From: Synechococcus sp. RS9916 | Lineage (GTDB): Bacteria; Cyanobacteriota; Cyanobacteriia; PCC-6307; Cyanobiaceae | Length of the DNA: 64,000 nt | NCBI RefSeq assembly: GCF_000153825.1 | Contig: NZ_DS022299.1 | Location: forward strand, 523,216 to 587,215 | Reading direction: 5' to 3' | Shown: positions 1 to 64,000 of the stretch, piece after piece | How positions within the stretch are numbered: the stretch's first letter is position 1 | How the letters are laid out: each line of letters starts with the position of its first letter | Notes under the pieces: generated by a model | Databases searched by the model: none | What the model saw: only the letters and a program-made list of their open reading frames with translations | Told to the model about the DNA's origin: nothing | Position numbers and translations under genes: made by a program

Positions 1-218
1 CCGTCATGGATGCCGGCACCGATCATGGAGTCACCGCTGACGCGCAGAAAAAAGGTGCTGCTGGGGTGGCGGATCAGTTGCTCATTGAGGTCGATGCCGA
101 CATCCACGTAGTCGTCGGCAGGTGACGGGAAACCGGCCGCCACGCGCTCCCCGGCCAGGGGAATGGCCAACGGGCGTCGTTGCGCTCGCAGCGGTAACGG
201 CGTGTTCTGAACGTCCAC
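1..218 (-). CDS. umuD: UmuD-like SOS peptidase S24 (3' end outside window)
   Basis: Only the first 72 codons are in the window; the gene continues past base 1. The reverse-strand translation contains a FPSPADDY segment, then IDLNEQLI, then [10 protein letters not shown], which is the UmuD/LexA self-cleavage and catalytic-serine region (Ser in SGDSM). In the family, UmuD is cleaved with RecA help and joins UmuC to form translesion polymerase V. The chosen start is a GTG at 216-218, about 10 bases after an AGGAGG Shine-Dalgarno. A LexA box lies just upstream (245-258). umuC would be expected downstream, outside the window. A LexA-type repressor is less likely because no helix-turn-helix domain precedes the peptidase part. 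Confidence 0.88.
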
Positions 219-244
219 GGCACGAACACCTCCTTCCTGTTAAT

Positions 245-258
245 AGTACAGATGTTCT
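245..258 (-). promoter_or_regulatory. LexA (SOS) box upstream of umuD
   Basis: The bases AGTACAGATGTTCT fit the cyanobacterial LexA consensus RGTAC-N3-DGTWC-B at every position. The site is 27 bases upstream of the umuD GTG, where a repressor would block transcription. It also lies in the divergent region before the plus-strand gene at 315, so that gene could be SOS-linked too. The match is seen in the sequence; the regulation is inferred. Confidence 0.75.
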
Positions 259-314
259 GCTGTGTTGGTGGGGGTGGGTGCCGGAAGATGGACGCCCCAC
301 GCCATTGGATCGTT

Positions 315-713
315 ATGGCTGATGCTCCTTATCTGATCGCTTTGGCGTTGTTGGAGCAGAACGGAGCACGAGCCCTGCCTTTGGGGGGACGCTCGCTGCC
401 GGCCGATGCCGACTTGACGCCCGGTGGTGAGCCCCACGTCATGGCCAAGGAGCTCGCCCTGGAGCTGCTGGTTCGGGTGTGGCAACGCAGTGATGATGGA
501 CCGCTTCAGCAGGCCTCACCGCAGGGCAGTTTGTTGCTGGCGGAGGTGCCCATGGGGTGCTTGCCCGAGGATCTGCCGACGCTCAAGGCCGCCTGGTTGA
601 ACAGTGGTGACACCACCGCTTTCCATCAGGGACTGCAGGCCATGGCCGGCCGGGTCTGGACCCTGTCATTCGCCAAGTTTCAGCCCCTTGTCTTTACACC
701 TCTGGCCGCGTGA
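315..713 (+). CDS. Conserved-looking hypothetical protein, 132 aa
   Basis: I do not recognise a family. The protein is soluble, leucine/alanine-rich and without a signal peptide; the C-terminal part (VWTLSFAKFQPLVF) looks like a folded beta-strand ending. The frame is open upstream to an ATG at 252, but that ATG lies inside the LexA box, and the first 21 residues are Cys/Gly-rich and implausible, so the ATG at 315 is preferred; an ATG at 288 is also possible. It is transcribed divergently from umuD. Confidence 0.6.
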   Translation: MADAPYLIALALLEQNGARALPLGGRSLPADADLTPGGEPHVMAKELALELLVRVWQRSDDGPLQQASPQGSLLLAEVPMGCLPEDLPTLKAAWLNSGDTTAFHQGLQAMAGRVWTLSFAKFQPLVFTPLAA

Positions 714-734
714 GCGGTTGGAGGAATCCCGCGA

Positions 735-923
735 TCAACGGCTCTGGTTTTCGTCGAGGGCGGCATCGAGCGTGATGCCGCGGGTTTCTGCTGTGGCCAC
801 AACCTTGTAGGCCGTTTGGCGGTTGTTCACCACATGGCAGTGCTGCTGGGCATCGCAAACCCGGAAGCGCCCTCCGGCCATGAAGTCAGCGGTGAGTCCG
901 GAGGAGGTTCTCAGCATGCGCAT
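735..923 (-). CDS. Small hypothetical protein, 62 aa
   Basis: Short reverse-strand gene with a good ribosome site: GGAG ends 9 bases before the ATG at 921-923. The product has a compact beta-rich middle (GGRFRVCDAQQ, QTAYKVVATAE) and a polar C-terminus. No family is recognised. It stands alone, convergent with the gene ending at 713. Confidence 0.55.
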   Translation of the reverse strand: MRMLRTSSGLTADFMAGGRFRVCDAQQHCHVVNNRQTAYKVVATAETRGITLDAALDENQSR

Positions 924-1399
924 GACGATGATCTCCGGCTTGCGTCATCCTCGGGCCGTTCCCGCGGAGGCGCTTGAGGAGGAATACCTAAAACCAAGGG
1001 CAATTGAGCGATTGCGCTCATGGATCTCAGTGCACCAATGCTTAGACCGGATTTAACCCTGCGGTTGAACGTCATGACTGCATCAAGGCCGTCAACGCAT
1101 CAGCCTGAAGCGCACTCTCCCTCATGCCAGATTCCGCCTCGTCCCCAGACGATTCAGGCTCTGCTCAGCCTCGCTTGGCTCCATCCCCGCAGTGAGCGTC
1201 CGTCCTGGTTGCGGGCCGAACTTGGCGAATCTGGCCCGGACTGAAGCCAGTTCTCAGTTGTCCTTCGGTTGGATGACGGCTGCCTGAAGGAGGCTGAAGA
1301 CAGCTGGAGCGGTTGATGTGGCTGTCTGTTCCCGATACGGCGCGCCGGGTTGCGGAACGGCGTGCTGCTTGGCCACGGCAGAGCAGTTTGCTTTTTACG
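924..1399. other. Stretch with no assigned gene
   Basis: Open frames here are short, proline/arginine-rich and lack ribosome sites. One 23-codon frame starting ATG at 1123 reads like the N-terminus of a real protein (MPDSASSPDDSG) but stops at once, and a neighbouring frame continues to about 1244. This could be the remains of a decayed gene, but the evidence is weak. Confidence 0.3.
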
Positions 1400-1627
1400 T
1401 CAAGAACGAACCGCCGTTTCAGGCCTATTGCCCTTTGGTGGCGCGTTACGGAGAAACCCTGTTGGGATCATCCCGGTATGCCCATGCTGATGGGCGCCAT
1501 TGAAGCGATCAGCGCTGCTTGGCTGCCATTGCATCGGTGCAATGGCAGGAATGGGAGTTGAGGGTTGGAGCGTGAGGGCAGACATCAGGGCCAGGCCGAC
1601 GCCGATCAGGCCTGATTCGAACGACAT
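1400..1627 (-). CDS. Possible small exported protein, 75 aa
   Basis: The reverse-strand frame opens with a hydrophobic stretch (about residues 5-20, SGLIGVGLALMSALTL) that could be a signal or anchor sequence, followed by a Pro/His-rich tail. There is no clear Shine-Dalgarno before the ATG. Three plus-strand frames cover the same bases, so it may be fortuitous. Function unknown. Confidence 0.3.
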   Translation of the reverse strand: MSFESGLIGVGLALMSALTLQPSTPIPAIAPMQWQPSSADRFNGAHQHGHTGMIPTGFLRNAPPKGNRPETAVRS

Positions 1628-1706
1628 AGATGGGATGGCAGTGGAGGTGTTGATCTCCGGATGCCTTCACCGTCGCTTCGCTGGTCTCAGCGCAAGATGA
1701 TCTTGA

Positions 1707-1895
1707 TCACAACGCGCTGTGATTTGGGTCACGCGCTAACCCCAGAGCGTTGGAGGCGCGGCGCAGATTGGCGCGTTCCAGCTGGGGACGTTTGCTCTCG
1801 ACCAGGTGATAGCTGGACACCACACAGCAGGACTCAAAGCCGTCCTGCTGGAGGCAGACCCTTAGGCAACCGTCCGCAAGTGGTGTGACCTCCAT
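1707..1895 (-). CDS. Hypothetical protein, 62 aa, downstream of rlmH
   Basis: A 62-residue product starting at ATG 1893-1895; the frame is open further upstream to 2009, but that would overlap rlmH. The sequence has a beta-like core (MEVTPLADGCLRVCLQQ, then CCVVSSYHLVE) with four cysteines, and ends polar. A weak AAGAG sits about 7 bases before the ATG. It is the last gene of the minus-strand cluster that starts at 3355. No family recognised. Confidence 0.5.
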   Translation of the reverse strand: MEVTPLADGCLRVCLQQDGFESCCVVSSYHLVESKRPQLERANLRRASNALGLARDPNHSAL

Positions 1896-1980
1896 GGGCA
1901 GCTCTTGGCCGTTAGGGCCATCCTGATGGGCTTGCGCCCCACTGACCAGAGGGCATTTGTGCTTAATGCAGGATGCGTGC

Positions 1981-2415
1981 TTAAGCCCGGTGATAAGGGC
2001 TGCCGGCACGGATCGTCTGGGCCCTGAACAGCTGTTCCAGCAGCAGCAGCCTGGCCAGTTCGTGCGGGAAGGTCATCGGAGACAGAGAGAGCTGCCAGGC
2101 CGCGGATGCCTTCAGTTCCGCGGTGATGCCATCGGCACCACCGATCACGAAAGCCAGCCGCTGGGATCCATAGCCCCCCAACCGGGAGGCAAAAGTGACC
2201 GAGTCGATGGTTTTGCCCTGTTCCATCAGGATCACGGGCACCTCGTCAGGGCGAAGCGCTTGGCGGATGGCTTCGGCTTCCTTTTCAGGAGTGCTGTCGC
2301 GGAGTTCGGTGATGGTCAGACCAGGAAGACGCTTGAGGTAAAGCGCAATGCCTTCCTGCACCCAGCTTTTGCGAACCTTGCCAACCGCCAGGATTCGACA
2401 GCGGGCCGGGTTCAA
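1981..2415 (-). CDS. rlmH: 23S rRNA pseudouridine-1915 N3-methyltransferase RlmH
   Basis: Full-length (144 aa) SPOUT-class methyltransferase. RlmH methylates N3 of pseudouridine 1915 in helix 69 of 23S rRNA on the assembled ribosome, using SAM. Seen here: an N-terminal strand ([13 protein letters not shown]), the SAM-binding knot region with FVIGGADG, and the family C-terminal signature ending GSPYHRA. The ATG overlaps the stop of the upstream gene by 4 bases, so the two are probably translationally coupled. Confidence 0.93.
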
Positions 2416-2879
2416 GCCCCATCCTCGTCGTCTTCCAGGAACAGCTGGCCGAAGGCGACATACATGCTCTCTTCTTCGCTGCCTGGGGCCACCTTGATCC
2501 GGCGGGGTTGGGTGTTCTTGCCTTTGCCCTGCTGACGACCGGGTGGCGAGGGCAGTGGTCCCGCTCCTGTGGATGGCGCCGGTGTTGTTGCGCTGCCACC
2601 AGCGGGGGAGCGGTTGGTGGCTTGACGACGCCGCTCGTCCTCGGCTTTTTGCTCCGCCTGTTTCAGGCGGGCCATCAAATGCTCCGGAACCGTTCCATCG
2701 GCGCTGACCGTCATCAGCTCGTGGAACAGCGCCTGGGGGTTCTCCTCGGTTTCCACCCGATGGCGCTTGTGCGTGGCCTTCGCGCGGGACTCTGCCTTGG
2801 GTTCGGGTTTCGCCAGCGGTTCCGGCAACTGGCGTCCCAGCTGCCTCAGGCGTTCCATGCTGCGGGGATCAAAGCTCAT
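2412..2879 (-). CDS. Hypothetical protein, 155 aa, with a low-complexity middle
   Basis: Charged, largely disordered protein. Residues about 1-50 are basic, about 50-85 form a predicted helical segment ([20 protein letters not shown]), then a Gly/Pro/Ser linker, then a conserved-looking C-terminus ([21 protein letters not shown]). I do not recognise a family. Its start overlaps the stop of the pentapeptide gene (TGATG), and its end overlaps rlmH by 4 bases, so it sits mid-operon. Confidence 0.7.
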
Positions 2880-3355
2880 CAGCAGCCCAGGGTGTCGCGG
2901 GTGTCGCGGCCCGTCACGGGATTGGTGCCTTCGGCGGCGGCGCAGAGCGTCTTCAGAGCATCACCGCGAAACGGAACGTTGGTGAAGTCAGCGCCGGTGA
3001 TGATCACGTTGCTGAAGCGGGTGTTGAACGCAAAAGCGTCCTCCAATACAGCATTGGTCAGGTTGGTGCCATCCAGCACTGCTGAGTCCAACGTGGCATC
3101 GCGCAAATTGGTGTCAGTCAGGTTGGCGTCCTGAAGTTTGGCGCCGTAGAGGCTGGCGCCCTGGAGGTCGCTGCCGGAGAAATCGGCTTCCCGCAGATTG
3201 GTCAGATTGAAGGTCACCCCCTGCATCTCACGGTTGGTGAAATCGGATCCGATTAACACCTGTTTGGCGTAATCCATAGCGGCATGGGCCGGAGCAAGCG
3301 GCAAGGTGATCGCCAGCAGCAAGGCGATCAGAGGAGCCAACAGGCGGCGGGGCAT
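2879..3355 (-). CDS. Exported (probably lumenal) pentapeptide-repeat protein
   Basis: A 158-residue protein with a clear signal peptide (MPRRLLAPLIALLLAI, then cleavage near AHA-A at about residue 25). The mature part carries roughly 14 A(D/N)LxX-type pentapeptide repeats (for example ADFSG, ANLTD, TNLRD, AVLDG), which fold as a right-handed four-sided beta helix. Several cyanobacterial lumenal pentapeptide proteins have this layout; their role is not known. The frame is open upstream to 3460, but the signal peptide fixes the start at 3355. First gene of the minus-strand cluster. Confidence 0.85.
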   Translation of the reverse strand: MPRRLLAPLIALLLAITLPLAPAHAAMDYAKQVLIGSDFTNREMQGVTFNLTNLREADFSGSDLQGASLYGAKLQDANLTDTNLRDATLDSAVLDGTNLTNAVLEDAFAFNTRFSNVIITGADFTNVPFRGDALKTLCAAAEGTNPVTGRDTRDTLGC

Positions 3356-3473
3356 CGGCGGTGGGGGATCACAGCCCAACCCTAGGGCGCGTGAGCGAAT
3401 CCCAGTCCATTGGGCGCACCATCTCGCGCTGAGTTCAAGGTCTGGGGAGAATGCCGTCAAGACGAGAGCCCGG

Positions 3474-4004
3474 GTGGTGTTGCAAGGTCCCCAGCTGCTT
3501 CGGGCAAAGACGGATCAGGTTTTGTTGTCTCAGGTGCCAAGGCCTCAGCATCTTTGGCATGCCCTGCGCACCGGAATTGCCGCAGCTACGGCCTACGGGC
3601 TCGCCGAATGGATTGGCATTCCTGAGTCCTATTGGGCTGCCATTTCCGCAATCATCGTCATGCAGTCCTCGCTGGGTGCTGCTTGGTCAACATCCAAGCA
3701 ACGCCTGCTCGGAACCCTGCTGGGCGTGGTGCTGGGCGCCTGTCTGGTCAGTGCTTTGGGCACCCCTCATGTGGCCTTTTATGGCCTGGTGATGGTGCTG
3801 CTTGGCGGGCTTTGCTCCCTCTTGCGCATGGAGGTGATCGGCTATCGCTTTGCCGGTGTCACCTTCACCATCGTGGTGCTTGTGGCTGACCCTCAGCAGG
3901 TGTGGTGGGTGGGCCTTTACCGCTTTCTTGAGGTGTCGTTAGGGATCACCACCAGCCTGGTGGTGACAGCGGTGAGTGCGCGGCTGACGCGGCTGAGCGC
4001 TTGA
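3474..4004 (+). CDS. FUSC / aromatic-acid-exporter-type membrane protein
   Basis: About 176 residues with four to five hydrophobic segments. The N-terminal part (HALRTGIAAATAYGLAEWIG, then SYWAAISAIIVMQSSLGAAW) fits the FUSC/ArAE half-module of cyanobacterial putative exporters. It lacks the large cytoplasmic domain of full-length family members. No ATG lies near the conserved start; GTG codons at 3474 and 3477 are the best choice, and the frame is open from 3306. Substrate unknown. Confidence 0.72.
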   Translation: MVLQGPQLLRAKTDQVLLSQVPRPQHLWHALRTGIAAATAYGLAEWIGIPESYWAAISAIIVMQSSLGAAWSTSKQRLLGTLLGVVLGACLVSALGTPHVAFYGLVMVLLGGLCSLLRMEVIGYRFAGVTFTIVVLVADPQQVWWVGLYRFLEVSLGITTSLVVTAVSARLTRLSA

Positions 4005-4096
4005 CGCAGGGCTGCGGATGATCTGGGCTGGCGGGTGATCCGAACGCGACGGATCAAGCGGGGAATCCTTCGGTTGATCCGTGGCTCTGGGTTGCC

Positions 4097-4492
4097 ATGT
4101 CATCACCATCCCTCAACGATCCGGGTCGATGGGCGGAGCAGAAGGTGCTGTTGTTGCTCAGCGCACGCGGATGGACCTGTTTGGCGGAACGGTGGCGATG
4201 TCGTTTTGGTGAACTCGATTTGGTGATGGCCAAACAGAAAGGGAGTGAGGGCCGTCTGCTGGTGGTTGAAGTCAAGGCGCGCCGGCGCTGCGGTCGCGAT
4301 GGTTGGGGAGTCGCAGCTTGCAATGCCGGCAAGCTTCAACGCCTGGCCAGGGCCATGGCCTGTTGGCGGATGGCCAATCCTTGGACTGCGACTTGGTCCA
4401 TGGAGCTGGTGGTGGCCCTCGTGCCCTTGCCGCCTAACCGCAAGCCCGTTCGCTGGATACCCGTCGTCGATGGGGTCAACAGGCTTGGATGA
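4097..4492 (+). CDS. YraN-family (UPF0102) nuclease-fold protein
   Basis: A 131-residue protein with the YraN layout: an N-terminal helix (GRWAEQKVLLLLSARG), then the restriction-endonuclease-like motif FGELDLVM and LLVVEVKAR (the E-x-D...ExK metal site), then the basic C-terminal half. The biochemical role of YraN is unsettled. Almost its whole length lies opposite the 3' extension of the lipoprotein frame on the minus strand, which supports the view that the extension is not real coding sequence. Confidence 0.85.
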   Translation: MSSPSLNDPGRWAEQKVLLLLSARGWTCLAERWRCRFGELDLVMAKQKGSEGRLLVVEVKARRRCGRDGWGVAACNAGKLQRLARAMACWRMANPWTATWSMELVVALVPLPPNRKPVRWIPVVDGVNRLG

Positions 4493-5311
4493 AAGGAGGT
4501 CGAGGCCATCAAGAAGAAGAAATGCGTTCTGGTGTGTGATTGGCGCTGCGTCATCGCTTCTCTTTCCTGGCCTGAATGAAGACTTTGCCGATGAAGGTGA
4601 TGTGTTGATGCGTTGGTAGCGAATACTCACGAATTGTCCGGGGGCACCAGGGGCACGACTGGCGCGATAGCGTTCAGTCAGACGATTTCCAGAAAGCTCG
4701 TAATAGGATTGATTGCGTTCAGTATTAGGGGGTGTATCGAGCAGGCCGGAGAGAGTTTTGTGGCACAGCTCGCTTGAAGGAACGTAGCTGATGCGATAGA
4801 CGTAATTGCCTTCAATGCGTAGGTGAAAATGGTTGCGATCCCGATCGCTTGTTTTGTACATCGCTTGCGCCAGGCATTGCTGTTCTGGAAGCCTGGATAG
4901 ACCTAATCCTTGCGGGAGAGGCAGTGGCTCAATCCGGTCAAATACTGTTTTTGTTTTGGTGTTGAGATCGAGGCTGTAGAAGCTGTCGTGATTGGTCTGC
5001 CTGTAGATCACTGGTTGCCCTTTGGCATCCTTGGATTCGTTGAAACGAATGGCTAACAAGGTTTTTCTGCAACGCCCTTCATGCATCTCCATCGCCCAGA
5101 GTGCGCCATTCTTTCTGGCCAGGCGCAGTTGGGGGGAAGCGGCTGGATCACGATTGACGAAATCGGTCTGGCGAAAGCAACGACTTTCAGGATTGTCGGT
5201 GTTGCTTTGAGTTGTTTGATTGGGGTTCCACGCACTGTTGCTACAGCCGCTGATGACCAACAGTCCTGCCAAGGAGGTGGTGAGAGCGTGGGCAGTTGCT
5301 GGAATGGTCAT
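4103..5311 (-). CDS. Putative lipoprotein; 3' end probably frameshifted
   Basis: Starts at ATG 5309-5311 with a lipoprotein signal (LAGLLVISGC, lipobox Cys near residue 22), followed by about 200 residues of plausible secreted protein with scattered cysteines. No family recognised. The open frame as sequenced runs to 4103, covering yraN completely in antisense. After about base 4640 the translation becomes Pro/Ser/His-rich and looks non-genic. In the neighbouring reverse frame the same bases read TIREYSLPTHQHITFIGKVF and stop at 4551, a natural beta-strand ending. A one-base error or true frameshift in the G-run at 4640-4644 would join the two. The true end is therefore probably 4551, giving a protein of about 250 residues. 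Confidence 0.6.
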   Translation of the reverse strand: MTIPATAHALTTSLAGLLVISGCSNSAWNPNQTTQSNTDNPESRCFRQTDFVNRDPAASPQLRLARKNGALWAMEMHEGRCRKTLLAIRFNESKDAKGQPVIYRQTNHDSFYSLDLNTKTKTVFDRIEPLPLPQGLGLSRLPEQQCLAQAMYKTSDRDRNHFHLRIEGNYVYRISYVPSSELCHKTLSGLLDTPPNTERNQSYYELSGNRLTERYRASRAPGAPGQFVSIRYQRINTSPSSAKSSFRPGKRSDDAAPITHQNAFLLLDGLDLLSSKPVDPIDDGYPANGLAVRRQGHEGHHQLHGPSRSPRIGHPPTGHGPGQALKLAGIASCDSPTIATAAPARLDFNHQQTALTPFLFGHHQIEFTKTTSPPFRQTGPSACAEQQQHLLLRPSTRIVEGW

Positions 5312-5427
5312 GTCACTGATCAACAGACTTCCCTCGACCGTATGCAGAGTCATCGCTCTCGCCGATGACTGCGATCACAGCGCCCGTTGATCTCCTGACT
5401 GATCCGGTGATCCTTCAGGCTGGAGCA

Positions 5428-6261
5428 ATGAGCTTTTCTGGACACACCGCCCGCAAGCGCTTCGGCCAGCACTGGTTGCGGGATGAGCGGGTGCTGGATC
5501 ACATCCTGGAGGCTTCCGGGTTGCAGGCTGACGACCGGGTGCTGGAGGTGGGTCCGGGGCGGGGTGCTCTGACCGAACGGCTTTTGCGCTCCCCCGCAGC
5601 GGCGGTTCATGCGGTGGAACTCGACCGCGATCTGGTAGCCGGATTGCGGGATCGTTTCGGCTCCGATGGGCGTTTCTCTTTGCGCGAAGGCGATGTGCTG
5701 GATGTCCCCCTGACCCTTCCAGACGAGGGGTTGGCGACCAAGGTGGTGGCCAACATCCCCTACAACATCACAGGCCCCTTGATGGAGCGTTTGATCGGTC
5801 GACTCGATCGACCTGTTGACCCTCCCTATCAGCGTCTGGTGTTGCTGGTGCAAAAGGAAGTGGCTGAACGCATCCGAGCGCGACCTGGCCATAGCAGCTT
5901 TTCGGCTTTGAGCGTGCGCATGCAGCTGCTCGCCCAGTGCAGCACGGTCTGCCCTGTGCCGCCCCGTTGTTTTCAGCCTCCACCGAAGGTGCAGTCGGAA
6001 GTGATTCGACTGGATCCCCTGCCCATGCAGCAGCGCCCTGAGCCTGCTTTGGCCCGGCGCGTTGAGAGTCTGCTCAAGCAGGCTTTCCTCGCCAGGCGCA
6101 AGATGCTGCGCAACACGTTGGCGGGCCTTTGCCCTCCCGAACAGCTGCAGATGTTGGCTGCTGCTGCTGGCATTGATCTTCAGCAACGGCCCCAGGAAGT
6201 GGCCCCTGCCGCCTGGGTGGAACTGGCCAGGGGTTTGAATCAGGCCGACTCCGCCGCTTGA
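5428..6261 (+). CDS. rsmA: 16S rRNA dimethyladenosine transferase RsmA (KsgA)
   Basis: A 277-residue rRNA adenine dimethyltransferase, which dimethylates A1518 and A1519 near the 3' end of 16S rRNA during 30S assembly. Visible motifs: RFGQHWL (residues 11-17), SAM-binding VGPGRG (41-46), acidic VELD of motif II, and catalytic NIPY (109-112). The start MSFSGH at 5428 follows a GGAG; the frame opens earlier at 5365, but the extra 21 residues have no counterpart in the family. First gene of a plus-strand run with ispE 4 bases downstream. Confidence 0.95.
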
Positions 6262-6265
6262 TCGG

Positions 6266-7198
6266 ATGACGGCCACGGTTCGTGTTCTGGCTCCAGCCAA
6301 GATCAACCTGCATCTGGAAGTGCTCGGTCTGCGCGCCGACGGGTTCCACGAACTGGCCATGGTGATGCAGAGCATCGATCTGGCCGACGAACTGATCTGT
6401 GACAACACCGCCGATGGTCAGATCCATCTCAGCTGCGACGTCGAAGGTCTCAGCACCGGCGGGGACAACCTGATCACCCGCGCAGCAGAGCTGTTGCGCA
6501 GTCGGTCGGGCTTCAACGAACTGGGTGCTTCGATCCAGCTCAAGAAAAAGATCCCCATCGGGGCCGGTCTGGCGGGGGGCTCCAGTGATGGTGCTGCGGC
6601 GTTGGTGGCGCTCAACATCCTCTGGGGTCTGGGCCATGCGCCCGCAGACCTCGAAGTGATGGCGGCAGAGCTCGGTTCGGACATGCCTTTCTGTATCCGC
6701 GGGGGCACACAGCTCTGTTTCGGCCGGGGTGAACAACTCGAGCCCTGCTCCCCAGCGGATCAGGCCATGGGCATCGTGTTGGTGAAGGATCCGAGCGTCA
6801 GTGTCTCCACCCCCTGGGCCTATGGCGAGTGCCGCAGGCTGCGCGGTGCGTCCTATCTCGAAGGTGACGCAGCTTTTGCTGAGCGCCGCCAAGGTCTGCG
6901 GGCGTCTGATTGGCTCAACCCGTTGCGGCCTGACACCCCCCCTCCACTGCAGAACGATCTCCAGACGGTGGTGGCGCCGCAGACGGCCTCGGTGCGCACT
7001 GCACTCGCGTTGCTGGAAGCCCTTCCAGGTCAGCTGCGGGTTGCGATGAGCGGTTCAGGGCCAAGTTGCTTTGCTCTCTTTGCCAATCGAGAGCAGGCCG
7101 ATCAAGCGCTGGAAGCCCATCGCAGCAGCTTTGAGCAGGCTGGCTTGGCCTGCTGGAGTTGTTCGATGCAGCCTGAGGGCGTCAAGCTGGCCCCATGA
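6266..7198 (+). CDS. ispE: 4-diphosphocytidyl-2-C-methyl-D-erythritol kinase
   Basis: A 310-residue GHMP kinase of the MEP isoprenoid pathway; it phosphorylates CDP-ME on the 2-hydroxyl, supplying precursors for carotenoids, phytol and quinones. Seen: AKINLHL near residues 11-17, the ATP-binding [14 protein letters not shown] at about 97-110, and the C-terminal GHMP glycine motif [11 protein letters not shown]. Length is normal. It starts 4 bases after rsmA and overlaps the next gene by 4 bases, so it is part of an operon. Confidence 0.95.
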
Positions 7199-7569
7199 GC
7201 AGTCAAGACAGCAACGCCAAGGGGGTCGACGATCCTTCCTCTGAGGGAGATTCAGCCGCCTCCAAGAGTGCAGAGGACACGGTCGCCAGCAAGCCGCGCA
7301 AAGGCCCCCTCAGCTTTTTGTCGGGTTCGGCTACCAGCCTGGTGCTGGCCTGGTTCAGCTGGGGGTTCAGCAAGCGAATGGTGCTGTACTTCGCAGAACA
7401 CTCGACCCATTTCAGTTCGTCGATCGCCCAGAGCATCGCCACCGCATTGAAGACGTTGATGACGGGCATGTGTTTCCTGGCCACCTTCAGCTTCGCGTTC
7501 ATCGGTCTGGGGCTGTTTCTTGTGTTTCTTCGCAGTCTTTTCATAGGCGAACAACCTGACGCTGCCTAG
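7195..7569 (+). CDS. DUF3082-type cyanobacterial membrane protein
   Basis: A 124-residue protein: a charged, disordered N-terminal 40 residues, then a segment with two membrane helices (about 48-62 and 85-117, [21 protein letters not shown]). The pattern fits the uncharacterised DUF3082 family found next to ispE in cyanobacteria. Start overlaps ispE by 4 bases (ATGA). Function unknown. Confidence 0.75.
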
Positions 7570-7613
7570 GGTTTTGCCATTGATTCCCGCGTTTTTACCG
7601 CGGTACGGAACCA

Positions 7614-7709
7614 ATGACTCCCCACGACCTCGGCCTGCTGGTGCTGTTGCTTTCTCCAGGTTTGTTGCTGTCGGTGCTTCTGCTCACAACCTTTGCTGCT
7701 GGAGGCTGA
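7614..7709 (+). CDS. Single-helix membrane peptide, 31 aa
   Basis: A short frame starting MTPHDLGLL and ending TTFAAGG, with one continuous leucine-rich transmembrane segment. A GGAA lies 4-7 bases before the ATG. It sits between the DUF3082 gene and pdhB in the same direction. It resembles photosystem or cytochrome b6f small subunits in size only; I cannot match it to PetG/L/M/N or a Psb peptide. The regular hydrophobic pattern and clean codon use suggest a real gene. Confidence 0.55.
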   Translation: MTPHDLGLLVLLLSPGLLLSVLLLTTFAAGG

Positions 7710-7771
7710 ATCTGCACGGGCTGAGATAGCTTGGCCGCTGACGCCGGCATGGCCGGGATATCAGCAACGCC

Positions 7772-8755
7772 GTGGCAGGGACGCTTCTCTTCAACGCACT
7801 CCGTGAAGCCATCGACGAGGAGATGGCCCGTGATCCTCACGTCTGTGTGATGGGGGAGGATGTCGGTCAATACGGCGGCTCCTACAAAGTCACCAAGGAT
7901 CTGTACGAGAAATACGGCGAATTGCGGGTGTTGGACACGCCCATCGCTGAGAACAGCTTCACAGGCATGGCTGTGGGTGCTGCCATGACAGGCCTGCGCC
8001 CGATCGTGGAGGGCATGAACATGGGCTTCCTCCTCCTGGCCTTCAACCAGATCTCCAACAACATGGGGATGCTCCGCTACACCAGCGGTGGCAATTTCAC
8101 GATCCCGACGGTGGTGCGTGGTCCCGGTGGTGTGGGCCGTCAGCTGGGTGCTGAACACAGCCAACGCCTGGAGGCCTATTTCCATGCGGTGCCGGGCATC
8201 AAGATCGTGGCCTGCAGCACCCCCACCAATGCCAAGGGCCTGATGAAGGCTGCCATTCGCGACAACAACCCGGTGCTCTTCTTTGAGCACGTGCTGCTCT
8301 ACAACCTCACCGAAGATCTGCCTGAAGGGGATTACGTCTGCGCCCTGGATCAGGCGGATCTGGTGCAGGAAGGCTCGGACGTCACGATCCTGACCTACTC
8401 ACGCATGCGTCACCACTGTCTCAAGGCGGTGGAGCAGCTGGAGGCCGATGGCATCAGCGTGGAACTGATCGACCTGATCAGTCTCAAGCCTTTCGATATG
8501 GAGACCATTGGTCGCTCCATCCGCAAGACCCACAAGGTGATTGTGGTGGAGGAGTGCATGAAGACCGGCGGTATCGGTGCTGAGCTGATTGCCCTGATCA
8601 CCGAGCAGTGCTTCGACGATCTCGACGCCCGTCCGGTGCGTCTTTCCAGTCAAGACATTCCGACTCCCTACAACGGCAATCTCGAAAATCTGACGATCAT
8701 CCAGCCCCATCAGATCGTTGAGGCGGCTCAGCAGATCGTCCGCGAGGGGCTCTGA
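7772..8755 (+). CDS. pdhB: Pyruvate dehydrogenase E1 component, beta subunit
   Basis: A 327-residue transketolase-like subunit that pairs with PdhA to decarboxylate pyruvate with thiamine diphosphate and pass the acetyl group to E2. Seen: [16 protein letters not shown] near residue 26, DTPIAENSF, the central [11 protein letters not shown], and the C-terminal domain starting near TILTYSRM. The start is a GTG at 7772. It ends 4 bases before secD. pdhA is not in the window, as is usual for the dispersed cyanobacterial pdh genes. Confidence 0.94.
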
Positions 8756-8759
8756 GGCA

Positions 8760-10241
8760 ATGGCTCGACAGCAGGGCTGGTTCGCCCTCATTCTTTCTTT
8801 GGCGATCACATCAGCCCTGTGGCTGTTCGTGATTTCTCCAGGTGTTGATCTGGGGCTTGATCTTCGAGGCGGAAGTCAGCTCCTGCTTGAAGTGCAGCCC
8901 GCCGGCTCCATCACCAAGATCACCAAAACAGAGCTGGAGTCGGTCAAGAGCGTGCTCGACCGTCGGGTGAACAGCCTGGGGGTTGCTGAATCCACCCTCC
9001 AGACGGTTGGAGACGATCAGCTTGTGCTTCAGCTTCCTGGGGAAACAGATCCATCCAAGGCGGCCGAAAAGCTGGGTAAGACGGCTCTGCTCGAGTTCCG
9101 TGCTCAGAAGCCAGGAATTTCGGAAGAAATGCGAGGCCTGCAGAGGCTGCGCAGTCAGGTGAAAAGCATCCTCGCGGCTAAGGAAGCCCGTGGCGATTCT
9201 GATGAAACGTCGATCGATCCTGAGGCGTTTGCCGAAGCACAGAAGGCTCTTGGGCTTGAAGGCTCGGCAGGCAGTGAACAGGAACAACTTGAACAGGTGC
9301 TCGCCAAGGCGGATCGGCAGTTTGCGGATGGGTTTGAGCCTGCAGCTTTCAACGGCAAATTGTTGACTAGGGCCGGAACTCGCGGACCCACTGAGCAGAG
9401 TCCCGGATGGGCCGTCACCCTCAGCTTCAATTCCGAGGGTGGTGACAAATTTGCTGAACTGACCAAATCGATTGCCGGCACCGATCGCCTGCTCGGGATT
9501 TTTCTGGATGGCAGTCCCATCAGCGAAGCATCGGTGGGATCGCAGTTCAAGGTGGCCGGCATTACGGGCGGGAATGCGGAAATCACCGGTCGGTTCAGTG
9601 CCGAGGAGGCCAATGACCTGGCTGAACTCATCAATGGCGGTGCTCTTCCCCTGCCGGTTGAGATCCTTCAAGTGCGCACCATTGGCCCCAGCCTCGGTGC
9701 TGAAAACGTTCAGCGCAGTTTGGTGGCTGCCCTCTCAGGCCTTGCCCTGGTCACGGTGTTCATGGTTCTGATCTACCGCCTTGCTGGAGCGGTAGCAGTG
9801 GTGGCATTGGCTCTTTATGCCTTGTTCAACCTTTCGGTTTACTCCCTGATCGGGGTCACGCTGACCCTCCCTGGCATTGCCGGTTTCATTCTCAGTATCG
9901 GCATGGCAGTGGATGCCAACGTGTTGATCTTCGAGCGCATCAAAGACGAACTGCGCAGCGGAAACACCCTGGTGCGTTCGATCGAAACGGCTTTCTCGCA
10001 GGCCTTTTCTTCCATCATTGACGGCCACCTCACCACCCTGATCAGTTGTGCTGCTTTGTTCACTCTCGGCACCGGCCTGGTAAAGGGATTCGCAGCCACC
10101 TTGGGCATCGGCGTGGTGTTGAGCCTGTTCACCGCCCTGACCTGCACCCGCACGTTGTTGCGCTTCCTGATGGGCTATCAGGGTCTCCGACGCCCCACGA
10201 ATTTCCTGCCCCAGCGGCAGCTTCCCACCCAATCCGCCTGA
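8760..10241 (+). CDS. secD: Protein translocase subunit SecD
   Basis: A 493-residue RND-family membrane protein that, with SecF, uses the proton gradient to pull exported proteins through SecYEG. Seen: an N-terminal helix (FALILSLAITSALWLFVI), the signature GVDLGLDLRGGSQLLLEV, a periplasmic P1 region of about 300 residues, then five C-terminal helices including SIGMAVDANVLIFERIKDE with the conserved Asp. Start ATG at 8760, just after the pdhB stop. In cyanobacteria it may act at both plasma and thylakoid membranes. Confidence 0.95.
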   Translation: MARQQGWFALILSLAITSALWLFVISPGVDLGLDLRGGSQLLLEVQPAGSITKITKTELESVKSVLDRRVNSLGVAESTLQTVGDDQLVLQLPGETDPSKAAEKLGKTALLEFRAQKPGISEEMRGLQRLRSQVKSILAAKEARGDSDETSIDPEAFAEAQKALGLEGSAGSEQEQLEQVLAKADRQFADGFEPAAFNGKLLTRAGTRGPTEQSPGWAVTLSFNSEGGDKFAELTKSIAGTDRLLGIFLDGSPISEASVGSQFKVAGITGGNAEITGRFSAEEANDLAELINGGALPLPVEILQVRTIGPSLGAENVQRSLVAALSGLALVTVFMVLIYRLAGAVAVVALALYALFNLSVYSLIGVTLTLPGIAGFILSIGMAVDANVLIFERIKDELRSGNTLVRSIETAFSQAFSSIIDGHLTTLISCAALFTLGTGLVKGFAATLGIGVVLSLFTALTCTRTLLRFLMGYQGLRRPTNFLPQRQLPTQSA

Positions 10242-10254
10242 ATCTCTTCGCGTC

Positions 10255-11217
10255 ATGATCGCCCTTCAACTCAGTCGATCCCGTCGCCGCGTCTGGTGGA
10301 TTTCCCTGCTGATGGTGGCGTTCAGCATCACCGGTCTTGCCCTCAGCTGGACGAACCCCGCCATCAAGGCGCCTTTGCGCCCAGGCCTGGACTTCACTGG
10401 TGGTACGCAGATCCAGCTCGAGCGACTCTGCGAGGACGCTTGCACACCGCTTCAGGCCAATGCGGTCGAAGCCATCCTCGGGGAAGTTGCCCTCAGTGCT
10501 GATGACACCACCAACGCCCCAAGTCTTGATTCGGCAAGGGTTCAGATTCTCGATGGTGGTCAATCGCTTTCTCTGCGGACTCCAGCGTTATCAGCGGCAC
10601 AAAGCCAAGAGGTGATTGAGGCTGTCACGCCTCTGGCGGGACCGTTTCAGACGCAGGGGCAATCGGTTGACACCATCGGCCCGAGTTTGGGAAGCCAGCT
10701 TCTGCTCAGCAGTTTGGTGTCTCTGCTGGTGGCGTTTGCAGGCATCGCTCTCTACATCAGCATCCGCTACGACGGCCGCTATGCCGTTCTGGCTCTGCTG
10801 GCCCTGGCCCATGACGTGGTGATCGTCTGCGGCATCTTTGCCTGGCTTGGTCTTTGGATCGGTCTGGAGGTCGACAGTTTGTTTGCGGTGTCGCTCCTGA
10901 CCATCGCTGGTTATTCCGTGAACGACACCGTCGTGGTGTTCGATCGCATTCGCGAACGTCAGCGTGAGGATGGTGATCTTCCGATTAACGATCAGGTTGA
11001 CCGCGCCGTGTCTGCCACCCTCACCCGCACCATCTACACCAGTGGCACCACATTGCTGCCTCTGATTGCTTTGATTTTGTTTGGAGGGGCCACGTTGTAT
11101 TGGTTCGCCATTGCCCTTGCCCTTGGAGTGATTGTGGGCAGCTGGTCCAGCATTGCCTTGGCCCCTTCATTGCTCACCATTTGGTCAGGTCGCCCTCGCG
11201 CTTCGGCCAGTGCCTGA
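10255..11217 (+). CDS. secF: Protein translocase subunit SecF
   Basis: A 320-residue partner of SecD. Seen: an N-terminal helix, then GLDFTGGTQIQLE (residues about 43-55), a short periplasmic domain, and the C-terminal five-helix bundle with GYSVNDTVVVFDRIRE, the SecF counterpart of the proton-path motif. It begins 13 bases after secD, so the two are almost certainly co-transcribed. Confidence 0.95.
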   Translation: MIALQLSRSRRRVWWISLLMVAFSITGLALSWTNPAIKAPLRPGLDFTGGTQIQLERLCEDACTPLQANAVEAILGEVALSADDTTNAPSLDSARVQILDGGQSLSLRTPALSAAQSQEVIEAVTPLAGPFQTQGQSVDTIGPSLGSQLLLSSLVSLLVAFAGIALYISIRYDGRYAVLALLALAHDVVIVCGIFAWLGLWIGLEVDSLFAVSLLTIAGYSVNDTVVVFDRIRERQREDGDLPINDQVDRAVSATLTRTIYTSGTTLLPLIALILFGGATLYWFAIALALGVIVGSWSSIALAPSLLTIWSGRPRASASA

Positions 11218-11440
11218 ACGGAATCCAACGCGACCTCGGTATGGAGAGCGATGGTTTCCCGTCCTCTTATTGGCGCTAGCTCTGTTTGATTTACGCATCG
11301 AGTTGATGTTGTTGAGGGATCACATCACCCTCACGGCAATCAGCAACGCAGTGCGTCATCACCTGCTTGCGGTGGTTGTTTTGGTGGCCATGCCTTCGCT
11401 TTGGCGGCGCTACGGCCCCTCGAATAGGCCAGATCACTGA
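11210..11440 (+). CDS. Small membrane protein, 76 aa, overlapping secF
   Basis: GTG start at 11210 overlaps the last 8 bases of secF. One to two hydrophobic segments are seen (WFPVLLLALALFDL and AVVVLVAMPSLW). The frame is open upstream inside secF, but that part is a shadow. Unrecognised; its position suggests a lineage-specific companion in the sec operon. Confidence 0.6.
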   Translation: MPERNPTRPRYGERWFPVLLLALALFDLRIELMLLRDHITLTAISNAVRHHLLAVVVLVAMPSLWRRYGPSNRPDH

Positions 11441-11457
11441 CCTGTGAAAGGGCGTGT

Positions 11458-12456
11458 TTAGGTCCAGCGATCCATGATCTGGCGCACCACGACAAGTTCC
11501 ATGCCGACTTGGAGTACAACAACCAACGGCAGAGCAAGGAGAACACCGGGCAGGCCAAGCAGTGCACCAAGGCTGAGTTGAGCCATTAAGGCCACGGTTG
11601 GCAACAGATTCACGGTGCGCCTCAGCAAGATCGGTGTCAGCAGAAAGGCTTCCAAGTTCTGCAGCACCAGGCGCAGCACCAGCACCTGAAGCATCAAGGT
11701 TGGCGAGACCAGCAGGGCCATGGACAGTGGCAACAGGGTGGCTGCTGTGGGGCCGATGGTCGGTACAAAGGTGAGCAGGCCGCAGACCAGAGCACTCAGC
11801 AGTGCCAACGGAGCTTTGAGAAGGGCGAGTCCCAGCCAGGTCAGCAGAAACACGCTTGTCGCGGAGAGCGTCATGCCAGCCAGCCAGCCGCCAAGGGCCG
11901 TCCGGCATTGATCAAGGACCCGCTTCATCATCGGCCGGGCGGGTCTGGGGGTGGCGGCGATCAGCATGCGTCGATGGGACGCAGGATCCAACACCATCAA
12001 CACGGCCAACAGGCTCATCAGCAGGAGCTGCACAACACCGTTGGCGGCGCCGCCCGCAACCCCGATCAGCTGGGTGCCGACGGGCTCAAGTCGTTCCCAG
12101 CTGAATTGACTGGGCAAGTTCTGCGTCAGGCTCTGCAGTCGTGGCTCGTTGGCCACCATCGTCTGCAGCTTGCTGAACACCACCGGGACGAGCGCGCCCA
12201 GCTGTTGGATCTGGTCGATCAGCTCCGGCACCAGCAGCTGGATGACCAGGCTGCCGCCCAGCACCATGACCAGCAGCACCGCCGCCAACGCAATTGGGCG
12301 GGGCAGACCAAATCGCTGCAGCTTCTGGATTGGGACATCCAGAGCAACGGCCAGCACCACGGCGCCGAACAGCACAAGCAGCACCCAGCGCAGCTCCCAG
12401 ATCAGAAGCGTGAGCACCACAAGGGTGAGGATGGCGAGCAGGTTTCTGGCGTTCAT
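11458..12456 (-). CDS. AI-2E family transporter (PerM-like), copy 2
   Basis: A 332-residue polytopic protein with the family layout: two N-terminal helices, a soluble amphipathic loop (about residues 80-130), then five to six helices ending in the signature LGLPGVLLALPLVVVLQVGME. Family members are proposed to export autoinducer-2 or act as ion antiporters; the substrate here cannot be told. Copy 1 lies 13 bases upstream. Confidence 0.85.
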   Translation of the reverse strand: MNARNLLAILTLVVLTLLIWELRWVLLVLFGAVVLAVALDVPIQKLQRFGLPRPIALAAVLLVMVLGGSLVIQLLVPELIDQIQQLGALVPVVFSKLQTMVANEPRLQSLTQNLPSQFSWERLEPVGTQLIGVAGGAANGVVQLLLMSLLAVLMVLDPASHRRMLIAATPRPARPMMKRVLDQCRTALGGWLAGMTLSATSVFLLTWLGLALLKAPLALLSALVCGLLTFVPTIGPTAATLLPLSMALLVSPTLMLQVLVLRLVLQNLEAFLLTPILLRRTVNLLPTVALMAQLSLGALLGLPGVLLALPLVVVLQVGMELVVVRQIMDRWT

Positions 12457-12469
12457 CCCCGGCTCTCCT

Positions 12470-13558
12470 TCATCTCAGCGGGTTGAAGCGAAGGTGCTCC
12501 GGTTTCCACCGGTCAAGCATGTCGTGGATGATCACTTCTCGGATAATCACCTGCAGAACCACCGCGAGTGGTAGGGCTAGCAGCAAGCCCAGAGGTCCAA
12601 AGACCACGGTGAACACAAACTGGGCCGTGAGGGTCAGGCCAGGCAACAACTTCACCTGGTGGTGCATCACCGACGGGGTGATCACATAACTCTCCAGGTT
12701 TTGAATCACCACATAAAGGCCGAGAACGGCAAGTGATTTCCAAGGAGCATCCAGAAGAGCAACAGCCATGGGAAAAATGGTGCTCATCGTCGGCCCCACG
12801 TTGGGAATCACGTTGAGAAGCCCGGCCAGAAGTGCGTTGGCGACCACCAGCTTCACGCCCAGCAACGACAAGCCAATGCCGGCCAGCACCCCCACACACA
12901 ACGAACTGATCAGTAACCCCACCATCCAGCTGCTCAATGCTTCACCGCACTGCAGCAAGATGGCGCGCGCCCGTCGCCTGTAAAACGACGGCATCAATTG
13001 GATGGCCACCTCCCGGTAAGCCTGGGGCTGCACGGCCACCATCAAGGTGACGGCGATCACGAACAGCAGCTGCACCAGCCCGCTGCCCAGGTTGCCGGCG
13101 AGCCCCAACAGCTGTTGAAGTCCGCCGCCAAGGCCTGAAGCCAACGTCGCGCTGTCTGGAAGGGCCGTTCCGTTGGACAGGAACTGGGCGCTCCAGTTGC
13201 GAGCGCCTTCGAGCCCGTAGACCCTCCCAGAGATGTTGTTGATGGTCGCGATCGCCAGCTGCTTGAGCTCATTAGCTGCAGCAGGGAGCTGCAGGAGCAA
13301 TTGATGGAACTGGCTGACGAATGGCGGAACCAGGATCGAGGCTCCTATTCCCACCACCAGCACCAGGCCCAACAGGCAAATCAAAAGGGCCCATCCCCTG
13401 GGAATCGGCCAACGTTCCCGCAGACTCCCAACAAGGGTGCAAATCGCCATCGCCAAGACGATGGCGGCGAACAGATGGATCAGCACATCCCGCAGGCTCC
13501 AGAGCAGCAGGCAGGCGGCTGTCAAAGCCGCCAGACCGATCCATTGGGGCAATTTCAC
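12470..13558 (-). CDS. AI-2E family transporter (PerM-like), copy 1
   Basis: A 362-residue paralogue of the downstream gene, with the same arrangement: N-terminal [19 protein letters not shown], a loop of about residues 85-150, and the C-terminal pair [20 protein letters not shown]. Its ATG overlaps the psb28 stop by 4 bases, so psb28, copy 1 and copy 2 form one minus-strand unit. The two copies are clearly divergent, so the duplication is old. Confidence 0.85.
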
Positions 13559-13941
13559 CCGTTTTCGTCATCCGCACCGGCATTCTCGCCGGAGTTTTCG
13601 GAATAGCCCAGGTCGTTTGCGGCTGCGTAACGCTGCGCGAAGCGCATAAAGCGCTCGAAATCAGCCTCACTCTTCCAGGTGTAGGTGGCTTCCAGAGCGA
13701 AGGGTTTGCCGTTCACAAAGCGTCCATTCACTTCCCGAGTGACCAGCGAGCCCTCTTCATCCACCATCCACATGCCGGCGATGTCACCGAGCGTCTCAGG
13801 GGCCAGTGCTTGAGGCTCTTCGAACACGAACTTGGCCTGGCCCGTGCGTCCATCGCGGCTGCGGGTCATACGGATGTCCGGCACGACCGGCTCATTCACA
13901 CCGCGGAAAAACTGAATGGCTGCTTTGCTGCCGTCTGCCAT
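13555..13941 (-). CDS. psb28: Photosystem II assembly protein Psb28
   Basis: A 128-residue protein. Psb28 binds the cytoplasmic side of PSII assembly intermediates (the CP43-free RC47 complex) and helps repair and chlorophyll-protein assembly. Seen: [20 protein letters not shown] at the N-terminus, GMWMVDEEG, and the C-terminal [21 protein letters not shown], all characteristic. A tail of about 20 acidic residues follows. The start at 13941 has GGCGGA upstream; the frame opens earlier, but the extension overlaps mnmH and is not family-like. Confidence 0.93.
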
Positions 13942-13970
13942 GGAAGATCCGCCCAAGCCAAACGGAGACT

Positions 13971-15032
13971 TTAGAGATGAATGCCGTCCAGTGGCTCTGG
14001 TAGAGGACTGATCAATTGATCGCGCAGTAACTGATCGGCGGATTGTTCGGGATCGAGGCCAGTGAGATCGATGCTTCGCCGCTCCTCCGCCTGTTCCAGC
14101 TCGTGGTCGTAGCAACGGTCGTAGTAATCCAACATGGCCCGGCATGCCGTTGCCCAGTCCTGAGAGGCAATGGCTTCGAGGGCGCGTTGGGTGCGCTGCG
14201 GCCCGAGGCGACGGCTGATGCGTTGCGTGGCATCCGCCAGCTGTTGTCCACCTTGGTGGCCATAGACGGCCACCAATTGCGCGACCCGTTCCTCGGTGGA
14301 GCGTTGAATTTCAAGCACCTCCGCCGCTTGCATCTGCTGAAACAGATCTCTGGGAATGCGGCATCGACCGACTTGGGCACTTTCCGCTTCCATCCAGATT
14401 TCTTGGGCACCGGCATGTCGGTGTTGCTCCAGGGCCTCGACCAGGCGGTTTTCGTAGTGTTCCGTAGTGGGTTGATCGGGGAGACCGAGGCCTCCAAAGC
14501 TGCTACCGCGGTGGTGTGCTAGGCCTTCAAGATCCACCACGGCGACGTTGCGGTTCGCCAGCGCCAGTAGGAGATCAGTTTTTCCGCTGCCAGTCCGGCC
14601 GCCGAGCAGCTTCACCGGCCAGGGACGTGAACATTGCTCCAGCACCCAACGGCGATAAGTCTTGTAACCACCTTCAAGTACCTGGGGTTTCAGGTCCACT
14701 TGGGTGGCCAGCCAGGCCATGCTGTTGGAGCGCATTCCTCCTCGCCAGCAGTAAATCCTGAGTGCTGGATCGTCCGCCGCCGCCTCCTTTAAGGCCCGTG
14801 CCAGAGAAGCCAGAGCGGGGCCGACAAGCTCCAATCCCAGCTCCACGGCTTGATGTCGTCCTTGCTGCTTGTAGGTGGTCCCCACCTCCGCCCGTTGCTC
14901 GTCACTGAACAGCGGGATGTTGATGGCCCCTGGCCAATGCCCCTGTTGGTACTCCCCGGGGCTGCGCACATCCACCAGGCGGCCAGCGGCGCGTCGAAAA
15001 GTGTTGAAGTCGGTTGTCGTTTTGGCGCCCAT
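13971..15032 (-). CDS. mnmH: tRNA 2-selenouridine / geranyl-2-thiouridine synthase MnmH
   Basis: A 353-residue protein with an N-terminal rhodanese domain and a C-terminal P-loop domain. Seen: [20 protein letters not shown] (residues 19-38), the active-site motif [10 protein letters not shown] with Cys95, and Walker [10 protein letters not shown] at about 127-135. MnmH changes the wobble 2-thiouridine of Lys, Glu and Gln tRNAs to the geranylated and then the selenouridine form. Without SelD the product would stay at the thio/geranyl stage; no selD is in the window. Starts at 15032 or 15041. Divergent from gun4. Confidence 0.9.
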
Positions 15033-15081
15033 GCCTGACATAGTGGGCCAACGCCGTGCCAGTGAGAGCCGGTCTCGATTC

Positions 15082-15795
15082 ATGCTTTCCGGACTCTCCT
15101 CCACCCCCAGCCTGACCGTCGAGCAGTTGCTGGAGCGATTTCGCACCGGTTCTGCGCGCCAGCGCCGATCTTTGATCCCCACCGTTGAGAAGCGGGCCGA
15201 AGAGCTTGCGTCCCTTGGGTCCGCCGCTCTGGCCGGGTTTGATCCCAAGGGTGACGACTGGGCCGCCGGTTGGCTGCTGCAGGTGTTTCAACGTCAGCAA
15301 CCCCAGGTGCTTCCTTCGCTGTTGGGGGCCTCCAACGGATGGTTTGATGCACCATCGGCGGTGGGGATTGATTACAGCCCTCTGCAGCGCGATTTGCTGG
15401 CGGAACAGTTTGAAGAGGCAGATCGGTTCACCAGCCGGGTGTTGCGGCAGCTCGCAGGGCCTGACGCAGAGCAGCGTGGGTACGTGTATTTCAGTGAAGT
15501 GCCTCCGATGCAAGGCCTGGATTTGATCACCCTCGACCGCCTCTGGACCGCCTATTCCCAGGGTCGGTTTGGTTTCACGGCTCAGGCCAAATTGTTGGCC
15601 GCTCTCGATGGTCGTTACGAGCGTCTGTGGCCACGGATCGGTTGGAAACAGGATGGTGTCTGGACCCGCTATCCCGGGGCTTTCACCTGGAGCCTGACTG
15701 CGCCTGAAGGTCATATGCCCTTGATCAATCAGTTGCGTGGTGTGCGCCTGATGGATGCTTTGCTCAACCATCCTTCTCTGGAAGGACGTCGTTAA
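15082..15795 (+). CDS. gun4: GUN4 tetrapyrrole-binding regulator of Mg-chelatase
   Basis: A 237-residue protein. GUN4 binds protoporphyrin IX and Mg-protoporphyrin and stimulates the ChlH subunit of Mg-chelatase. The N-terminal helical bundle (LTVEQLLERFRTGSARQRRS) and the C-terminal GUN4 core are both present, with YSPLQRDLLAEQFEEAD, PCP-like LDRLWTAYSQGRFGF and RYPGAFTWSLTAPEGHMPL. The start ATG at 15082 leaves only 49 bases to mnmH on the other strand, so the promoters must be compact or overlapping. Confidence 0.93.
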   Translation: MLSGLSSTPSLTVEQLLERFRTGSARQRRSLIPTVEKRAEELASLGSAALAGFDPKGDDWAAGWLLQVFQRQQPQVLPSLLGASNGWFDAPSAVGIDYSPLQRDLLAEQFEEADRFTSRVLRQLAGPDAEQRGYVYFSEVPPMQGLDLITLDRLWTAYSQGRFGFTAQAKLLAALDGRYERLWPRIGWKQDGVWTRYPGAFTWSLTAPEGHMPLINQLRGVRLMDALLNHPSLEGRR

Positions 15796-15862
15796 GGCGT
15801 GATCGGTTGGGTGGCAGCCGCACCTGAGGCCGTTAAGGTCGAATCAGAGTGCTGCTCTGCCG

Positions 15863-16372
15863 ATGGCGTCGAGCGAACACACGGTGGTGTCGTTGACGCA
15901 AAAGCTGCGCCCGCTTTCGCTTGTGCCCACGTTCCGCTGGGCTGATTTCATCCTCCCGTCAACGCTTCAGTTGAGTCCGTTGCTCGAGTTGTTGCTCGAA
16001 CCGGTGACCTGCGAGCAGACCGCCATGCGCTTGGAACTGGGCCTTCAGGAAGCGCTGGTCAATGCCGTACGTCACGGCAATGGAGGCGACAGCGGCAAGT
16101 GGCTGCGGGTGCGGCGGATCCTGACCCCCCATTGGCTCGTGTGGCAGATCCAAGACGAGGGGGAGGGCTTACCGATCGAAGCTCGTGCAGGGGAGTTGCC
16201 GCAGCGTCTGGATGCCGCGCGAGGTCGTGGTCTGTTCCTGATCCATCAATGTTTTGATGATGTGCGTTGGAGTCGGCGCGGAAATCGGCTTCAGGTGGCC
16301 TGCCGTAAACCCCTACAAGATTCGTCTGGCTTCAGCGGTGGGGACAGCCAGGATCCTTCAGTTCCCGCTTGA
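15863..16372 (+). CDS. RsbW-type ATP-binding (anti-sigma-like) protein
   Basis: A 169-residue GHKL ATPase domain. Seen: N-box ELGLQEALVNAVRHGNGGD, G1 box VWQIQDEGEGLP, and G2-like ARGRGLFLIHQCFDDVRW. These match the serine-kinase anti-sigma family (HATPase_c_2) that in other bacteria phosphorylates an anti-sigma antagonist. No partner sigma or STAS gene is adjacent. Its 3' end overlaps the convergent gene by 41 bases. Confidence 0.82.
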   Translation: MASSEHTVVSLTQKLRPLSLVPTFRWADFILPSTLQLSPLLELLLEPVTCEQTAMRLELGLQEALVNAVRHGNGGDSGKWLRVRRILTPHWLVWQIQDEGEGLPIEARAGELPQRLDAARGRGLFLIHQCFDDVRWSRRGNRLQVACRKPLQDSSGFSGGDSQDPSVPA

Positions 16373-16586
16373 GCCATCGCAGGCCCTGCTCGGTGAGAGC
16401 ACAGGCATCAGCGTTGCTTCCTCCTTTCAACAGCTGGAGCAGTGCACCGGTGAGCAATTCGGCAGCACGACGATCGGCATCGGTTTTCAGAGCGTGCCAG
16501 TTCCGGTCCGTCAGGCGTAAGTGTTCATGGAGGTCCTGAGCTAGGGCAGCGGCTTCAGCAGGCCATTCGGTGGAGCGTGCAGGCAT
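16332..16586 (-). CDS. Small helical protein, DUF6439-like, 84 aa
   Basis: Almost entirely alpha-helical: EWPAEAAALAQDLHEHLRL, then DADRRAAELLTGALLQLLKG, then a basic C-terminus. It resembles a small conserved cyanobacterial family I know as DUF6439; function unknown. The final 41 bases overlap the RsbW-like gene on the other strand, tail to tail. Confidence 0.7.
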   Translation of the reverse strand: MPARSTEWPAEAAALAQDLHEHLRLTDRNWHALKTDADRRAAELLTGALLQLLKGGSNADACALTEQGLRWLKRELKDPGCPHR

Positions 16587-16722
16587 TGCGCTGCGGAATC
16601 AAGCGATCAACCTCCCTATCCTGCAGGGTGATCCCCGTTGATGCGGCATGGGTGCCCGCTGGAGCCGTTCGCATCGTCAGCTCCCTCGGCATGGCCATCA
16701 GCGCCACTCGGGTGAATGGAGG

Positions 16723-16980
16723 ATGTTGCATGGTCTGGCGCGGCTGCTGGTGGTGCTTCAGCAGTTCCAGGGTTCTCGCGCCAAGCCGAGACGATCTTTG
16801 GGTCTACGCGAGCGCCGACTCCATCAACGCCATCGCCTGCTTCAGCAGTTGGCTGAGGCCAATCCAGCCTTTCAGCAACTCACTCCCCCGGCGAAAGGCT
16901 GGTGGCTCTGGCACGGTCTGCGCTGGGGTGGCCCTGCGGTGTTGATTGGGTGGTGGCTCGCTCAGGCCGCCACGGGTTGA
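16723..16980 (+). CDS. Small basic protein with a C-terminal hydrophobic helix, 85 aa
   Basis: A basic, arginine-rich helical segment (about residues 22-45) is followed by a C-terminal hydrophobic stretch (GPAVLIGWWLAQAATG), suggesting tail anchoring. The frame opens at 16648, but the first 25 residues are low-complexity Arg/His; the ATG at 16723 has GGTGA 7 bases upstream. Overlaps the convergent gene by 19 bases. Unknown. Confidence 0.6.
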   Translation: MLHGLARLLVVLQQFQGSRAKPRRSLGLRERRLHQRHRLLQQLAEANPAFQQLTPPAKGWWLWHGLRWGGPAVLIGWWLAQAATG

Positions 16981-17240
16981 GGTCGCACCACCACCACCGA
17001 TGGGGGTCTGACGTTGCTGGGTTCAGCTTGATCACGGATCCAGGCCTGGTGAAGAGCACGACGGCGTCTGTCTTCAGCGAGAACAAGCCGGTCAGCGGCG
17101 CCCTGGGGACTTTCCCCGGGGTACATCCGCGTTCGCAAGCAGATCCCAAACCCGGTGGCCTCCACCTGCACATGCCCCTCCATCAGCACAACTTCAAAGG
17201 TCCAACCTTGAAGCCAGCGCACCTGAAAGGGGTTGGTCAT
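16962..17240 (-). CDS. Hypothetical protein, 92 aa
   Basis: A compact soluble protein: beta-strands WTFEVVLMEGHVQVEATGFG and LRTRMYPGESP, then a helix with RLVLAEDRRRRALHQ, and a basic-proline tail. The composition and strand/helix alternation look genuine. No family recognised. It runs in the same direction as neither neighbour; convergent overlap with the gene ending at 16980. Confidence 0.65.
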   Translation of the reverse strand: MTNPFQVRWLQGWTFEVVLMEGHVQVEATGFGICLRTRMYPGESPQGAADRLVLAEDRRRRALHQAWIRDQAEPSNVRPPSVVVVRPQPVAA

Positions 17241-17312
17241 GTCCTTCCTGATCCGTGTGGTTGAACCCTATGGACCGACAGAGGCAGCTGGCAGGGGGGT
17301 GTCAGCGAATGC

Positions 17313-18380
17313 CTATGCCGTTGGCGGTTTGGTGGCGGTCCAAACCCGGGTCATGAAGTGGGAGTCGGCGGCAATTCCTGTGAAGCCAGCCTGTTGAAGG
17401 CGACGTTCCATGTCATCGCTGATGTAATCGCGGTAATAAGGCTCGTGGAAGGCCTTGCGGAAGTTGTCCATCGCGAGTTCGAACTGAGGAGAATCCGCCA
17501 ACTGGATGGAATCCGCCAGAACGAACACTCCGCCTGGCTCCAACACCCGATAGCACTGGTTGATCACGGCCTGACGGGCCTCCCCAGGGAGTTCATGCAT
17601 CAGGAACACGCAGGTCACGGCCTGGGTGCTTCCGTCCGCGAGGGGGATGGACTCACCATTGCCTTGGAGCAATTGCACCAATGGGCTGTCACCTTGGTTC
17701 AACCAACGGTTGGCCTGCCGCAAATAAGCCTCGGAGAGATCGACTCCCACAAGGGTTGCTTCGGGCAGTGCTGCACGGATCTGTTGAAGCGTGCGTCCAG
17801 TGCCTGTGGCCACATCCAGAACCTTGAGACTTGCGGAAGGTCGTCCTTCAAAGGCCCGCAGACCGCGCTTCAGAGGGGCAATCACGCGCCTGCGCATGGC
17901 GTCAGCAGCGCCGTTGAACAGGATGTCCACCTGGAGGTCGTAGAGCTCAGCGGAGTGGTCGCTCAGGTAGCCATCGGTCTGGTGATGGAAGTTTTGAAGG
18001 TAGTAGTCGGGATAAAGCGCTTCATCAGCATGATCCGGCAGGTCGCGCACATTGCGCTCCCGACGGCGATTCCAGGTCGAAGGAAGATCGAGCCATAAAC
18101 GCGGATAGCGGGTGGCCCAATCGACCCAAGGCAGATCAAATAACTGACTTTTCGGATAGAGCCCTTGCTCTGCTTCCCGCCAGTCGAGATCCTCAAGATC
18201 GGCCATGGCCTGTCGCAACTGCATCAGCATCTCGGCAGGCACAGGTTCGGTGCTGGGTGTCACCTCCGGCGCCATCAATTCCATCAGTTTTGTGCTGATT
18301 TCTTTGTGGGCTAGCCCCGCCAGACTCCGGCTTTGCTGCAGGGTGCGATAAGCGATCTCGGTCAGGGTGGGCGTCGCCAT
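17313..18380 (-). CDS. Class I SAM-dependent methyltransferase
   Basis: A 355-residue protein: an N-terminal helical region of about 180 residues, then a Rossmann methyltransferase domain with motif I VLDVATGTGRTL, motif II VGVDLSEAYL, and VLEPGGVFVLADS. The N-terminal helices (TLQQSRSLAGLAHKEISTKL) are typical of a cyanobacterial subgroup related to UbiE. The substrate is unknown; lipid or quinone targets are a guess. ATG at 18378-18380. Confidence 0.82.
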   Translation of the reverse strand: MATPTLTEIAYRTLQQSRSLAGLAHKEISTKLMELMAPEVTPSTEPVPAEMLMQLRQAMADLEDLDWREAEQGLYPKSQLFDLPWVDWATRYPRLWLDLPSTWNRRRERNVRDLPDHADEALYPDYYLQNFHHQTDGYLSDHSAELYDLQVDILFNGAADAMRRRVIAPLKRGLRAFEGRPSASLKVLDVATGTGRTLQQIRAALPEATLVGVDLSEAYLRQANRWLNQGDSPLVQLLQGNGESIPLADGSTQAVTCVFLMHELPGEARQAVINQCYRVLEPGGVFVLADSIQLADSPQFELAMDNFRKAFHEPYYRDYISDDMERRLQQAGFTGIAADSHFMTRVWTATKPPTA

Positions 18381-18529
18381 CGCAGCGGGGCATCAACAGG
18401 TGGCCACCTATTCCAGCGGATCCCGGGCGACGCTGTGGCTGCCCAATTTCCGAGCCGCCTGCTTGGTGCAGGTCTGGGTGGAGGCTGAGACAAAGTTTCC
18501 ACGCAAAACCCAATCCGAACGAGCAATTG

Positions 18530-18545
18530 TGTAGCAATCGCTACA
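18530..18545. promoter_or_regulatory. Perfect NtcA-type palindrome
   Basis: TGTAGCAATCGCTACA is an exact TGTA-N8-TACA site for NtcA, the nitrogen regulator, with a perfect 6-bp dyad. It is extended by AATT on each side with one mismatch. It lies between a methyltransferase gene (minus strand) and a small gene (plus strand). Neither side shows a TAnnnT -10 box at the usual 22-23 bases, so it may repress, or another dimeric regulator may bind. Confidence 0.55.
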
Positions 18546-18573
18546 TAATTGACTTATGCGTTGGGAGAGGGCG

Positions 18574-18831
18574 GTGGCTGTTCATCAAAAAAACGCCGCG
18601 GGCGACCCGCTGGATCGTCCGAACAGGGGTGCCATTGAATTTGTGACCTGGGCTGAGCACCATGGTCACGATGCGCGCCTTCATCAGGCCGCGATCGGGC
18701 AGATCAAAGACCATCCCGATCGGAAAGATGGTGCTAGTGCGTTGGCTCAGCAGGCGGCTTGGGCGCGCCGATCAAGCCACGAGCGCCGCTTGCGCGACAG
18801 CGCCATGGCCCAGTTGCAGGGAGGTGGCTGA
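18574..18831 (+). CDS. Small hypothetical protein, 85 aa
   Basis: A polar helical protein rich in Ala, His and Arg (AEHHGHDARLHQAAIGQIKD, ALAQQAAWARRSSHERRLRD). GTG at 18574 is preferred because GGGAGAGG precedes it; an ATG at 18556 is in the same frame. The NtcA-type palindrome is 29 bases upstream. No family recognised; a fortuitous frame cannot be excluded. Confidence 0.45.
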   Translation: MAVHQKNAAGDPLDRPNRGAIEFVTWAEHHGHDARLHQAAIGQIKDHPDRKDGASALAQQAAWARRSSHERRLRDSAMAQLQGGG

Positions 18832-18858
18832 CCTGATCAGGGCAAGACCACAAGGCAT

Positions 18859-18887
18859 GAAAAAACCCCTCCATTGCGGGAGGGGTT
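18859..18887 (-). terminator. Rho-independent terminator of glnA
   Basis: On the minus strand, AACCCCTCC, a loop of about 5-7 bases, then GGAGGGGTTTTTT: a 7-8 bp GC-rich stem and a T-run, 30 bases after the glnA stop. Confidence 0.88.
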
Positions 18888-18917
18888 AAAGGTTTCACCG
18901 AGGTGAACAGGCGCCGA

Positions 18918-20336
18918 TCAGGCGTCGTAGTACATGGTGAACTCGTGGGGGTGAGGACGCTGGCGCAGCTGCTGCACTTCCTCGTATTTGATCTCGATCC
19001 AGTTGTCGATGAAGTCTTTGGTGAACACCCCACCTTCCAGCAGGTAGTGGTGATCTTCACGCAGAGCTTCGAGAGCGCCGTTCAGTGAAGCGGGCACGGT
19101 TGCGATCTTGGCCAGCTCGTCTGCGGGCAGTTCGAACAGGTCAACATCGACACCGTCGCCAGGATCGATCTGATTCTTGATGCCATCGATGCCGGCCATC
19201 ATCATGGCGCTGAAGGCCAGATAAGGGTTGGCGAGGGCGTCGCCGGAGCGGAACTCAAGACGCTTGGCCTTGGGGCTGGGGCCGGTGAGGGGGATGCGAA
19301 CGGCTGCAGAGCGGTTGCCCTCGGAATACACCAGGTTCACAGGAGCTTCGAAGCCCGGCACCAGGCGCTTGTAGCTGTTGGTGGTGGGGTTGGTAAACGC
19401 CAGGAAGGAGGGGGCGTGCTTCAGGATGCCGCCGATGTACCAGCGCGCTGTCTGAGAGAGGTTGGCGTAGGTGCCCTCACCGAAGAACAGGGGAGCTCCA
19501 GCCTTCCAGAGGCTCTGGTGCACGTGCATGCCGCTGCCGTTGTCGGCAAAGATCGGCTTGGGCATGAAAGTTGCGGTTTTGCCGTACTTCTTCGCCACGT
19601 TGCGCACGACGTACTTGTACGTCATGACGTTGTCGGCAGCCTGAATCAGCTCCGCGAATTTCATTCCCAGTTCGTGCTGGGCGGTGGCCACTTCGTGGTG
19701 TTGCTTCTCAATCGGCACACCCAAGGAACCCATGGTGAGCAGCATCTCGCTGCGGATGTCCTGTGACGTGTCGTTGGGGCTGACGGGGAAGTAACCCTCC
19801 TTCAGCTGGATCTTGTTGGCCAGGTTGCCGCCCTCTTCCACGCGGTTGGTGTTCCAGGGGGCTTCGATCGAGTCGACGCTGTAGGAACTGGATCCGTTGC
19901 TGCTCTCGTAGCGAACGTCGTCGAACAGGAAGAACTCGGGTTCTGGTCCGAAGAACGCGGTATCGGCAAGGCCGGTGCTGCTCAGATAGTTGAGAGCCTT
20001 CTGGGCCAGGGCACGGGGGCAACGTTCATAGGGCTCGCCCGTGCGCGGATCCATGATCGAGCAGATCATGCTCAGTGTTTTGTGGCGATAGAAGGGATCG
20101 ATCCATGCGCTCTTGGGATCCGGAACCATCGCCATGTCGGAGGCGTTAATCGCTTTCCAACCACGAATGGATGAGCCGTCGAAGGCGAGGCCGTCGGTGA
20201 AGGCGTCCTCGTCGAGCAGGTCGGTGCAAACGGTGAGGTGTTGCCACTTGCCGTGCAGGTCAGTGAACTTGAGGTCAATCAGTTCAATGCCTTCGTTCTT
20301 GATCGTGTTGAGAACGTCCTGTGCGGTCTTGCCCAT
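18918..20336 (-). CDS. glnA: Glutamine synthetase, type I
   Basis: A 472-residue GSI that condenses ammonium and glutamate with ATP, the entry point of nitrogen assimilation with GOGAT. Seen: the beta-grasp N-domain with [22 protein letters not shown], the metal/glutamate site [12 protein letters not shown], and RSAAVRIPL. Length is typical for the dodecameric form. Regulation is likely by NtcA: a GTG-N8-TAC site lies 22 bases before a TACGTT -10 box upstream. A terminator follows the gene, so it is monocistronic. No gif inhibitor gene is adjacent. Confidence 0.97.
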
Positions 20337-20372
20337 GGGGTCCAGTAAGGCTCACCTTTATGTGACATGAGA

Positions 20373-20414
20373 AACGTAAACACCCCGCAGGGCCCTTTTT
20401 GTATCAGCAGGCAC
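20373..20414 (-). promoter_or_regulatory. NtcA-activated promoter of glnA
   Basis: Reading the minus strand, GTG-CCTGCTGA-TAC at 20414-20401 is a one-base variant of GTA-N8-TAC. It is followed by exactly 22 bases and then TACGTT (20378-20373), fitting the TAnnnT -10 element. This spacing is the class II NtcA layout. The -10 box is 37 bases from the glnA start codon. Confidence 0.65.
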
Positions 20415-20559
20415 ACTTTCTGTGTTGGTCGTCTAAAACGTCTGCTGGGTGCCGCATTGGTAACCGTTTCTGTCAACTTGGTCACATCGCAGCCCACATC
20501 GGGGTTCTGAGCCAATCGATGGTGTTACGTTTCACTATGACACCGTCTATGCCTTTGCC

Positions 20560-21084
20560 ATGCGTGATGCCATCACCGGGTTGATCGGTCGTTACGACCA
20601 GCTCGGTCGCTATCTCGATCGCAATGCCATGGACAGCATTGATGGCTATCTGGGTGAGGCTGAGCTGCGCCTCCAGGCTGTTGAGTTGATCAACAGGGAA
20701 GCTGCCGAAATCGTTCGCGAGGCCAGTCAGCGCCTGTTCAAAGGCGATCCTGAGCTGTTGCTTCCAGGTGGAAACGCTTACACCACGCGTCGCTTGGCTG
20801 CTTGCTTGCGGGACATGGATTATTTCCTTCGTTACGCCAGCTACGCCCTGGTCGCGGGCGACAGCACGATCCTGAATGAGCGTGTTCTGAACGGTCTCGA
20901 CGACACCTACAAGAGCCTCGGCGTGCCCACCGGCCCCACGGTGCGCAGCATCGTTTTGCTGGCCGATGTGTTGTGCGAAATGCTGGTGGCGGCTGGGGTG
21001 TCTGTTGAACGTTGCGCAGTGGTGCGTCAGCCCTTTGATCACATGGCGAAGGGTCTTGCTGCCACTGATGTGCGTTTGCGCTAA
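20560..21084 (+). CDS. apcF: Allophycocyanin beta-18-type core subunit
   Basis: A 174-residue phycobiliprotein of the phycobilisome core, where ApcF pairs with the ApcE linker and helps pass energy to photosystem II. Seen: RYDQLGRYLDRNAMDSID at the N-terminus, GGNAYTTRRLAACLRDMDYF with the chromophore Cys82, the Asn near residue 72 and PTGPTVRSI. It stands alone rather than in apcABC, and its divergence from the ApcB norm (LFKGDPELLLPGG) argues for apcF. Divergent from glnA, with about 220 bases between. Confidence 0.88.
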   Translation: MRDAITGLIGRYDQLGRYLDRNAMDSIDGYLGEAELRLQAVELINREAAEIVREASQRLFKGDPELLLPGGNAYTTRRLAACLRDMDYFLRYASYALVAGDSTILNERVLNGLDDTYKSLGVPTGPTVRSIVLLADVLCEMLVAAGVSVERCAVVRQPFDHMAKGLAATDVRLR

Positions 21085-21164
21085 TCGCGTTGCAATCTCA
21101 CATCTTCAATCTGGTTGGGTGACCTGACTGCGTAGGCTGCATCTCACGATTCGCTTCTTGGGCC

Positions 21165-22349
21165 TTGGCGACACCGCACTCTCACCTCCCGGTTGATCCG
21201 TGCCATCGCAGCTCTTTGGCCCCGATCGCCACGCCCGATCGGTTGCTCCTCGGCCCAGGCCCGTCGAACGCGCATCCCACAGTTCTTCAGTCGCTCTCCC
21301 GCACACCCATTGGCCATCTGGATCCGCTCTATGTGGAGCTGATGGCCGAGGTGCAGGAATTGCTGCGCTACGCCTGGCAAACCGATAACCGTCTCACCCT
21401 CCCCATGAGTGGCACCGGTAGTGCCGCCATGGAAGCGACCCTGGCCAACACAGTGGAGCCCGGTGATCGGGTTCTGGTGGCCGTCAAGGGGTACTTCGGC
21501 AATCGCCTTGTCGATATGGCCGGTCGTTATCGCGCTGATGTGCGTGTGGTGGAAAAGCCCTGGGGCGAAGCCTTTTCGCTCGATGAGCTTGAAGCTGCTC
21601 TGATCGAGCACAAACCAGCGATTCTCGCCATGGTTCATGCCGAGACATCGACTGGTATCTGCCAGCCCATGGATGGGGTGGGCGATCTTTGCCGCAAGCA
21701 CAACTGTTTGCTGTTGCTCGATACGGTCACGTCCTTGGGAGGTGTTCCCCTGTTCCTGGATGCTTGGAAGGTCGATCTGGCCTACAGCTGCAGCCAGAAG
21801 GGGCTGAGCTGCCCTCCGGGCCTGGGTCCATTCACCATGGGTCCTCGAGCCGAAGAGAAGTTGGCTGCCCGCAAAGACAAGGTGCCCAACTGGTACCTCG
21901 ATGTTTCTCTCCTCAATCAGTACTGGGGCAGCAATCGTGTGTATCACCACACAGCTCCCGTCAACATGAACTTCGGTATGCGTGAGGCCCTGCGCCTCCT
22001 CGCTGAAGAGGGGCTGGAGCAGTCTTGGTCTCGGCATCGCAGCAATGCCGAAGCGCTTTGGTCTGGCCTGGAAGGTTTGGGTCTGGTGATGCACGCTCCC
22101 GTCGAGCTGCGACTGCCCACGCTCACCACGGTGCGGATTCCGGAGGGCGTGGATGGCAAGGCCTTCACCCAGCACCTACTCGATAACCACGGCATTGAAG
22201 TCGGCGGTGGTCTTGGCACACTGGCCGGAAAGATCTGGCGGATCGGCCTGATGGGTTACAACTCCACTCCGGAGAATGTGAACCGCTTGCTCAATCTGTT
22301 TGAGACCGAGCTGCCGAAGTTCCGTCAGCCCGCCGTCGCCGCAGCCTGA
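21165..22349 (+). CDS. Serine/alanine-glyoxylate aminotransferase (class V)
   Basis: A 394-residue PLP enzyme. In cyanobacteria this type turns photorespiratory glyoxylate to glycine using alanine or serine. Seen: LLLGPGPSNAHPTVLQ near residue 27, MSGTGSAAMEA, HAETSTG, DTVTSLGG, the PLP-lysine motif SCSQKGLSCPPGLGP, and a C-terminal domain with GTLAGKIWRIGLMG. Start is a TTG at 21165; no better start was found before the conserved region. The donor cannot be told from sequence alone. Overlaps tadA tail-to-tail by 59 bases. Confidence 0.88.
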   Translation: MATPHSHLPVDPCHRSSLAPIATPDRLLLGPGPSNAHPTVLQSLSRTPIGHLDPLYVELMAEVQELLRYAWQTDNRLTLPMSGTGSAAMEATLANTVEPGDRVLVAVKGYFGNRLVDMAGRYRADVRVVEKPWGEAFSLDELEAALIEHKPAILAMVHAETSTGICQPMDGVGDLCRKHNCLLLLDTVTSLGGVPLFLDAWKVDLAYSCSQKGLSCPPGLGPFTMGPRAEEKLAARKDKVPNWYLDVSLLNQYWGSNRVYHHTAPVNMNFGMREALRLLAEEGLEQSWSRHRSNAEALWSGLEGLGLVMHAPVELRLPTLTTVRIPEGVDGKAFTQHLLDNHGIEVGGGLGTLAGKIWRIGLMGYNSTPENVNRLLNLFETELPKFRQPAVAAA

Positions 22350-22836
22350 ACCACTGGGCCAGCATCGTGCTGGCCTCCTCCTCCAACACCCCGCCAATCA
22401 CCTTCATGTGGTGATGAGCGCTCGGGTGTTGGCTGAGGTCGATCGTTCCTCCCATCGCACCCCGCTTGGGGTCTCTGGCGCCGTAGATCACTTGCCCCAT
22501 CCGAGCCTGCACCAGAGCGCCGGCACACATTGGGCAGGGTTCCAGGGTGACCAACAGGGTGCAGTCGTTCAGTCGCCAGTCCCCCCGCAAGACAGTGGCC
22601 TGGCGGATGGCCACCAATTCGGCGTGGCCAAGGGGATCCTGATCCCGTTCCCTGGTGTTTCCTCCGAAGCCGATGCAGCGCCCCTTGCCATCGAGCACGA
22701 GAGCGCTCACGGGCACTTCGCCTTGTCGTCCGATCGCTTCGGCGCGCTGCAGCAGCAGGCCCATCCAGAACCGTTGCTGGTCCTCACTGAGCACCAACGG
22801 TGCATTCAAAGTCCTGATTCCGCACCTCACTACCAA
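22291..22836 (-). CDS. tadA: tRNA-specific adenosine deaminase TadA
   Basis: A zinc deaminase converting wobble A34 to inosine in tRNA-Arg(ACG). Seen: GEVPVSALVLDGKGRCIGFG, catalytic HAELVAIRQ, the zinc cysteines PCPMCAGALVQARM, and the RNA-contact segment IYGARDPKRGAMGGTIDL. The start is uncertain: the frame opens at a TTG (22836), but GTG codons at 22830 and 22794 are possible, and 22794 fits the family length best. The C-terminal Arg-rich tail lies over the 3' end of the aminotransferase gene. Confidence 0.88.
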   Translation of the reverse strand: MVVRCGIRTLNAPLVLSEDQQRFWMGLLLQRAEAIGRQGEVPVSALVLDGKGRCIGFGGNTRERDQDPLGHAELVAIRQATVLRGDWRLNDCTLLVTLEPCPMCAGALVQARMGQVIYGARDPKRGAMGGTIDLSQHPSAHHHMKVIGGVLEEEASTMLAQWFRLRRRRADGTSAARSQTD

Positions 22837-22859
22837 TCAATGTGCCATCGCGGTGGAGA

Positions 22860-24296
22860 ATGAACGTTGTTGATCGCGAGTCTTTGGTCGGCCATCTGAA
22901 GCCAGCAACGACCGAGCTCCTCGCTCCCTTCGCGTCTCCGCAAGGTCTCGACCCCGATCTGGAGCGTTTCCTCCATGCCACTGCGAGCCAGCTCTGCCGC
23001 TGGCTTGGTCATGCCTCAAGCGGTGGCCCCCTTCCGAATCTGTCCGTGCTGCCCGCGGTCGCCCCTGAGCCTGATGGTCTTGGTATGGACCGGCTGCTGG
23101 AGGACCTCCAGCAGGTGATGGATGGCTCGTTTCAGCCTTCCCACCCCGGCTCTCTCGCCCACCTCGACCCCCCACCGCTGACGGCGTCGATCGCGGCCGA
23201 TCTGATCTGCGCCGGTCTGAACAACAATTTGCTCGCTGAGGAGCTCTCTCCCAGCCTCAGTCGTTTGGAGCGTCAGTTGTGTGGCTGGTTCTGCTCTCGT
23301 TTGGGTTTACCGGACAGTGCTGGTGGCGTGGCGGCCAGCGGCGGCAGCCTTAGCAATCTCAACGCGCTCGTGGTGGCCCGCCAGGCTGTTGGACTGGCCC
23401 AGAACCCCGATGCGGTGGTGTTCGCGAGCATCGATGCCCATGTCTCCCTCGCCAAAGCGGTGCGGGTGATGGGGTTGCGCGACGACGCCCTGCAGATGAT
23501 TCCGGTGGATGACAACGGTTGTCTGCAGCTGGATGGTCTCGAGGAGCGTCTGCAGGCGTTGCGCCTTCAGCACCGCCCGTGTCTGGCTGTGGTGGCCACC
23601 GCTGGAACAACAGTGCGCGGCGCCATCGATCCCTTGCAAGCTCTCGCCGAGCTTTGTGCTCGCGAGCAACTATGGCTTCATGTCGATGCTGCCATCGGGG
23701 GCGTCTTTGCATTGGCCGAGGCCACAGCGCCAATGTTCGAAGGGTTGGGTCAGGCGCAGTCGATCACTGTGAACCCCCAGAAAGTGCTGGGCATCACCAA
23801 AACTTCCTCATTGCTGCTGGTTGCAGAGCGCAAAGCCCTCGCGGATGCATTTGCGACTGGGCTGCCCTACATGGAGCCCGCCTGGGGTGAAAGTCATGGT
23901 GGAGAGCAAGGTCTGCAGGGAACACGCCCCGCTGAGGTTTTGAAGCTCTGGCTGGGTTTGCGACAACTTGGCGAAAGCGGCATTGCGGCAGTGCTCAGTG
24001 CTGCTGTCGATCGGCGCAGGATTTTGCAAGGCCAGCTGGATCACGACCGGTTGCGACTGCGCACCGGTCCGCTCCACCTTTTGGCTGTCCGACCTGTTCG
24101 CGGGGACCAGGCTGCGATCGAGGGCTGGTCATTGCATACCCGGCAGCGTCTGCTGGACCATCAATTGATGCTCTCGCGGCCCCTCTATGAAGGTGCCTAC
24201 CACCTCAAAGCTGTGCTCGGAAATCCGCACACCCAGGCTGATCATCTGCACCAGCTGGCTGAGATCCTGAACGCATCCACTGCGGGGCTTCACTAA
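22860..24296 (+). CDS. Group II PLP-dependent decarboxylase
   Basis: A 478-residue protein of the glutamate / 2,4-diaminobutyrate / aromatic amino acid decarboxylase group. Seen: HPGSLAHLDPPPL, AASGGSLSNLNALV, the cofactor Asp in HVDAAIGG and the PLP lysine in SITVNPQKVLGITKTSS. The ATG at 22860 is preceded by GGTGGAG. The substrate cannot be set; a diaminobutyrate or aspartate decarboxylase role is plausible. The stop overlaps the next start (TAATG). Confidence 0.83.
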   Translation: MNVVDRESLVGHLKPATTELLAPFASPQGLDPDLERFLHATASQLCRWLGHASSGGPLPNLSVLPAVAPEPDGLGMDRLLEDLQQVMDGSFQPSHPGSLAHLDPPPLTASIAADLICAGLNNNLLAEELSPSLSRLERQLCGWFCSRLGLPDSAGGVAASGGSLSNLNALVVARQAVGLAQNPDAVVFASIDAHVSLAKAVRVMGLRDDALQMIPVDDNGCLQLDGLEERLQALRLQHRPCLAVVATAGTTVRGAIDPLQALAELCAREQLWLHVDAAIGGVFALAEATAPMFEGLGQAQSITVNPQKVLGITKTSSLLLVAERKALADAFATGLPYMEPAWGESHGGEQGLQGTRPAEVLKLWLGLRQLGESGIAAVLSAAVDRRRILQGQLDHDRLRLRTGPLHLLAVRPVRGDQAAIEGWSLHTRQRLLDHQLMLSRPLYEGAYHLKAVLGNPHTQADHLHQLAEILNASTAGLH

Positions 24297-24541
24297 TGCC
24301 AGCACCCCCCTCAACCCAGGGCCGTTGGGTCGCGATCGTCACCGGAGCGTTGTCGGTGGCCATCGGCGTGCTCTATCTGGCTGTGATCACGGTTCTCGAC
24401 TCCCGCGGTCCGATGCGTCCACCTCCGCCCGAGGCCCTGGCCGAGGTGGAAGCTGCCGCTGCACCTGCCGTTGCAATGGCTCCACAACCCGGCGCACTGC
24501 CGTTTGCAGGAAACGCTCCAACGCTGAATCGCGTCGATTGA
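24296..24541 (+). CDS. Small single-helix membrane protein, 81 aa
   Basis: An N-terminal transmembrane helix (about residues 11-34, WVAIVTGALSVAIGVLYLAV), then a Pro/Ala-rich tail. Starts within the stop of the decarboxylase gene, so probably co-transcribed. Its last 155 bases overlap the 3' end of the convergent GTPase gene, unusually long for two real genes. Function unknown. Confidence 0.6.
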   Translation: MPAPPSTQGRWVAIVTGALSVAIGVLYLAVITVLDSRGPMRPPPPEALAEVEAAAAPAVAMAPQPGALPFAGNAPTLNRVD

Positions 24542-25985
24542 GGTCGTAGTGGCGCTGCACAACGTCTTGCATTCCACCATCTCCCCAGTCTTGGTCTTGT
24601 TGGAAATAGGTGATGAAGCTGGCCCCTGCGATGCGGGTGAGCCAGGCAGCAGCAACCCCCTGCACGGCCCGTCCCACCAGCAGGGTGGGCAGATTCAGGC
24701 TTAACGCGGTGCCAATCAGGGAGACTCCTCCTTTCACCACGCCCACTCCGGCCAGGGTGCGGCCAACGGAGACGGCGAGATCTTGGGCCCGTTGGCGGGT
24801 CAACGTGACCCCATACACAGCAGCCACTTCGATCACCATCTGGGCATTCACCGCTGCTGTGCCCAGGAGATCCACGCCCGGTAGCGGTGTGGCGGCCACC
24901 AATCCCCCACTGATCCAGCTGTAGCGATCGACGCAACGGCGGGCTTCCGTCTGGCGTTGTTGATCCAGAAGCTGTCGGCCCGTTGCGCCCAGATGACGAC
25001 ATTGGAGAAGGATGTTGTCGGCAAGCAGTTCGTCACCGTCGGCATGCAAGACGCTGGCCAGCCGCCGTAGCAGGGCCTCCACCTCTGGGGGTGGTTGCAG
25101 TGGTTGTTTGCCAGGCCGTGGCAACGACTGCGGGCAAGCGCTCGTCGCAATCACATCAGCAGGGCTCAGTAGGTCGGCACAACGTTGTTGCAGGAGTGCG
25201 ATCAGGCGTTTCTCCTCCTCCTCCCCGCGCAGGTCGCATTTATTGAGCACCAACAGCAGGCGTTTGCCGAGGCTGGCGAGATGGCGTGTGACGTCCAGCT
25301 CAGCGGCGCGGAGATCGCCATCCACCACCACCAGCATCAGATCGGCACGACTGGCGCGGCGACGGGCCTCTCGTTCCCGTTCACGGCCATCGCGGCCACT
25401 TTCAAGAATTCCCGGTGTGTCGATCAGCTGCAGCCCTCGTTGCAGCCCCTTCAATCGCAATCGGTAGGTCTGGGTCTTGGTGGTCGTTCCCATCGAGGCA
25501 CCGACGTCGCCAACGATCTCGTTGAGCAACGCGCGAATTAATGAGGTCTTTCCGCTGGATCCGGTGCCAAACACCACCACCGTGAGGTCACCGCGTTGGA
25601 GTTCGCGCGCCACCCGTTCCCGTTCTTGACGCAGCCCTTCCCGGCTCACTGCGTCGTCAAGTTTGTCCAGCAAACGATCGATGCTTTCCAGACTCTGCTC
25701 AGCGGCTTTGCGCCGGGTATCAGGAGGCGGTGGTAATTCCGCCGTGCTCTGGCGCGGCTGATCCTGGCGGCGCTTCCAGGCTTGAAACCATGGCCAACCG
25801 ATCTGCGTGATCAGGGCCACCACCAGAGCAGCAGCCAACAACAGCACTGGCCCCACCATCCATGGCGGGAGCCAGTAGCTGAGATCCCAGAGCAGATTGC
25901 GCAAGGCCTGCAGCACCATGCCCAACACCACCAGGGCGATCAGGGCACCACCTGCCCAGAACAGCCAGCGCTTGTTGCCTTTCAC
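24387..25985 (-). CDS. Membrane-associated GTPase with a DUF697-type C-terminus
   Basis: A 532-residue protein: two N-terminal membrane helices (about 8-25 and 42-66), a coiled-coil-prone linker, then a TRAFAC GTPase domain with G1 GTGSSGKTSLI, G3 DTPGILES and G4 LNKCDLRG. A C-terminal hydrophobic region (LVAATPLPGVDLLGTAAVNAQM) fits DUF697, as in YcjF. Role unknown; dynamin-like or envelope-related activity is conceivable. The last 50 or so residues are Arg/Pro-rich and overlap the small plus-strand gene, so the true end may be slightly different. Confidence 0.83.
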   Translation of the reverse strand: MKGNKRWLFWAGGALIALVVLGMVLQALRNLLWDLSYWLPPWMVGPVLLLAAALVVALITQIGWPWFQAWKRRQDQPRQSTAELPPPPDTRRKAAEQSLESIDRLLDKLDDAVSREGLRQERERVARELQRGDLTVVVFGTGSSGKTSLIRALLNEIVGDVGASMGTTTKTQTYRLRLKGLQRGLQLIDTPGILESGRDGREREREARRRASRADLMLVVVDGDLRAAELDVTRHLASLGKRLLLVLNKCDLRGEEEEKRLIALLQQRCADLLSPADVIATSACPQSLPRPGKQPLQPPPEVEALLRRLASVLHADGDELLADNILLQCRHLGATGRQLLDQQRQTEARRCVDRYSWISGGLVAATPLPGVDLLGTAAVNAQMVIEVAAVYGVTLTRQRAQDLAVSVGRTLAGVGVVKGGVSLIGTALSLNLPTLLVGRAVQGVAAAWLTRIAGASFITYFQQDQDWGDGGMQDVVQRHYDLNRRDSALERFLQTAVRRVVEPLQRQVQRQLPPRPGPRAEVDASDRGSREP

Positions 25986-26009
25986 CTGTTGCGCGTCACC
26001 GTTGCGTCC

Positions 26010-28196
26010 TCAGCGTGTTGTGCTGCTGTTCGGTCTTGTCGCCCGCATGATGTCTCCCCAGAGCGTGGCTGCCAAGGCACTGGAGGCAGCGGTGGGTCGG
26101 TTGTCATCGTTTCCGAGCCAGATTCCCAGCACCCAATGACGGCTGGGCTCGTAGCCGATGAACAACAAATCCCGGCCGTCATTGGTTGTACCGGTTTTGC
26201 CACCTTCGAGGCCTCCTAGGGAGGCGTTACGGCCTGTGCCGTTTTGCACCACGCTGCGCAGAAGGGCCTGCATGGACCTGGCCACTTTGGGAGCGACAGC
26301 TTGTCTTGCTCCTGCGATGGCGGTAGTCCCACCCCCAACGCTGCCGCATTGCGTGAGCTGCTCCAGTCGGCAGGTCTCGGCATCCACTAACCGTCGGATC
26401 GTGCTGGGTGGATGCCAAACGCCATCGTTGGCGATGCCTGCATACGCGGCGGTCATTTCGATCAATCGCACCTCGCTTTGTCCCAGCACCAGACCGGGCA
26501 CCGGGTCGAGCGGAGTCGTGATCCCCAGTTTGCGCGCTTGCTGCACCACCTGATCGAGTCCGACTCGCTTGGCTAACCGCAACGTGGCGGTGTTGCTGCT
26601 GGAGGCAAATGCCCGGGTCAGGCTCAGCTGGCCGACGCAACCACTGTTGAAGCGTTGTCCGCCCCAGCTCAGAGGATTGCAGTCAATGCTGTCGTTCGGT
26701 TTCAGGCCCCGTTCGAGCGCTGCCAGGTAGGTCATCAGCTTGAAGGTGCTGCCCGGTTGGCGCAGGGCCATGGAGGCGCGGTTGAACTGACTGTTGCGGT
26801 AGTCCTTGCCTCCGGCAATGGCCAGCACTCCGCCGTTGCGGCTGTCGAGCACCACGGCAGCCCCTTCGCCAACGCCGAGGCTCCGGGATGCCTGCAGGAG
26901 CTGGCGCAGTTGCCGCTCTACCACCTCTTGCACCGCAGGATCGAGATGGGTCTCGATGAGGAAATTGCCTTCCGCTGCCACATCGGGGCCCACCAGTGCT
27001 CCCAGATCGCGGCGCACTTGATCGGTATAGAAGGGCGCTGCTCGCCGTTGTGCTTGAGCCGTGCAGGCTTCGGGTGCGAGTTGCACGGGTCGGCGACGTG
27101 CCTGCCGCGCTTGCGCCAGGGAAAGCCGACCGGCATCGGCCATTTTGTTGAGCACGCGGTTTCGCGCTTCGAGAGCGCGTTGGGGAAAACGGCAGGGGTC
27201 ATACCCGTTGGGGGATGGCAGCAGACCCACCAGCAGAGCCGCTTGCTCAAGGCTCAGATCCGAAGCGGAGCGTCCAAAGTAAATCTGTGCCGCATCTTCA
27301 AAACCCCAGCCCACTCCGAGATAGACCCGGTTCAGATAGCTGAGCAGCAGCTCACCTTTGCTGAAACGGCTCTCCAGCTGAAGCGCGACGAGCAGTTCCC
27401 TCCATTTGCGCCCAAGGGTGTCGCCTTGGCCGACGAGATCCGGGTAAAGACTGCGAGCCAGCTGTTGCGTCAAGCTGCTGCCGCCTTCTTTCAATGCGCC
27501 ACCGCTGAAGTTGGTGAGGAATGCCCGCAGCGTGCCAATCGGGTCCACACCCGGATGCCACCAGAAGCGGTTGTCTTCGCTGCTCAGCAGAGCATCGACC
27601 AGGGAGGGCGAAAAGCTCCCGAGGGCAGGAAGTTCGCGGTGGCGACTGGAGTCGATCGAATGCAGCGGAATGTTGTTGCGGTCGTAAATCGCAATCGGTC
27701 CCTGCACCGCCGCCAGGCGTCCCCGCACCGGCAAGGTCACGGCCGCCAACAACAGCAATAAGCCGCCTCCCCCCAAACCTGCGAGCACCACCGCGGCCAA
27801 GCTCCGTTCCAAGCGACGGCGCCAGCGTTCGGCTGGGTGCTGAAACTGCAGCACTGGAGCACTGCTTTCAGTTTCAGGCGCTAAGGCGACACGATCACCA
27901 TCGCGGAGCTCCAAGGTCTGCACACGCCGCCCTTTCCACCACAACCCATTGGTGGATTGCAGATCCTTCAGCCGCCAACGGCGCCCGTTCCGTTCGAGCA
28001 CGGCATGAACCCTGCTGACGGCGCCGTGGTCCAGTGCAATCTCAAGGGTTTGGTCGCGTCCAATGCGATAGAGGCCGCCATGCAGGGTGAGGCATCTGTC
28101 GGGCTGATCCCCCTGATGAATCAGCAGTTGCCACTGCCCTGGATTGGAACTGCTGCCAGGCTCGCCCCGACTGACGTCAGCGTTTGTGGTGCTCAT
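26010..28196 (-). CDS. FHA domain-PBP1 fusion: bifunctional peptidoglycan synthase
   Basis: A 728-residue class A penicillin-binding protein with an added N-terminal FHA domain. Residues about 20-115 are FHA (YRIGRDQTLEIALDHGAVSR, LKDLQSTNGLW), which binds phosphothreonine. A membrane helix follows at about 135-155. The glycosyltransferase domain has SSEDNRFWWHPGVDPIG with the catalytic Glu and GGSSLTQQLARSLY. The transpeptidase domain has GSTFK, SSSNTA and KTGTT. It polymerises and cross-links peptidoglycan; the FHA part suggests control by a Ser/Thr kinase. Overlaps lspA by 20 bases. Confidence 0.92.
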   Translation of the reverse strand: MSTTNADVSRGEPGSSSNPGQWQLLIHQGDQPDRCLTLHGGLYRIGRDQTLEIALDHGAVSRVHAVLERNGRRWRLKDLQSTNGLWWKGRRVQTLELRDGDRVALAPETESSAPVLQFQHPAERWRRRLERSLAAVVLAGLGGGGLLLLLAAVTLPVRGRLAAVQGPIAIYDRNNIPLHSIDSSRHRELPALGSFSPSLVDALLSSEDNRFWWHPGVDPIGTLRAFLTNFSGGALKEGGSSLTQQLARSLYPDLVGQGDTLGRKWRELLVALQLESRFSKGELLLSYLNRVYLGVGWGFEDAAQIYFGRSASDLSLEQAALLVGLLPSPNGYDPCRFPQRALEARNRVLNKMADAGRLSLAQARQARRRPVQLAPEACTAQAQRRAAPFYTDQVRRDLGALVGPDVAAEGNFLIETHLDPAVQEVVERQLRQLLQASRSLGVGEGAAVVLDSRNGGVLAIAGGKDYRNSQFNRASMALRQPGSTFKLMTYLAALERGLKPNDSIDCNPLSWGGQRFNSGCVGQLSLTRAFASSSNTATLRLAKRVGLDQVVQQARKLGITTPLDPVPGLVLGQSEVRLIEMTAAYAGIANDGVWHPPSTIRRLVDAETCRLEQLTQCGSVGGGTTAIAGARQAVAPKVARSMQALLRSVVQNGTGRNASLGGLEGGKTGTTNDGRDLLFIGYEPSRHWVLGIWLGNDDNRPTAASSALAATLWGDIMRATRPNSSTTR

Positions 28197-28674
28197 GGCG
28201 GCGTGTCAGCGCATCGATCACGAAGCAGGCAACGGCCAGATTGATGGCGATATCGGCGCCATTGAAGATCGGAAAGTTGATTGGCACCAGCTCGAGAAAG
28301 TCGGTCACGTGGCCAAGACTCCAGCGATCAATGCCATTTCCCACGGTTCCCCCCAGCAGGAAGGCCAGCGCCAGGCCCTGCCAAAACGGTTGTTGTCGAC
28401 TCTTCCAGATCCAGACCGCCACCCCTAGGGCCACCACCAAGCTCAGCAACCCCAACACGAGAGTGGAATCACGGAACAGACTGAAGGCTGCTCCTGTATT
28501 GCGCACCCAGCGCAGCTGCAACAGACCAGGCAAAAAGGGTGCGGGAAGTCCTGGCTGCAAATGGGCGCAGACCCAAGCCTTGCTGGCCTGATCGATCACC
28601 ACAATCACCAAAGTGATCAGCAACAGCGGTCTGCGGGCCAGCTGGCTGGGTAGGGGGCGCAAGGGACGCATCAT
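28177..28674 (-). CDS. lspA: Prolipoprotein signal peptidase (signal peptidase II)
   Basis: A 165-residue membrane aspartyl protease that removes lipoprotein signal peptides after lipidation. Seen: four helices, VIDQASKAWV near the N-terminus, VRNTGAAFSL, and catalytic aspartates in GNGIDRW and FNGADIAIN. The ATG at 28672-28674 overlaps the bioY stop (ATGA); the frame opens at 28728, but that part lies inside bioY. Confidence 0.93.
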   Translation of the reverse strand: MMRPLRPLPSQLARRPLLLITLVIVVIDQASKAWVCAHLQPGLPAPFLPGLLQLRWVRNTGAAFSLFRDSTLVLGLLSLVVALGVAVWIWKSRQQPFWQGLALAFLLGGTVGNGIDRWSLGHVTDFLELVPINFPIFNGADIAINLAVACFVIDALTRRHEHHKR

Positions 28675-29246
28675 TCGACCAGCAGGAGGCGGCGTAGCGG
28701 AAGTGCCAGCAGGCCTGCGGCCACACACAACGCCATCTGGGCCGGCAGCGGCCCAAGGCTGTAGCTGAAGATCAACTGTGCCAATGGCTCACTCCATCGG
28801 CCAAACAAAGCGCCAATCAGCAGGTTGAGCACACCACAGGCCTGAATCATCAGAAGTCCTGCCAGGGCGGCCAAGCTCAGTCGCCCCAATTCATTCATGC
28901 CGTCTTGCTGGGAGAGACGGCCGCAGAGCCAGGCCGCAGGCACGAAGCCGGCCAGGTAGCCGAATCCTGGATTGAGCAAATAGCCGAGACCACCGCCTTC
29001 ATGAAACACCGGCAGATCCACCAGGCCAACGGTGAGATAAGCCATGGCGGCAATGACCCCTGAACGGGGTCCGCAGACCAGGGTGCAGACCAACAGAGCG
29101 GGCACTTGCCAGGTGCTGGGGAGGGGCAACACCTGCAAAGGATTGGTTGGAACCACAAACGCTGCGGGAACGAGGCCGCCCACGAGGATCAACATCAGGC
29201 CGGCGAAAGCGCCGCTCCAGGTGGCCAGTGCCCGCACGGGCTGCAA
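28671..29246 (-). CDS. bioY: BioY-family biotin transporter S component
   Basis: A 191-residue, six-helix membrane protein. BioY binds biotin in ECF-type transporters and can work alone. Seen: the N-terminal helix, PLPSTWQVPALLVCTLVCGPRSGVIA, LTVGLVDLPVF, and GGGLGYLLNPGFGYLAGF, the family signature. No bioM/bioN (EcfA/T) genes are near. Co-transcribed with lspA and the FHA-PBP1 gene. Confidence 0.85.
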   Translation of the reverse strand: MQPVRALATWSGAFAGLMLILVGGLVPAAFVVPTNPLQVLPLPSTWQVPALLVCTLVCGPRSGVIAAMAYLTVGLVDLPVFHEGGGLGYLLNPGFGYLAGFVPAAWLCGRLSQQDGMNELGRLSLAALAGLLMIQACGVLNLLIGALFGRWSEPLAQLIFSYSLGPLPAQMALCVAAGLLALPLRRLLLVE

Positions 29247-29357
29247 TCAGCTCGACCCATCCTGCAGCAGGAGACGCTGATTGCCCAGGGTGCAAAAGAC
29301 TTTTAGAGAGTCCACCAACTGGGTTCAAAGACCCAGCCGAGAGGTGTCCAGACCCAG

Positions 29358-29546
29358 TCAGACAGACTCGTTTTCAAATGAATGCTCCATTAAAGCCCTA
29401 AAGAGTTCTTGTTTCTTGTGCTGCAAGAAGTCCTGCTCTTCTGCTGCTCCTCCTGGCCAGTTTCGGAGGGCATCACAGGTCGTCTTGAACTCGAGCTTCA
29501 AAGCAGTCAGGTTGTAATTGAAGGTTGCCACGACGTCCTCGTTCAT
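29358..29546 (-). CDS. Small helical protein, 62 aa
   Basis: MNEDVVATFNYNLTALKLEF, a helical and amphipathic start, then FLQHKKQELFRALMEHSFEN. GGGGGAAGG precedes the ATG at 29544-29546; an in-frame ATG 12 codons upstream is also possible. Good codon use and helical pattern suggest a real protein. No family recognised. Confidence 0.55.
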   Translation of the reverse strand: MNEDVVATFNYNLTALKLEFKTTCDALRNWPGGAAEEQDFLQHKKQELFRALMEHSFENESV

Positions 29547-29730
29547 TCCTTCCCCCAGTACGTTTCGATTATTGCGTTCCATGACGGCGGGTTGACGTAT
29601 CAGGTGTAACCGTGGTGGTTCCTAGCAGATTGTCTTTGGGGTTGAGGGGTTGAGCGAGTGTGGAAATCTCCGTCACGAGGACCTCAGGAGTTTCGCCAAG
29701 GTTTTCAGGTCGATTTGATTTCCCATCTCA

Positions 29731-29895
29731 ATGACCTACGAAATCCGCAATTGGGCAGTCGTTGCAGCAGCAATGGAAGCTCAGGGTGCCACTGATAGCC
29801 AGATGTACCATCGTGCAAAAGCCATGTCAGAGGGCAAGCCTGATCCAATGCCGACGAGCTGCCCAGCGGCCCCCAACAGCATCTCAATTGTCTGA
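29731..29895 (+). CDS. Small hypothetical protein, 54 aa
   Basis: Reads MTYEIRNWAVVAAAMEAQGA and ends PTSCPAAPNSISIV. The N-terminal half is a strong amphipathic helix; the end is proline-rich. A clear terminator begins 14 bases after the stop, which supports a short transcript. No Shine-Dalgarno is obvious. Function unknown. Confidence 0.55.
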   Translation: MTYEIRNWAVVAAAMEAQGATDSQMYHRAKAMSEGKPDPMPTSCPAAPNSISIV

Positions 29896-29909
29896 CGATT
29901 GTTGAGCAG

Positions 29910-29934
29910 GAGGGGAACTCACACCCCTCTTTCT
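29910..29934 (+). terminator. Terminator after the 54-aa gene
   Basis: GAGGGG, an 8-base loop, CCCCTC, then TTTCT. The stem is 6 bp and GC-rich with a short T-run. Confidence 0.7.
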
Positions 29935-30121
29935 CCTCGACCAACACGCTTGTAGAGGCGGTGGACTTTTGGGTGGACTGCACTGAGGCTTTCGTCAACA
30001 GCTTGAATGTTTGAGAGCCTGAAGGGATCGATGCCATTCAGCATCGCCCCAAGAATGTGAACACTCAGGCCCGATTCAAGTTTTAGCCTTGTTCGCCTTA
30101 TCCCCACTTCGCCCAGGGTGC

Positions 30122-30388
30122 ATGGACGTTTCAATCGGTGATCAGGTGCGCCTGGCGCGACGTCTGTCGTACCTCAAAACAGCCGATCCAATGCCGATGT
30201 TGCGTCCCCCCGATCTGGTGACCAGCGATGAGCTGGGTGAAGTGGTTGGTTTAAGGCCCATGCAAACCGCAGCGGTGCGCTTCCGCAGGGGCACCTTTCT
30301 TTTGCCAATCGACCATCTCAGTCCTGCTGATGCGGGATCGGCCTCTGCCTCTCCTGCTTCTGTTCCCACTGATCACCAAGGGCCCTGA
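30122..30388 (+). CDS. SipA-like (DUF3148) regulator, 88 aa
   Basis: A small SH3-like protein. SipA binds the histidine kinase NblS and modulates stress and high-light signalling in Synechococcus. Seen: DVSIGDQVRLARRLSYLKTA, then the family hallmark ADPMPMLRPPDLV, and the C-terminal VRFRRGTFLLPIDHL. The ATG at 30122 is used; the frame opens at 30089. The last 71 bases overlap the M16 gene on the other strand. Confidence 0.8.
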   Translation: MDVSIGDQVRLARRLSYLKTADPMPMLRPPDLVTSDELGEVVGLRPMQTAAVRFRRGTFLLPIDHLSPADAGSASASPASVPTDHQGP

Positions 30389-31610
30389 GCGAAGTTTCAG
30401 GCCCGCAGAGGCTGAGAAGAGGGTGTCCCAGATGGCGTTGCGCAGCGTCTTGAACAGCGTTGGCGTCCAACGCATCCATCACGGCAAGGCTCCGCTGGTC
30501 GTAGTCATCAGGGAGCCCTAGACCCCTGAGTTGGGCCCGCCGTTCAGCGCGCTGGCCTGTGGTCTGGGAGCCATGGGCGAGTTGCCCACGCACCTTGACT
30601 CTGGCGAGCTGCAAATCGGCCTCACTCAGGGGAGTGCTGCAAAGTTCATTCCAGCTCTCATGGAGCAGAGACAGGCTCAGGGATGCCTTGTCCACGCTGG
30701 TGGCGGCATGGAACACAAAAGGACTGGCCTCAGCCCGCGCTGGGTAATGAACTCCCACGTCGTAGGCCACTCCATGCTCTTCCCGCAGTCGACGGAACAG
30801 CAGGCTCGACATGCCCTGACCGAGGTGGGTTTGCAGCAGGCGCAGGGCAGGGTCATCCGCGTGGCCGTGGGGCAGGCTCGGTTGGCCAAGCATCATCACC
30901 ACTTGCTCTGTGTTCTGAACGCGCAGGCAAAGGCTTTGCGGTCGGTCTTCGCTGCTGACAGTGGCCTGGTCTTGGATGCCGTTGTCTGTCGCTGATGAAG
31001 CGGCTTGCGATTGGAACGCCTCGTGGTCGTTCAGCAAGTTGAGTAGCGCCTTGGGAATCGTGCCCGACATCGCCAGAACACTCGATGCACCATCGAGCTG
31101 CTTGGCCAGGGCGACAAGCTGATCACGCTCCAGTTTGTCGAGGTCACCGGTGACACCCAAGGGGTCATGGCCATAGCCTCCGGAGCCGTAGGCCAGGGTC
31201 CGCCATCCGTCGTAAGCCAGATGGAAAGGATCTTCCTTCTGGCGCACCAGGGCTTGGAGGCTCAGCTCTTTTTCCAGCTCCACCTGATCGGGCAGCAGAT
31301 GGGGCTGGTGCACCATCCATCCGATCACCGGCAACAGGCGCTCGGCGTCGTTGTCACGGCATTTCAGGCTGATCAGTAATCCGTCTTCGTTGGTGTCACA
31401 GCGCAGGCCTGCACCGCTGCCTTCCACCAGATCGGCGAGCTCCATCGGTCCATAGGGACCGCAGCCGCGGCTGAGCAAGGAGCCCAGCAATTGATGGGCG
31501 CCGCGTTGCTGGTGGGGATCGCAGGCACTTCCACGCCGGATCCAGAGTTTGGCGGCCAGCACTCCTGCCGTTGTGTGGGGATCAAGAATCAGCTCGGATG
31601 CCGGGTTCAT
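30318..31610 (-). CDS. M16 peptidase-like subunit lacking the zinc motif
   Basis: A 430-residue M16-fold protein that keeps the two-domain layout but has AHQLLGSLL where the catalytic HxxEH should be, so it cannot bind zinc in the usual way. The C-terminal domain (LLFRRLREEHGVAYDVGVHY) is family-like. In processing-protease pairs one subunit is catalytic and the other supplies an arginine/tyrosine contact; this is probably the non-catalytic partner. Its ATG overlaps the stop of the catalytic gene. Confidence 0.85.
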   Translation of the reverse strand: MNPASELILDPHTTAGVLAAKLWIRRGSACDPHQQRGAHQLLGSLLSRGCGPYGPMELADLVEGSGAGLRCDTNEDGLLISLKCRDNDAERLLPVIGWMVHQPHLLPDQVELEKELSLQALVRQKEDPFHLAYDGWRTLAYGSGGYGHDPLGVTGDLDKLERDQLVALAKQLDGASSVLAMSGTIPKALLNLLNDHEAFQSQAASSATDNGIQDQATVSSEDRPQSLCLRVQNTEQVVMMLGQPSLPHGHADDPALRLLQTHLGQGMSSLLFRRLREEHGVAYDVGVHYPARAEASPFVFHAATSVDKASLSLSLLHESWNELCSTPLSEADLQLARVKVRGQLAHGSQTTGQRAERRAQLRGLGLPDDYDQRSLAVMDALDANAVQDAAQRHLGHPLLSLCGPETSLRALGDQWEQKQERQRPIPHQQD

Positions 31611-32848
31611 CAGCCTCCCTCCTTCGGTAGTGCCACGAGGGTGTAGGCCCGATCGGGTTGAAGATGGGAAAACACGTCGCGCTGCAGTTCAGCGGCTGTC
31701 CACTGGTCAAGATCGGCCAGTGCGGCCAAAGGCGCTTGAGGGGTTCGCCAAAGCGCTTGCGAGCCAGCAATGGCAGCAACAGAACCAGGAGCTTCCAGGC
31801 TGAAGCGCAACCCGTTTCCGACCAGTTGCCGAGCCCGTTCGAGTTCCTCAGGTTGGACAGATTCAGTACTGCATTGCCGGAGGACCCGATGCACTTCCTT
31901 CTCCACGTCGTCGATGGTCTCGGGAGGACAGCAGGCTTCCAACATCACCAGGCTTCCTTGCTCGAGGGTTGTGAGATCCATGTCAATGGATTCGACGATC
32001 TGCAGCTGTTCGCGTAATCGCTCCACGAGGCGGCTTCGACGTCCCTCGGCCAGCAGTGTGGTGGCCAGGTCGTAGCCCATCACGTGATGCTGTTGACCCG
32101 CTGGTGCAGCAGGCCAGGCCATCAGCAGTCGCGCCGCTTCGAGACGGTCAACCTGGATCTTGGAGTGGCCGGATTGAAACGAAAGACGTCCTTGGGTTGG
32201 TGCAGCAGGGGTGTCTTCGGGTCCATCCGAGCTCCCACTCTCCAGATCGGCCAAGCGTCCAGTCCGCAAATCTTGGGGTAGTCCGTCAGGAATCGCCCCT
32301 GTCACGAGCAAACAACAGTTCGGGCCCCGATAGCGACGTCGATGGAAGGCCGCCATGGTCGCCGGTGTGCTCGCTTTCAAGCTGTCTTCCCAGCCCAGGA
32401 TGGGGCGTCCGTAAGGGTGGGTTGGGCAGCTGGCTGCCAGCAACTGCTGCACCACTTGTTCATCCGGTTGATCGCGGTATTGGGCGATTTCCTCCAGCAC
32501 CACATCACGCTCCATGGCGTAAGCATCGGCGCGAAGTGCCGGCTCCAGAACCAAGTCGAGCAGCAGCTCAAGCGCCTCCTGGGCACCGTCCGGTGGCACG
32601 AGCACATGGAAATGCACGTCGTCGAAGCCGGTGGCCGCGTTGCTGCTGCCTCCGAGGGCTTCAACACGCAAGTCAAAGGCTCCAGCCTCGAGGCGTTGGC
32701 TGCCCTTGAACACCATGTGTTCCAAGAAATGCGCAAGTCCCTCCTCGCCTGGTTGCTCGAAGGCACTCCCGGCTTTGCACCAGAAATCAAGGCAGGTGAG
32801 TCCTGCTTCGGGGATGGGGGCGAAGACGCAGCGACAGCCGTTGGCCAA
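31610..32848 (-). CDS. M16 zinc metallopeptidase, catalytic subunit
   Basis: A 412-residue insulinase/processing-peptidase-type protein. Seen: EEGLAHFLEHMVFKGS with the zinc-binding HFLEH at residues 40-44, and the third ligand glutamate in ERDVVLEEIAQ about 75 residues on. The C-terminal domain has VERLREQLQIVESIDM. The start is a TTG at 32846-32848; an upstream stop at about 32926 leaves no ATG or GTG, so the TTG start is likely real. The product would act on peptides together with the downstream inactive homologue. Confidence 0.88.
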   Translation of the reverse strand: MANGCRCVFAPIPEAGLTCLDFWCKAGSAFEQPGEEGLAHFLEHMVFKGSQRLEAGAFDLRVEALGGSSNAATGFDDVHFHVLVPPDGAQEALELLLDLVLEPALRADAYAMERDVVLEEIAQYRDQPDEQVVQQLLAASCPTHPYGRPILGWEDSLKASTPATMAAFHRRRYRGPNCCLLVTGAIPDGLPQDLRTGRLADLESGSSDGPEDTPAAPTQGRLSFQSGHSKIQVDRLEAARLLMAWPAAPAGQQHHVMGYDLATTLLAEGRRSRLVERLREQLQIVESIDMDLTTLEQGSLVMLEACCPPETIDDVEKEVHRVLRQCSTESVQPEELERARQLVGNGLRFSLEAPGSVAAIAGSQALWRTPQAPLAALADLDQWTAAELQRDVFSHLQPDRAYTLVALPKEGG

Positions 32849-33009
32849 CGTCTGATAGGTCAGTTCAAGACCGTTCGAGCAGCGGATCGGGACCCCATGT
32901 CGCAGGACCCCAGACTATTCCGGTGACGCCTGGTTTTTGGCTGTTGAGGCGATCGAGCAGAGACGTGCGGCATAGTCCCCATAGCTTCCAGTAGTGCTGA
33001 GCCACGCCA

Positions 33010-33747
33010 GTGCCCTCGACCTCATCACCTTCCAAGGAGCTGCATCCCCTGGTGGATGCCTTGGCCGATCGCATCCGTGAATGCCGCTCTGCCATGCCCG
33101 AGCTTGCACCCCTTGCTGTGGACCCGGCGCTTGAAGCGATTACGGCCACGTTGGATGGCGAAGCACTGTTTATTCGCAATGAGCTGAACCAATGCCGCGG
33201 GCTGCGCAAACTCCATCTGGAGACGGCACGCCTGGGGCTTGGTCTGCAGATTCTGCACTGCGTTTTTTTCCCTGATCCCCGCTTCGACCTGCCGGTGTTT
33301 GGCGCCGACATTGTTGCCAGCCCTGCAGGCATCTCGGCAGCGATTGTCGATCTTTCACCGGTGGGATCAGATCTGCCTGCTTCCGTGCGTCAGCCGCTGG
33401 AGGCGATCACCCTCCCGCCGTTCGAACAGGTGAGGGAACTTCCTGCTTGGGGAACCATCTTTTCCCCCTTCGTTCGCTTCATCCGCCCTGTGAACAGCAC
33501 CGAAGAAGGTTGGTTTGTGGACTTGGTTGGCCAATACCTTGATGTCTTGCGTCAGGCGGTGGAAACCACGGAGCCTGATTCCTCAGACAATCCTTCTACG
33601 ATCAATCGTCATCAGGGCCAGCTCTCCTATTGCCTCCAACAGAAGCGCAACGACAAAACACGCCGCGTGTTGGAGAAGGCGTTCACCGTCGAATGGGCCG
33701 ATCGCTACATCGAGGAGCTGCTCTTCGACAATCCGCCCACGCTCTGA
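33010..33747 (+). CDS. pcyA: Phycocyanobilin:ferredoxin oxidoreductase
   Basis: A 245-residue bilin reductase that takes biliverdin IX-alpha to phycocyanobilin in two two-electron steps with reduced ferredoxin. Seen: residues 81-100, [20 protein letters not shown], and a preceding LETARLG. Glu71, His83 and Asp100 keep the spacing of the Synechocystis Glu76/His88/Asp105 catalytic set. GTG start at 33010. Its stop overlaps the devB-like start (TGATG), which is curious for unrelated functions. Confidence 0.95.
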
Positions 33748-34649
33748 TGCGCCGACCAGCTCTTTTGCTGCTGACTGGGGGACTCGGTCTCGCCGTTGTG
33801 TTCGGTTTGCTGCAGCTGACGCGCCGCCAGGCTGAGGTTCAACCGCAGGTCCCCAGCCCAGTCGTTCGTGCTCCTGAGGCGGTGGCTGCCCTCGGACGAC
33901 TCGCGCCAGCCGGTGATGTGCGTCGTTTGGCGGCACCCATTAGTGGTTTTGGTGGCACCCCGCGGGTGGCCGAGCTGTTGGTGTCAGAGGGGGAAAGCCT
34001 CCGCAAAGGTCAGGTTTTGGCTCGCTTCGATAACCGTCCGCAGATTCAGGCTGACCTCGCTGGTGTGCAGGCCCGTTTGCGCACGCGGGCTGCAGAGATC
34101 AAACTTCAGGTTCGCGAAGTGCAGCGCTACGCCAAGGCCGCTGAGGTAGGTGCCGCGTCTTTGGTGCTGCTCGATGAGAAGCGTGATGAGTTGCTTCGTC
34201 TCCAGGGAGAGCAACAACAGGCTGAGGCGGAACAGCGCAAACTCATGGCCGATCTGGCCAATAGCGAGCTTCGTTCGCCCCTTGATGGGCTCGCGTTGCG
34301 GATCCACACCCGGGAAGGCGAGCGTCCCGGATCCGATGGTGTGATCGAGGTGGGGGCCAGTCAGGCGATGGGAGCGCTGTTGGAGGTCTATGAGTCCGAC
34401 ATCAATCGTGTCCGTGTTGGTCAACCGGTCGCCTTAACGAGTGAGAACGGTGGCTTCAAAGGCACCCTCAGCGGTTCGGTGACGGCCATCAGTCCCCAGG
34501 TGCGGCAGCGGCAGGTGTTGTCGACTGATCCCACCGGTGATGCCGATGCCCGGATTGTGGAGGTCAGAGTCAAGCTCGATCCTCAGTCGGCGCAGAGGGT
34601 TCGCTCCCTGGCCGGCATGAAGGTGATCGCCCGCTTCAGCGCGCAGTGA
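33747..34649 (+). CDS. devB: DevB-type membrane-fusion protein of an ABC exporter
   Basis: A 300-residue HlyD-family adaptor: one N-terminal membrane helix (ALLLLTGGLGLAVVFGLLQL), then lipoyl and coiled-coil segments (PQIQADLAGVQARLRTRAAEIKL region, residues about 95-170) and beta-barrel. In heterocyst-formers DevBCA exports glycolipids with TolC; in unicellular species the substrate is unknown. Runs into devC with a 4-base overlap. Confidence 0.86.
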   Translation: MRRPALLLLTGGLGLAVVFGLLQLTRRQAEVQPQVPSPVVRAPEAVAALGRLAPAGDVRRLAAPISGFGGTPRVAELLVSEGESLRKGQVLARFDNRPQIQADLAGVQARLRTRAAEIKLQVREVQRYAKAAEVGAASLVLLDEKRDELLRLQGEQQQAEAEQRKLMADLANSELRSPLDGLALRIHTREGERPGSDGVIEVGASQAMGALLEVYESDINRVRVGQPVALTSENGGFKGTLSGSVTAISPQVRQRQVLSTDPTGDADARIVEVRVKLDPQSAQRVRSLAGMKVIARFSAQ

Positions 34650-35818
34650 ACGTGGGCTTCTGGCAACGCCGACGGATTCCGCTGGCCTCGTTGATGTTGG
34701 TTCGTCAGCCCGTTCGGCTGATTGTGGCTCTGGCGGGCATCAGCTTTGCGGGCATTTTGATGTTCATGCAGCTTGGCTTCCGCGATGGGCTGTTTGACGC
34801 CAGCGTCACCGTGCATCGGCGTTTTGATGCCGATCTGGTGTTGATCAGTCCGCGTTCCACGAGCTCGGTGCGCATGGCTGGGTTTCCCAAGCGGCGCTTA
34901 ATCCAGACGATGGCTGATACCGAAGTGGAGGGCATCACTCCCGTGCATTGGAGCTTGATGCTGTGGCGAAATCCGGAAACCAAAAGCACCCGCTCGATTC
35001 TGGGTCTGGGATTTGATCCGGAGGACCCGTTCTTCGTGGACCCCGAATTGGCCGCCAAGAGCCGGCCGCTCTCCCAGAAAGGCAGGGTGCTGTTTGATGA
35101 GCGCTCCAGGCCTGAATTCGGTCCCGTTGCGGAGTGGTTTAAGCAGGGGCGCACGGTTGAAAGTGAAATCGGTGGTAACCGGGTTCGTGTGGCTGGACTG
35201 GTGGCCTTGGGAACCAGTTTTGGTGCGGATGGCAACTTGCTCACCAGCACAGAGACGTTCCTCGACCTGATGCCGAACAAGCCCCCGGGCAGTATTGAGC
35301 TTGGGCTCATTCGCCTGAAGCCAGGGGCCGATCCGTTAGCGGTGCAGTCCCGACTCGCCGCCCTGCTTCCCCAGGACGTCAAGGTGCTGACGAAGCAGGG
35401 GTTCATTGACTTTGAACAAAATTACTGGCGGAGCAGTACGTCGATCGGTTTCATCTTCACGCTCGGCGCCGCCATGGGATTTGTGGTGGGCTGCGTGATC
35501 GTTTATCAGGTGCTGTACACCGACGTCAGCGATCACTTGCCTGAATACGCCACCTTGATGGCGATGGGCTACCGCGTGATCACCCTGGTGGGTGTGGTGG
35601 TGCGCGAAGGCTTACTGCTGGCCTTGATCGGATATGTGCCGGCCTATCTGGCCGGCCAGGGGTTGTACTGGTTTGTGCGGGAGGCCACGCGGTTGCCTGT
35701 TGGCATGGATGTCACGCGGGCTGCCACCGTGTTCACCATGATTCTTGTGATGTGCATGCTGTCCGCAGGACTGGCCATGCGCCGTCTTGTGGATGCTGAC
35801 CCAGCGGAGATCTTCTGA
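34646..35818 (+). CDS. devC: DevC-type ABC exporter permease
   Basis: A 390-residue FtsX/MacB-like permease: an N-terminal helix (VALAGISFAGILMFMQLGF), a large periplasmic domain, then three C-terminal helices (SIGFIFTLGAAMGFVVGCVI, VVREGLLLALIGYVPAYL, and VFTMILVMCMLSAGLAM). The GTG start overlaps the devB stop. It directly abuts devA. Confidence 0.88.
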   Translation: MNVGFWQRRRIPLASLMLVRQPVRLIVALAGISFAGILMFMQLGFRDGLFDASVTVHRRFDADLVLISPRSTSSVRMAGFPKRRLIQTMADTEVEGITPVHWSLMLWRNPETKSTRSILGLGFDPEDPFFVDPELAAKSRPLSQKGRVLFDERSRPEFGPVAEWFKQGRTVESEIGGNRVRVAGLVALGTSFGADGNLLTSTETFLDLMPNKPPGSIELGLIRLKPGADPLAVQSRLAALLPQDVKVLTKQGFIDFEQNYWRSSTSIGFIFTLGAAMGFVVGCVIVYQVLYTDVSDHLPEYATLMAMGYRVITLVGVVVREGLLLALIGYVPAYLAGQGLYWFVREATRLPVGMDVTRAATVFTMILVMCMLSAGLAMRRLVDADPAEIF

Positions 35819-36502
35819 ATGGGCTCCACCGTTGCGATTGAAGGTTTGAGCCATTGGTATGGCCGCGGCAGCAATCGCCGTCAGGTGCTGCAGTCTGTTG
35901 ATCTCAGGATTGAGCCTGGTGAGGTGGTGCTTCTGACCGGTCCCTCCGGTTGCGGCAAGACCACCCTGCTCACCTTGATTGGCGCGCTGCGAACAGTCCA
36001 GGAGGGCCAGGTTTCTGTGCTGGGCCAGTCGCTGCAAGGGGCTGGCCGCGGCGCCCGGCAAAAGCTGCGCCGCCGCATTGGCATGATCTTTCAAGGGCAC
36101 AATCTGCTGCGATGTCTCACGGCTGAGCAGAACGTGCAAATGGGTGCGGATCTGTTGAATGACCGCTCCTATCTCGCCCGCCGCAACCTGGCCAGGGAGT
36201 GGCTGCGAGCTGTCGGTCTTGGTGATCACCTCGGTAAGCTCCCCCACGATCTTTCCGGGGGACAGAAACAGCGTGTCGCGATTGCAAGGGCCCTGGCCGC
36301 CCATCCCCAGTTGTTGTTGGCGGATGAACCCACGGCTGCTCTTGACAGCACAACAGGCCGCGAGGTGGTGGATTTGCTCAAACGGCTCGCCCGGGAACAA
36401 GCGTGTTCGGTGTTGATGGTGACCCACGACCCGCGCATTCTTGATGTGGCAGATCGCCTGGTTCGAATGGAAGATGGCCGCTTGTTCACCTCGGTTGGGT
36501 AG
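35819..36502 (+). CDS. devA: DevA-type ABC exporter ATPase
   Basis: A 227-residue ABC subunit: Walker A GPSGCGKTTLL, Q-loop FQGHNLL, signature LSGGQKQRVAIARAL, Walker B LLLADEPTAALD and His-loop THD. This is the MacB/LolD-like type that works with MacB-like permeases. Starts immediately after the devC stop. The three genes form one exporter; TolC would be elsewhere. Confidence 0.92.
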   Translation: MGSTVAIEGLSHWYGRGSNRRQVLQSVDLRIEPGEVVLLTGPSGCGKTTLLTLIGALRTVQEGQVSVLGQSLQGAGRGARQKLRRRIGMIFQGHNLLRCLTAEQNVQMGADLLNDRSYLARRNLAREWLRAVGLGDHLGKLPHDLSGGQKQRVAIARALAAHPQLLLADEPTAALDSTTGREVVDLLKRLAREQACSVLMVTHDPRILDVADRLVRMEDGRLFTSVG

Positions 36503-36538
36503 ATTGATCGAAACCAATTCGTTTCATCACCCCACGCG

Positions 36539-36694
36539 ATGGCCAAGCGCAGGAACCTCAAGAAGGAAAAGCAGGAGCGCAACCGCGCCTACGCCCGCAA
36601 GTTCAAGAAGCGCAAGATGCGGAATGACGGCCGTGGTGAAGGTGCTGGCAATGGTGTGACCGGTACTGCCAACAACGGCGGCGCTGCTGACTGA
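36539..36694 (+). CDS. Small basic protein, 51 aa
   Basis: Starts MAKRRNLKKEKQERNRAYAR, continues KFKKRKMR, then a Gly/Asn/Ala tail. The first 28 residues have a net charge near +13 and fit a conserved small picocyanobacterial protein of unknown function, perhaps RNA- or ribosome-associated. It lies 36 bases after devA and is followed by a strong terminator. Confidence 0.78.
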   Translation: MAKRRNLKKEKQERNRAYARKFKKRKMRNDGRGEGAGNGVTGTANNGGAAD

Positions 36695-36716
36695 TTCACC
36701 CACGTTTTCAACGTTG

Positions 36717-36743
36717 AAGGGGGGCGAAAGGTCCCCCTTTTTT
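36717..36743 (+). terminator. Rho-independent terminator
   Basis: GGGGG, CGAAAGGT loop, CCCCC, then TTTTTT: a clean intrinsic terminator closing the unit that starts at pcyA or at the basic small gene. Confidence 0.9.
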
Positions 36744-36786
36744 CATGTCTTTAGGCTGGTTGTCCACTCGCTGCGGTCGTGCGCGG

Positions 36787-37719
36787 ATGTTTATCAGCGT
36801 CGTCATCCCCACCTACAACCGCTGGCCGATTCTGGAGAAGTGTCTGGTGGCTTTGGAGCAGCAGACGCCGTCTGGTGAGATCGAGGGCTATGAGGTCGTT
36901 CTGGTTGACGATGGCTCCACGGATGGCACCCCTGATCGGCTTCGCCAGCAGTCCGATCGCTTCCCCCATGTTCGCCTTTTTGAACAGGCCCATGGCGGGC
37001 CGGCGGAGGGACGCAACCGAGGTGTTGACCAGGCTCGAGGGGATGTCATCGTCTTCATCGACAGTGACCTGGTGGTGATGCCGGGGTTTCTTGCCAGTCA
37101 TGCCCGTGCCCTCCAACGCACCTGGACGCAGCGCGGCGATCGCCTGTGCTTCACCTACGGCGCTGTGATCAACACGGCCAACTTTGAAGATCCGACCGCC
37201 GAACGCCACAAATTGCGGGATCTGTCTTGGGCTTATTTCGCCACAGGCAACGTGGCCATCGACCGGTCAGTGCTGCAGCAGTCAGGTTTGTTCGATCTGG
37301 GCTTCCGCCTTTATGGCTGGGAAGATCTCGAGCTGGGGGAACGCCTGCGCCAAATGGGGGTGGTGCTGGTGAAATGCCCTGAAGCCGTCGGGTATCACTG
37401 GCACCCAGCGCTGAGCATGACCCAGATTCCTGATCTGATCAGGGTCGAGCAGGAGCGGGCCAAGATGGGGCTCGTTTTTTATCGCAAGCACCCCACCCGG
37501 CGCGTGCGTTTCATTATTCAGTTCACCTGGTTGCATCGGCTGCTCTGGGAACTTCTGACGCTTGGGGGGCTTATCAATGAGCGTTCCTTGCGCCCATTGC
37601 TGAATTGGCTGATCAGCCATGGTCGCGCTGCTTTGGCGATGGAATTGCTGCGTCTTCCTCTCAATCGCATTGGTGTCAGGGCGCTGTATCGGGAAGCCAG
37701 GGCGCTCGGAATTCGTTGA
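36787..37719 (+). CDS. Family 2 glycosyltransferase
   Basis: A 310-residue GT-A enzyme: SVVIPTYNRW at the N-terminus, VVLVDDGSTDGTPDRL, the DxD-like metal motif FIDSDLVV, and the acceptor-site GWEDLELGERLRQMG. No transmembrane segments are seen except a weak C-terminal one. It probably adds a sugar to a glycolipid or polysaccharide. The start at 36787 avoids the terminator; the frame opens at 36745 inside it. Confidence 0.85.
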   Translation: MFISVVIPTYNRWPILEKCLVALEQQTPSGEIEGYEVVLVDDGSTDGTPDRLRQQSDRFPHVRLFEQAHGGPAEGRNRGVDQARGDVIVFIDSDLVVMPGFLASHARALQRTWTQRGDRLCFTYGAVINTANFEDPTAERHKLRDLSWAYFATGNVAIDRSVLQQSGLFDLGFRLYGWEDLELGERLRQMGVVLVKCPEAVGYHWHPALSMTQIPDLIRVEQERAKMGLVFYRKHPTRRVRFIIQFTWLHRLLWELLTLGGLINERSLRPLLNWLISHGRAALAMELLRLPLNRIGVRALYREARALGIR

Positions 37720-37831
37720 CCGGCTTTTTGATAAATTCACTGGGTTCTTTCAACCCGCACACCTGTCTGTTTCGGGTGCTGGTCTTTGACCATCCCTGAC
37801 AGGTGGAGGCGAACCCGAAACCTCAATCACT

Positions 37832-38551
37832 ATGGCTGTTGTCACTCTCGCTGAGATGATGGAAGCTGGCGCCCACTTTGGGCACCAGACCCGTCGTTGG
37901 AACCCCAAGATGTCGCGCTACATCTATTGCGCGCGCAACGGAGTTCACATCATTGACCTCGTGCAGACGGCCGTCTGCATGAACAACGCTTACAAGTGGG
38001 TGCGCTCCGCAGCTCGCAGCGGCAAGCGTTTCCTTTTTGTTGGTACCAAAAAGCAAGCATCCGAAGTGGTGGCCCTGGAGGCTGCCCGTTGTGGTGGTTC
38101 TTACGTGAACCAGCGTTGGTTGGGCGGCATGCTCACCAACTGGACCACCATGAAAGCGCGTATCGATCGTCTCAAAGACCTCGAGCGCATGGAGTCCAGT
38201 GGTGCCATCGCCATGCGTCCGAAGAAAGAAGCAGCCGTGCTGCGCCGCGAGCTTGATCGTCTCCAGAAGTACCTGGGTGGCCTCAAGAACATGCGTCGTC
38301 TTCCCGACGTGGTGGTCCTGGTGGATCAACGTCGCGAGACCAACGCAGTGCTCGAGGCTCGCAAGTTGGACATCCCCCTGGTCTCCATGTTGGACACCAA
38401 TTGCGATCCCGACCTTTGCGAGGTGCCCATCCCTTGCAACGACGATGCTGTGCGTTCCGTTCAGCTGGTGTTGAGCCGTCTGGCAGATGCCATCAACGAA
38501 GGCCGTCACGGTTCCAACGATCAGCGTGGTGGCGACGACAGCCAGGGCTGA
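37832..38551 (+). CDS. rpsB: 30S ribosomal protein S2
   Basis: A 239-residue S2 protein: [22 protein letters not shown] at the N-terminus, [23 protein letters not shown], and [19 protein letters not shown]. The S2 protein joins the 30S subunit late. tsf follows after 88 bases, the near-universal rpsB-tsf pair, with a strong hairpin between. Confidence 0.97.
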
Positions 38552-38574
38552 TCTCGCCTAACCACTCGGTTTCT

Positions 38575-38604
38575 GCCGCCATCCCGCTCCTGCGGGACGG
38601 CGGC
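38575..38604 (+). terminator. Strong hairpin between rpsB and tsf (possible attenuator)
   Basis: GCCGCC-A-TCCCGC, loop TCCT, GCGGGA-C-GGCGGC: a 12-bp stem with a single opposed mismatch. It is followed by TCTTCTCATCC rather than a T-run. It may weaken transcription into tsf or stabilise rpsB mRNA, not fully terminate. Confidence 0.6.
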
Positions 38605-38639
38605 TCTTCTCATCCAATTTCTTTATTTCCCCTCCTCCG

Positions 38640-39299
38640 ATGGCTGCTGCCGTATCCGCCAAGCTCGTCAAGGAACTGCGCGACAAGACCGGCGCAGGAA
38701 TGATGGACTGCAAGAAAGCCCTTGCAGCAACTGAAGGCGATGCCAATAAAGCCATTGAATGGCTGCGTCAGAAAGGTATCGCCAGCGCTGAGAAGAAATC
38801 TGGCCGCACTGCGGCTGAGGGTGCGATCGGCAGCTACATCCACACGGGTGCTCGCGTTGGTGTCCTGGTTGAAGTCAACTGTGAAACCGACTTCGTCGCC
38901 CGTGGCGACATGTTCCAGGAGCTTCTGCGTGACGTGGCCATGCAGGTTGCAGCTTGCCCTGGTGTTGAGTACGTCAGCACCGATGAGATCCCTTCTGAAA
39001 TCCGTGAGCGCGAAAAGTCCATCGAGATGGGTCGCGATGATCTCGAGGGCAAGCCTGAACAGATGAAAGAGAAGATCGTTGAGGGCCGCATTGGCAAGCG
39101 CCTGAAGGAACTTGCACTGATGGAGCAGCCCTTCATCAAAGACAGCTCGATCACCGTGGCCGAGCTGGTCAAGCAGACCGCAGGCAAGATCGGCGAGAAC
39201 GTCAAGGTGCGTCGCTTTACCCGCTACACCTTGGGTGAGGGCATTGAGATTGAAGAGAATGATTTCGCTGCCGAAGTGGCATCGATGACCAAAGGCTGA
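38640..39299 (+). CDS. tsf: Elongation factor Ts
   Basis: A 219-residue nucleotide exchange factor for EF-Tu. Seen: the TDVGF-like N-terminal module ([20 protein letters not shown]), then [26 protein letters not shown], and a C-terminal [10 protein letters not shown]. Shorter than the E. coli protein (283 aa), as is normal for cyanobacteria and chloroplasts, which lack part of the C-terminal core. Confidence 0.96.
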
Positions 39300-39301
39300 T
39301 C

Positions 39302-40543
39302 TTGGCTTCAGACCAGGACGGTTTGAAACCGCACAACCCAGACGAGCAATTCGCACGTCTTCAGAGCTGGTGCCGTCAATCGGCACCGGCTTTTTATGCT
39401 GACCAAGCGCACTACCTTGTTGTGCTGCGCGAGAGTTTGGCAACAGCAGTGCATCGTTCCTTGGCGGAATGGCTCTGCTCCTTAGAGCCGGAATGCCTGA
39501 GCCAAGTCTCCGATCAAGAGAGGGAGTCTCTTCAGGAGCGCATCGACCAATTGGTGCAGCGTTGCACTTCGCTGCTCACGATTGAGCAGCTTCAGTTACT
39601 CGCCAAGAACCTGGCTAGGGAACGCAAGCAGCGTCGACAACAGGCTCAGCAGGCGATGGTTGAGGGGTTGCAGCGTTCCACAGAACCCTCGGATGGGGAA
39701 TCAACTGATTTGCCCTCCAATCAACCCGGGGATTCGGATGCTGCGGGTGGGTCCGTGAACCTCAGTTTTGCTCCCCCAATCGATCAGCCAGCGCTGTTGG
39801 ATGGATTGGTCACCCCGCGTGAATCAGGCGACAGTGAAACCGATCACGACACCCACGACCCTTCGGATCTGGATCTGAGTTTCGATGATCCCCCGGAAGA
39901 GTCCGTGCAACAGGCTGAGGCGGATCTGGAACAGAACGGAGAGGGGACCAGCGATCTTGATCTCCTGCGTTCGCTGTTTGTGATGGCAGGTCAGGCCATG
40001 GATGGGCCAGGCGACCATGACGGACTAGGCCCGACTGCCGACAACGACGCCATCAGTGATGCCGCGGAATCCTCCGAGGCTTCCGCCTTTATGCCCACCA
40101 TGCCGTTGGAGCTCTTGCGCTGGCTCGATGGCTTGGATCAGGCGATTGTGCGACGGCTCCGCAATCTTTCCCATGCCATCAACGTGGAGTTGCTGCGCGC
40201 CGGTCTGGCCAGCAGCCTTCTGCCGATGAGCCTTCTCGATGCGGTTCTCAATGGTCAGGTGGAGACGCTGCCGGCTCCGTCCAATTTGCTCAGACTGCGC
40301 GTCCCATTGCCGATGACGACCCCGGGGGAGCCGTTGATGGATCTCACCTGCGTCCTTTTGCGACCCTCCGAACTGGAATTCGACGGCCCTCCATTGCGTC
40401 GTAGCAGAGCCAAGCTCCGCCAGCGCCGGCGCAATCTGCTCACAATGGTGCGACAGGAACGCCATTGGCAGAGGCGTGCCCAGACCCAACAGGTGCAGAC
40501 GCAGTGGTGGCCGAGTCCTCCAACCAATCCGCCCCAGAGCTGA
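39302..40543 (+). CDS. Large hypothetical protein between tsf and recG, 413 aa
   Basis: A helical N-terminal region (FARLQSWCRQSAPAFYADQA to about residue 120), a long acidic disordered middle (about 125-250, Asp/Glu/Ser-rich), and a C-terminal helical-beta part ending in a basic stretch (RRSRAKLRQRRRNLL). I do not recognise a family; the tsf-recG location suggests a lineage-conserved gene. The start is a TTG at 39302, immediately after the tsf stop. Confidence 0.68.
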   Translation: MASDQDGLKPHNPDEQFARLQSWCRQSAPAFYADQAHYLVVLRESLATAVHRSLAEWLCSLEPECLSQVSDQERESLQERIDQLVQRCTSLLTIEQLQLLAKNLARERKQRRQQAQQAMVEGLQRSTEPSDGESTDLPSNQPGDSDAAGGSVNLSFAPPIDQPALLDGLVTPRESGDSETDHDTHDPSDLDLSFDDPPEESVQQAEADLEQNGEGTSDLDLLRSLFVMAGQAMDGPGDHDGLGPTADNDAISDAAESSEASAFMPTMPLELLRWLDGLDQAIVRRLRNLSHAINVELLRAGLASSLLPMSLLDAVLNGQVETLPAPSNLLRLRVPLPMTTPGEPLMDLTCVLLRPSELEFDGPPLRRSRAKLRQRRRNLLTMVRQERHWQRRAQTQQVQTQWWPSPPTNPPQS

Positions 40544-43038
40544 ATCAGGGCTGTTCTGCCGCTGATCTGGAGTTGCTTGCTGCATGGTTACGGCCTCTGC
40601 AGACAGCTCTCACGCTTGAGGCGGATCGTGGCTTTGGCGATCTGCAGGGGCGCCAAGAGCGCTTTCACAATTTTCTTGTGCGCCAACTTGGGGAGCCACC
40701 TCCGATTCCGCTCCCTGCCGATAGCCGGGCACGTCTCCAAGACTTTGTGGTCTCCTATTGCGACTACCCCGGTCTGCCTGAGCCCTCCCGCCGCCGGTTG
40801 GTCACGATCACCCGGCAGTGGCTGCATGGATTGCGCCAACGCTTGGAGCCCACGCGTCCGATGGCCCCGCCCCGGTTGCGGGTGGTGGAGTCTTCCGCGC
40901 CGCAGCGATCGGCGGATGGACAAGGGACGTTGGTCCTCGATGCACCCTTGTCGCGCGTGAAGGGAATTGGCCCGAAGTTGGCTGAGCGATTGGCTTCGCT
41001 CGGGTTGCTGCTGGTCCGCGATCTGTTGCTCTACTACCCCCGCGATTACGTCGACTATTCGGCGATGCGGCGCATTGAAGCGCTGGAACCCGGAACGACG
41101 GCAACGATTGTGGCCACCGTGCGGCGCTGCCACGGATTCACCAGTCCGCGCAATCCCAATCTCTCGATTCTTGAGCTGCAGGTTCAGGATCCGACCGGAC
41201 GGCTCAAGGTGACGCGTTTTCTTGCAGGCAAACGATTCAGCAGCCCAGCGGCACTGCACACCCAGACCCGCCAATATCCAGTTGGGGCCACCGTAGCCAT
41301 TAGTGGTCTGGTGAAATCCGGCCCCTACGGTCTCAGTTTTCAGGATCCGCTGATTGAGGTGTTGGAGAGTGCAAGCGCTCCGGTTCGATCCCCTCAGATC
41401 GGGAGATTGCTCCCTGTGTATGCACTTACTGAGGGGCTCGCCGCCGATCGCCTGCGCAAGCTCGTTGCGTTAGTGCTGCCGGCTGCTCAGCACTGGCCAG
41501 AGCCTCTCAGTGCCGATCGGCGTGACGCCCTTGAGCTGATGTCCCGCCCTTTGGCCCTCGATCAAATCCATCGCCCGAAGAATCGGGATGCTCTACAGCG
41601 GGCGCGGCGGCGCTTGGTGTTTGACGAATTTCTCTTGCTTCAGCTGGGTTTGATGCAGCGCCGAGCTGCACACCGTCAGCGTCAAGCCCCGTGTCTTGAA
41701 GGGGTCGGTCAGCGCGATGGTCTCGTCGGCCGCTTCCTGAGCTTGCTGCCCTTTGACTTGACTGCAGCACAACAACGGGTGCTGGCTGAGATTGAAGTCG
41801 ATCTGGCCAAGGCGGAACCGATGGCCCGTTTGGTGCAAGGGGATGTGGGAAGCGGGAAAACGGTCGTGGCTGTTGCGGCGTTGCTGAATGCGGTGGATGC
41901 CGGTTGGCAAGGCGCGTTGATGGCTCCCACCGAGGTGCTGGCTGAACAGCACTACCGCAGTCTTTGCCAGTGGCTCACCCCGCTGCACATCAGCGTGGAG
42001 CTGCTCACTGGCTCCACCTCAAGGCCCAATCGACGCCGCATGCTCACCGATCTGGCCAATGGCACCCTGCGCATTCTGGTGGGTACCCATGCTCTGATCG
42101 AAGACCCGGTCGACTTCTCCCGCCTCGGTCTTGTGGTCGTTGACGAACAGCATCGTTTTGGCGTGCGTCAGCGCAATCGCTTACTCAGCAAAGGTCTGCA
42201 ACCGCATCTGCTCACGATGACGGCAACCCCGATTCCGCGAACCCTCGCCCTTTCGCTTCACGGAGACCTGGATGTCAGTCAGATTGATGAGCTTCCTCCC
42301 GGGCGCACACCAATCCAAACCCGTCAGATTTCGGGATCTGATCGTGATCAGGCCTACGACTTGATCCGAGAGCAAGTGCAGGCGGGTCAGCGTGCGTATG
42401 TGGTTCTGCCTCTTGTCGAGGAGTCAGAAAAGATGGATCTTCGTTCCGCCGTTGATGTTCATCGACAACTGGTGGAAGAGGTGTTTCCCGATTGTTCTGT
42501 GGGCTTGCTGCATGGACGTCTGAACAGTGCTGAGAAACAGGCGGTGATTCAGGCGTTTGCCCGTGGCGATTGTCAGGTTCTCGTCTCCACAACGGTGGTG
42601 GAGGTGGGTGTGGATGTGCCGGAGGCCAGTGTGATGGTGATTGACCATGCTGACCGCTTTGGCCTGGCCCAGCTGCACCAGCTGCGAGGGCGAGTCGGCC
42701 GTGGTGCTGCGGCTTCCCACTGTCTGTTGGTGAATGACAGCCGTAATCCTTTGGCTCGGCAGCGCCTGGATGTGTTGGTGCGATCCACCGATGGGTTTGA
42801 AATTGCCGAGATGGATTTGCGCCTTCGGGGGCCTGGCCAAGTTCTCGGGACGCGCCAATCAGGCTTGCCTGATCTGGCTCTGGCCAGCCTTGCCGATGAC
42901 GGTGCCGTTCTCGATGATGCACGCGAGGAAGCGAGCCGTTTGATTCAGGAGGATCCTGGTCTCAATGGCTACCCCGTGCTGCGTCAATTGCTTGAGAATC
43001 AACTGCTAAGAATGACCAGTGCTGGGCAACTCAATTAA
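40504..43038 (+). CDS. recG: ATP-dependent DNA helicase RecG
   Basis: An approximately 844-residue helicase that remodels stalled forks and branches. The N-terminal 150 residues are a cyanobacterial extension with helical repeats. The wedge domain begins near LSRVKGIGPKLAERLASLGL. The helicase core has the Walker A GDVGSGKTVVA, DEQH, TATPIPRTL, and the motif VI region HQLRGRVGRG. The start is uncertain, with GTG at 40504 or TTG at 40465; the former overlaps the previous gene by 40 bases. Confidence 0.94.
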   Translation: MVAESSNQSAPELNQGCSAADLELLAAWLRPLQTALTLEADRGFGDLQGRQERFHNFLVRQLGEPPPIPLPADSRARLQDFVVSYCDYPGLPEPSRRRLVTITRQWLHGLRQRLEPTRPMAPPRLRVVESSAPQRSADGQGTLVLDAPLSRVKGIGPKLAERLASLGLLLVRDLLLYYPRDYVDYSAMRRIEALEPGTTATIVATVRRCHGFTSPRNPNLSILELQVQDPTGRLKVTRFLAGKRFSSPAALHTQTRQYPVGATVAISGLVKSGPYGLSFQDPLIEVLESASAPVRSPQIGRLLPVYALTEGLAADRLRKLVALVLPAAQHWPEPLSADRRDALELMSRPLALDQIHRPKNRDALQRARRRLVFDEFLLLQLGLMQRRAAHRQRQAPCLEGVGQRDGLVGRFLSLLPFDLTAAQQRVLAEIEVDLAKAEPMARLVQGDVGSGKTVVAVAALLNAVDAGWQGALMAPTEVLAEQHYRSLCQWLTPLHISVELLTGSTSRPNRRRMLTDLANGTLRILVGTHALIEDPVDFSRLGLVVVDEQHRFGVRQRNRLLSKGLQPHLLTMTATPIPRTLALSLHGDLDVSQIDELPPGRTPIQTRQISGSDRDQAYDLIREQVQAGQRAYVVLPLVEESEKMDLRSAVDVHRQLVEEVFPDCSVGLLHGRLNSAEKQAVIQAFARGDCQVLVSTTVVEVGVDVPEASVMVIDHADRFGLAQLHQLRGRVGRGAAASHCLLVNDSRNPLARQRLDVLVRSTDGFEIAEMDLRLRGPGQVLGTRQSGLPDLALASLADDGAVLDDAREEASRLIQEDPGLNGYPVLRQLLENQLLRMTSAGQLN

Positions 43039-43129
43039 GCGCCAGTAATTTCCACAGGCATGAGTCTCGTTTGGGTCTCGCTTGTTTATTTTTGCTTATT
43101 TTTTCAGCTTTTGCTCACAAAGCAGGCGG

Positions 43130-43327
43130 GTGTTGGTTGTTTTGGTTGGCGCTTGCCTCTCGTTCTCTTTTGAGGCTTTGTCGCCGAGATCTCCTGCGCT
43201 GCAGTCTTTTCCTCAGGGGCTAGTTCTTCATTGCCGAGGATCTGAAGAATGGCTTAATGGTTGTCGGTTGCCTAAGCCGCTAGTGGGGTGTAACGCAGCC
43301 GACCCGAGCCTGGATCGGCTCCCGTGA
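43130..43327 (+). CDS. Possible small secreted cysteine-containing protein, 65 aa
   Basis: GTG start at 43130 gives a signal-peptide-like start (VLVVLVGACLSFSFEA, cleavage after SFSFEA), then a mature part with three cysteines (VLHCRGSEEW, NGCRLPK, VGCNAADP). The frame opens earlier, at 43082. The region between recG and the dipeptidase is otherwise empty. The signal and cysteine pattern are suggestive only. Confidence 0.42.
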   Translation: MLVVLVGACLSFSFEALSPRSPALQSFPQGLVLHCRGSEEWLNGCRLPKPLVGCNAADPSLDRLP

Positions 43328-43348
43328 GACGCAACCTGGGGAAAACCA

Positions 43349-44161
43349 GTGTTCACTTGTGGAAATGGCTTGGTTGAGCGCGTGTCTGCGACTCTGGTGC
43401 CACTCGCCAAGGCATCGGTGTTGCGTCCGTGGAGCGACCGAGAAATCAAGGATTGCGGAGAGCCTTTGCGCCCTCTGCGTCCTGAGCTGTTATGTCTTTG
43501 CCCCCATCCCTATCAATCCTTAGGGGCGCCCTACGGCCAGGCCGCGGATCCCTTTGTCCTTCGGGAGGGTGTCCGTCAGCGACTAATCGCAGCAGAGCAG
43601 CAGCTCCGACGTCAGCACCCTGATCTGTGCTTCGCCATCTTTGATGCCTGGCGACCCATTCCAGTGCAGCGCTTCATGGTCGAGCACGCTGTGGCTGAAG
43701 AGGGGGCCCGCCTTGGCCTTTCTCCGCTTGACCCATCGGCGCAAGGGCAGTCACCTGACCCTGCACTTCAGGCTGCCTGGGATGAGGTGCGACGAAGTGT
43801 GGGGCGTTTCTGGGCTCCTCCGAGCAATGATCCATCAACGCCACCACCGCACAGCACGGGTGCCGCGGTCGATCTCACCTTGGCGAATCTGCAGGGGGAA
43901 CCTTTGGAGATGGGGGGAGCGATTGATGCGATCGGTGCGGTGTCCGAGCCGGATTTCTACGCCGAGGCCGCGCGTACAGGAGCTGACCCCCAGGGGGCTC
44001 AATTCCACGATCGGCGCTCGTTGCTCGCCCGCGTATTGGAGTCACAAGGGTTCTGCCGCCATCCCCATGAGTGGTGGCATTTCAGCTTTGGCGATCAGCT
44101 TTGGGCCTGGCGAACTGGTTACGACCAGGCTCTTTATGGATGCTGTGATCCTGCGTGTTGA
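43349..44161 (+). CDS. D-Ala-D-Ala dipeptidase (VanX/DdpX family, M15D)
   Basis: A 270-residue zinc dipeptidase family member. Seen: DAWRPIPVQRFMVEH, the zinc site PPPHSTGAAVDLTL (His and Asp) and HPHEWWHFSFGD (catalytic Glu and third zinc His). VanX-type enzymes hydrolyse D-Ala-D-Ala; outside resistance clusters they are thought to help recycle peptidoglycan. No van genes are near. The start may be the GTG at 43349 or one at 43382. Confidence 0.86.
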   Translation: MFTCGNGLVERVSATLVPLAKASVLRPWSDREIKDCGEPLRPLRPELLCLCPHPYQSLGAPYGQAADPFVLREGVRQRLIAAEQQLRRQHPDLCFAIFDAWRPIPVQRFMVEHAVAEEGARLGLSPLDPSAQGQSPDPALQAAWDEVRRSVGRFWAPPSNDPSTPPPHSTGAAVDLTLANLQGEPLEMGGAIDAIGAVSEPDFYAEAARTGADPQGAQFHDRRSLLARVLESQGFCRHPHEWWHFSFGDQLWAWRTGYDQALYGCCDPAC

Positions 44162-44189
44162 GTGCTTCTGGTCGCTTACTTCTGGTCGC

Positions 44190-45989
44190 TTAAACGTTGA
44201 GTAGTTCGGCGACAGCCTCATCACCGAGCTTGTGCACGTGATCGCCAAGGCTGCGTCGCCCACCCGCTTCTTTCCAGCTGACGAGCAGCGGTTCAAGCGT
44301 GGTTTCCAGCTGATCGAGAGGCATTTTTTGCAGGTATGGCTTGGCCAGTCGCTGCAAATTCCCGCTTCCTCCAAGCCAAAGCTGGTATTGCTCGACTCCA
44401 CTGCCTACCAGGGCCAGTTCCGCCATGTAGGGGCGGGCACAACCATTGGGACAGCCCGTCATGCGAATCAGCACCGGCTTGGCGATCTCGAGGCGCTGCA
44501 GCTGGTGATCAAGGCGATCCAGCACTGCGGGAAGGATCCGCTCTGATTCCGTAATGGCGAGTCCGCAGGTTGGTAGTGCAGGGCAGGCGATCGCATGGCG
44601 GGCGAGTGGAGCAGGCATCTCGGGGGTTTCGACGCCCAGCTCCGCCAGGGCCGCACGGATGGACGCGCGTTGCGGTGTGCCGATGTTGCACAGCAGTAGA
44701 TCCTGATTCGGCGTCAGCCGGATTTCCAGCTGATACGTCTCCACAATCTTCCTGAGCCCTGCTTTGAACTCCCCTTCCAGGCGACCGCACAGCAATGGAA
44801 GGCCCACAAACCACATCCCAGCGCGATGGCGGTGCCATCCGAGGTAGTCGTGGAGTTTGGCTTTGGGCTCGTTGCGCAGGGGTTTGAGATCCCCTTGGAA
44901 GTAAGTGCGGGTGAGTTCGTCGCGGAACCACTGAATTCCCTTGTCATGAAGCAGATACTTCATGCGGGCATGGCGCCGAAGCTTGCGGTCGCCATGGTCC
45001 CGTTGGAGGGCCAAAACGCTTTGAACCAGGTCGAGCACCTGATCGGCGGGCACGTATCCCAGAGGATCGGCAATGCGAGCAAAGGTTTCTTCCTTGTTGT
45101 GGGTGCGGCCCATTCCACCTCCCACATAGACGTTGCAACCGCGAAGTTCACCTGTGGTTTCGGTGAAGGCCACCAGACCGATGTCCTGGGTGAGGAGATC
45201 CACCGAGTTGTCGCCAGGCACGGTCACCGCCACCTTGAATTTGCGCGGCAGATAGGTGTCTCCATAGAGAGGTTCTGCCTCATCTCCAGAAAACACGCCG
45301 CCTTCCAATTGCCGGGAGCGGACTTTTTTGACCTTGCGGCTGGGCTTGATCCGGTAGCTGAGATCGCCATCGACCCAAAGATCCAGGTAGGACCCTTCAG
45401 CGGTTTCAGGGCTCAGAACATCGGCGATCTCATCCGCCAGCTGACGTGCCGCTGGATAGCCCCCTTTGTCGAACGGTGCGGCTGGAGCCATCACGTTGCG
45501 ATTGATATCGCCGCAGGCGGCCAGGGTTGACCCCAGATTGCGAACGATCGTGCCGATCACCTCTTTCAGGTCGGCTTTCGGCACACCGTGCATCTGGAAA
45601 GCCTGCCGGGTGGTGGCCCGCAACGTGCCGTCGCCCAGTCGGTCGGCAAGCTCATCCATGGCCAGGTAAAGCCCGGTGGGAATCCTCCCCCCGGGGCTGC
45701 GCAGGCGCAGCATCATCTGCCAGGTCTTGTCCTTGCCTTTTTCTCGTTTATCGCGATCGTCCTGCTGGTAGCTGCCGTGAAACTTCAGCAACTGCAGTGC
45801 GTCTTCGCTGAAGTAAGGCAGCTCATTGGCGAGCTCATCCAGCAACGGCTGCTTGAGGTGGCCGCTGTCGAGCTTGCGTTGCTCCGCCTTGGGCAGTGGC
45901 TGCCCTGCCATCGCCAGTTTGCCGTTGCCGGCGCCTTTGGAGGTTGCTGCGGCGTCGACAGTCATCTGGCTCACTGGCGCATTGATCAC
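44190..45989 (-). CDS. sir: Ferredoxin-sulfite reductase
   Basis: A 599-residue enzyme reducing sulfite to sulfide with six electrons from ferredoxin. Seen: the substrate-binding TTRQAFQMHGV and the [4Fe-4S]-siroheme ligands in CPALPTC and TGCPNGCARPYMAEL. Only one hemoprotein subunit is needed in cyanobacteria. The Tyr/Cys details that mark nitrite reductases are not seen. Divergent from glyS across 61 bases. Confidence 0.94.
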   Translation of the reverse strand: MINAPVSQMTVDAAATSKGAGNGKLAMAGQPLPKAEQRKLDSGHLKQPLLDELANELPYFSEDALQLLKFHGSYQQDDRDKREKGKDKTWQMMLRLRSPGGRIPTGLYLAMDELADRLGDGTLRATTRQAFQMHGVPKADLKEVIGTIVRNLGSTLAACGDINRNVMAPAAPFDKGGYPAARQLADEIADVLSPETAEGSYLDLWVDGDLSYRIKPSRKVKKVRSRQLEGGVFSGDEAEPLYGDTYLPRKFKVAVTVPGDNSVDLLTQDIGLVAFTETTGELRGCNVYVGGGMGRTHNKEETFARIADPLGYVPADQVLDLVQSVLALQRDHGDRKLRRHARMKYLLHDKGIQWFRDELTRTYFQGDLKPLRNEPKAKLHDYLGWHRHRAGMWFVGLPLLCGRLEGEFKAGLRKIVETYQLEIRLTPNQDLLLCNIGTPQRASIRAALAELGVETPEMPAPLARHAIACPALPTCGLAITESERILPAVLDRLDHQLQRLEIAKPVLIRMTGCPNGCARPYMAELALVGSGVEQYQLWLGGSGNLQRLAKPYLQKMPLDQLETTLEPLLVSWKEAGGRRSLGDHVHKLGDEAVAELLNV

Positions 45990-46050
45990 AGTTCATCGAA
46001 GCTAGCGAAACGGCTTCCAATACAGTCAGACCCTTGTCGAGCCGACCGGT

Positions 46051-48210
46051 GTGGCCTCAACCTTCCTGCTCGAAATCGGTACAGAAGAGCTTCCTGCTGA
46101 CTTTGCCCGTCTGGCACTCCCCCAGCTTCAGGAGCGGGTGCAGCGCGATCTTGCTGATCTGAGACTGGCCCATGGGGACGTGCGCGTGAGCAGCACCCCC
46201 CGTCGTTTAGCTGTGCAGGTCAAGGCTCTGGCGGAGGGCCAGGAGGATCTTTGTGAAGAGCGCAAGGGCCCTCCGGTGGCCCAGGCTTTCAAGGATGGCC
46301 AGCCCGGTCCCGCAGCGATCGGTTTCGCCAAACGTTGTGGTGTCGACCCCGCTGCGCTTGAGGTGCGTTCCACCCCCAAGGGTGACTGCGTGTTCGCCAC
46401 CGTGCAGGTGAAGGGGCAGCCGGCTTTGTCACTGCTCCAAGACTGCATTCCCGCCTGGATCGATGCCCTTCAAGGCCGACGTTTCATGCGATGGGGCAAT
46501 GGTGACCAGCGCTTCAGCCGCCCTGTTCGCTGGCTGGTGGCCCTGCTTGGAACCGAGATCGTGCCGGTGACCCTGCCGGCTAGTGAGCCTGTGGTGCATA
46601 GCGGCCGTTGTAGCCGAGGTCATCGTCTCCATCCAGGCGGCGTCGAGGTGGCCAGTGCCGATGATTACGACACGGCCCTAGCTGCGGTCGGCGTGCATGC
46701 CGATCGCCAGCAACGGGCGGCACTGATTCAGTCGAGCCTTCAGGAACGTGCTTCCTCCTTCGATGGCGCCCTGGACTGTCCGTCAGGTTTGTTTGAGGAG
46801 TTGGTCGATCTGGTCGAGGATCCCCGCATCATTCAAGGGGAGATTGCGGACCGCTATCTGGATCTGCCTCCCGAGGTGATCGTCACGGTGATGCAATCCC
46901 ATCAGCGCTACGTCCCCCTCACCCGCTCCGGGGTGCAGCCGGATCCCCTCCGACTGGCCTCGCGCGATGTGCTTCGGCCTGAGTTCCTGTTGGTTGGGAA
47001 CGGCCTTGCGTCCGCTGACGCTCAGATTCGTCGCGGCAACGAACGGGTTCTGAGTGCTCGCCTGGCCGATGCCGAGTTTTTCCTGAATGTCGATCGCAAG
47101 CAACCCAGTGCTGATCGGCGTGAGGCACTCTCCCGGGTCACCTTTGCCTCCGGGCTCGGCAGCCTGCTGGATCGAACCGAACGCATTGAGCTGCTTGCGG
47201 CGAGCTTGGTGACGGCGCTCCAACTGCCAGCGGCGACTGCGGACGCTGCCAAGCGGGCCGCCCATTTCTGCAAGAACGATCTGGTGAGCCAGATGGTGGG
47301 TGAATTTCCCGAGCTGCAGGGGCTGATGGGTGGCAAATACCTGCTTGAAGAGGGTGAAACCAGGGAGGTGGCTCAAGCCGTGGTTGAGCACTACTACCCC
47401 CGTGGTGCCGGCGATCATTTGCCACAGAGCGATGCGGGTGCTGTTGTGGCTCTCGCTGAGCGGCTCGAGCTGTTGCTAAGCATCTACGCCAAAGGGGAGC
47501 GCCCCACGGGTTCATCGGACCCTTACGCCCTGCGTCGTGCGGGTAACGGCATTCTCCAGATCCTCTGGGATCGGGGTTGGCGCTTGGATCTCTTTGCTCT
47601 GCTGCGTCAGTTCGCTGAGGTCTGGCAGCAACAGTTCCCTGATTTCAAGGTGGAGGCCCATTCCCTGGCTGCGGACCTCGTGCTTCTGTTGCGGCAGCGC
47701 ATTCAATCTCAGCTGGAAGATGATGGCTATGAGGCCGATCTTGTTCAGGCTGTGGCCGGTGAGACTCTGAGCGATCAGCGGCTGTTGGCTGATCCTCTGG
47801 ATGTGTTGGATCGCATCCGTTTGCTGGGCAGCCTCAGAGAGGGGCAACGCCTTGGTGCGCTGCAGGCCGTTGTGCAACGGGCAGCCCGTCTGGCGGAGAA
47901 GGGCGACCTGGAGGCCACGGTGCTTCAGGCTGATGCGGTGGTCGACCCGGGCAAATTCGCTTCACCCAGTGAGACTGCGATGCATGCTGCGGTGCTGCAA
48001 CTGGAACCCCTTGCCGCTGCTAGGTCGTATCAACAGCTTGCTGATGCTTTGGTGGAGGCCACGCCTGCTTTGGAGGCCTTTTTCGACGGGCCAGACAGCG
48101 TGATGGTGATGGCCGATGACCTTGACTTGCGCCGCAATCGCCTCAATCTTCTGGGCGTGCTTCGCAATCAGGCGTCTGTCTTGGCCCGTTTTGATCTAAT
48201 CCAGAACTAA
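46051..48210 (+). CDS. glyS: Glycine-tRNA ligase, beta subunit
   Basis: A 719-residue beta subunit of the tetrameric alpha2-beta2 GlyRS. Seen: FLLEIGTEELPADFARLALPQ at the N-terminus, HSGRCSRGHRLHPGGVEV, VIVTVMQSHQRYVPL, and the C-terminal anticodon-binding part ending NRLNLLGVLRNQASVLARFD. glyQ (alpha) is not in the window. GTG start at 46051. Confidence 0.96.
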   Translation: MASTFLLEIGTEELPADFARLALPQLQERVQRDLADLRLAHGDVRVSSTPRRLAVQVKALAEGQEDLCEERKGPPVAQAFKDGQPGPAAIGFAKRCGVDPAALEVRSTPKGDCVFATVQVKGQPALSLLQDCIPAWIDALQGRRFMRWGNGDQRFSRPVRWLVALLGTEIVPVTLPASEPVVHSGRCSRGHRLHPGGVEVASADDYDTALAAVGVHADRQQRAALIQSSLQERASSFDGALDCPSGLFEELVDLVEDPRIIQGEIADRYLDLPPEVIVTVMQSHQRYVPLTRSGVQPDPLRLASRDVLRPEFLLVGNGLASADAQIRRGNERVLSARLADAEFFLNVDRKQPSADRREALSRVTFASGLGSLLDRTERIELLAASLVTALQLPAATADAAKRAAHFCKNDLVSQMVGEFPELQGLMGGKYLLEEGETREVAQAVVEHYYPRGAGDHLPQSDAGAVVALAERLELLLSIYAKGERPTGSSDPYALRRAGNGILQILWDRGWRLDLFALLRQFAEVWQQQFPDFKVEAHSLAADLVLLLRQRIQSQLEDDGYEADLVQAVAGETLSDQRLLADPLDVLDRIRLLGSLREGQRLGALQAVVQRAARLAEKGDLEATVLQADAVVDPGKFASPSETAMHAAVLQLEPLAAARSYQQLADALVEATPALEAFFDGPDSVMVMADDLDLRRNRLNLLGVLRNQASVLARFDLIQN

Positions 48211-48267
48211 AGCTGACAGGCCTTTGATCTCAGGCTATTGGGATGGGTGTAGCGACTTGAGGTGCCC

Positions 48268-48531
48268 ATGGCCCACTCGAATGCTTCGTCCCCATCTTCC
48301 GCTGATCAGCCATCTCAAGCTCCTCAGCCCGTTGTCATCCGTCAGGGTGGCAACGGGTTTGCGCTGATCATTTCAGCTTTGATTGTTGCTGCAGCAGGGG
48401 TTTATGCGGTCAATCGATTGACGCAGGAGAAACAACAAAAAGCTCCGATGTCGGTGACACCGGAGCAAGTTCAACAGGGAATTGAAAAGCTGAAAGGAAT
48501 CGCTGAAAGGACTCCGCTTCGGCCTAATTAG
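48268..48531 (+). CDS. Small single-helix membrane protein, 87 aa
   Basis: A Ser/Pro-rich N-terminal 25 residues, then one transmembrane helix (FALIISALIVAAAGVYAVNRL), then a helical C-terminus (SVTPEQVQQGIEKLKGIAER). ATG at 48268; a GTG two codons earlier is possible. Unknown. Tail-to-tail with chlP by 4 bases. Confidence 0.65.
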   Translation: MAHSNASSPSSADQPSQAPQPVVIRQGGNGFALIISALIVAAAGVYAVNRLTQEKQQKAPMSVTPEQVQQGIEKLKGIAERTPLRPN

Positions 48532-49883
48532 TTCACTCCTGCAGTTTCTTTGTCTTTGTCTTTCGCCTGGGCGCGGATCGCTTGGGCGGCCTCCTCGGCG
48601 AGGAAATCCCCATCGGAGCGTCCAACTGCAGAAGGCACAGGACCGTATTCAGACGGAGCCAGGGCTTCTCCACGCAGCAGGCTTCCCAAGGTGCGCAGGG
48701 TGAGCTTGATCTGCTGCCAGGGGTTCATCATCACCACCCGCTTGTACAGATAGCTGTCAAAGGTCAGCTTCTGCACATCCATGTCATCGCACATCTCCAC
48801 GAAGGCCTCGCGGGCTGCATCGTTGCGATAGAAGATGCGCTGGAGGATGTCGAGGACGGCATAAGTGGCGCCGTATTTCTTGTCCCAGCGCTTGAGGTAG
48901 GTCGACTTGATCTCTTTCTCAGTGGGAATGCGCTGACCGTTGTTGGAGATTTCAACAATGGCCTCTGCGCACATCCGACCGCTCTTGGCGGCGAAATAGA
49001 TGCCTTCGCCAGAGCTCTTAGTGACGTAACCAGCGGCATCTCCCACGAGTGCCATGCGACCAACGACCCTGCGGGGACGGGGATGCTCGGGGATCGGATG
49101 TGCTTCGACCTTGATCACCTCACCTTTGAAGAGGCGTTTGTTGGCGCGCTCACGGATACCTTTTTGCAGGCCTTTGATCAAGGACTGGTTCTGCTGCATC
49201 GTGCCGGTGCCGACAGCGACGTGGTCGTACTTGGGGAAAACCCAGGCGTAGAAGTCAGGGGACACATCAGTGCCCACATACATTTCGGCCAAGTCTTCGT
49301 AGTAGGTCATCTCCTCCGCGGGAAGCTTGATGCGCTCCTGGAAGGCAATCGCCACGTTGTAATCGCCAGCGTCCATGGCCTTAGCGACCCGGGAATTGGC
49401 ACCGTCGGCGCCAATGATCAGATCGACTTCCAGGGACTTCTGTTCTCCGGTGGGACCGCCGCCGCTGTAATCGGCGTAATGGAGGATGTAAGGCCCCTGG
49501 CGGTTGCTGCCGGTGTCAATTTTCTGAACCAGACCATTCACCAGGGTGGTGCCGAGGTCTGCTGCGCGATTCCTGAGAAAGGCATCAAACACCTCACGGC
49601 GACACATGCCGATGTAGGCGTTGTCGTCGTAGCCGAGGGGATCAAGCTTGATGTCCACCTCACGATTGGAGGGGGAGATCATCTTCATGTTCCGCACTTT
49701 GCGGTCGATGATCTCGTCGGGCAGGTCGAATTCTTCGACCATGCACAACGGAATTGCACCACCACAGGGCTTGGCGTTGTCGAGCTTGCGCTCAAACAAC
49801 CAGGTTTGAATGCCAGCTTTGGCAAGAATCTCGGCGGCGCAGGATCCACTCGGACCACCCCCGACGACGGCAACTCGCAGCAT
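48528..49883 (-). CDS. chlP: Geranylgeranyl diphosphate / chlorophyllide reductase
   Basis: A 451-residue flavoprotein that reduces three double bonds of geranylgeranyl to phytyl for chlorophyll and tocopherol. Seen: FAD-binding MLRVAVVGGGPSGSCAAEIL, KPCGGAIPLCMVEEF, VDLIIGADGANSRVAKAMD and the second dinucleotide motif RMALVGDAAGYVTKSSGEGI. The start at 49883 places the Rossmann motif at residue 1; the longer open frame is not family-like. Confidence 0.95.
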   Translation of the reverse strand: MLRVAVVGGGPSGSCAAEILAKAGIQTWLFERKLDNAKPCGGAIPLCMVEEFDLPDEIIDRKVRNMKMISPSNREVDIKLDPLGYDDNAYIGMCRREVFDAFLRNRAADLGTTLVNGLVQKIDTGSNRQGPYILHYADYSGGGPTGEQKSLEVDLIIGADGANSRVAKAMDAGDYNVAIAFQERIKLPAEEMTYYEDLAEMYVGTDVSPDFYAWVFPKYDHVAVGTGTMQQNQSLIKGLQKGIRERANKRLFKGEVIKVEAHPIPEHPRPRRVVGRMALVGDAAGYVTKSSGEGIYFAAKSGRMCAEAIVEISNNGQRIPTEKEIKSTYLKRWDKKYGATYAVLDILQRIFYRNDAAREAFVEMCDDMDVQKLTFDSYLYKRVVMMNPWQQIKLTLRTLGSLLRGEALAPSEYGPVPSAVGRSDGDFLAEEAAQAIRAQAKDKDKETAGVN

Positions 49884-49992
49884 CTGAGCCCTAGTACTGG
49901 ATCGTTGGCGCGACGCTATCACTGTTGGCATGCCGGGTGTGGGGCCCCCCTGGCGCCCCCCCTTACGATCGTCACAACACTGCAACATCGCT

Positions 49993-50736
49993 GTGGTACG
50001 TGCGGCCGCCCCCCGCCGCTCCAGTCGGGACGACATTCCGGTTGCGCGTCGTTCCCGGCCGCCTCAGCGAGTCCGTCGCAGCGGATCGGGATTGTTTTTG
50101 GCGTGTTGTTTTGTCTTCGGTGGCTCCCTCGCTGCCGTCCTGTTTGGTCCGTCGCTGGTATCCCGCTTCACCCCTTCTGTTTCAGGCGTTGAGGGCATTG
50201 CAGAGCGTCCCACCGAAGATGGCCGACTCTTGGGCCACTTCCCTTATCCAGAGGCCGATCAGAGCGCTCTGGTGGAGATTTCACCCGGTCTGATGCTGCA
50301 GGTTGACGCTGCGGAGGCCTTGCGTTCGATGCGGCGTGCCGCTGCAGCTGACGGAATCGATTTGCGCTTACTCAGCGGCTACCGCTCCCATTCCCTGCAA
50401 AAGGGAATTTTCTTTGATGTGAAATCGGCACGTAATCAGACCGCCAGCGAGCGGGCCAAGGTCAGTGCACCCCCGGGATACTCGGAACACAGCACCGGCC
50501 TGGCGGTCGACCTTGGTGATGGCGACGACCCCGGAACGAACCTGTCGCAATCGTTTGAATCCACACCCGCGTTTCGGTGGCTGCAAGACCATGCGGCCGC
50601 TTATCACTTCACTTTGTCCTTCCCGATCGGCAATATTCAAGGTGTGAGCTACGAGCCTTGGCATTGGCGTTTTGAAGGCTCGTCAGATGCCCTGCGCTTG
50701 TTTGAACCCGCCCGCCGTCTGGCCCAGACCCGTTGA
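49993..50736 (+). CDS. D-alanyl-D-alanine carboxypeptidase (VanY/M15B)
   Basis: A 247-residue zinc peptidase with one N-terminal membrane helix (about residues 33-50). Seen: LRLLSGYRSHSLQKGIF, the metal motif GYSEHSTGLAVDLGD and the C-terminal SYEPWHWRF. Trims the last D-Ala of peptidoglycan stem peptides. GTG start at 49993. It overlaps the U32 gene by 4 bases. Confidence 0.85.
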   Translation: MVRAAAPRRSSRDDIPVARRSRPPQRVRRSGSGLFLACCFVFGGSLAAVLFGPSLVSRFTPSVSGVEGIAERPTEDGRLLGHFPYPEADQSALVEISPGLMLQVDAAEALRSMRRAAAADGIDLRLLSGYRSHSLQKGIFFDVKSARNQTASERAKVSAPPGYSEHSTGLAVDLGDGDDPGTNLSQSFESTPAFRWLQDHAAAYHFTLSFPIGNIQGVSYEPWHWRFEGSSDALRLFEPARRLAQTR

Positions 50737-53300
50737 GCGATTTCACCACTCCTGAATTGCTGGCTCCTGCTGGTGATTGGGCTGCTCTCAAGGCCGCCGT
50801 CGCCCAGGGTGCCGATGCGGTTTATTTCGGTGTTGAAGCGTTCAACGCCCGGCTTCGAGCCGAAAATTTTCAGCTTCAGGATCTCGGCGAGATCATGGAT
50901 TGGTTGCACGCCCGGGGCGTACGCGGCTTTCTCACCTTCAACGTCCTGGTGTTCAGCGATGAACTCTCCAAGGCGGCTGAGTTGCTGGTCGCTGCCGATC
51001 AGGCATGCGTCGACGCTCTGATTGTTCAGGATTTGGGGCTCTGCCGTTTGGCGCAGCAGCTCGTTCCTGGATTGGCACTGCATGGGTCCACCCAGATGTC
51101 CATCACCAGTGCTGCTGGTGTTGCTCAGGCGGCTGACGCTGGCTGTGAGCGGGTGGTGCTGGCCCGTGAGTTGGCGCTGAAGGACCTGAGACGTCTGCAG
51201 AACCAGCTGCGCGACAGGCAGTTGGCCATGCCACTGGAAGTGTTTGTGCATGGGGCGTTGTGCGTGGCCTATTCCGGCCAGTGCCTCACCAGTGAGTCGC
51301 TCGGTCAACGCAGTGCCAACCGCGGTGAGTGCGCCCAGGCCTGCCGATTGCCTTACCAAATGGTTGTTGATGGTCAGGCGTTGGATCTTGATGATCAGCG
51401 TTATCTGCTTTCTCCTCAAGACCTCTCCGCCTGGATGCAGATTCCTGAGCTTGTGGAGCTCGGCATCGCCAGTTTCAAGATTGAAGGGCGGTTAAAGGAC
51501 GCCACCTATGTCGCCGCTGCAACCCAGGCTTACCGCCAGCAACTGGATGGATTGGCTTCAGATCCAGCTGCGGTGCGTCGTCAACTGGAGATGGGGTTTT
51601 CCCGGGGGCTCTCCACGGGCTGGCTTGAGGGCATCAATCACCGACGTCTTGTGCATGGGCGTTGGAGCAAAAAGCGCGGGCCTGTGGTCGGCCAGCTGCA
51701 GCGATGGGATGACCAGGGTTGGTTGACCTTGAAGGTTCAGGAACCTCTGCAATGCGGCCAGGGTGTGGTGCTGGAGGCCCAGCCCCGCGTTGCTGCCGAC
51801 CCCTTGGTTCCGCCGCCTGAGATTGGCGGTCGGATCATGCAGCTTGATGACCTTGGCCGTGGCCGCTGTCGCATTCGACTTGGTCCTGGGCGTATCAACT
51901 TGCGGGGGCTTCAATCCGGCGCTTCCGTTTGGCTGACGGGGGACCCTCAGTGGCAAACCACCTGGCAAAAGCAGGCCACCCGCAGCACCGACCCCCTTGC
52001 CCTGCCTCTCAGCTTGCGGGTGAAGGGTGTGCAGGGTGAGCCCCTGGCGCTGGATCTGGTGGATCCTGTTCCCGTTGATGTCCCCCCGCTCCGCCTTCAC
52101 AGCTCTGTGGCCCTTCAGCAGGCCACGGGCCAGGGTTTAGATCGGGAGCGGCTTGAGGCGCAGTTGGGACGCCTCGGTGGCACTGGCTGGAGGCTGGGGT
52201 CGTTGGAGGTTGAGCTCGAGGAGCAGCTCTTTCTTCCTGTGGCGGAGCTCAATCGCATGCGTCGCACCCTCTTGGAGCAGATGCAGGTCTGTGGCCTAAC
52301 GCCTGGCAGTGCTTTGCCAACCAAGCCCGCCCTGACACCCGAAACGGTTGCCACAGCCTTGCATCAGTGCCTCACTGCTGCCCGGGGAGCTGACCCTGAG
52401 GTGCCTGAGCCAGGGGCTCCAAAGTTGGTGGTGTTGGTGCGCAGCCTGCCCCAGCTTGAGGCCTTGATTGCCCTGGATCGTCCTGACTGGATTGCCGGAG
52501 TGGTGGCGGATCTCGAGCAGCCCAGTGAGCTCAAGCGGGCCGTGGCCCTCGGCCGTGGTCAGTGGCCTGAGGGGTTGCGCCTGGCGGGACCACGCATCAC
52601 CCGCCCTGATGAGGCTTGGACTCTTGAACCGCTGGTCCGGGCTGAGCCCGATGGCTATCTGGTGCGGAATGCCGATCAGCTCGAGCGACTCACGCCTCTG
52701 GCGCCCTGCAGCGGAGATTTTTCCCTCAACACAGCCAACCCCCTCACCCTGGATTGGTATCGCCAGCGCTGGGGTCTGGATCGTCTCACGGCCAGCTACG
52801 ACCTCAATCTCGACCAGTTGCTGGATTTGGCTTCAGGCACCAATCCCAATTGGCTTGAAGTCACCCTTCATCAGCACATGCCGTTATTCCACATGGAGCA
52901 CTGCCTGTTCTGTGCATTCCTGTCTGATGGTCACGACCACACCGATTGCGGACGCCCCTGTGAGAAGCATGAGGTCCGTCTACGGGACCGCAGTGGTGTT
53001 GAGCATCCATTGACGGCCGACCTGGGCTGCCGCAACACTCTCTTCAACGGCCGTGCCCAGAGTGGCGTGGAGGCCCTTCCTGATCTTCTCCGCGCCGGAC
53101 TCACCCGTTTCCGCCTCGAGCTCCTGGACGAAGATCCGGTCGCGACGCAGCGCCGGGTTCAGCTGTATGCCCAGGCGCTCGAAGGTTCGATTCCTTCGGC
53201 AGACGTCTGGCGGCGCGAGCAGATTGACCATCGACTCGGTGTGACGCGAGGCAGTCTTCGTTCTGTAGGTCCGGAGCGCACCAGCCGGATCCATTCCTGA
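50733..53300 (+). CDS. U32-family peptidase (RlhA/PrtC-like)
   Basis: An 855-residue protein: N-terminal U32 domain with PELLAPAGDWAALKAAVAQ and ADAVYFGVEAFNARL, the cysteine region ALCVAYSGQCLTSESLGQRS, a middle domain, and a C-terminal part with HQHMPLFHMEHCLFC, and three further cysteines near HTDCGRPCEKHEV. Some family members (RlhA) modify rRNA, others are called collagenases; function here is uncertain. TTG start at 50733. Confidence 0.86.
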   Translation: MSDFTTPELLAPAGDWAALKAAVAQGADAVYFGVEAFNARLRAENFQLQDLGEIMDWLHARGVRGFLTFNVLVFSDELSKAAELLVAADQACVDALIVQDLGLCRLAQQLVPGLALHGSTQMSITSAAGVAQAADAGCERVVLARELALKDLRRLQNQLRDRQLAMPLEVFVHGALCVAYSGQCLTSESLGQRSANRGECAQACRLPYQMVVDGQALDLDDQRYLLSPQDLSAWMQIPELVELGIASFKIEGRLKDATYVAAATQAYRQQLDGLASDPAAVRRQLEMGFSRGLSTGWLEGINHRRLVHGRWSKKRGPVVGQLQRWDDQGWLTLKVQEPLQCGQGVVLEAQPRVAADPLVPPPEIGGRIMQLDDLGRGRCRIRLGPGRINLRGLQSGASVWLTGDPQWQTTWQKQATRSTDPLALPLSLRVKGVQGEPLALDLVDPVPVDVPPLRLHSSVALQQATGQGLDRERLEAQLGRLGGTGWRLGSLEVELEEQLFLPVAELNRMRRTLLEQMQVCGLTPGSALPTKPALTPETVATALHQCLTAARGADPEVPEPGAPKLVVLVRSLPQLEALIALDRPDWIAGVVADLEQPSELKRAVALGRGQWPEGLRLAGPRITRPDEAWTLEPLVRAEPDGYLVRNADQLERLTPLAPCSGDFSLNTANPLTLDWYRQRWGLDRLTASYDLNLDQLLDLASGTNPNWLEVTLHQHMPLFHMEHCLFCAFLSDGHDHTDCGRPCEKHEVRLRDRSGVEHPLTADLGCRNTLFNGRAQSGVEALPDLLRAGLTRFRLELLDEDPVATQRRVQLYAQALEGSIPSADVWRREQIDHRLGVTRGSLRSVGPERTSRIHS

Positions 53301-53321
53301 GCTATCTCACGTTGAGATAGC
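53301..53321. repeat. Perfect hairpin directly after the U32 gene stop
   Basis: GCTATCTCA-CGT-TGAGATAGC is a perfect 9-bp inverted repeat starting the base after the U32 stop and ending 56 bases before typA. There is no T-run, so it may be an mRNA end-stabiliser, operator, or a poor terminator. Confidence 0.7.
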
Positions 53322-53377
53322 CTTGGCAGCTACGCCCGCGGGCGTTCAACCTTCATTCACAGAACGTCACGGAGCCC

Positions 53378-55180
53378 ATGACCGCCACCAACAAGGCGAT
53401 CCGCAATATTGCGATCATCGCCCACGTCGACCACGGAAAAACCACTCTGGTCGATGCGTTGCTGGCCCAATCAGGCATCTTCCGCGACAACGAAGCGGTG
53501 CCCACCTGCGTGATGGACTCCAACGACTTGGAGCGTGAGCGCGGCATCACGATCCTGTCAAAGAACACTGCGGTTGATTACAACGACACCCGCATCAACA
53601 TTGTTGATACCCCTGGCCACGCCGATTTCGGTGGCGAGGTGGAGCGTGTGCTGGGCATGGTGGATGGCTGTCTGCTGATCGTCGACGCCAACGAGGGCCC
53701 CATGCCCCAAACGCGCTTCGTGCTCAAGAAGGCGTTGGAGCAGGGCCTGCGTCCGATCGTTTTCGTCAACAAGATCGACCGTGCCCGCGTTGATCCTGAA
53801 ACTGCCGTCGACAAGGTCCTCGATCTGTTCCTCGAGCTGGGTGCCGACGACGACCAGTGCGACTTCCCTTATCTCTTCGGAAGTGGTCTGGGTGGCTTCG
53901 CCAAGCCCGACATGAAGACCGAGAGCGACAACATGCGTCCGCTCTTCGATGCCATCCTGCGCCACGTTCCACCGCCGGTCGGGGACGCCGAGAAGCCCCT
54001 GCAGCTTCAGATCACCACCCTGGATTACTCCGATTTTCTTGGCAGGATCATCATTGGCCGTGTTCACAACGGCAAGATCCGTCAGGGCCAAAGCGCAGCG
54101 TTGATCAAGGACGACGGCAGTGTGAAGCGCGGTCGGATCAGCAAGCTGCTGGGCTTTGAAGGCCTGCAGCGCGTTGAGATCGAAGAGGCCGCCGCCGGCG
54201 ACATGGTGGCCGTTGCCGGTTTCGATGACGTCAACATCGGCGAAACCATCGCTTGTCCCGATGAGCCCAAGGCATTGCCACTGATCAAGGTGGATGAGCC
54301 CACCCTGCAGATGACCTTCGTGGTCAACGATTCACCGTTCGCGGGTAAGGAAGGCAAATTCGTCACCAGCCGCCAGGTGCGCGATCGCCTCCAGCGCGAA
54401 CTGCTCACCAACGTGGCGTTGCGGGTTGAAGACACCGATTCCCCCGACCGTTTTGCCGTCAGCGGCCGCGGTGAACTGCACCTTGGCATCCTGATCGAAA
54501 CCATGCGCCGGGAGGGCTATGAGTTCCAGGTGTCTCAGCCTCAGGTGATTTTCCGCACCATCGATGGCACGCCTTGCGAGCCGGTGGAAACCCTGGTGAT
54601 GGATGTTCCTGAAGCGGCTGTCGGCGCCTGCATCGAGAAACTCGGCACCCGCAAGGGCGAGATGCAAAACATGGAGACCAGCTCTGATGGCCGCACGCAG
54701 CTGGAGTTCATCGTTCCGTCCCGCGGTCTGATCGGCTTCCGCGGTGAGTTCATCCGCGCCACCCGTGGCGAGGGCATCATGAGCCATTCTTTCTTTGAAT
54801 ATCGCCCGATGCTGGGTGACTTCGAGACCCGCCGGAATGGTGTGTTGATTGCCTTTGAAGAAGGAACGGCCACGTTCTATGCCCTCAAGAACGCGGAAGA
54901 CCGCGGTCAGTTCTTCATCTCGCCTGGCACCAAGGTGTACAAGGGCATGATCATCGGCGAGAACAACCGTCCTCAAGATCTCGAGATCAACGTCTGCAAG
55001 GCCAAGCAGCTCACCAACATGCGTTCTGCTGGCGCTGAGGAACTCGACACTCTGCAAGCACCGGTTCAGATGACCCTGGAGCGTGCCCTTGAGTACATCG
55101 GTCCCGATGAAATGCTGGAAGTGACGCCTGAATCGATTCGCCTGCGCAAGCTTCCCGCCAAGAAGATGGCCAAGCGTTGA
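53378..55180 (+). CDS. typA: Translational GTPase TypA/BipA
   Basis: A 600-residue ribosome-binding GTPase that helps 50S assembly and stress responses. Seen: G1 [15 protein letters not shown] (residues about 16-30), switch [17 protein letters not shown]3 [15 protein letters not shown]4 NKIDR, and the C-terminal domain [20 protein letters not shown]. The gene runs into a DUF309 gene with a 4-base overlap. Confidence 0.96.
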
Positions 55181-55557
55181 ACGCCGATCCATCCATTGAT
55201 CCAATTCGGCTCGACGCCCGCTTTCAGCGTGGTGTCGAGCTTTTTAATGCTGCGTCTTGGTATGACGCGCATGACGTGCTCGAAGAGCTTTGGCATGAGA
55301 CGGCTGATCCCGACCGGCGTGTACTGCAGGGACTGATTCAGGTGGCCGTCGCCCACGTTCATCTCGAGCGCGGCAACCGCAAGGGGGCCACCATTCTTCT
55401 GGGGGAAGGATTAGGTCGTTTGACTGGCAGGGCCTTACCGGATTTCGGTCTGGATCTGGATCAGCTGCGCTCTCGAGTCTCTGTGCGTCTGCAGGCGCTT
55501 CAGCAGGACGAAGATCCCGCTTGTTGTCCCGTCCCTGTGCTACTCGATCTCCCGTGA
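55177..55557 (+). CDS. DUF309 domain protein, 126 aa
   Basis: A helical protein with the DUF309 signature: FQRGVELFNAASWYDAHDVLEELWHE, then DPDRRVLQGLIQVAVAHVHL. Some members of the family occur near sugar or peptidase genes; function unknown. TTG start overlapping the typA stop by 4 bases; ends within the start of the next gene. Confidence 0.85.
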   Translation: MNADPSIDPIRLDARFQRGVELFNAASWYDAHDVLEELWHETADPDRRVLQGLIQVAVAHVHLERGNRKGATILLGEGLGRLTGRALPDFGLDLDQLRSRVSVRLQALQQDEDPACCPVPVLLDLP

Positions 55558-56111
55558 GCTCCTCGGTACATTGGCCCCAGTTGATCGCGGGATGGTCGTT
55601 GCCTGCCTTTGTGCACCCTTGGCTTCTTCGGAGCCTTCCCCGCCTAGGGCTCACGGCCCTGCTTTCGCTGCTTGCGATCGGCGTCTCTGATCGCAGTGTT
55701 GCTGCCCAGCCTCAAGATTCTGGTGTGCAGTCATCGGTTGCCGAGGCCAACGGGGCTGAAACACCAGGACCGACAGCGTCAGGCGGTCTGATCACGATTG
55801 AATCCGATACGCAAAGTGCCGACAATCTCACTGGAGTGGTGACTGCGGCCGGCAACGTCCGCATTGTCTATCCATCCCGCGGAATGGTGGCCACCGCCCG
55901 TCAAGTGCAATATTTCAGCCGTGAGGGTCGCCTTGTACTCAGCGGCGATGTGGATGTCACCCAGGAGGGTGGGAATGCACTCCGTGCTGAGCGGGTGATC
56001 TATCTGCTGGATCAGGAGCGCGCCGAAGCGGACCCCACGCCTGGTCAGCAGGTGTTCAGTCAGATGGTGATCGGCCCTGACCGCAAGGTTCCGACGCCTC
56101 TAGCGCCATGA
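55554..56111 (+). CDS. LptA/OstA-type periplasmic protein
   Basis: A 185-residue protein with an N-terminal hydrophobic signal (LGLTALLSLLAIGV, residues about 31-44), then one OstA beta-jellyroll unit (ITIESDTQSADNLTGVVTAA, RIVYPSRGMVATARQVQYF, LVLSGDVDVTQEGGNALRAE). In the Lpt system LptA carries lipopolysaccharide across the periplasm. GTG start at 55554 in the DUF309 stop. The following genes are LptB and LptF/G types, supporting the role. Confidence 0.82.
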   Translation: MSSSVHWPQLIAGWSLPAFVHPWLLRSLPRLGLTALLSLLAIGVSDRSVAAQPQDSGVQSSVAEANGAETPGPTASGGLITIESDTQSADNLTGVVTAAGNVRIVYPSRGMVATARQVQYFSREGRLVLSGDVDVTQEGGNALRAERVIYLLDQERAEADPTPGQQVFSQMVIGPDRKVPTPLAP

Positions 56112-56836
56112 GCCTCACCCTGGAACGGGTCGCCCTCACCCTTGGGGGACGTCCGCTGGTGAGGGATGTGTCCCTCATCCTTGAACCGGGCGAAGTGATC
56201 GGCTTGCTGGGTCCCAACGGTGCCGGCAAGACCACCACCTTCAACTTGGTCATCGGCCTTTTGCGTCCGGACACGGGGCAGGTGCTGATGGACGGCCATC
56301 CCGTCGCGGCCTTGTCCATGCCGGAGCGTGCTCGCCTCGGGATTGGCTATTTGCCTCAGGAACCGAGTGTGTTCCGCCAACTCTCGGTGCGTGAAAACCT
56401 GCAGCTCGTGTTGGCCCAAAGCGGTCTGGCCTCTGTGCAGGCCCGTGATCGCCTGCATCAGTTGATCGACGAATTTCACCTTCAGCCCTTTGTGGATCGC
56501 AAGGGCTACCAGCTTTCCGGTGGTGAGCGGCGTCGCACAGAAGTGGCGCGTGCCCTGGCTGTGGGGCTTGAAGGTCCGCGCTATCTCTTGCTGGATGAAC
56601 CCTTCGCCGGGGTGGATCCCCTGGCGGTGGCCGATCTCCAGGCCTTGATTCATTCCCTGCGGGAACGCGGCATGGGAATCCTGATCACCGACCACAACGT
56701 GCGCGAAACCCTGGCCATCACTGACCGGGCTTACATCCTCACGGACGGAAGCATCCTGGCCTCCGGTCGATCTGATCAGGTGGCCCATGACCCTCTGGTG
56801 CGCCGTCACTATCTCGGGGAGGGCTTTCAACTGTGA
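56108..56836 (+). CDS. lptB: LPS export ABC transporter ATPase LptB
   Basis: A 242-residue ABC ATPase: Walker A GPNGAGKTTTF, Q-loop LPQEPSVFRQLSV, signature LSGGERRRTEVARAL, Walker B YLLLDEPFAGVDP, and His in ITDHNVRETL. The ERRR variant of the signature and the length match LptB. 4-base overlaps with both neighbours. Confidence 0.92.
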   Translation: MSLTLERVALTLGGRPLVRDVSLILEPGEVIGLLGPNGAGKTTTFNLVIGLLRPDTGQVLMDGHPVAALSMPERARLGIGYLPQEPSVFRQLSVRENLQLVLAQSGLASVQARDRLHQLIDEFHLQPFVDRKGYQLSGGERRRTEVARALAVGLEGPRYLLLDEPFAGVDPLAVADLQALIHSLRERGMGILITDHNVRETLAITDRAYILTDGSILASGRSDQVAHDPLVRRHYLGEGFQL

Positions 56837-58002
56837 TTGACACGATTCAAGCCACGTTGTCCCGCTGGATTCGGCGGATCCCCCTGCTCGATCGCTGGCT
56901 GATCTCTGAACTGGTGGGTCCGCTGATCTTCGCGATTGCGGCCTTCACAGTGGTCTCCCTCTCGGTGGGGGTGATGTTTGAACTGGTGCGCAAGATCGTT
57001 GAATCAGGCCTGCCGGTGTTGATCGCTCTTCAGGTGCTGTTGCTGCGCCTGCCGAGCTTTCTGGTGATCTCATTCCCGATGGCCACGCTGATGGCCACGC
57101 TTCTGGCCTACAGCCGTTTGTCGGCGAACAGTGAGCTCACCGCCCTGCGCAGTGTCGGTGTCACCGCCCGGCGCATGATCGCTCCGGCTTTGGCTCTCTC
57201 CCTGGTGATGACCACGCTCACCTTTGTGTTCAACGATGTGATCGTGCCGAGGGCGAACCGCAATGCCGAGGTGACGCTTCAGCGGGCGTTGGGTAAGGCG
57301 ATCGCCACAGAAAAGGGTGATGACATTGTCTATTCGCGCTTCGGACGTCTTGCTGGAGCCGATGAGGGGGACCGCACTCGTGGATTGGCGCAATTGTTCT
57401 ATGCGCGTGAATTCCGCAAGGGGACGATGCAGGGCGTCACCCTGCTCGATTTCTCCCGGGTTGGTTTTACCCAAATGTTGGTGGCCGACGAAGCCAAGTG
57501 GAATGACAAAGAAGGCAAGTGGGAATTTCTCAACGGCCAGAGCGTCACGCTGACCCCTGAGGGAGGCACGATTACGGCGCAGTTTGATCGTTACCTCTAT
57601 CCACTCAGTGCAGCGCCGGTGCGGATTGCCAAGCTGCCAAAAGATGCCAACAACATGACGGTGCTTGAGGCTGTTGAAGCCGAGCAGTTGCTCCGTGATG
57701 CAGGGGATCGCAAAGAAGCGCGTCGCCTGCGTGTTCGCATCCAGGAAAAATTCACCCTCCCGATGGCTTGCCTGGTGTTTGGTCTGATCGGCAGCAGCCT
57801 TGGTGCGAAGCCCAACAACCGCACCAGCCGCAGCCAGGGATTTGGTATCAGCGTGGTGCTGATTCTGGTGTACTACGTGCTGAGTTTTAGTTTCAGTTCG
57901 CTTGGGGTCAAAGGCACCCTCCCTCCACTGTTGGCGGCCTGGATGCCTGTTTTGATCTCCTTGGCTGGTGGCTGGACTTTGCTGCGCCAGGCCAGTCGCT
58001 GA
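56833..58002 (+). CDS. LptF/LptG-family permease
   Basis: A 389-residue YjgP/YjgQ permease: three N-terminal helices (about 28-48, 63-85, 106-130), a periplasmic jellyroll domain (about 150-290), then three C-terminal helices. Seen: LLDRWLISELVGPLIFAIAA and a C-terminal FGISVVLILVYYVLSFSF. A single permease gene suggests a homodimer, as in other cyanobacteria. GTG start overlaps lptB. Confidence 0.88.
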   Translation: MIDTIQATLSRWIRRIPLLDRWLISELVGPLIFAIAAFTVVSLSVGVMFELVRKIVESGLPVLIALQVLLLRLPSFLVISFPMATLMATLLAYSRLSANSELTALRSVGVTARRMIAPALALSLVMTTLTFVFNDVIVPRANRNAEVTLQRALGKAIATEKGDDIVYSRFGRLAGADEGDRTRGLAQLFYAREFRKGTMQGVTLLDFSRVGFTQMLVADEAKWNDKEGKWEFLNGQSVTLTPEGGTITAQFDRYLYPLSAAPVRIAKLPKDANNMTVLEAVEAEQLLRDAGDRKEARRLRVRIQEKFTLPMACLVFGLIGSSLGAKPNNRTSRSQGFGISVVLILVYYVLSFSFSSLGVKGTLPPLLAAWMPVLISLAGGWTLLRQASR

Positions 58003-58035
58003 GTGTTCCCTTCAGACTCTGTTCCATTGCTGACC

Positions 58036-58968
58036 ATGTTTTCGATGCCGATTGCAGGTGACGATCCGGTGTTGCTCCTAGGGCTTTCGGCCTTTGCACT
58101 GTTACTGGTGGCTCTGCCCTGGGGCTTTTGGGCTTTGTCCAGCGGCAAAACCTCTTCGGGCGTGCGTGTTCTGATCGCCCTCGCCAACTTGGCTCTCACG
58201 GCTCAGCTGGTGTTGCGCTGGTGGCAGTCCGGCCATTTCCCGATCAGCAACCTCTACGAGTCCCTTTGTTTTCTGGCCTGGGCCTGCACCCTCACCCAGC
58301 TTTTGGTGGAGCGCAGCTGGCCGTCCCCGCTTGTGGCTGCAGCCGCCACACCCATGGGCCTGGGTTGTGTGGCTTTCGCCAGTTTTGCTCTTCCTGATCG
58401 CTTGCAAGAGGCATCCCCTCTTGTTCCAGCGCTTCGATCGAGCTGGTTGGTCATGCACGTCAGCGTGATCATGGTTAGCTATGCGGCCTTGCTGGTGGGC
58501 TCTCTGCTGTCGGTTGCTGTGCTGCTGACCGACCGTGAGAACGCTCTTGAGCTGCGCAGCAGCTCCATCGGCAGTGGCGGATTTCGCCGGGCTTCTTTGG
58601 AGGGCGGAACCGCAACGGCTGAGCTGGATTTGCAGTCGGTGGCCTTCAGTCGCACGGAACAACTCGACAACCTCAGCTATCGCACGATCACCGTGGGCTT
58701 CCTGTTGCTCACTGTGGGCATCATCAGCGGTGCAGTGTGGGCGAATGAAGCTTGGGGCAGCTGGTGGAGCTGGGACCCTAAGGAAACCTGGGCGCTGATC
58801 TGTTGGCTGGTGTATGCCGCTTATCTGCACACCCGCTTGAGCCGTGGCTGGCAGGGAAGAAAGCCGGCATTCGTGGCGGCATTGGGGTTGGTGGTGATTG
58901 TGGTTTGCTACATCGGCGTCAATCTGCTGGGCATTGGCTTGCACAGCTATGGCTGGTTCTTCGGATGA
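58036..58968 (+). CDS. ccsA: Cytochrome c biogenesis protein CcsA (system II)
   Basis: A 310-residue polytopic protein that delivers heme with CcsB to lumenal apocytochromes c. Seen: [31 protein letters not shown], and the heme-handling tryptophan motif [13 protein letters not shown], then the late His in [15 protein letters not shown]. The frame opens at GTG 58003; ATG 58036 fits better. It starts 33 bases after the permease. Confidence 0.93.
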
Positions 58969-59242
58969 CCGTTGAATCTGAGAGTCTCGCTTTTCAACCT
59001 TCAGATCGAGGCCCCTCAGGCTTGGTAATCCTTGGCTCGGATTGGCTGTGCCCTTCGTTCGCGAGAGGGTGATCGTTCTTGATCCAGATCTGAGGATCTG
59101 GCCCCACGAGGCCATCGCATTCATCTCTCAATGTTGCCTTGTCTCCCAGGCGATGGTTGATGCGCTCGGGTGATATGAGCCTTCTGTTCGATAAAGCCCT
59201 CCTGATTTCGAACGTTGCGTTACTGGAATTGGCTTTTGGGCA

Positions 59243-59271
59243 TTGACCTGCGATAAGTACACCGCTATCAA
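59243..59271 (+). promoter_or_regulatory. Sigma-70-type promoter of the cyAbrB gene
   Basis: TTGACC, 17-base spacer, TATCAA, with the -10 box ending 24 bases before the ATG. Position and spacing fit a vegetative promoter. Bases 58969-59242 upstream contain no supportable gene. Confidence 0.5.
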
Positions 59272-59294
59272 CAAAGTAATTCCTCTTTGATTCC

Positions 59295-59660
59295 ATGCTG
59301 ACCGGAAGCGAACTGCTCGCCAAAGTGAAGGATCTTGGCGATGTCTCCAAGACCGATCTTGCGACTGCCTGCGGCTATGTCTCGGAAAAGAAAGATGGTA
59401 GTCAGAGGGTGAATTTCACCGCTTTCTACGAAGCTCTGCTGAACGCCAAGGGCATCGACCTCGGAACGGGCAGTGCTGGTGTTGGTAAGGGGGGACGTAA
59501 ACTCAGCTACATCGCCAAGGTTCAAGGCAACGGCAACCTTCTGATTGGCAAGGCTTACACCGCAATGCTCGATCTCCAGCCTGGTGACGAGTTCGACATC
59601 AAGCTTGGTCGCAAGCAAATCCGGTTGATCCCCGTTGGTGGCAGTGAAGAGGACGAGTGA
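59295..59660 (+). CDS. cyAbrB-type transcription regulator
   Basis: A 121-residue protein of the cyanobacterial AbrB family, whose AbrB-type DNA-binding domain is C-terminal (here about 70-115, LIGKAYTAMLDLQPGDEFDI and RKQIRLIPV). The N-terminal half is helical (LTGSELLAKVKDLGDVSKTD). Members adjust carbon/nitrogen genes. It carries its own promoter and terminator. Confidence 0.85.
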   Translation: MLTGSELLAKVKDLGDVSKTDLATACGYVSEKKDGSQRVNFTAFYEALLNAKGIDLGTGSAGVGKGGRKLSYIAKVQGNGNLLIGKAYTAMLDLQPGDEFDIKLGRKQIRLIPVGGSEEDE

Positions 59661-59683
59661 GTTACACCATTGAATGGAAGGAC

Positions 59684-59716
59684 CAAGGGGTGCCACCGAG
59701 CAGGCGCCCCTTTTTC
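59684..59716 (+). terminator. Terminator of the cyAbrB gene
   Basis: GGGGTGCC, 8-base loop, GGCGCCCC (one G-T pair), then TTTTTC, 27 bases after the stop. Confidence 0.85.
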
Positions 59717-59731
59717 TTGACTCGCCGTGTC

Positions 59732-59962
59732 TCAGTCAGGAGGAGGTGATATGTACGGATTGCCAATGCCCTCTGTCGGAGTCTCATCCATCGCGAAAGG
59801 GACTCCTCCCTTGTTGACGAATTTCCGTCCACTGTCATCCAATGGAATTTTCTTCTCTTCTTTGAAGTGGTGGTCGTTAGGCAAACCGGTTTCGTATCCG
59901 CCGCTGACCTCCTTCAATTCATCAAAGGAGAGCTCTTTGTCCTTGTCTGTCTCTCCAGCCAT
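59732..59962 (-). CDS. Peptide with a double-glycine secretion leader, 76 aa
   Basis: The first 22 residues end LSFDELKEVSGG, a textbook bacteriocin-type leader (LSxxEL...V/ISGG) that C39 peptidase exporters cut after Gly-Gly. The remaining 54 residues are polar, with no cysteine, rich in Glu, Lys, Gly and Pro (YETGLPNDHHFKEEKK, and ending NPYISPPPD). The start is supported by GGAG 8 bases before the ATG. It is thus a candidate secreted peptide, not a lanthipeptide. No C39 exporter or modification gene is in view. It faces the cyAbrB gene tail to tail. Confidence 0.72.
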   Translation of the reverse strand: MAGETDKDKELSFDELKEVSGGYETGLPNDHHFKEEKKIPLDDSGRKFVNKGGVPFAMDETPTEGIGNPYISPPPD

Positions 59963-60042
59963 CGGGAACTCCAGGACTGCCTCAGTTCTAAGCGCTTTTC
60001 ACGTCGGTAGGCCAGAGTCTTCAATCCGTTTCCACGGCTATG

Positions 60043-61002
60043 TCACCTGTTTATAAGCCCCCAGGCTCGTTGCACTTCGATCAGCGGCTGATCAGCAATG
60101 GTGAAGTAATCGATCGCCAATAAATCTTGCCGGCATGCGCGGCCCCTTTTCAGAGCATTAACAACCCTTTCACACATGCCAGGGGCCGAAATCTGATGAG
60201 GATGACTTCCGGTTACAACACTGTCGAATAGACCGCCTTCGTACATCGCCATCACGCCAAGGAACCATAGTGTTGCTCCAGTGACGGAGCTGCTGGCGGC
60301 GCCAAACGCTGCGTTTTCCACCTCGCCGATCATGTCGACGTCATAGTTGCCAAGCACGTGGAGCCAGTCGTGATGTGCGAGAGCCGCATTGGCACCACCG
60401 AGTTCTCCAGGCGTCGTAAAGCCATGGCGTTGATAGTGCTGCCACACCGCTGCGCCAAGCGTGTCGTCCGGGAGTTCCGCTAACGAGCGCCATTGGGCAG
60501 CGAGCTCCGGGTCGGGCTCCATGGTGAAGGTCCAGGATTGTGGGCCATGGGCCTTCAGTAGTTGATCAAAGCCTTTCTGGCGTTGATCCTCTTCTCCCAT
60601 CCAAAACAGACGGTAAAAATCACTTTGCGCTTGTTGCCGCGCTTGTAATGCCACATCGCGCGCCAGCACCAAGGAACGATCGTGAACCTTGAGTTCGCTG
60701 GCCCAGTGCTCCACCGAGGCTTCCAATCGTGAAGGCACCGGATTCAGCATCATCTCCGCCAGCACCATCAGTTCGATCAGTTCCAGGCGCTGCAGTGGAT
60801 CGGGAAAACTCTGTGCAGCCTCTTGAACGTTGATGCCATTGATGGCTTTGAAATCAATGTCAACGCCAATGAGCTCACGAAAAAGTAGCCCTAAGAATCG
60901 GGGCTGGAAGTCGGATCCCCAGGAATCACCAATGCGGCAAGCTCCCACTACAGCGGCCGCTACATCTGGAGCCTGAGTGATGGTGGTGTGGGCAAGAAAC
61001 AT
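60043..61002 (-). CDS. Coq4-motif protein with an extra helical N-terminal part, 319 aa
   Basis: The C-terminal third holds AHHDWLHVLGNYDVDMIGEV, an exact HDxxH-(11 residues)-E motif, the zinc site of Coq4 (ubiquinone biosynthesis). The N-terminal 180 residues are helical (LELIELMVLAEMMLNPV, and ASVEHWASELKVHDRSLVLA) and perhaps TerB-like, but I am not certain. Cyanobacteria make plastoquinone and not ubiquinone, so the role is open. ATG at 61002 with GAGG 9 bases upstream is preferred over a TTG at 61017. Confidence 0.75.
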   Translation of the reverse strand: MFLAHTTITQAPDVAAAVVGACRIGDSWGSDFQPRFLGLLFRELIGVDIDFKAINGINVQEAAQSFPDPLQRLELIELMVLAEMMLNPVPSRLEASVEHWASELKVHDRSLVLARDVALQARQQAQSDFYRLFWMGEEDQRQKGFDQLLKAHGPQSWTFTMEPDPELAAQWRSLAELPDDTLGAAVWQHYQRHGFTTPGELGGANAALAHHDWLHVLGNYDVDMIGEVENAAFGAASSSVTGATLWFLGVMAMYEGGLFDSVVTGSHPHQISAPGMCERVVNALKRGRACRQDLLAIDYFTIADQPLIEVQRAWGLINR

Positions 61003-61017
61003 GGGGTTTGGCCTCAA

Positions 61018-61903
61018 GGGGCAACCTGGGTAGGCCTCGCTGGGGCTTCCTCCTCTTTAGTCACCAAAGCACGAACTATTTCGCTGGTTACTAAAGCAAT
61101 GGATTCGTTGCTGGCAACCGCAGGAGGGGGCAACAAAGCCTTTTTATTTTTCCCTCGGCCCAACATGAAGAACAGGACTACTTCAGGTCTAAACCCTATG
61201 TCGGATCTGATGGCCTAGCTTTATCCCTCCATTCTTTGAAACCTTGGGTGCGCCCTTCGTGGACCTCGTTTCGAATTTGTTGTTGAAGCGGAATAACTTT
61301 GATTGTTTCCCGGGGGGACATTGATGTCACGTCAAAGCGAAACAGGTCTTTCCACTACAAAAAGACGGACCAGTGACAGGATTGAAAACATCTTGGTCGT
61401 AACAGCAAGTGTGGGAGGAATCACGGCTCCTGCTCCCATAGTTGTGAAGCCGCATATCGCCAAGCGATCAAAGTGCTTAGGCCTGCTCCAAAGGTAAGAA
61501 TGACTACCAAAGCTTGAGTTGTCGTCATTGAAAGGTTTTCAAGAGCCACTTTTCTAAGGCAGCGGAGCCCTCTGGCGCTCTTGTTACCAAATCAGGTGAT
61601 TCAGAGCTCCGTTGCCGGCCAAAGTCAGTGGCAGAACCCTTGTGTTATTGATGCCACCATTCCCGGTCCATTGGCTGTAGTCACTTGGCTTGGTATCAGC
61701 AATCACTTGGGTTGTGGCTCCTGCTCGCTTTGGGTTGCTGAGATTTTGCTTCCCTGCACTCTTGGTATCCGAAGACTTGATGCATTTCACATGTTATATC
61801 ATTTTGTTGATCAAGGCGCAGTCTTTTACTGCCTTTTGTTGTGAGCCATGCAGTTACGCTGTTGTGCTATGCAGGCAAGTACCTCATTGGTGGCTAAAAT
61901 GAA
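61018..61903. other. AT-rich intergenic stretch with only weak ORFs
   Basis: No gene can be assigned firmly. A 57-codon plus-strand frame at 61324-61497 (starts MSRQSETGLSTTKRRTSDRI) has a G-run upstream and might be real. A 68-codon minus-strand frame at 61584-61790 lacks a ribosome site. Imperfect direct copies GTCACCAAAGCA and GTTACTAAAGCA lie near 61060-61100. Base composition is poorer in GC than in the flanking housekeeping regions. Confidence 0.35.
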
Positions 61904-62431
61904 TCATTGCTCGATGGGTGAACGCCCGTCAACTTGAACCAGGACGCTTTCGTCCATAAACCTCACATCAAATGATTGATCTTGGTTTTCATACACTTCG
62001 CCTGGCGCTAGTCGAATCAAGTGGCACTGTATTTTGAGTTCAACCATTGCGATGTTGTTTCGATCATTTTGTTTGACAGCAACTTGTGAAATCTTGCCGG
62101 TGGGTAGTTCGCGGGCCACTCTCCACCGAAAAATTGAGGTATTACCTACGTGATCTGCCCATTGGTCAGACCCTTGGGGAGCCCTTGGTATTGGCTCAAT
62201 TGACAATCCGAACTCATCGTCGTCTTGGTAAGTGGATATTCGTAACCATTGATTGTCCACATGTGCAAACAATGAAAGCAGCTGCAGCATTGGCACTGAT
62301 TTGTGGTGCCAGATGAGGGCTTCGGGTGTTGAGGCTTCGTTTAGTGCCATTTCTATGGCTTGCCATTCCTCGACATTGGAATTCAGAAGCTGTTCAAAGT
62401 TAACGCGTTGAAAATGAGTCCATTCAGTCAC
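61904..62431 (-). CDS. Hypothetical protein, 175 aa
   Basis: A soluble protein with alternating strands: an N-terminal helix (FQRVNFEQLLNSNVEEWQAI), then VDNQWLRISTYQDDDEFGLS and VAVKQNDRNNIAMVELKIQC, ending RFMDESVLVQVDGRSP. Rich in Gln, Asp and Asn, unlike neighbours. No family recognised. Stands alone between AT-rich gaps. Confidence 0.7.
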   Translation of the reverse strand: MTEWTHFQRVNFEQLLNSNVEEWQAIEMALNEASTPEALIWHHKSVPMLQLLSLFAHVDNQWLRISTYQDDDEFGLSIEPIPRAPQGSDQWADHVGNTSIFRWRVARELPTGKISQVAVKQNDRNNIAMVELKIQCHLIRLAPGEVYENQDQSFDVRFMDESVLVQVDGRSPIEQ

Positions 62432-62561
62432 GAATCTTGTGCGGTCTACTGGCTCAAGGTTACTCCTTTGTTTTTTGTTGTTGGCTTTGGTAGGTCATAA
62501 GTTACAGATGGGTTGATTCACATGGTTGGAAAGAGCCGTTTTGAATGATTAGCCGGGTTTG

Positions 62562-62723
62562 ATGAAGCATCGATATTTCTCTGTTACTTCTCAGCTTTGT
62601 GGCGACATTCGTGCATTGGCATTGATCTCGTTATTCGCAAGTAGTTCGACATTGGTGAATTCCTTTATCTCTTCGATCTCAAGATCAAGTGTGGGGCGAA
62701 TATTTCATCAAGCTCTTGCGTGA
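62562..62723 (+). CDS. Possible small membrane peptide, 53 aa
   Basis: MKHRYFSVTSQLCGDIRALA, then a hydrophobic Ser/Ala/Leu stretch (LALISLFASSSTLVNSF), ending SSVGRIFHQALA. No clear ribosome site. It is upstream of the Nif11-leader gene in the same direction, but 214 bases away. Weak evidence. Confidence 0.35.
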   Translation: MKHRYFSVTSQLCGDIRALALISLFASSSTLVNSFISSISRSSVGRIFHQALA

Positions 62724-62937
62724 TTTGATTGTTCCCGCAACTCGGTGCCTCTGTGTGGGGGGAGGCTCAGCCGCCAGCGCGTTGGCGAACACCACAGGAA
62801 ACTCTCATCGCACTCTCTCCTTGAGATACAGCTGGCGTGAGGCCTCCAAAGCAATGCTGAATAGGTCCCAGGCAGTGCCAATCCCCATGGTCATGACAAC
62901 ACCTTTGGCAACAGTTGTTCATTTTGCATCTTCGGTG

Positions 62938-63177
62938 ATGTCAGACGAGCAACTCAAAGCTTTTCTTGACAAGGCCCAAGTCGATGCACGCCTTCGGCAG
63001 AAGCTCCAATTAGCGAGCGATGCGGATGCTGTGATCGCACTTGCTGTCGAAGCGGGCTTTGCGACTTCACTTGAACAGCTCAACAGGCCTCATTCAGTCC
63101 GTACGGAGCTTCCAGATGACTTGCTGGAAGGTGTTGCTGCTGGTGTCTCACGCGATCGTTGGCAACCCGGGTTCTAG
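62938..63177 (+). CDS. Nif11-leader peptide precursor with a short core, 79 aa
   Basis: The first roughly 69 residues are a clear Nif11-type leader: MSDEQLKAFLDKAQVDARLR, SDADAVIALAVEAGFATSLE, and PDDLLEGVAAG, where most family members end EGVxGG before the core. The remaining ten residues, VSRDRWQPGF, contain no Cys, Ser-rich or other modification target beyond one Ser, so the core is short and unlike prochlorosins. The frame extends upstream to 62689, but the leader fixes ATG 62938. No LanM or C39 exporter is in the window. In Prochlorococcus and Synechococcus such genes are often orphaned from the enzyme. Confidence 0.85.
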   Translation: MSDEQLKAFLDKAQVDARLRQKLQLASDADAVIALAVEAGFATSLEQLNRPHSVRTELPDDLLEGVAAGVSRDRWQPGF

Positions 63178-63356
63178 CGAGAGAGTGCACGCTAAGAAAC
63201 GGCAGTGGATCCTTTCAGCAATCCCCTTTCTCTAATACCAGGGTTGACTGATGCGCGACTGGTTTGCTTCCTCTTGGCTAAGACAATGGCCTCACTGCTT
63301 CCATTGGGTTGCAGTGCCAAGCAGCTGTGAGATAGACCCATGAATGAAAGGATCCG

Positions 63357-63385
63357 GAGACCGCCCATGCGGGTGGTCTCTTTTA
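63357..63385 (+). terminator. Terminator downstream of the Nif11 gene
   Basis: GAGACCGCCC, loop ATGC, GGGTGGTCTC (one G-T pair), then TTTT. It closes a plus-strand transcript; a 30-codon frame at 63251-63343 (starts MRDWFASSWLRQ) lies just upstream and may or may not be translated. Confidence 0.85.
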
Positions 63386-63441
63386 TTGGAGCCTGTTTGC
63401 CAGTTGCGTAGGGCAGTCGGTCGACATCTTTCTTTCCTTGA

Positions 63442-63540
63442 TTAGGAGTGATTCAGCAACCGCATTAGTTCCCACGCGCCGGCAATGATGGCTCCGTTCA
63501 GCAAAAGGAAGCCAACAACGACTTTGAATTGTTGATCCAT
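63442..63540 (-). CDS. Single-helix membrane peptide, 32 aa
   Basis: MDQQFKVVVGFLLLNGAIIA then GAWELMRLLNHS: one transmembrane helix (about residues 6-24) flanked by polar ends, the size and shape of photosynthetic or stress-related miniproteins. No strong Shine-Dalgarno. Alone between the terminator and the repeat-rich end. Unrecognised. Confidence 0.5.
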   Translation of the reverse strand: MDQQFKVVVGFLLLNGAIIAGAWELMRLLNHS

Positions 63541-63727
63541 GCGGAGATGCTGGCGAACCAGGCAGTCCAGCCGTGAGCTCAAATCTGCTGTGATGTGGAA
63601 GGTCTTACCTCAGGTTCAGGCCATGTGAACCCCCTCTCCGGAGCAAGGTTCTTTGGTCAGCTCGAAAGGTGGACCTTCCTATGACGATGACCATTGCCCC
63701 AGTGATGAGCGTGGGTATAAAGCGCTC

Positions 63728-63804
63728 GGCACAGACAAGAAGACCGCCCCCTAGGGGACGGTCGATGCCTAAGTAATCCCCATCACCCGGCCCTTGTCTG
63801 TGCC
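63728..63804. ncRNA. Candidate structured RNA element (nested inverted repeats)
   Basis: A perfect 12-bp outer inverted repeat, GGCACAGACAAG (63728-63739) and CTTGTCTGTGCC (63793-63804), encloses an inner hairpin, GACCG-C-CCCC-TA-GGGG-A-CGGTC (63742-63763, one mismatch). On the minus strand the inner hairpin is followed by TCTTCTT, so the minus strand is the likelier sense. The 15-base CCCCATCACCCGGCC (63778-63792) inside it is repeated at 63969-63983. Structure is seen; the RNA role is inferred. Confidence 0.5.
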
Positions 63805-63968
63805 ACCAAATGTGGAACATGTCCAAGAGGATACATGCGCCATCAGTTGCGTGGTGTAGGTAAAGATGCTCTTCAGGGTTGAGTGAACTTTTAGACCAAA
63901 GCTGTGACCAAATGTGGTTTAAGTGTGAAGACCCTGCATTTAGTGTTGGCCAGGTGTAGTTTGTGCTC

Positions 63969-64000
63969 CCCCATCACCCGGCCTGCCCTTGAGGCAGGCT
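63969..64000. repeat. Second copy of a 15-base repeat plus a hairpin at the window edge
   Basis: CCCCATCACCCGGCC at 63969-63983 repeats 63778-63792 exactly. It runs into GCCTGCC-CTTGA-GGCAGGC (63981-63999), a perfect 7-bp hairpin that may be the start of a terminator or of a second structured element cut off by the window end. Confidence 0.55.

What the first reader, a model, noticed from the sequence alone, without database searches (positions are those of the whole stretch)
59732..59962. Orphan double-glycine-leader peptide with a cysteine-free 54-residue core
The leader ends LSFDELKEVSGG, a strong secretion/cleavage signal, yet the core has no cysteine and is charged and proline-rich. This is not the usual prochlorosin or class II bacteriocin profile. 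It may be an unmodified secreted peptide, or a signalling or toxin peptide, used with a distant C39 exporter.
Basis: partly seen in the sequence, partly recalled or inferred. Interest (0 to 1): 0.6.

Follow-up and report, generated by a model that had tools for sequence, protein, structure and literature searches.

The report
Small exported cyanobacterial peptide, cysteine-free
A marine Synechococcus carries a small gene for a peptide with a standard export tag and a short conserved hairpin; it is one of many exported peptides this genome encodes, and what the peptide does outside the cell is unknown.

Summary
The 76-residue minus-strand gene at 59732-59962 is real. The GG pattern alone is no better than chance (0.46 expected in shuffled ORFs), but a paralogue in the same genome (56% identity, E 5e-15) and an intact relative in Synechococcus UW105 share both leader and core. 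The start codon is fixed, and the leader has V-4, L-7, L-12 and GG, the residues that dock in C39 export peptidases.

The genome encodes two C39 exporters with catalytic residues in place, far from this gene. The Cys-free core is not unusual here: 9 of 14 short-leader GG peptides sampled in this genome lack Cys, against 2 of 14 Nif11-type (prochlorosin-like) ones.

The 54-residue core is a free linker, one conserved segment (D..GRKFVxxxGVPxAxD) under purifying constraint, and a variable tail. AlphaFold2 predicts a hairpin there (pLDDT about 80, two-row alignment). The core occurs in only four genes in three closely related genomes; one is frameshifted.

The gene lies in a strain-specific 5.2 kb island between ccsA and rpe; in two relatives that junction is about 120-150 bp.

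Best reading: a peptide cleaved and exported by C39, unmodified, working through its hairpin outside the cell, as EbfG proteins do in S. elongatus. A new member of a known kind.

The parts
59732..59962 (-). precursor gene, 76 aa, double-glycine leader peptide
   Evidence: homologues
59897..59962 (-). leader, residues 1-22, MAGETDKDKELSFDELKEVSGG; V-4, L-7, L-12, G-2, G-1
   Evidence: C39 docking residues as in LahT150-ProcA2.8 (PMC6363468); helix 13-19 predicted
59735..59896 (-). predicted exported peptide, residues 23-76, 54 aa, no Cys, 5983.5 Da, pI 4.9
59786..59839 (-). conserved core segment, residues 42-59, DDSGRKFVNKGGVPFAMD; predicted beta-hairpin (strands 46-51 and 54-59)
59969..59972 (-). 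GGAG, likely ribosome-binding site, 6 nt before the ATG
   Evidence: sequence
59685..59712 (+). terminator-like hairpin of the convergent AbrB-like gene, just downstream of the peptide gene
60043..61017 (-). Coq4-like gene directly upstream on the same strand (80 nt gap); the neighbourhood is not conserved elsewhere
58969..64000 (.). strain-specific island between ccsA and rpe (continues to about window position 64190); ccsA to rpe is about 120-150 bp in G019 and G003

Best explanation
The gene makes a 76-residue precursor. The helical end of its leader (L-12, L-7, V-4) docks on the C39 peptidase domain of one of the two NHLM-type peptidase-ABC exporters encoded elsewhere in the genome. The exporter cuts after GG and sends the 54-residue peptide out of the cell. 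The peptide is not made into a lanthipeptide. Its working part is a segment of about 18 residues that folds as a beta-hairpin, held between variable hydrophilic stretches, and it acts outside the cell or at its surface, most likely as a surface, matrix or cell-cell contact factor in the manner of the EbfG proteins. Shown here by computation: the gene, its relatives, the leader anatomy, the exporters and the conserved segment. Inferred: cleavage, export, which exporter, absence of modification, fold, and outside role. The stated confidence is for the exported, unmodified peptide; the surface or matrix role is the weakest step (about 0.3 on its own).
For: Paralogue and UW105 relative keep leader and GG. 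V-4, L-7, L-12 are those seen bound by a C39 domain in the LahT150 structure (PMC6363468), and the same residues are shared by this genome's Nif11 leaders and other short leaders. There are two C39 exporters with HlyD and a second ABC subunit, one of them in a cluster that also holds a LanM and a TolC-like protein; Q, C, H and D of the active site are readable in both. Codon comparison: leader and core segment conserved with synonymous changes, linker free (dN 0.14 leader, 0.79 linker, 0.20 segment against the paralogue). AlphaFold2: helix in leader, hairpin in core. Cys-free short-leader peptides are common here. EbfG precedent for small GG proteins exported by a C39 transporter in a cyanobacterium and acting in biofilm (PMC4997328, PMC9981879).
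Against: No exporter gene lies beside this gene or was seen in the fetched surroundings of its relatives, so the substrate-exporter pairing is by motif only. The AlphaFold2 model rests on two sequences (pTM 0.24). Nothing observed bears directly on biofilm or surface function; EbfG cores show no recorded homology to other cyanobacterial proteins (PMC4997328), so likeness to EbfG is of kind only. One of four copies (G029) is frameshifted at two A-runs, which could mean decay or sequencing error.
Confidence: 0.6

Rival explanations
1. Bacteriocin or microcin: the exported peptide kills or inhibits related cells.
For: The leader resembles the bacteriocin signal (TIGR01847, 15.2 bits against a cut-off of 15.7). 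Narrow strain-specific distribution in an island suits a weapon.
Against: Core is hydrophilic and acidic (GRAVY -1.03, charge about -4). No recognised immunity gene is adjacent: neighbours are AbrB-like and Coq4-like. The core segment is conserved between copies rather than diversified.
Confidence: 0.15
2. Signalling peptide sensed by the same or neighbouring strains.
For: A short conserved segment in a variable carrier is the layout expected of a recognised signal. C39 exporters also carry known quorum-signal peptides (PMC6363468).
Against: No receptor or response regulator was recognised beside the window gene; no regulation data.
Confidence: 0.15
3. Modified peptide (RiPP), for example a substrate of the genome's LanM or of an unseen enzyme acting on the RKF or PFA residues.
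For: A LanM is encoded, and the leader's last 12 residues resemble those of Nif11 leaders.
Against: No Nif11 domain, no Cys in the core, and no Ser, Thr or Cys among the invariant core residues. No modification enzyme was recognised beside the window gene, though distant radical-SAM enzymes were not searched for.
Confidence: 0.12
4. Decaying island gene without present function.
For: Frameshifted copy in G029; very narrow distribution.
Against: Synonymous changes in leader and core segment with low dN; two intact copies in one genome.
Confidence: 0.1

Closest known systems
EbfG1-4 of Synechococcus elongatus PCC 7942 (GG-motif biofilm proteins exported by the C39 transporter PteB)
   Same: Small GG-leader proteins of a cyanobacterium; C39-dependent secretion; no lanthipeptide modification reported in the passages read.
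   Different: EbfG genes form an operon close to pteB; this gene stands alone in an island. No sequence relation was tested or is recorded; biofilm role not tested here.
CCRG-2 family RiPP (NF033456) of picocyanobacteria
   Same: Short leader with an EL(S/T)xDxL..(V/I)xGG end; the same genome holds six peptides above the model's cut-off.
   Different: This leader scores 12.8-13.8 bits, below the cut-off of 24, so it is not a member by that test.
Prochlorosins (Nif11-leader, ProcM-modified peptides)
   Same: Same GG cleavage tail (L-12, L-7, V-4) and probably the same exporter type; same genome.
   Different: No Nif11 leader domain, no Cys, no conserved Ser/Thr in the core.
Class II bacteriocins and microcins
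   Same: Double-glycine leader and C39 export.
   Different: Acidic hydrophilic core, no recognised immunity gene beside it.

Membership tests
C39-exported double-glycine peptide | GG at -2/-1 with hydrophobic residues at -4, -7, -12 | tested here: met
   V-4, L-7, L-12 in the window gene and both intact relatives; reference PMC6363468
C39-exported double-glycine peptide | C39 exporter in the genome | tested here: met
   two matches over the Pfam cut-off; best NCBIfam match NHLM_micro_ABC1 for both, over its cut-off for one
C39-exported double-glycine peptide | leader is cut off and core exported | not testable with these tools
   needs peptidomics
CCRG-2 family RiPP (NF033456) | score over the curated cut-off of 24 bits | tested here: not met
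   12.8 bits, 13.8 bits
Prochlorosin / Nif11-leader peptide | Nif11 leader domain | tested here: not met
   no Pfam or NCBIfam Nif11 match
Prochlorosin / Nif11-leader peptide | Cys with Ser/Thr in the core for lanthionine rings | tested here: not met
   no Cys in the core; no invariant Ser/Thr in the core
Bacteriocin signal TIGR01847 | score over the cut-off of 15.7 bits | tested here: not met
   15.2 bits, just under
EbfG-like biofilm protein | gene beside its C39 transporter | tested here: not met
   C39 exporters lie at 1.47 and 1.84 Mb of the genome, the gene at 0.58 Mb
EbfG-like biofilm protein | needed for biofilm or found in matrix | not testable with these tools
   needs knockout and imaging

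The most novel reading that the evidence does not exclude
The 18-residue hairpin segment is a minimal exported contact module: an autonomous beta-hairpin, carried out by the prochlorosin export route, that imitates hairpins of large surface proteins (look-alikes VNKDGIPFAID in PDB 4lb8 and VDRNGIPWAVD in an HpsA-like protein) and may act together with the outer-membrane barrel proteins that lie beside the paralogue and other GG peptides.
Probability: 0.07. Interest if true: 0.65.

Novelty: new member of a known kind. Interest (0 to 1): 0.32.

Why it matters
Marine picocyanobacteria encode dozens of GG-leader peptides whose functions are unknown, and attention has gone mostly to the Cys-rich prochlorosins. 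The GG peptides sampled in this genome fall into two groups that share one cleavage tail: long Nif11 leaders with Cys-rich cores, and short leaders with Cys-poor cores. A short-leader core with a conserved segment gives a concrete, synthesisable 18- or 54-residue peptide with which to ask what the second group does.

Tried and rejected
Pfam, NCBIfam, PHROGs: no family over its cut-off for the peptide. Phage and IMG/VR searches: nothing. Core segment alone in 399 genomes of the order: only the known copies, the rest E 0.024 or worse and not in GG peptides where looked at. Whole profile in 388 genomes of the class: distant hits share only the leader, except one HpsA-like protein matching the segment at E 0.007, treated as a look-alike. 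PDB look-alikes 4lb8 and GhpA at E 0.17 to 0.005 over 14-24 residues, treated as chance or convergent. Operon with the Coq4-like gene: rejected as a functional unit because its orthologues at 72-73% identity in four genomes have no GG gene within 1.5 kb. First peptide count (Fisher test) included truncated duplicates and one false hit; corrected, with one entry (L086) still moved from short to Nif11 by hand.

Full report
Observation. The ORF at 59732-59962 (minus) reads MAGETDKDKELSFDELKEVSGG-YETGLPNDHHFKEEKKIPLDDSGRKFVNKGGVPFAMDETPTEGIGNPYISPPPD, with an ATG preceded by GGAG at six bases. The open frame is only 12 codons longer upstream and has no other ATG/GTG/TTG. The GG pattern by itself is not significant: one ORF of 592 in the window has it, against 0.46 expected in residue shuffles. 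What makes the gene real is homology.

Relatives. In the same complete genome (2.66 Mb, window = 523216-587215) a paralogue lies at C1:1096349-1096543, E 4.6e-15, 56% identity. A second relative is in G009, which matches Synechococcus sp. UW105. A third, in G029, is broken by two frame changes at A-runs. No other genome of 31 in the genus and none among 400 of the family, 399 of the order with the core segment alone or 388 of the class carries the core; these sets overlap, and other hits share only the leader. Nothing was found in IMG/VR or in phage records.

Anatomy. Aligned copies fall into three parts: a conserved leader (17 of 22 residues identical to the paralogue, dN 0.14, dS 1.06), a free linker (5 of 19, dN 0.79), and a conserved segment (13 of 18, dN 0.20, dS 0.53 with the paralogue; 10 synonymous against 5 nonsynonymous codon changes with UW105). 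Invariant residues of the segment are D, GRKFV, GVP, A, D. AlphaFold2 on the window protein plus UW105 gives a helix at 13-19 and a hairpin of strands 46-51 and 54-59, with block pLDDT about 80 in those parts, but pTM 0.24 and only two sequences. So the hairpin is a prediction. The mature peptide would be 54 residues, 5983.5 Da, pI 4.9, hydrophilic.

Export. [quoted passage not shown] The window leader has exactly V-4, L-7, L-12 and S-11. The sampled short and Nif11 leaders of this genome share L-7 and GG throughout and L-12 in all but one, with a hydrophobic or Ala residue at -4. The genome has two C39 exporters over the Pfam cut-off. One is in a cluster with LanM, a second ABC subunit, HlyD and a TolC-like protein at 1.46-1.47 Mb; the other is in an NHLM-type trio at 1.834-1.840 Mb. 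Catalytic Q, C, H and D motifs are readable in both. A third, long-type protein at 2.135 Mb scores below the cut-off and its C39-like region seems to lack the His motif. Which exporter takes this peptide is inferred, not shown.

Is the profile unusual? No. Among GG peptides in the fetched loci of this genome, 9 of 14 short-leader cores are Cys-free, and 2 of 14 Nif11-leader cores are (with L086 moved by hand to the Nif11 class; the script's own split is 9 of 15 against 2 of 13, Fisher p 0.024). The census is a sample, since the genome was not available as a file. The genome has 36 Nif11 matches over the cut-off and six CCRG-2 matches over the cut-off. The window leader scores below the CCRG-2 cut-off (12.8-13.8 of 24 bits), so it is not filed there.

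Setting. In G019 and G003, ccsA is followed by rpe within about 150 and 120 bp; in this genome 5.2 kb lie between them, at 46-57% GC against about 57-63% before the junction. The island holds the AbrB-like gene, the peptide gene, the Coq4-like gene, a 175-residue unknown and a Nif11-type peptide. The Coq4-like gene is 80 nt upstream on the same strand, so joint transcription is possible, but its orthologues elsewhere have no GG gene near them. No sigma-70-like promoter was found in 59600-60200.

Reading. The best-supported account is an unmodified peptide cut and exported by a C39 ABC exporter, with a hairpin segment as its working part. EbfG1-4 of S. elongatus are the nearest functional precedent: small GG proteins whose efficient secretion depends on a C39 transporter and which are needed for biofilm (PMC4997328, PMC9981879). 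The likeness is of kind, not of sequence. Toxin, signal, modified peptide and decay remain as rivals, none excluded.

Novelty. A new, very narrow core family within a known kind. Interest is modest: the conserved segment makes the function of the short-leader class testable, but the peptide itself is ordinary for this genome.

Noticed in passing
L004:4147-5415 (-) and loci L194-L214: A family of outer-membrane barrel-like proteins (weak PF13505/PF11924) lies within 1.5 kb of GG-leader peptides in 7 of 21 loci from four genomes, against 0 of 26 Coq4-like and 0 of 29 ccsA loci by the same pattern; the pattern missed at least one Nif11 peptide at a ccsA locus (L136), so the contrast is rough.
   Followed up: partly
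window 62944-63177 (+): Nif11-type leader peptide (53.8 bits) with GVAAG in place of GVAGG and a 10-residue Cys-free core VSRDRWQPGF; perhaps degenerate.
   Followed up: no
L008 (G000:C1:2135480-2135812): Third, long-type C39-like ABC protein with a sub-cut-off C39 domain; the active-site His motif is not apparent.
   Followed up: no
L172 (G028, ccsA downstream): At the ccsA junction G028 carries an array of about seven Nif11-leader peptides, so this junction may be a recurrent landing site for GG-peptide genes.
   Followed up: partly
L046 and L012 (G029:C6): The relative in G029 is broken by two frame changes at A-runs; real decay or assembly error not decided.
   Followed up: no
G000:C1 2332761-2336960: An open frame of 10770 residues, probably a giant surface protein.
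   Followed up: no
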